A stretch of DNA of 13,446 nt from a bacterium (GTDB lineage: Bacteria; UBP18; UBA7526): NCBI GenBank assembly GCA_030619985.1, contig JAUXAI010000034.1, forward strand, positions 1 through 13,446, given 5' to 3'. The notes beneath the pieces are model-generated. The model saw only the letters and a list, made by a program, of their open reading frames with translations. It had not been told where the DNA came from and ran no database searches. Within the stretch, counting starts at the first letter, position 1. Each line of letters begins with the position of its first letter. Shown one piece after another: positions 1-13,446 of the stretch. The translations under genes and the position numbers were made by a program.

Positions 1-954
1 TTTGGTGTAACCTCTCCCTTTGAGGCCTTCTTCCTTCGTAAAGAAGAGATCGAATCAGCCATTCTCATCCTGGGTCCCACCATGCTTGAGAAAGCATCCG
101 GGATCATAGAGAAGGATATTACCCAAACGATATGCACCAAAGAGATCGCCCTTGCTTTAGCAGAAGAATGTAAGAGGTTGAAGAAAAGGCTCAAGATCCA
201 CATTGAAGTAGATACTGGGATGGGGAGGACCGGGGTTCCTTACCAGAGGGCCCTGAAGTTAATTAAAGAGGTGGTAAAGATTCCCGAACTGGACGTGGAG
301 GGGATCTTCACCCATTTCTCAACAGCGGATGAAGAGGATAAGAGTTTTACTAAAGAGCAGATAAGAAGGTTTAAAGGGGTTCTAGAGAAACTGGAAGGAG
401 AGAAGATAGATATCCCCTTAAGGCATGCGGCAAACTCAGCCGGGGTTCTGGACTTCCCAGAGAGCTACTTCAATATGGTAAGGCCCGGACTCGCCCTCTA
501 TGGCATCTATCCTTCAGAATATGTCTCAAGATCCCTAGACCTCCATCCGGTGATGAGCCTCAAGAGTAAGGTGATATATCTAAAGAGGGTTAAGAAAGGT
601 GCTACCATAAGCTATGGCAAGACCTATGTTACGAATAAAGATACTACTATTGCTATCCTTCCCGTTGGGTATGAGGATGGCTATAATCGGCTCCTTTCAA
701 ATAAAGGAGAAGTTATCATAAAGGGTAAGAGAGTAAGGATCGCGGGAAGGGTCTGCATGGACCAGACCATCATAGATGTGGGCGAGGTTTCCGATGTAGA
801 AGTAGGCGATGAGGTAGTTCTAATAGGAGAACAGGGGAAGGAGAGGATCTCTGTTGAGGAGATAGCGAAGAAGGTAGATACCGTTCCCCATGAGGTGGTC
901 TGCAGGATTGCAGGACGGGTCCCCCGCATCTACCTCAAGAACAGTAACCAGTAA
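1..954 (+). CDS. alr: Alanine racemase, 5'-truncated by the window edge
   Basis: PLP-dependent enzyme that interconverts L- and D-alanine in the cytosol, supplying D-Ala for peptidoglycan. The frame is open from base 1 (FGVTSPFEAFFLRKEEIESA...), so the gene begins upstream; the ATG at 82 is internal. 317 codons are present against a usual length near 370 residues, so roughly the first 50-60 residues, including the PLP-binding lysine, are outside the window. Visible family motifs are HAANSAG (around 424), VRPGLALYG (around 478), ISYGKTY with the catalytic Tyr codon at 613-615, RVCMDQ (around 748) and the C-terminal beta-domain ending VCRIAGRVPRIY. The last residues (NSNQ) and the stop codon come from a spacer repeat, GAACAGTAACCAG. 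It is followed by mlaE, transcribed in the same direction. Confidence 0.96.
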   Translation, partial: FGVTSPFEAFFLRKEEIESAILILGPTMLEKASGIIEKDITQTICTKEIALALAEECKRLKKRLKIHIEVDTGMGRTGVPYQRALKLIKEVVKIPELDVEGIFTHFSTADEEDKSFTKEQIRRFKGVLEKLEGEKIDIPLRHAANSAGVLDFPESYFNMVRPGLALYGIYPSEYVSRSLDLHPVMSLKSKVIYLKRVKKGATISYGKTYVTNKDTTIAILPVGYEDGYNRLLSNKGEVIIKGKRVRIAGRVCMDQTIIDVGEVSDVEVGDEVVLIGEQGKERISVEEIAKKVDTVPHEVVCRIAGRVPRIYLKNSNQ

Positions 955-1008
955 CCAGCCCGCCGAAGGCGAGGTCTCGCCCCTTTGGGGCGGACGAACA
1001 GTAACCAG
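939..1008. repeat. Double-hairpin insert between 13-bp direct repeats
   Basis: GAACAGTAACCAG occurs at 939-951 and again at 996-1008. Between the copies lies a GC-rich 44-bp segment (952-995) with two three-base-loop hairpins, CGCC-GAA-GGCG (961-971) and CGCCCC-TTT-GGGGCG (978-992). GGCGAG (968-973) and CTCGCC (976-981) can also pair with each other, so the folds exclude one another. The left direct repeat overlaps the end of alr and helps form its stop codon. It could be an insertion with target duplication, or a palindrome inside a GTAACCA tandem tract. Confidence 0.75.
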
Positions 1009-1010
1009 AA

Positions 1011-1100
1011 TAGCTATCGAGCAATCGAGCTATCAAGCTACTAAGAACAAATATCAAGCATCCAGTATCTGTGAACTGTAAACTGTTCACTGTAAACTTA
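1011..1100. repeat. Low-complexity spacer of degenerate short repeats
   Basis: This is the remainder of the alr-mlaE spacer. 1013-1040 consists of degenerate GCTATCGA units. 1071-1098 consists of GTGAACTG/TAAAC units and includes the palindrome GTGAAC...GTTCAC (1071-1090). No coding potential, promoter or terminator is convincing here. Confidence 0.5.
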
Positions 1101-1126
1101 TACCTTCATTATTGATGGTGGAAGGC

Positions 1127-1897
1127 ATGAGGAAATTCTTTGAGTTCATTGGCAAGTGGGCAACCTATATCCTGAAGCGTATAGGAGAGGTGGTCATCCT
1201 ATTCTTCAGGACCTTATCTTGGATAGTGAGACCACCCTTAGATCTTAAGAATATCATCAATCAGATGATAGAGATCGGAATAAAGTCCTTTCCTGTAGTC
1301 AGTCTGGTTGCTCTCTGTATCGGGATGGTCTCTGCCCTTCAGGGAGGCTATGTGGGCAGGCTTGTTGAAACCATGGGCATTGTGGCGGGAGGGGTAGCCC
1401 TGGGCATAACCCGGGAACTGGGTCCGGTCCTGACCGCTTTAATACTTGCCGGAAGAGTAGGAGCAGGGATTACCGCAGAGCTGGGGACCATGAAGGTTAC
1501 CGAACAGATCGATGCCTTAGAAACCTTAGCCACCAATCCCATTAAGTATCTCGCCGTTCCCAGGTTTATTGCTGGGATTATCATGATTCCTATACTCACC
1601 ATCTATGCCAATGCCATAGGCATTGCGGGTGGCTATTTTATTGGGGTACATAAACTGGGTATCGGCTCTAAACAGTACATAGATGGTACCATAGAAGCCT
1701 TGACCACGAATGATATCACGGCCGGCTTGATAAAGGCTATTGTTTTTGGAGCAATTATTACCATCATTGGGTGTTATGAAGGATTTAGGACAGAAGGAGG
1801 AGCGGAGGGTGTGGGGAGGGCTACTACCGTTTCTGTGGTTACCTCCTGTGTCCTCATCTTGGTCAGCAACTATTTTCTGGCCGCTGCCCTCTTCTAA
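1127..1897 (+). CDS. mlaE: MlaE-type ABC transporter permease (lipid asymmetry/MCE system)
   Basis: Integral inner-membrane permease of the Mla/Ttg2 phospholipid transport complex, working with the MlaF ATPase and the MlaD substrate-binding protein encoded next. The protein shows an N-terminal amphipathic stretch followed by several hydrophobic segments, and the family core RELGPVLTALILAGRVGAGI followed by AELGTMKVTEQIDALETL, which holds the conserved E-Q-x-x-A-L coupling helix. About 256 residues is the normal family size. Start choice: the ATG at 1127 has GGTGG five bases upstream and gives MRKFFEFIGKW; in-frame TTG 1112 and ATG 1115 would add 4-5 residues and have no visible Shine-Dalgarno. 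No mlaC or mlaB gene is in the window. Confidence 0.95.
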   Translation: MRKFFEFIGKWATYILKRIGEVVILFFRTLSWIVRPPLDLKNIINQMIEIGIKSFPVVSLVALCIGMVSALQGGYVGRLVETMGIVAGGVALGITRELGPVLTALILAGRVGAGITAELGTMKVTEQIDALETLATNPIKYLAVPRFIAGIIMIPILTIYANAIGIAGGYFIGVHKLGIGSKQYIDGTIEALTTNDITAGLIKAIVFGAIITIIGCYEGFRTEGGAEGVGRATTVSVVTSCVLILVSNYFLAAALF

Positions 1898-1977
1898 AAA
1901 AGAATTAAAAATGAAGAAGTAAAAATTAAAAATGAGAAATTAAAAACTTTTACTTTTTACTCTTAACTTTTTACTTC
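1898..1977. repeat. AT-rich imperfect hairpin of degenerate repeats
   Basis: The spacer after mlaE has a left part of TTAAAAATGA-like units and a right part that is nearly their reverse complement. The closing stem GAAGTAAAAA (1916-1925) / TTTTTACTTC (1968-1977) is perfect, and the inner part is imperfect. It has no GC-rich stem with a U-tract, so it is not a standard intrinsic terminator. The mlaF Shine-Dalgarno follows directly. Confidence 0.6.
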
Positions 1978-1993
1978 CGAACGGAGTGAGGCT

Positions 1994-2740
1994 GTGATTG
2001 TTATTGAGGATCTTCATAAGTCATTTGGTGATAATAAGGTCTTAAGGGGGGTGAATCTTAAGATTGAGAAGGGCAAGACCTTTGTCATCATTGGAAGAAG
2101 CGGCTGTGGGAAGAGCGTTTTACTAAAGCACATTATTGGAATCTTAAAGCCGGATAAGGGAAGGATACTAATTGATGGCTGCGATATAACGAAATTGAAT
2201 GAGAAAAGATTGAATGAGGTGAGAAAGAAGTTTGGTATGCTCTTCCAGGGAGCGGCTCTCTTCGATTCTCTGACTGTGGAGGAGAATGTGGCCTTCGGAT
2301 TGAGGAGGCATACCAATTTGAGCAAAGAAGAGATAAGAAGAATTGTTAACGAGAAGCTGGGGCTGGTTGGTCTGGCAAGGAATGGGTTCTTGAGACCGGC
2401 TGAGCTCTCAGGGGGGATGAAGAAGAGGGTGGGCCTGGCGAGGGCCATCGCCATGGCCCCAGAGATCATTTTATATGACGAGCCCACTACTGGGGTAGAT
2501 CCTATCATGGGGGATGCCATAAACGAACTCATCATTGAATTACACGATAAGTTGAAGATTATCTCCATTGCTGTTACCCATGATATAGCCAGTGCTTATA
2601 AGATTGCGGACAGAATAGCCATGCTCTATGAGGGAAAGATCATTGAGGTCGGTACTCCAAGAGAGATTAAGAATACCAAAAATCCCATTGTCCGGCAGTT
2701 CATCACCGGAGCAGCAATAGGACCCATTACTGCTGATTAA
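1994..2740 (+). CDS. mlaF: MlaF-type ABC transporter ATPase
   Basis: Cytoplasmic ATPase that powers phospholipid movement by the MlaFED complex at the inner membrane. 248 residues, full length. In order: Walker A GRSGCGKS (34-41), Q-loop region FQGAALFDS (84-92), ABC signature LSGGMKKR (138-145), Walker B IILYDEP (158-164) and H-loop VTHD with His196. FQGAALFDSLTVEENVAF and DEPTTGVDP are typical of the Mla/Ttg2A subfamily. The start is GTG, with GGAG at 1983-1986 seven bases upstream. It lies between mlaE and mlaD on the same strand; only 12 bases separate it from mlaD, so the two are almost certainly co-transcribed. Confidence 0.95.
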   Translation: MIVIEDLHKSFGDNKVLRGVNLKIEKGKTFVIIGRSGCGKSVLLKHIIGILKPDKGRILIDGCDITKLNEKRLNEVRKKFGMLFQGAALFDSLTVEENVAFGLRRHTNLSKEEIRRIVNEKLGLVGLARNGFLRPAELSGGMKKRVGLARAIAMAPEIILYDEPTTGVDPIMGDAINELIIELHDKLKIISIAVTHDIASAYKIADRIAMLYEGKIIEVGTPREIKNTKNPIVRQFITGAAIGPITAD

Positions 2741-2752
2741 GGAGGAGGAAAG

Positions 2753-3385
2753 ATGAGATTCTTTACTAATGAGATAAAGGTGGGGATTGTGGTGGCCATA
2801 GCTATTGTGATATTAATTTTCTCTGCCTTCATTGTGAGGAAGGGTGAGGTTCGGGGCTTTAGGACCAGAGAATATACTATCAAGGTCATCTTCAACTTCG
2901 TTGGTGGGCTGAAGGAGACCGCTCCCGTTAGGTTGGCTGGGGTAAAGGTGGGGCAGGTGGAGAGAATACGCTTCATCCAGGAACCCACTACCAAGGTGGA
3001 GACTACTATCACCTTAAAGGAGGCCATTCAATTGCGGGGGGATGCTCAGTTCTCAATAACTGTGGTGGGCCTCTTGGGAGAGAAGTATATTGAGATCACC
3101 CCAGGCTCCCTCGATGCTCCCATTATCAAGCCCGGGGCTACTCTAATTGGTAAAGATGCGGTAGACATAAGTGAGGTACTATCCAGTGCGAGAGGAGCCA
3201 TGGAGGATTTAGGAGGCATCCTCTCTTCTGTAAGGGGAGGGAAAGGAACAGTAGGAAAGTTAGTGACTGATGAGGAGCTCTATGATAACCTCAATGCCAT
3301 GATCAAAAATCTAAGGGAATTATCTGAAGAGGTGAAGGAACATCCCTGGAAACTATTCCGGAAGGGAAAAGAGAAGAAGAAGTGA
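2753..3385 (+). CDS. mlaD: MlaD-type MCE-domain substrate-binding protein
   Basis: Membrane-anchored periplasmic MCE protein expected to bind phospholipid and form a ring on MlaE. 210 residues: one N-terminal transmembrane anchor (about 9-28, KVGIVVAIAIVILIFSAFIV), an MCE domain (about 38-115; FVGGLKETAPVRLAGVKVGQV is diagnostic) and a C-terminal helical tail containing GTVGKLVTDEELYDNLNAMI and HPWKLFRKG, common in MCE proteins of this length. The start has a strong GGAGGAGG Shine-Dalgarno. The TGA stop (3383-3385) abuts the left arm of a long inverted repeat that ends in the radA start codon. Confidence 0.94.
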   Translation: MRFFTNEIKVGIVVAIAIVILIFSAFIVRKGEVRGFRTREYTIKVIFNFVGGLKETAPVRLAGVKVGQVERIRFIQEPTTKVETTITLKEAIQLRGDAQFSITVVGLLGEKYIEITPGSLDAPIIKPGATLIGKDAVDISEVLSSARGAMEDLGGILSSVRGGKGTVGKLVTDEELYDNLNAMIKNLRELSEEVKEHPWKLFRKGKEKKK

Positions 3386-3499
3386 ACCCCGCACCTTTTA
3401 CCATGTTCTGTAATTTATCTTTTGGAAATAGGGAAATGAGAAACTTTTTATTTGTCTTGCCCAGTAGAATACAAAATTTTATTAAAAAAGGTGCGGGGT
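3386..3499. repeat. 114-bp inverted-repeat element from mlaD stop to radA start
   Basis: A perfect 14-bp inverted repeat closes the whole spacer: ACCCCGCACCTTTT (3386-3399), immediately after the mlaD TGA, and AAAAGGTGCGGGGT (3486-3499), which overlaps the GTG start of radA. The interior is AT-rich and unremarkable. The right arm contains the only plausible radA Shine-Dalgarno (AGGTG, 3489-3493), so pairing of the arms would bury both that site and the start codon. A second element with the same arms lies at 9505-9588. Confidence 0.85.
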
Positions 3500-4871
3500 G
3501 AAGACAAAGTATTTCTGCGCCGAGTGTGGCTATGAATCCATTAAATGGCTGGGGAGGTGCCCGGGATGTGGAAGTTGGAATACCTTCACTGAGACGAAAG
3601 AGGCCCCACCCTCCAAGTTCAAGCATCGGGTATTTAAGACGAAGGCCAAGCCCCAGGCAATATCAGAGATTAAGATGGAAGAGGAGGGGAGGCTCAAAAC
3701 CGGAATGGGGGAGTTCGATAGGGTCTTGGGAGGGGGATTGGTTCCGGGCTCGGTGGTCTTAATTGGTGGTGACCCGGGGATCGGGAAGTCCACCCTTCTT
3801 CTTCAGGCCATGAATAACCTGAGCAGTAAATATGGCCTAGTTCTCTATACCTCGGGTGAAGAATCACTCACCCAGACGAAGCTCAGGGCCCAGAGAATAG
3901 GGGTGAACTCCACTAAACTTCATATCTTAGCCACCACGAGCATTGAAGAGACTACGAAATATATTGAAGAATTAAAGCCAAGATCTGTGGTTGTTGATTC
4001 CATACAGGCGGTCTATAAATCGGATCTTCCCTTTACCCCGGGAAGCATCATCCAGTTAAAGGAGTCTTGTGCTGAGCTTCTCTATTTAGCAAAGAGCATG
4101 AATATCCCTATCTTCTTGATCGGCCATGTGACCAAGGGAGGAGTCTTAGCAGGTCCCAAGGTCTTGGAGCATATGGTCGATACTGTCTTATACTTTGAGG
4201 GAGAAAAAGAGTATACCTATAGAATCCTGAGGGCAGTGAAGAATAGGTTTGGCTCCACGAATGAGGTGGGAATCTTTGAGATGAAAGAGGATGGCCTGGC
4301 GGAGGTGAAAAACCCCTCAAGAATCCTCTTAGAGGAGAGGGCAGAAGGCACCTCTGGCTCCTGCATTACTGCCACCTTGGAAGGAACCAGGCCCCTCTTG
4401 GTTGAGATCCAGGCCCTGGTGAGTCCCTCCAGTTTCGCCTTACCCCAGAGAAGGACGACTGGACTGGACTATAACCGTGCCTCCCTTTTATTAGCCGTCT
4501 TGGAGAAGAGGGCGGGATTGAAACTGGGGAATAAGGATGTCTTCCTAAATGTTGCTGGGGGATTAAGGGTTTATGAACCAGCGGTGGATCTCTCTATGAT
4601 ATTGGCTGTGGCCTCCAGTCTTAAGAATAAGGCCATCGATCCCAATCTGGTTGCTTTGGGCGAGGTGGGCTTAAGCGGGGAGGTGCGCAGTATAAACCAG
4701 GTGCCTCTGAGGATAAGGGAGGCAGAGAAGCTGGGCTTTAAGAGATGCCTCATCCCCAGAGGGAACCTGAAAGATCTAAACAAGCCTGTCCCGCTGAAAG
4801 CGGGGAAAGAGAAGATTAAAGTAATTGGTGTAGGAAAGATTCAAGACGCCCTTCAGCTCGCTCTGCGGTAG
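3498..4871 (+). CDS. radA: DNA repair protein RadA/Sms
   Basis: RecA-related ATPase that aids branch migration and processing of recombination intermediates. 457 residues, normal length. In order: an N-terminal C4 zinc finger (C7, C10, C21, C24; CAEC...CPGC), Walker A GGDPGIGKST (90-99), the RadA signature KNRFG (248-252), and a C-terminal Lon-protease-like domain (DVFLNVAGGLRVYEPAVDLS onward). The start is GTG; it gives the expected VKTKYFCAECGYES N-terminus and lies inside the right arm of the inverted repeat, whose AGGTG is the only Shine-Dalgarno candidate. In Bacillus-type genomes radA is followed by disA and then yacL; here the yacL-like gene comes next and disA is missing. Confidence 0.97.
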   Translation: MKTKYFCAECGYESIKWLGRCPGCGSWNTFTETKEAPPSKFKHRVFKTKAKPQAISEIKMEEEGRLKTGMGEFDRVLGGGLVPGSVVLIGGDPGIGKSTLLLQAMNNLSSKYGLVLYTSGEESLTQTKLRAQRIGVNSTKLHILATTSIEETTKYIEELKPRSVVVDSIQAVYKSDLPFTPGSIIQLKESCAELLYLAKSMNIPIFLIGHVTKGGVLAGPKVLEHMVDTVLYFEGEKEYTYRILRAVKNRFGSTNEVGIFEMKEDGLAEVKNPSRILLEERAEGTSGSCITATLEGTRPLLVEIQALVSPSSFALPQRRTTGLDYNRASLLLAVLEKRAGLKLGNKDVFLNVAGGLRVYEPAVDLSMILAVASSLKNKAIDPNLVALGEVGLSGEVRSINQVPLRIREAEKLGFKRCLIPRGNLKDLNKPVPLKAGKEKIKVIGVGKIQDALQLALR

Positions 4872-4988
4872 TAGTTGCACACAGTTCGCTCGCAAGTAAC
4901 AAGTAACATTGAACAAGTAACAATTTTTTGATTTGAACATCTGTTATCCGTGCTAATCTGTTTTTAATCTGTGCTAATCTGTGTTTAA
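4872..4988. repeat. Repeat-filled radA-yacL spacer with an ATCTGT-array copy
   Basis: 4895-4922 holds degenerate AAGTAAC units. 4939-4984 is a 46-bp copy of a dispersed repeat made of five ATCTGT/ATCCGT units starting at offsets 1, 8, 18, 29 and 39; the other copies are at 13041-13086 (inverted) and 13255-13300. The strong AGGAGGTGA Shine-Dalgarno of the next gene (4990-4998) follows. No gene or promoter is convincing, and disA, expected here by synteny, is not present. Confidence 0.7.
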
Positions 4989-5005
4989 GAGGAGGTGAGA
5001 AAGAA

Positions 5006-5974
5006 ATGATCTGGATTATAAGAGTTCTTTTTTTATTTATCTGTGCTGGTTTAGGCTATCGCCTCCTAGATAAACTTGGCCTCTTAGCCTTTTCTCTGGG
5101 AGCAGTGGCTATTCTTCTGTTAGAATTCGCCTCTAAGAGAGTTCGCCTGAAGACTTTCCTGGCAGTTAGCTTAGGACTCATTGTTGGATTAATCTCTGCT
5201 AACCTCTTGGCCTATGTCATTACCCTTGTTCCCTTTTCTTATCCCATACCACGCATTATCTTTATTGCCCTGAATCTCTCCTTGGGTTATCTGGGAATGG
5301 TCATCGCCTGGAGGAAGAGGGAGGAGATCGGTTTCGCACCCTTAATTCCCAGAAAGAAAGAAGCACCAAGACTAGGAGCAAAAACCAAGGTCCTGGATAC
5401 CAGTGTTATCATCGATGGAAGAATCGCCGACATCTGTCAGACGAAGTTTGTGGAGGGAACCCTGATCATCCCCAGGTTCGTCTTAAGGGAACTGCAGTCC
5501 ATCGCTGATTCTCCCGATTCTCTGAAGAGGAATCGGGGAAGAAGGGGGCTCGATATCCTGAACCGGCTCCAAAAACAGAAGGATTTGGATATCAAGATAA
5601 GCGAGCAGGACTTCCCGGCAATTAGAGAGGTGGACGGAAAGCTCATCCAACTGACCAAGGTCCTGGACGGCCTCCTGGTAACCAATGACTTCAATCTCAA
5701 TAAGGTAGCCGAGCTACAGGGGGTAGAGGTCTTAAACGTCAATGAACTGGCCAATGCTCTGAGGCCGGTAGTTCTTCCTGGTGAAGTGATGAATGTGCGC
5801 ATCATAAAGGGGGGTAAGGAGCCTGGCCAGGGGGTGGCCTATCTCGATGATGGGACCATGGTAGTTGTTGACGAGGGTGAGGACTTCATGGGAAAGACCA
5901 TGGATGTTGTGGTGACCAGCGTCTTGCAAACCACTGCGGGAAGGATGATCTTCACCCGCCTCAAAGAAGCCTAA
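5006..5974 (+). CDS. yacL: YacL-like membrane-anchored PIN-TRAM domain protein
   Basis: 322 residues. The N-terminal ~100 residues are hydrophobic, with about four membrane segments (roughly 3-20, 25-42, 50-73 and 82-101). A PIN domain follows (about 127-250) with the acidic residues expected of the nuclease fold: D131 (VLDTSVIIDGR), E162 (VLRELQ), D210 (VDGKLIQL) and D227 (VTNDFNL). A C-terminal TRAM domain (about 258-319; GEVMNVRIIKGGKEPGQGVAYL) is likely to bind nucleic acid. This architecture and the position between radA and ispD match B. subtilis YacL, whose role is poorly known; RNase activity is inferred from the PIN fold only. The ATG start has a strong AGGAGGTGA Shine-Dalgarno. Confidence 0.93.
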   Translation: MIWIIRVLFLFICAGLGYRLLDKLGLLAFSLGAVAILLLEFASKRVRLKTFLAVSLGLIVGLISANLLAYVITLVPFSYPIPRIIFIALNLSLGYLGMVIAWRKREEIGFAPLIPRKKEAPRLGAKTKVLDTSVIIDGRIADICQTKFVEGTLIIPRFVLRELQSIADSPDSLKRNRGRRGLDILNRLQKQKDLDIKISEQDFPAIREVDGKLIQLTKVLDGLLVTNDFNLNKVAELQGVEVLNVNELANALRPVVLPGEVMNVRIIKGGKEPGQGVAYLDDGTMVVVDEGEDFMGKTMDVVVTSVLQTTAGRMIFTRLKEA

Positions 5975-5978
5975 TCAA

Positions 5979-6057
5979 AAGGGTGACAAGGGGAACAAGG
6001 GTAGCAAGGGCGACACGGGTTTAAATCCCTGTGGCCCCTGTCCCCCCTGTAACCCTT
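5979..6057. repeat. G-rich/C-rich imperfect hairpin of degenerate repeats
   Basis: The left half has four degenerate GGG-nnnACA units; the right half is close to their reverse complement (CCCTGT units). The ends AAGGGTGACA (5979-5988) and TGTAACCCTT (6048-6057) pair at 9 of 10 positions, and the centre ACACGGG...CCCTGT closes around TTTAAAT. There is no U-tract after the stem, so it is not a clear terminator. Confidence 0.65.
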
Positions 6058-6081
6058 GAGCTATCGAGTTTGGGGGATAGA

Positions 6082-6789
6082 TTGAAAGTGGTTGCTGTTG
6101 TTCCTAGTGCGGGGAAGGGCGAGAGGATGGGACAAAAGAAAGAGTTCCTTCTTTTTGGTGGCAAAGCCATTCTGGCTCATACCTTGCAACCTTTAGAGAA
6201 TCATTCCCAGATCTCTGAGATTATCTTAGTAGTCGATGAGAAGAGTGTAGAAAAGTGCAAGAAGGAGGTTGTTGAGAAGTACGGCTTTAAGAAGGTCAAA
6301 GAAGTAATCGTTGGAGGAAAGGAAAGGCAGGATTCTGTCTATAATGGTCTGAAGAAGGTAACCAAGGATTGCGACATCGTTCTCATCCACGATGGCGCTC
6401 GCCCCTTCCTAACAGAGGATTTAATCACCAGATCTATTGAAGGAGCAGAGAAGCATAAGGCAGCAGTAGTTGCTGCCCCCTGTATTGATACCATAAAGTT
6501 TGCCCAGAAAGAGAAGGATATGGCCTTAGAGACTTTGGATAGAGAATATCTCTGGATGGCCCAGACCCCCCAGACCTTCAGATATGAGATAATTTTAAAG
6601 GCCTATCAAAAGGCAGAAGAGGAAAACTTCAGAGGAACAGATGATGCTTCTTTAGTAGAGAGGATGGGGACACCGGTCAAGATTGTAAGAGGCTCCTACG
6701 ACAATATCAAGATCACCACTCCCCAGGATCTAATCTTAGCAGAAGCCATCTTAGCCAAGAGAAAAAGCAATCAGGGAAAAAGTTACTAA
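6082..6789 (+). CDS. ispD: 2-C-methyl-D-erythritol 4-phosphate cytidylyltransferase
   Basis: Third enzyme of the MEP isoprenoid pathway: joins CTP and MEP to give CDP-ME and pyrophosphate, in the cytosol. With the start used here it has about 235 residues, the usual size. Motifs are the nucleotide-binding loop PSAGKGERMG near the N-terminus, HDGARPF, WMAQTPQTF, GTDDASLVE and KITTPQDL. Start choice: TTG at 6082 with GGGGG at 6072-6076, or GTG at 6088; the in-frame GTG at 6031 would add 17 residues translated from the C-rich arm of a spacer hairpin and is unlikely. The last residues (KSY) and the stop TAA lie in the GTTACTAACG repeat tract. It precedes ispF, as in many bacteria. Confidence 0.93.
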   Translation: MKVVAVVPSAGKGERMGQKKEFLLFGGKAILAHTLQPLENHSQISEIILVVDEKSVEKCKKEVVEKYGFKKVKEVIVGGKERQDSVYNGLKKVTKDCDIVLIHDGARPFLTEDLITRSIEGAEKHKAAVVAAPCIDTIKFAQKEKDMALETLDREYLWMAQTPQTFRYEIILKAYQKAEEENFRGTDDASLVERMGTPVKIVRGSYDNIKITTPQDLILAEAILAKRKSNQGKSY

Positions 6790-6836
6790 CGGTTACTAAC
6801 GGTTAGTAACAGTTACTATCAATTACAAAGCAACCG

Positions 6837-6872
6837 ATAGTAACAGTCCCGATTTTATCGGGACATAGTAAC
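6837..6872. repeat. 20-bp palindromic insert with 8-bp flanking direct repeats
   Basis: ATAGTAAC at 6837-6844 and 6865-6872 flanks AGTCCCGATTTTATCGGGAC (6845-6864), which holds the perfect hairpin GTCCCGAT-TTT-ATCGGGAC. The same stem with another loop is at 12874-12896. The 20-bp insert plus 8-bp repeat layout is identical to that in cysS at 10861-10896. Confidence 0.75.
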
Positions 6873-6889
6873 TGTTAGTAACAGTGCCA

Positions 6890-6914
6890 GCCCTGTTACC
6901 AGATGGTACAGGGC
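6890..6914. repeat. GC-rich hairpin in the ispD-ispF spacer
   Basis: GCCCTGT (6890-6896) pairs with ACAGGGC (6908-6914), and ACC/GGT extends the stem past one bulged T around an AGAT loop. TAGTAAC at 6876-6882 and 6921-6927 flanks the 38-bp segment, which could be a target duplication or just units of the surrounding tract. No U-tract follows. Confidence 0.6.
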
Positions 6915-6950
6915 GAAGCGTAGTAACCATTATACTTTTAGGGAGAAAAA

Positions 6951-7412
6951 ATGCGAGTTGGGATAGGATACGATGTTCATAAGTTAGTTGAGGGAAGAAA
7001 GCTTATCTTAGGCGGGGTGGAGGTCCCTTTTGAAAAAGGATTACTTGGTCATTCGGATGGTGATGTCCTCTTACATGCTATATGCGATGCCCTATTAGGA
7101 GCAGTAGGGAAGGGTGATATCGGACAACACTTTCCAGATGCTGATCCAGAATATAAAGACATCTCGAGCCTCATCCTTCTTGAGAAGGTGAAGGGATTAA
7201 TAAAGGAGTATAGGATAAATAACATAGATAGCATCGTCATTGCCCAGGAGCCGAAACTTACTCCCTATTTGGAGAAGATGAAGGAGAATATTGCTAAAGT
7301 ATTGAAGATAGACAAGGACAAGATCAACATTAAGGCAACGACTACTGAAAAATTAGGTCCCATGGGAAGAGGGGAAGGAATAGCAGCCTACGCCATGGTA
7401 AGTCTCGAATGA
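6951..7412 (+). CDS. ispF: 2-C-methyl-D-erythritol 2,4-cyclodiphosphate synthase
   Basis: MEP-pathway enzyme that cyclises CDP-ME 2-phosphate to MEcPP with release of CMP; normally a homotrimer with zinc at the subunit active site. 153 residues, full length. Metal ligands D8 and H10 are in GIGYDVHKL and H42 is in [35 protein letters not shown] and [16 protein letters not shown] are the family signatures. The ATG start has a GGGAG Shine-Dalgarno five bases upstream. The stop overlaps the next start as ATGA, so the L,D-transpeptidase gene is probably translationally coupled to it. IspE, the step between IspD and IspF, is not in the window. Confidence 0.97.
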
Positions 7413-8068
7413 AATATTATCTTTCTTTAATTGCTGTAATCGTTATGCTTTCATTGTTAAGCGGGAGCAGAATATTGGCAGAAGAGAAGACGAAGATAAT
7501 AATAAATATCCCGACCACAACTTTGTATCTTTACCAAGAAGATGAACTGATCAAAGAGTATAGGATAACGGTTGGTCGTATAGATGCTCCCACACCCATT
7601 GGAAATTTCAAGGTAATTAATAAAAAAGTTAATCCCACCTGGTATCCAACAGATGGAAGGGATCCCATTCCACCCGGGCCGAACAACGAATTGGGAACGA
7701 GATGGATCGGAATAAATAAACCCCATTTTGGGATACATGGGACGATCAAGCCCCAGGAGATAGGGAAGGCCACTTCGAATGGCTGTGTGAGACTCAAGAA
7801 TGAGGATATTGAGGAGCTATATCCCCTGGTTTCCCTAAAGACATCGGTTGAAATAAGATATCAGACGGTCTATGTGAAAAGAGAAGATGGGCTATTTAAA
7901 ATCACCATCTATTCCGATATCTATGCCTTGGGAACAAATACCATAAGGAGATTGAGGAAAGAGACGGGATTAGAGATGGATGACTCTTTCTGGGAGGATG
8001 CCATAAAAGAAGCAGAAGAGAAGGGGGTCTATTATTTCACCGTCTTTTCTGGTGGAGAAAGGGAATGA
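7409..8068 (+). CDS. Secreted L,D-transpeptidase (YkuD domain)
   Basis: 219 residues with an N-terminal signal peptide (charged start, hydrophobic 4-19, likely cleavage after SRILA near residue 24). A YkuD catalytic domain follows (about 28-150), with His110 in FGIHGT and the catalytic cysteine C126 in the ATSNGCVRL motif. The C-terminal ~70 residues (from about 150) are unassigned and may be a small accessory region. Such enzymes form 3-3 peptidoglycan crosslinks or attach proteins to the wall in the periplasm; which applies here cannot be told. It sits between ispF and gltX, with ATGA overlaps on both sides, an unusual place for a cell-wall enzyme. Confidence 0.92.
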
Positions 8069-9504
8069 AAGTGAGAGTCAGGTTTGCCCCATCCCCCACA
8101 GGATATCTCCATGTCGGTGGAGCAAGAACTGCGCTCTTCAACTGGCTTTTCGCCCGCCATAATAGGGGAGCATTTATCCTGAGGATCGAGGATACGGATA
8201 GGGAACGCTCTGCAGATAAATACGAGAAGGCGATCATTGAGGATTTGAGATACCTGGGGCTCGATTGGGATGAGGGAATGGAAGTAGGTGGAAGATACGG
8301 ACCCTATCGTCAGAGCCAGAGACTAGATTTATATAAAGAGTATGCTTGCCGATTATTAAAAGAGAAGAAGGCTTATTACTGCTATTGTATAGAGGAAGAA
8401 CTGGAAGCAAAAAGAAAAGAAGCATTAAGACAGGGAAGGACACCGAGATATGATGGGAAATGCCGCAATCTAACAGAAGAGCAAAAGAGGAAGTACGAAA
8501 AAGAAGGAAGAAGACCGACCGTAAGGTTTAAGGTTCCGAAGAAGAGAGTTGTGGTCTCTGACCTTGTGAGAGGAGAGGTGACCTTTGAGGCCGATGCCCT
8601 GGGAGATTTCATCATCCTCCGCTCTGATGGTGTGGCAGCCTTCAACTTTGCCAACATCATCGACGACATGAGTATGAAGATCACCCATGTGATTAGAGGT
8701 GAGGATCACTTATCCAATACCCCCAGACAGATTTTACTCTATCAGGCCTTAGGAGCGAAACTTCCCAAGTTTGCCCATATCTCTATGATCCTTGGTCCAG
8801 ATCGTACCCGACTTTCTAAGCGCCATGGGGCAACCGCAATAAGAGAGTATAGAAGGAAAGGTTATCTGCCAGAGGCCTTGGTAAATTATCTCAGCCTCTT
8901 AGGATGGTATCCTCCAGATGGAGAAGAGATTAAGTCTACTAAGGAGTTAATTAAAGAGTTCTCATTGGATCATGTATCTAAGTCTTCGGCAATCTTTGAT
9001 AACCAGAAACTGAACTGGATGAATGGCCGCTATATAAGGAAAGCCTCCTTAAAGAGGATTAGGAATTTAGCCATCCCTTATCTGAGAGAGGCAGGTTATC
9101 TAAAGGGAAGGATAATCCCGGCCAAAAAGAGGTGGCTCTTGAAAGTGATCGAGGCCACCCGGACCCATCTCGATTATCTGGATCAAGTACCAAAAGAAAC
9201 AGAGGTCTTCTTTAACAAAGAGATTAAGATTTCTAAAAAAGGGAAAGAGACTCTCAAAAAAGAGTCGAGTAAAAAAGTCTTATTTGCTTTGAAAAATAGA
9301 TTAAAGAAAATAAAGGAGATTACAGATAGAAATTTCAAGACCTTAATGAAAGACTTAGAGAAAGAGATCGGTTTTAGAGGAAAGAACCTCTATCTACCTA
9401 TAAGGGTTGCCCTCACTGGCCAAAATAAAGGTCCAGAACTATATCTTATTCTGCCCATCCTGGGTAAGAGAGAATGTCTCAAGAGGCTTTCTAAGGTCCA
9501 ATGA
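8065..9504 (+). CDS. gltX: Glutamyl-tRNA synthetase
   Basis: Class I aminoacyl-tRNA synthetase that charges tRNA-Glu in the cytosol; some family members also mischarge tRNA-Gln, which the sequence alone does not settle. 479 residues, normal. The HIGH-type motif is HVGG (16-19) in FAPSPTGYLHVGGARTALFN, and the KMSKS-type motif is LSKR (250-253) in RLSKRHGA. Cysteines C106, C108 and C133 in the CP1 region suggest a zinc site as in the E. coli enzyme. It overlaps the L,D-transpeptidase stop (ATGA) with an AGAAAGGG-type ribosome site. Its own TGA (9502-9504) abuts the left arm of an inverted repeat. Its position after ispF follows the Bacillus order. Confidence 0.97.
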   Translation: MKVRVRFAPSPTGYLHVGGARTALFNWLFARHNRGAFILRIEDTDRERSADKYEKAIIEDLRYLGLDWDEGMEVGGRYGPYRQSQRLDLYKEYACRLLKEKKAYYCYCIEEELEAKRKEALRQGRTPRYDGKCRNLTEEQKRKYEKEGRRPTVRFKVPKKRVVVSDLVRGEVTFEADALGDFIILRSDGVAAFNFANIIDDMSMKITHVIRGEDHLSNTPRQILLYQALGAKLPKFAHISMILGPDRTRLSKRHGATAIREYRRKGYLPEALVNYLSLLGWYPPDGEEIKSTKELIKEFSLDHVSKSSAIFDNQKLNWMNGRYIRKASLKRIRNLAIPYLREAGYLKGRIIPAKKRWLLKVIEATRTHLDYLDQVPKETEVFFNKEIKISKKGKETLKKESSKKVLFALKNRLKKIKEITDRNFKTLMKDLEKEIGFRGKNLYLPIRVALTGQNKGPELYLILPILGKRECLKRLSKVQ

Positions 9505-9588
9505 ATCCCGCACCTTTCTTTAGAATTGGTTGTAATAAGATATTCAAACAATACACAGAGATATCTCGAAAGAGAAAAGGTGCGGGAT
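9505..9588. repeat. 84-bp inverted-repeat element from gltX stop to galT start
   Basis: ATCCCGCACCTTT (9505-9517) directly follows the gltX TGA; its exact complement AAAGGTGCGGGAT (9576-9588) overlaps the galT ATG. This is the same layout as 3386-3499, but the second base pair is T-A where the other element has C-G, and the interiors are unrelated. The right arm holds the galT Shine-Dalgarno (AAAGGTG). Confidence 0.85.
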
Positions 9589-10618
9589 GAACGAATTGAG
9601 AAAAGACCCCATTTTGGGGAACTGGGTAATCATCTCTCCAGAACGGGGCAAAAGACCCCAGGCCTACGCCCAACTCCAGCGAGTAATTAAGAAGAAAGAG
9701 ACGGTCTGCCCCCTCTGCTCAGGCAATGAATCCTTGACTCCACCAGAGATCTATGCCCTGAGACCCAAGAGGTCAAAGCCTGATACAAAGGGCTGGGGGG
9801 TGCGGGTGGTTCCCAATAGATTCCCGGCTTTGGGTAGAAAGAAAGAATTAGTGAGAAAGAGGCTGGGGATGTTCGATGTGATGAGTGGCTTCGGGGCCCA
9901 TGAAGTAATCATTGAGACCCCGGAACATGACAAGAACCTAAAGGATCAGAGTGTAAAAGAATTGAGCAAAGTCTTAAAAACCTTCCAATACAGGATAGAG
10001 GAGCTCTATAAGGATAAGCACCTGCACTATTGTTTGGTATTCAAGAATGAAGGCTGGGAGGCTGGGGCCTCTCTGGAGCATCCCCATTCCCAACTCATCG
10101 CTACCCCAGTCATCCCCAAAAGAATAAAGGAAGAACTGGTCGGCTCAAGGAATTATTTCAAAGGGAGGAAAAGATGCGTCTATTGTGACATCCTGAGCCA
10201 GGAGAGGAAGAATGGCGAGAGAATAGTCTATGAGAACAAGGAGTATCTCGCTTTCTGTCCTTTTGCCTCACGCTTCCCCTTTGAGATATGGCTCCTCCCC
10301 AAGAAGCATAACGCTGATTTCTGTTCCCGGACAACTAAGGAGAGTATTTCTCTCTTAGCCGATGCCCTTAGAACCACCATACAGAAGTTAGCTCAGGCTT
10401 TAGATAACCCCCAGTATAACTATGTCATCCACACTGCCCCCAACCCGATCTCCAGACATGGTTATGGGAAAAACATTGATAGAAACTTTCATTGGCATAT
10501 CGAGATCATACCTCGCCTTACCCGGGTAGCGGGATTTGAATGGGGAGCGGACTTCTACATCAATCCCATGGCACCAGAAGAAGCCGCCCGGTCTCTTCGG
10601 GAAAAGGAAATAAGATGA
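9587..10618 (+). CDS. galT: Galactose-1-phosphate uridylyltransferase family protein
   Basis: HIT-superfamily nucleotidyltransferase; GalT transfers UMP between UDP-glucose and galactose 1-phosphate. 343 residues. The active-site motif is HPHSQ (165-169), with H167 the expected nucleophile. CPLC (C41, C44) and CVYC (C197, C200) may bind metal; the family often uses the first pair with H165. A C-terminal HWH motif (302-304, FHWHIEIIPR) and FEWGADFYINPMAPEEAA complete the fold. Related enzymes act on ADP-sugars, so the donor nucleotide is not certain. The ATG and ribosome site lie in the right arm of the preceding inverted repeat. It occupies the place where cysE is found in Bacillus, and it overlaps cysS by ATGA. 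Confidence 0.88.
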   Translation: MNELRKDPILGNWVIISPERGKRPQAYAQLQRVIKKKETVCPLCSGNESLTPPEIYALRPKRSKPDTKGWGVRVVPNRFPALGRKKELVRKRLGMFDVMSGFGAHEVIIETPEHDKNLKDQSVKELSKVLKTFQYRIEELYKDKHLHYCLVFKNEGWEAGASLEHPHSQLIATPVIPKRIKEELVGSRNYFKGRKRCVYCDILSQERKNGERIVYENKEYLAFCPFASRFPFEIWLLPKKHNADFCSRTTKESISLLADALRTTIQKLAQALDNPQYNYVIHTAPNPISRHGYGKNIDRNFHWHIEIIPRLTRVAGFEWGADFYINPMAPEEAARSLREKEIR

Positions 10619-12138
10619 CCCTTAAGGTTTATAATACCCTTACCGGAAAAAAAGAAAAATTCTTACCCTTAAAAAAGAAAGAGGTGAGAATGTATGTCTG
10701 TGGGGTAACGGTCTATGATGACTGCCATCTGGGCCATGCAAGATGCTATGTGGCCTTTGATGTCGTCTATCGCTATTTAAAGTATAAAGGCTATAAGGTA
10801 AAATATGTTCAGAACATCACGGATGTGGATGATAAGATAATTGTTAAAGCAAGGGAAGAAGGGTTAAGCCTGCCTGCCGGCAAGGCAGGGGTTAAGGGTC
10901 GAGGGTCAAGGGATTTGAAGGCTCTGGCGAGAGAGGTAGCAGAAAGATATACCAAAGAGTATTTCAAATGGATGGATTATCTAAAGGTGAAGAGGGCCGC
11001 TCTCTATCCTAAAGCCACGGAGCACATCGAGGATATGATAGAGTTAATCCAAAAATTATTGGATAAAGGATATGCCTACGAAGTAGATGGGGATGCCTAC
11101 TTTAATATCTCTAAATTCACCTCTTATGGCAGGCTCTCTGGCCGCTCTATTGATGAGATGAAGGCTGGGGCAAGGGTGGAGGTGGACGATAGGAAGAAGA
11201 ACCCCTTAGACTTCGCTTTATGGAAGAAGGCAAAAGAGGGAGAGCCGAGCTGGAGTAGCCCCTGGGGAAAGGGTCGTCCGGGTTGGCATATAGAATGCTC
11301 TGCCATGAGCATGAAGTATTTGGGAGAAAGTTTTGATATCCACGGGGGAGGCCAGGATCTCATCTTTCCTCACCATGAGAATGAGATTGCCCAGAGTGAG
11401 GCCTTTAGCGGGAAGCCCTTTGTCAAGTACTGGCTCCATAACGGCTTTGTCACCACAGAGGGTGAGAAGATGTCCAAGTCCCTGGGGAATATCTTTACCC
11501 TGAAAGAACTCTTTCAGGAGTTTCCCGATCCAGAGGTTGCCCGACTCTTTCTATTATCCAGGCACTATCGTAGTCCCGTTGACTTCACCAAGGAAAAATT
11601 AGTGGAAATAGAGAAGCGCCTTTTCCATTTCTATAATCTTTTGGATTTTATCCTTCAAGCATTGAAGGGAAGAATCTCTAGTAAGAGGATCAATCTCAAG
11701 TCTCTGAGTAAGGAAGAGAAGAGGCTCTATCAAGAGATTCAAGAGACAAATAAAGAATTTGGTAGAGCAATGGATGATGATTTCAATACGGCAAGGGCTC
11801 TCTCCTCTCTGGATAGTCTGGTAAAGGTGGCCAATACTCTAAAGGACAACCCAAAGGTAAACAGAAATAAAGCATTATTGAGCAAAGTTTATAAGTTATT
11901 AAAAGAGAAGGGCGTGATTTTGGGCTTCTTTGAAAAGCATAATTGGAAGGCGATGACTCGCATTCCAGATAGAAAGGAAATAGAGAGGTTAATTGCCCAA
12001 AGGGATAGGGCGCGCCGAGAGGGCAATTGGGGTTTAGCAGACAGGCTAAGGAGCGGTTTAAGAAGGAGGGGGATTATCCTAGAGGACCATCCAGAGGGAA
12101 CTACCTGGAAGAGAAAACGAAAACTTGACAAAAACTAA
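10615..12138 (+). CDS. cysS: Cysteinyl-tRNA synthetase with a palindrome-derived insertion
   Basis: Class I synthetase that charges tRNA-Cys. 507 residues, longer than the usual ~460. Zinc ligands C29, C228, H253 and E257, HIGH-type motif HLGH (38-41) and KMSKS (285-289) are all present, as is the C-terminal IERLIAQRDRARREGNWGLADRLR region. The start at 10615 overlaps the galT stop (ATGA); the in-frame ATG at 10540 lies inside galT and is rejected. Odd feature: after DDKIIVKAREE, residues 83-101 (GLSLPAGKAGVKGRGSRDL) are extra compared with the E. coli and Bacillus enzymes as I recall them. The DNA there holds a 20-bp palindromic insert with 8-bp direct repeats (10861-10896). The frame stays open and the catalytic motifs are intact, so the protein is probably functional. 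Confidence 0.95.
   Translation: MTLKVYNTLTGKKEKFLPLKKKEVRMYVCGVTVYDDCHLGHARCYVAFDVVYRYLKYKGYKVKYVQNITDVDDKIIVKAREEGLSLPAGKAGVKGRGSRDLKALAREVAERYTKEYFKWMDYLKVKRAALYPKATEHIEDMIELIQKLLDKGYAYEVDGDAYFNISKFTSYGRLSGRSIDEMKAGARVEVDDRKKNPLDFALWKKAKEGEPSWSSPWGKGRPGWHIECSAMSMKYLGESFDIHGGGQDLIFPHHENEIAQSEAFSGKPFVKYWLHNGFVTTEGEKMSKSLGNIFTLKELFQEFPDPEVARLFLLSRHYRSPVDFTKEKLVEIEKRLFHFYNLLDFILQALKGRISSKRINLKSLSKEEKRLYQEIQETNKEFGRAMDDDFNTARALSSLDSLVKVANTLKDNPKVNRNKALLSKVYKLLKEKGVILGFFEKHNWKAMTRIPDRKEIERLIAQRDRARREGNWGLADRLRSGLRRRGIILEDHPEGTTWKRKRKLDKN
10861..10896. repeat. Palindromic insert with 8-bp direct repeats inside cysS
   Basis: GGGTTAAG at 10861-10868 and 10889-10896 flanks CCTGCCTGCCGGCAAGGCAG (10869-10888). 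With the first base of the right repeat the insert forms CCTGCCT/AGGCAGG arms around GCCGGCA. It is read in frame as SLPAGKAG. Degenerate GGGTCGA/GGGTCAAGGG units follow to about 10912. The insert is GC-rich against AT-richer flanks. Confidence 0.8.
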
Positions 12139-12153
12139 TTTATCAGGTAAAAT
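12125..12153 (+). promoter_or_regulatory. Sigma70-type promoter of the tRNA cluster
   Basis: TTGACA (12125-12130, perfect -35), a 17-bp spacer and TAAAAT (12148-12153, five of six to the -10 consensus). The -35 lies in the last codons of cysS, so tRNA transcription would start near 12160. Confidence 0.8.
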
Positions 12154-12177
12154 ATAAATTTGTCTCTAAATCAAGGT

Positions 12178-12200
12178 GCCCGGGTAGCTCAGTTGGTAGA
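12178..12200 (+). pseudogene. 5' fragment of a tRNA gene
   Basis: GCCCGGG, TA, GCTC and AGTTGGTA form an acceptor 5' strand and D-arm. The match stops at GA and runs straight into ATCCCGCAC, which resembles the left arm of the elements at 3386 and 9505. No CCCGGGC 3' partner is found downstream. The identity is not determinable because the anticodon is missing. Confidence 0.7.
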
Positions 12201-12215
12201 ATCCCGCACTTTTAT

Positions 12216-12288
12216 GCCCACGTAGCTCAGTTGGTAGAGCAGGGCTCTTGTAAAGCTCAGGTCGGGGGTTCGAGACCCTCCGTGGGCT
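12216..12288 (+). tRNA. tRNA-Thr (anticodon TGT)
   Basis: Full cloverleaf: acceptor GCCCACG/CGTGGGC, D-arm GCTC...GAGC, anticodon stem GGGCT/AGCTC with TGT at 12249-12251 and loop CTTGTAA, T-loop TTCGAGA. CCA is not encoded, unlike the other tRNAs of the cluster. First in a Thr-Tyr-Gly-Thr-tuf order, like E. coli thrU. Confidence 0.96.
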
Positions 12289-12313
12289 TTGAGTAAAATT
12301 CATTCAAAATTTT

Positions 12314-12398
12314 GGGCGGATACCCAAGTGGTTAACGGGGGCAGACTGTAAATCTGCTGGCGATGCCTTCGGAGGTTCGAATCCTTCTCCGCCCACCA
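12314..12398 (+). tRNA. tRNA-Tyr (anticodon GTA)
   Basis: 85 nt with the long variable arm of a class II tRNA. Acceptor GGGCGGA/TCCGCCC, anticodon stem GCAGA/TCTGC with GTA at 12348-12350, T-loop TTCGAAT, encoded CCA. The CCA overlaps the left arm of a hairpin that extends to 12443. E. coli tyrU is the positional match. Confidence 0.97.
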
Positions 12399-12443
12399 TC
12401 CTTCGCCAATATGTGGTGACCCTATGAAGCAGGCTACGGATGG
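12396..12443. repeat. Hairpin overlapping the tRNA-Tyr 3' end
   Basis: CCATCC (12396-12401) pairs with GGATGG (12438-12443), and inside it GCC (12405-12407) pairs with GGC (12432-12434). The first three bases are the encoded CCA of tRNA-Tyr. There is no U-tract, so a terminator role is doubtful; a role in 3' processing or a palindromic insert are alternatives. Confidence 0.55.
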
Positions 12444-12455
12444 CAGGCCAATTTT

Positions 12456-12737
12456 GCGGGTGTAGCTCAGTGGTAGAGTCCCGGCCTTCTCCCGAAAATC
12501 TCCGAGTTATATGAGGCTAGATTTTTGAGGATCCCGCTAAGACGCGGGGGCGTAATCTGTTGGCGGGCGTGGTTCAGTGGTAGAACATCAGCCTTCCAAG
12601 CTGAGGACGTGAGTTCGATTCTCATCGCCCGCTCCAAACTGGATCAATCGGAATCCTCGTAACTGTAATCCCAACAGAGTTGGGAACATTTGCGGGACAA
12701 GCCGGTAACGTGAATTCGATTCCCATCACCCGCTCCA
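12456..12737 (+). pseudogene. tRNA-Gly split in the anticodon loop by a 208-bp insert
   Basis: The 5' part (12456-12489) has acceptor GCGGGTG, D-arm GCTC...GAGT, anticodon-stem CCGGC and loop bases CTTC. The 3' part (12698-12737) has loop bases CAA, stem GCCGG, variable TAAC, T-arm, acceptor CACCCGC, T and CCA. Acceptor (7/7) and anticodon stem (5/5) match each other but differ from the intact tRNA-Gly inside the insert. Joined, the parts give 74 nt, the same as the intact gene, with loop CTTCCAA (anticodon TCC). The insert ends pair as TCCCG...CGGGA. The T-stem GTGAA/CCCAT has two A-C mismatches, which points to decay. A spliced intron is possible but not supported. Confidence 0.75.
12563..12636 (+). 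tRNA. tRNA-Gly (anticodon TCC), nested in a broken tRNA-Gly
   Basis: Full cloverleaf with encoded CCA: acceptor GCGGGCG/CGCCCGC, D-arm GTTC...GAAC, anticodon stem TCAGC/GCTGA with TCC at 12595-12597 in loop CTTCCAA, T-arm GTGAG/CTCAT with TTCGATT. It lies wholly within the 208-bp segment that splits another tRNA-Gly. It is the positional match of E. coli glyT and is likely the functional copy. Confidence 0.96.
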
Positions 12738-12740
12738 AAT

Positions 12741-12769
12741 TTGACAAATAGGTTTTTATCTGTTATATT
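12741..12769 (+). promoter_or_regulatory. Sigma70-type promoter before tRNA-Thr(GGT)-tuf
   Basis: TTGACA (12741-12746), a 17-bp spacer and TATATT (12764-12769, five of six). It starts four bases after the CCA of the broken tRNA-Gly and would transcribe a leader of five hairpins, tRNA-Thr(GGT) and tuf. Confidence 0.8.
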
Positions 12770-12788
12770 ATTTTTTTATCTATCCTGA

Positions 12789-12955
12789 AGCATCGGAATT
12801 TTAATAATTCCGATGCTGAGGATTAGGGGGTCTGGGGGAAAGAATCTGCTAGCCCCCAGGGGGTGACAGTGGAGTCCCGATCCAGTGAATCGGGACGGAA
12901 CGCTTGACCCCGCACCTAATAGGTGCGGGGTATGGAAGTATCCCCGAAGGGGATA
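12789..12955. repeat. Row of five hairpins between promoter and tRNA-Thr
   Basis: In order: AGCATCGGAATT/AATTCCGATGCT (12789-12817, perfect 12 bp, loop TTAAT); CTGGGGG/CCCCCAG (12832-12859); GTCCCGAT/ATCGGGAC (12874-12896), the same stem as at 6846-6864; ACCCCGCACCT/AGGTGCGGGGT (12907-12931); TATCCCC/GGGGATA (12939-12955, loop GAA). None has a U-tract after it. They would all lie in the leader of the tRNA-Thr-tuf transcript. Confidence 0.8.
12907..12931. repeat. Minimal form of the CCCGCACC/GGTGCGGG palindrome
   Basis: Perfect 11-bp arms ACCCCGCACCT and AGGTGCGGGGT around AAT. The arms equal the ends of the element at 3386-3499 (11 of 11) with the interior missing. This shows the arm pair as a stand-alone unit in a non-coding leader. 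Confidence 0.8.
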
Positions 12956-12961
12956 TCTTGT

Positions 12962-13037
12962 GCCCATGTAGCTCAGTTGGTAGAGCACATCCTTGGTAAG
13001 GATGAGGTCAGCGGTTCGATCCCGCTCGTGGGCTCCA
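12962..13037 (+). tRNA. tRNA-Thr (anticodon GGT)
   Basis: Full cloverleaf with encoded CCA: acceptor GCCCATG/CGTGGGC (one G-T pair), anticodon stem CATCC/GGATG with GGT at 12995-12997, T-loop TTCGATC. It precedes tuf as E. coli thrT precedes tufB and is probably co-transcribed from the promoter at 12741. Confidence 0.96.
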
Positions 13038-13040
13038 GTA

Positions 13041-13086
13041 ACACAGATATTCACAGATTTTTTGCAGATGGGCACAGATAACAGAT
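13041..13086 (-). repeat. ATCTGT-array repeat, inverted copy
   Basis: Read on the minus strand this 46-bp segment has ATCTGT-type units at offsets 1, 8, 18, 29 and 39, as at 4939-4984, with 35 of 46 bases the same by my alignment. It faces the copy at 13255-13300, so the two can pair across the spacer. Confidence 0.75.
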
Positions 13087-13109
13087 AAAACTACAGAGGA
13101 CAAAAGGCA

Positions 13110-13250
13110 GAAAATAGGTTACATCAATCGGTTGCGGTTGCGCTACTCGTATCGTCTTACGTAATACGGTTGCGTTCTATTACGAACAACGATAGACGAT
13201 GGCCGAAACGAGCCGCGTAACCCTCCAACGTATGACGAAAAACGAAGTTT
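13110..13250. other. CpG-rich filler inside the inverted ATCTGT pair
   Basis: About 140 bp rich in CG and CGTA/TACG words (CGTATCGTC, TACGTAAT, ATTACGAAC, AGACGAT), unlike the AT- and AGG-rich surroundings. Words on the left recur in reverse complement on the right (ATCGTC/GACGAT, ACGTAAT/ATTACG), so it looks like another degenerate hairpin nested in the loop of the outer pair. No gene or clear promoter is seen. Confidence 0.45.
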
Positions 13251-13254
13251 TAAT

Positions 13255-13300
13255 ATCTGTGATCTGTGAGAATCTGTCTTCAATCTGTGCAGATCTGTGG
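13255..13300 (+). repeat. ATCTGT-array repeat, direct copy before tuf
   Basis: 46 bp with five ATCTGT units at offsets 1, 8, 18, 29 and 39; 37 of 46 bases equal the copy at 4939-4984 by my alignment. In both places the copy is followed within a few bases by a strong Shine-Dalgarno of the next gene (AAAGGAGG at 13305-13312 here). Confidence 0.75.
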
Positions 13301-13318
13301 TAACAAAGGAGGTTTAAA

Positions 13319-13446
13319 ATGGCAAAGAAGAAGTTTGAGAGGAAGAAGCCCCACCTCAATGTGGGGACCATCGGACACGTGGATCATGGAAAGACCACTT
13401 TAGTGGCCGCCGTGACCAAGATCCTGGCCAAGCATAACCTGGCCCA
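13319..13446 (+). CDS. tuf: Elongation factor Tu, 3'-truncated by the window edge
   Basis: GTPase that delivers aminoacyl-tRNA to the ribosomal A site. Only the first 42 codons are present. The N-terminus [27 protein letters not shown] contains the G1/P-loop GHVDHGKT (residues 19-26) and is typical of EF-Tu. The start is fixed by AAAGGAGG at 13305-13312. The Thr-Tyr-Gly-Thr tRNA cluster upstream matches the tufB context of proteobacteria. It is likely expressed from the promoter at 12741 with the tRNA-Thr. Confidence 0.97.

Follow-up and report, generated by a model that had tools for sequence, protein, structure and literature searches.

Probable replacement of resident tRNA genes by palindrome-bounded tRNA cassettes in the phylum UBP18

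The contig analysed here (the window, 13,446 nucleotides) comes from a bacterium of the phylum UBP18 and carries the gene order tRNA-Thr(TGT), Tyr, Gly(TCC), Thr(GGT), tuf. At its Gly locus a complete tRNA-Gly(TCC) lies within an insert that splits a second tRNA-Gly(TCC) at the anticodon (Table 1). What kind of insert is this, and what has become of the gene that it splits? The first-pass annotation offered three readings: an insertion that brought its own tRNA and so replaced the host copy, an intron of unknown kind, or stepwise palindrome invasion of a duplicated gene.

Table 1. Positions of the split tRNA-Gly gene, its insert and the neighbouring features in the window.
Feature	Position	Strand	Remarks
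Predicted sigma-70-like promoter, TTGACA-17-TAAAAT, 5' of the Thr-Tyr-Gly run	12125-12153	+	11/12 consensus bases
5' remnant of an older Thr-like tRNA, broken at the anticodon	12178-12215	+	12178-12200 91% identical to Thr 5' end
tRNA-Thr(TGT), intact copy	12216-12288	+	ARAGORN, Rfam
tRNA-Tyr(GTA)	12314-12398	+	ARAGORN, Rfam
Outer tRNA-Gly(TCC), 5' part to nt 35 (resident, dead)	12456-12489	+	34/34 identical to the intact G003 gene
Insert, left arm	12490-12562	+	Ends in the inverted repeat 12490-12499; ~88% identity over 12490-12536 with a dispersed palindromic element
Inner complete tRNA-Gly(TCC)	12563-12636	+	Only Gly(TCC) found in the genome; identical inner gene in G002
Insert, right arm	12637-12697	+	Ends in the inverted repeat 12688-12697; resembles the right part of the dispersed element less closely
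Outer tRNA-Gly(TCC), 3' part, nt 36 to CCA end	12698-12737	+	Two A-C T-stem mismatches; deleted in G002
Promoter-like TTGACA-17-TATATT, 5' of tRNA-Thr(GGT) and tuf	12741-12769	+	G002 deletion ends exactly before it
tRNA-Thr(GGT)	12962-13037	+	ARAGORN, Rfam

The earlier boundaries of the two outer parts were confirmed on the sequence, as was their pairing: the acceptor strands GCGGGTG/CACCCGC pair at 7/7 positions and the anticodon strands CCGGC/GCCGG at 5/5. Excision of 12490-12697 (208 bp) leaves 74 nt with the loop CTTCCAA, and ARAGORN calls the joined sequence tRNA-Gly(tcc). On the uninterrupted sequence ARAGORN and Rfam recognise the inner gene alone at this locus, as a strong tRNA (Rfam 73.4 bits). 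It is also the only tRNA-Gly(TCC) gene that we found in this draft genome (1.25 Mb, 84% complete).

For comparison we used six UBP18 genomes (G000, to which the window belongs, and its relatives G001-G005), all incomplete draft MAGs, whose listed tRNA regions were searched for tRNA fragments. G003 has the order Thr-Tyr-Gly-Thr with one Gly(TCC) gene, an intact gene of the outer type that reads straight through the point at which the window is interrupted, and so preserves the empty site. This single syntenic gene matches the outer 5' half throughout and the outer 3' half at 35/40 positions (5/40 differ), which bears out the proposal that both halves come from one gene. A chance match of the halves was ruled out by the exchange control across loci (see below) and by the empty site. 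In G002 the same insert and inner tRNA are present, the outer 3' half is lost and the sequence resumes at the next promoter-like TTGACA. The T-stem mismatches had been read as favouring a dead outer gene; the two A-C mismatches were found, and the G002 deletion agrees with that reading. Because G003 shows the empty site and G002 has lost the outer 3' half, we conclude that the outer halves are a decaying pseudogene of the resident gene, which the inner gene has replaced.

Comparison with G003 places the insert between anticodon bases 35 and 36 (CTTC^CAAG), with no target-site duplication. The anticodon loop is the usual place of tRNA introns. Removal of the insert from the RNA, yielding a functional outer tRNA in addition to the inner one, would be consistent with this position, with the well-paired outer acceptor and anticodon stems and with the ARAGORN call on the joined sequence. 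However, although the loop is interrupted as in group I and archaeal tRNA introns, this insert contains a tRNA and its outer gene is dead, with a broken T stem. No Rfam intron family matched, even at E up to 5, and the tRNA-splicing endonuclease (PF01974) is absent from 6/6 UBP18 genomes in a search whose archaeal controls were positive. At other nested loci the break is in the D or T loop. On the Rfam and PF01974 searches and the G002 deletion we reject an intron, which we regard as very improbable.

The earlier annotation described a single case, but the process is phylum-wide and sometimes serial. Nested replacements occur in the six UBP18 genomes at ∼ 17 isoacceptors: Gly-TCC, Val-CAC, Val-TAC, Met-CAT, Glu-TTC, Cys-GCA, Thr-CGT, Thr-TGT, Leu-CAG, Leu-TAG, His-GTG, Arg-TCG, Arg-CCG, Arg-CCT, Lys-CTT, Pro-TGG and Ser-TGA (the last with a badly decayed 3' side). 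Inner and outer tRNAs share the isoacceptor, which for outer genes that have lost their anticodon was assigned via the intact sister gene or by amino acid only. At Leu-CAG and Thr-CGT of G000 the replacement is itself interrupted by another. Within the window, the Thr-like remnant directly 5' of tRNA-Thr(TGT) appears, judged by its sequence, to be a second, more decayed nested replacement; in the G005 counterpart (L036) the outer gene retains both halves around the inner Thr.

Three counts describe the pattern. At 18 catalogued nested loci the outer acceptor halves pair at a mean of 6.4/7 positions, versus 4.0 for halves swapped between loci; Val-TAC scored low in this test by a motif off-by-one (7/7 by eye), and the low pairing of Val-CAC in G004 is real decay. 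An automatic scan found both a 5' fragment upstream and a 3' fragment downstream, of the same amino acid, at 19/186 UBP18 tRNAs (5' fragments at 30/186, 3' fragments at 32/186). The controls gave 0/36 in G091, 1/64 in a many-phylum set and 5/40 in G013 plus G038 (all in G013), a contrast that is somewhat inflated because sister genes in the query set ease detection in UBP18. Finally, 15 tRNAs have a flanking inverted repeat that scores at least 11, and each of them lies inside remnants of a same-isoacceptor tRNA, although the independent events are fewer than 15 because several of these tRNAs are orthologous. Inverted repeats beside the tRNAs of G091 proved to be AT-rich spacer repeats, with no nesting. 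Assembly artefact is unlikely, since MAGs that were assembled independently share nested structures: G001 and G005 that of Glu, G000 and G002 that of Gly, and G002 and G004 those of Leu-TAG and His.

Are the inner genes copies of the outer ones? The outer genes resemble their intact sisters (identity Gly 93%, Val 92%, Met 95%, Cys 90%, Leu-TAG 93%, Lys 100%, with lower values for Glu, 85-92%, and Thr-CGT, ≤ 81%). Inner and outer genes are only ∼ 70-86% identical to each other, with the exception of Lys(CTT) in G004, where they are identical. For Gly the value is 79%, and the inner gene is 89.5% identical to a Priestia tRNA and the outer type 89.3% to an Acidiphilium tRNA. Since each is nearer to genes of unrelated bacteria than to the other, neither is a recent copy of the other. 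A Bacillota origin of the inner gene is unsupported: the outer type matches other phyla equally well, and tRNAs are too conserved for such an assignment. Encoded CCA is absent from 12/21 inner genes versus 27/171 others (Fisher p = 8e-5, indicative only as the list contains related sequences).

These values bear on local duplication, in which template switching at palindromes would have put a full copy inside the resident tRNA and the copies then diverged. Palindromes can promote template switching during replication, and they flank most inserts. The identical Lys(CTT) pair of G004 fits duplication better than foreign delivery, and G013, from another phylum, shows self-nesting with duplicated flanks. 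On the other hand, the flanks of the UBP18 inner genes are not copies of the outer flank, and at Gly, Val, Met and Leu-TAG the inner and outer genes are ∼ 70-80% identical whereas the outer ones are 92-95% identical to an intact sister. We therefore judge duplication to be distinctly unlikely as the general explanation. For Gly in particular, the identities argue against duplication in place, so of the three readings first offered neither this nor the intron is supported. Support goes to the first, in which the host copy was replaced by an insertion with a tRNA of its own: G003 keeps the empty site, the outer 3' half is lost from G002, and the pattern recurs at ∼ 17 isoacceptors. In G013 (L276, L285, L287, L289, L011) tRNAs lie between partial copies of their own ends together with flanks; self-nesting by duplication in that genome is perhaps a related process.

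The distribution of the cassettes does not track genera. A stretch with the Leu-TAG and His cassettes is near-identical in two genomes of different genera, G002 and G004, and the closer G000 and G001 lack it, which points to probable horizontal exchange. At tRNA-Glu(TTC) (L123, L159, L088) the same cassette occupies the same site, with GTCCCC outside and GCCGCC inside in G005 and G000 and the reverse in G001.

What are the inserts made of? Most consist of a hairpin arm, a tRNA and a second hairpin arm, and the arms match dispersed palindromes that have no tRNA. The ends of the Gly insert, TCCCGAAAAT and ATTTGCGGGA, pair at 9/10 positions, as first described, and the candidate inner pairing GAGGAT (12527-12532)/ATCCTC (12653-12658) is present on both sides; other cassettes have perfect terminal inverted repeats of 11-13 bp. 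The similarity of the left arm to a dispersed element has a score reached by 0/2000 shuffles; that of the right arm is weak (30-39/2000 shuffles). Elsewhere in G001, G003 and G005 the initial 47 bases of the insert are found again, there with no tRNA, and the dispersed elements that match the arm are nests of inverted repeats. PFRL01000057.1 (L074), a contig filed as Parcubacteria group bacterium, also has a copy of the arm, near a tRNA-Thr gene, through either transfer or misbinning.

A second, commoner palindrome family, CCCCGCACC...GGTGCGGGG (80-119 bp), is present in 6/6 UBP18 genomes, and outside UBP18 its pattern was found in only 8/380 other genomes. Its arms also flank the inner tRNAs of Val, Met, Lys and Arg-CCT. 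Two tRNA-less members, CCCGCACC...GGTGCGGG, lie in the window at 3386-3499 and 9505-9588, at overlapping stop and start codons (GTGA, ATGA), where they part the neighbouring genes and the stop/start overlap is duplicated. A 175-bp dispersed repeat, AAGCATCGGAATT...GGGGATATCTT (12785-12960), precedes tRNA-Thr(GGT) in the window; relatives of it occur within the dead outer Glu gene of G000 and G001, in its D loop, and 3' of Cys in G003, and the repeat has a weak, sub-threshold match to the Betaproteobacteria-1 RNA family.

Palindromic repeats and MITEs, such as the Rickettsia palindromic elements, are short hairpins dispersed between genes and in RNA genes. The UBP18 cassettes share terminal inverted repeats with MITEs and DDE transposon derivatives. 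They differ in that some copies carry a full tRNA gene, these solely within tRNA genes, and in that a search for the Y1_Tnp and DDE_Tnp_1 families found no matching transposase. The target-site duplication expected of such elements is absent at the Gly insert, whereas most tRNA-less UBP18 copies have one of the TNA type. Every cassette observed lay in a tRNA gene, with none free elsewhere.

A profile search of the six incomplete UBP18 genomes found neither Y1_Tnp (PF01797) nor DDE_Tnp_1 (PF01609), and, as no Y1 transposase turned up in them, we rejected mobilisation of the IS200/REP type. Each genome has one to three tyrosine recombinases, mostly of ∼ 300 aa, the size expected for XerC/D. Where Gly, Glu, Val, Met, Cys and Thr-CGT are split in the anticodon loop, comparison with intact genes puts the break at nt 35/36 every time, and in Val and Met a few stem bases are replaced as well. 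Lys and His are split in the T loop, and Leu in the D region. Cassettes in the anticodon loop have flanks that resemble TTCA-YCCCG...CGGGR-CAAG; those in the T and D loops look like the same ends reversed.

The insertion sites would suit deletion remnants of larger integrative elements or prophages, which entered the tRNA loop by a tyrosine integrase with a rescuing tRNA and were later pared down to their tRNA plus a few bases; this is a sub-version of the cassette explanation that names the mover. According to PMC8371274, citing Williams 2002, anticodon and T loops are the favoured targets of tyrosine integrases, and tRNA-dependent lysogeny is proven in mycobacteriophages (PMC10865867). Moreover, two larger inserts carry genes. 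The insert in Ser(GGA) of G004 has a gene with a GIY-YIG nuclease domain (E 6.6e-14; L112 94-429), which is flanked on one side by the 5' half of the outer Ser gene and on the other by a complete Ser gene that differs from it, and in G000 a GIY-YIG gene (L243 1-265) lies directly 5' of an outer-type Ser(GGA) gene. The insert at Glu(CTC) of G002 (L139 795-1403) has a gene for a ∼ 200-aa, weakly PIN-like protein, with a 35-nt 5' copy of tRNA-Glu(CTC) on one side and the whole gene on the other, an arrangement like that of a small integrative element. Both genes are leads towards homing, not proof of it. Most inserts, however, are just arm, tRNA and arm, with arms that match dispersed tRNA-less palindromes. 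No integrase or phage gene was present in any insert read, and the 208-bp Gly insert holds no gene besides its tRNA and no phage genome with tyrosine integrase and attP. Carriage of the Gly-type arm by phages was discarded, as no viral contig with its pattern was found in IMG/VR. Viral matches to the CCCCGCACC palindrome included a tRNA in 0/25 cases and the CCCCGTTAGA palindrome had no viral match. We consider an origin by deletion from larger elements unlikely.

Our preferred explanation, which we hold to be probable, is that palindrome-bounded tRNA cassettes insert into a resident gene of the same isoacceptor, destroy it and substitute their own tRNA, and that they have done so repeatedly in UBP18. 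At the Gly locus, a short cassette with a complete tRNA-Gly(UCC) would have entered the resident gene between anticodon positions 35 and 36 and destroyed it, leaving the outer halves to decay as a pseudogene. The cassette tRNA would have assumed the function, probably transcribed from the promoter of the Thr-Tyr-Gly run. The same type of event would recur on different isoacceptors, with some loci hit twice. We infer that the insertion delivered the tRNA in a single step, since the resident gene has no second copy and is presumably essential: to break first and rescue later is impossible for a single-copy tRNA gene, barring a transient duplicate, and one-step insertion is thus the most economical course. 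Given such a step, the same-isoacceptor rule would follow from survival alone, selection of the survivors enforcing it and all other insertions being lethal, or redundant and lost.

A bolder version of the cassette explanation is possible, although we put it forward tentatively and would expect it to fail rather than hold. Self-compensating, hairpin-ended cassettes of less than a kilobase might use the loop of the cognate tRNA gene as a homing site (anticodon 35/36 or T loop), inactivate that gene and supply a tRNA in its place. The cell could then not lose them, and a large part of the tRNA set would turn over like nested dolls. The GIY-YIG nuclease carried by some cassettes could be the driver of homing.

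The closest precedent is the tRNA-dependent lysogeny of actinobacteriophages, in which a host tRNA is disrupted and an element-borne tRNA of the same isotype compensates (Guerrero-Bustamante and Hatfull 2024, PMC10865867). The logic is equal, and the Gly insert likewise disrupts a single-copy host tRNA gene without rebuilding it. However, each of those elements is a complete phage that carries an integrase and has a common core of ∼ 10 bp (PMC10865867). The UBP18 inserts are not members of that group: they have no phage or integrase gene, usually measure at most a few hundred bases and end in hairpins, and they affect many isoacceptors at several loci per genome, with serial nesting. Like the UBP18 inserts, the genomic islands and phages that occupy tRNA genes (Islander, PMC4383910; PMC8371274) enter the anticodon or T loop, and a displaced fragment of the gene marks their end. 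Islands restore the target by their own identical fragment, whereas in UBP18 both fragments are dead and a different complete gene lies inside. Within the openly accessible literature, the only nested tRNA gene that we found was a tRNA-Sec gene inside selB, and within the same scope no UBP18 paper dealt with tRNAs by its title.

Genes for tRNAs are usually viewed as the most stable of genes, passive landing sites that mobile DNA must repair. In UBP18, by contrast, tiny elements would break and replace them repeatedly within one phylum. The nested cassettes would offer a concrete route by which unrelated copies supplant essential tRNA genes. They would also add a new origin for the tRNA gene fragments found in genomes and show, as a natural test, how much tRNA divergence is tolerable under forced substitution, and their nested scars would preserve the order of events.
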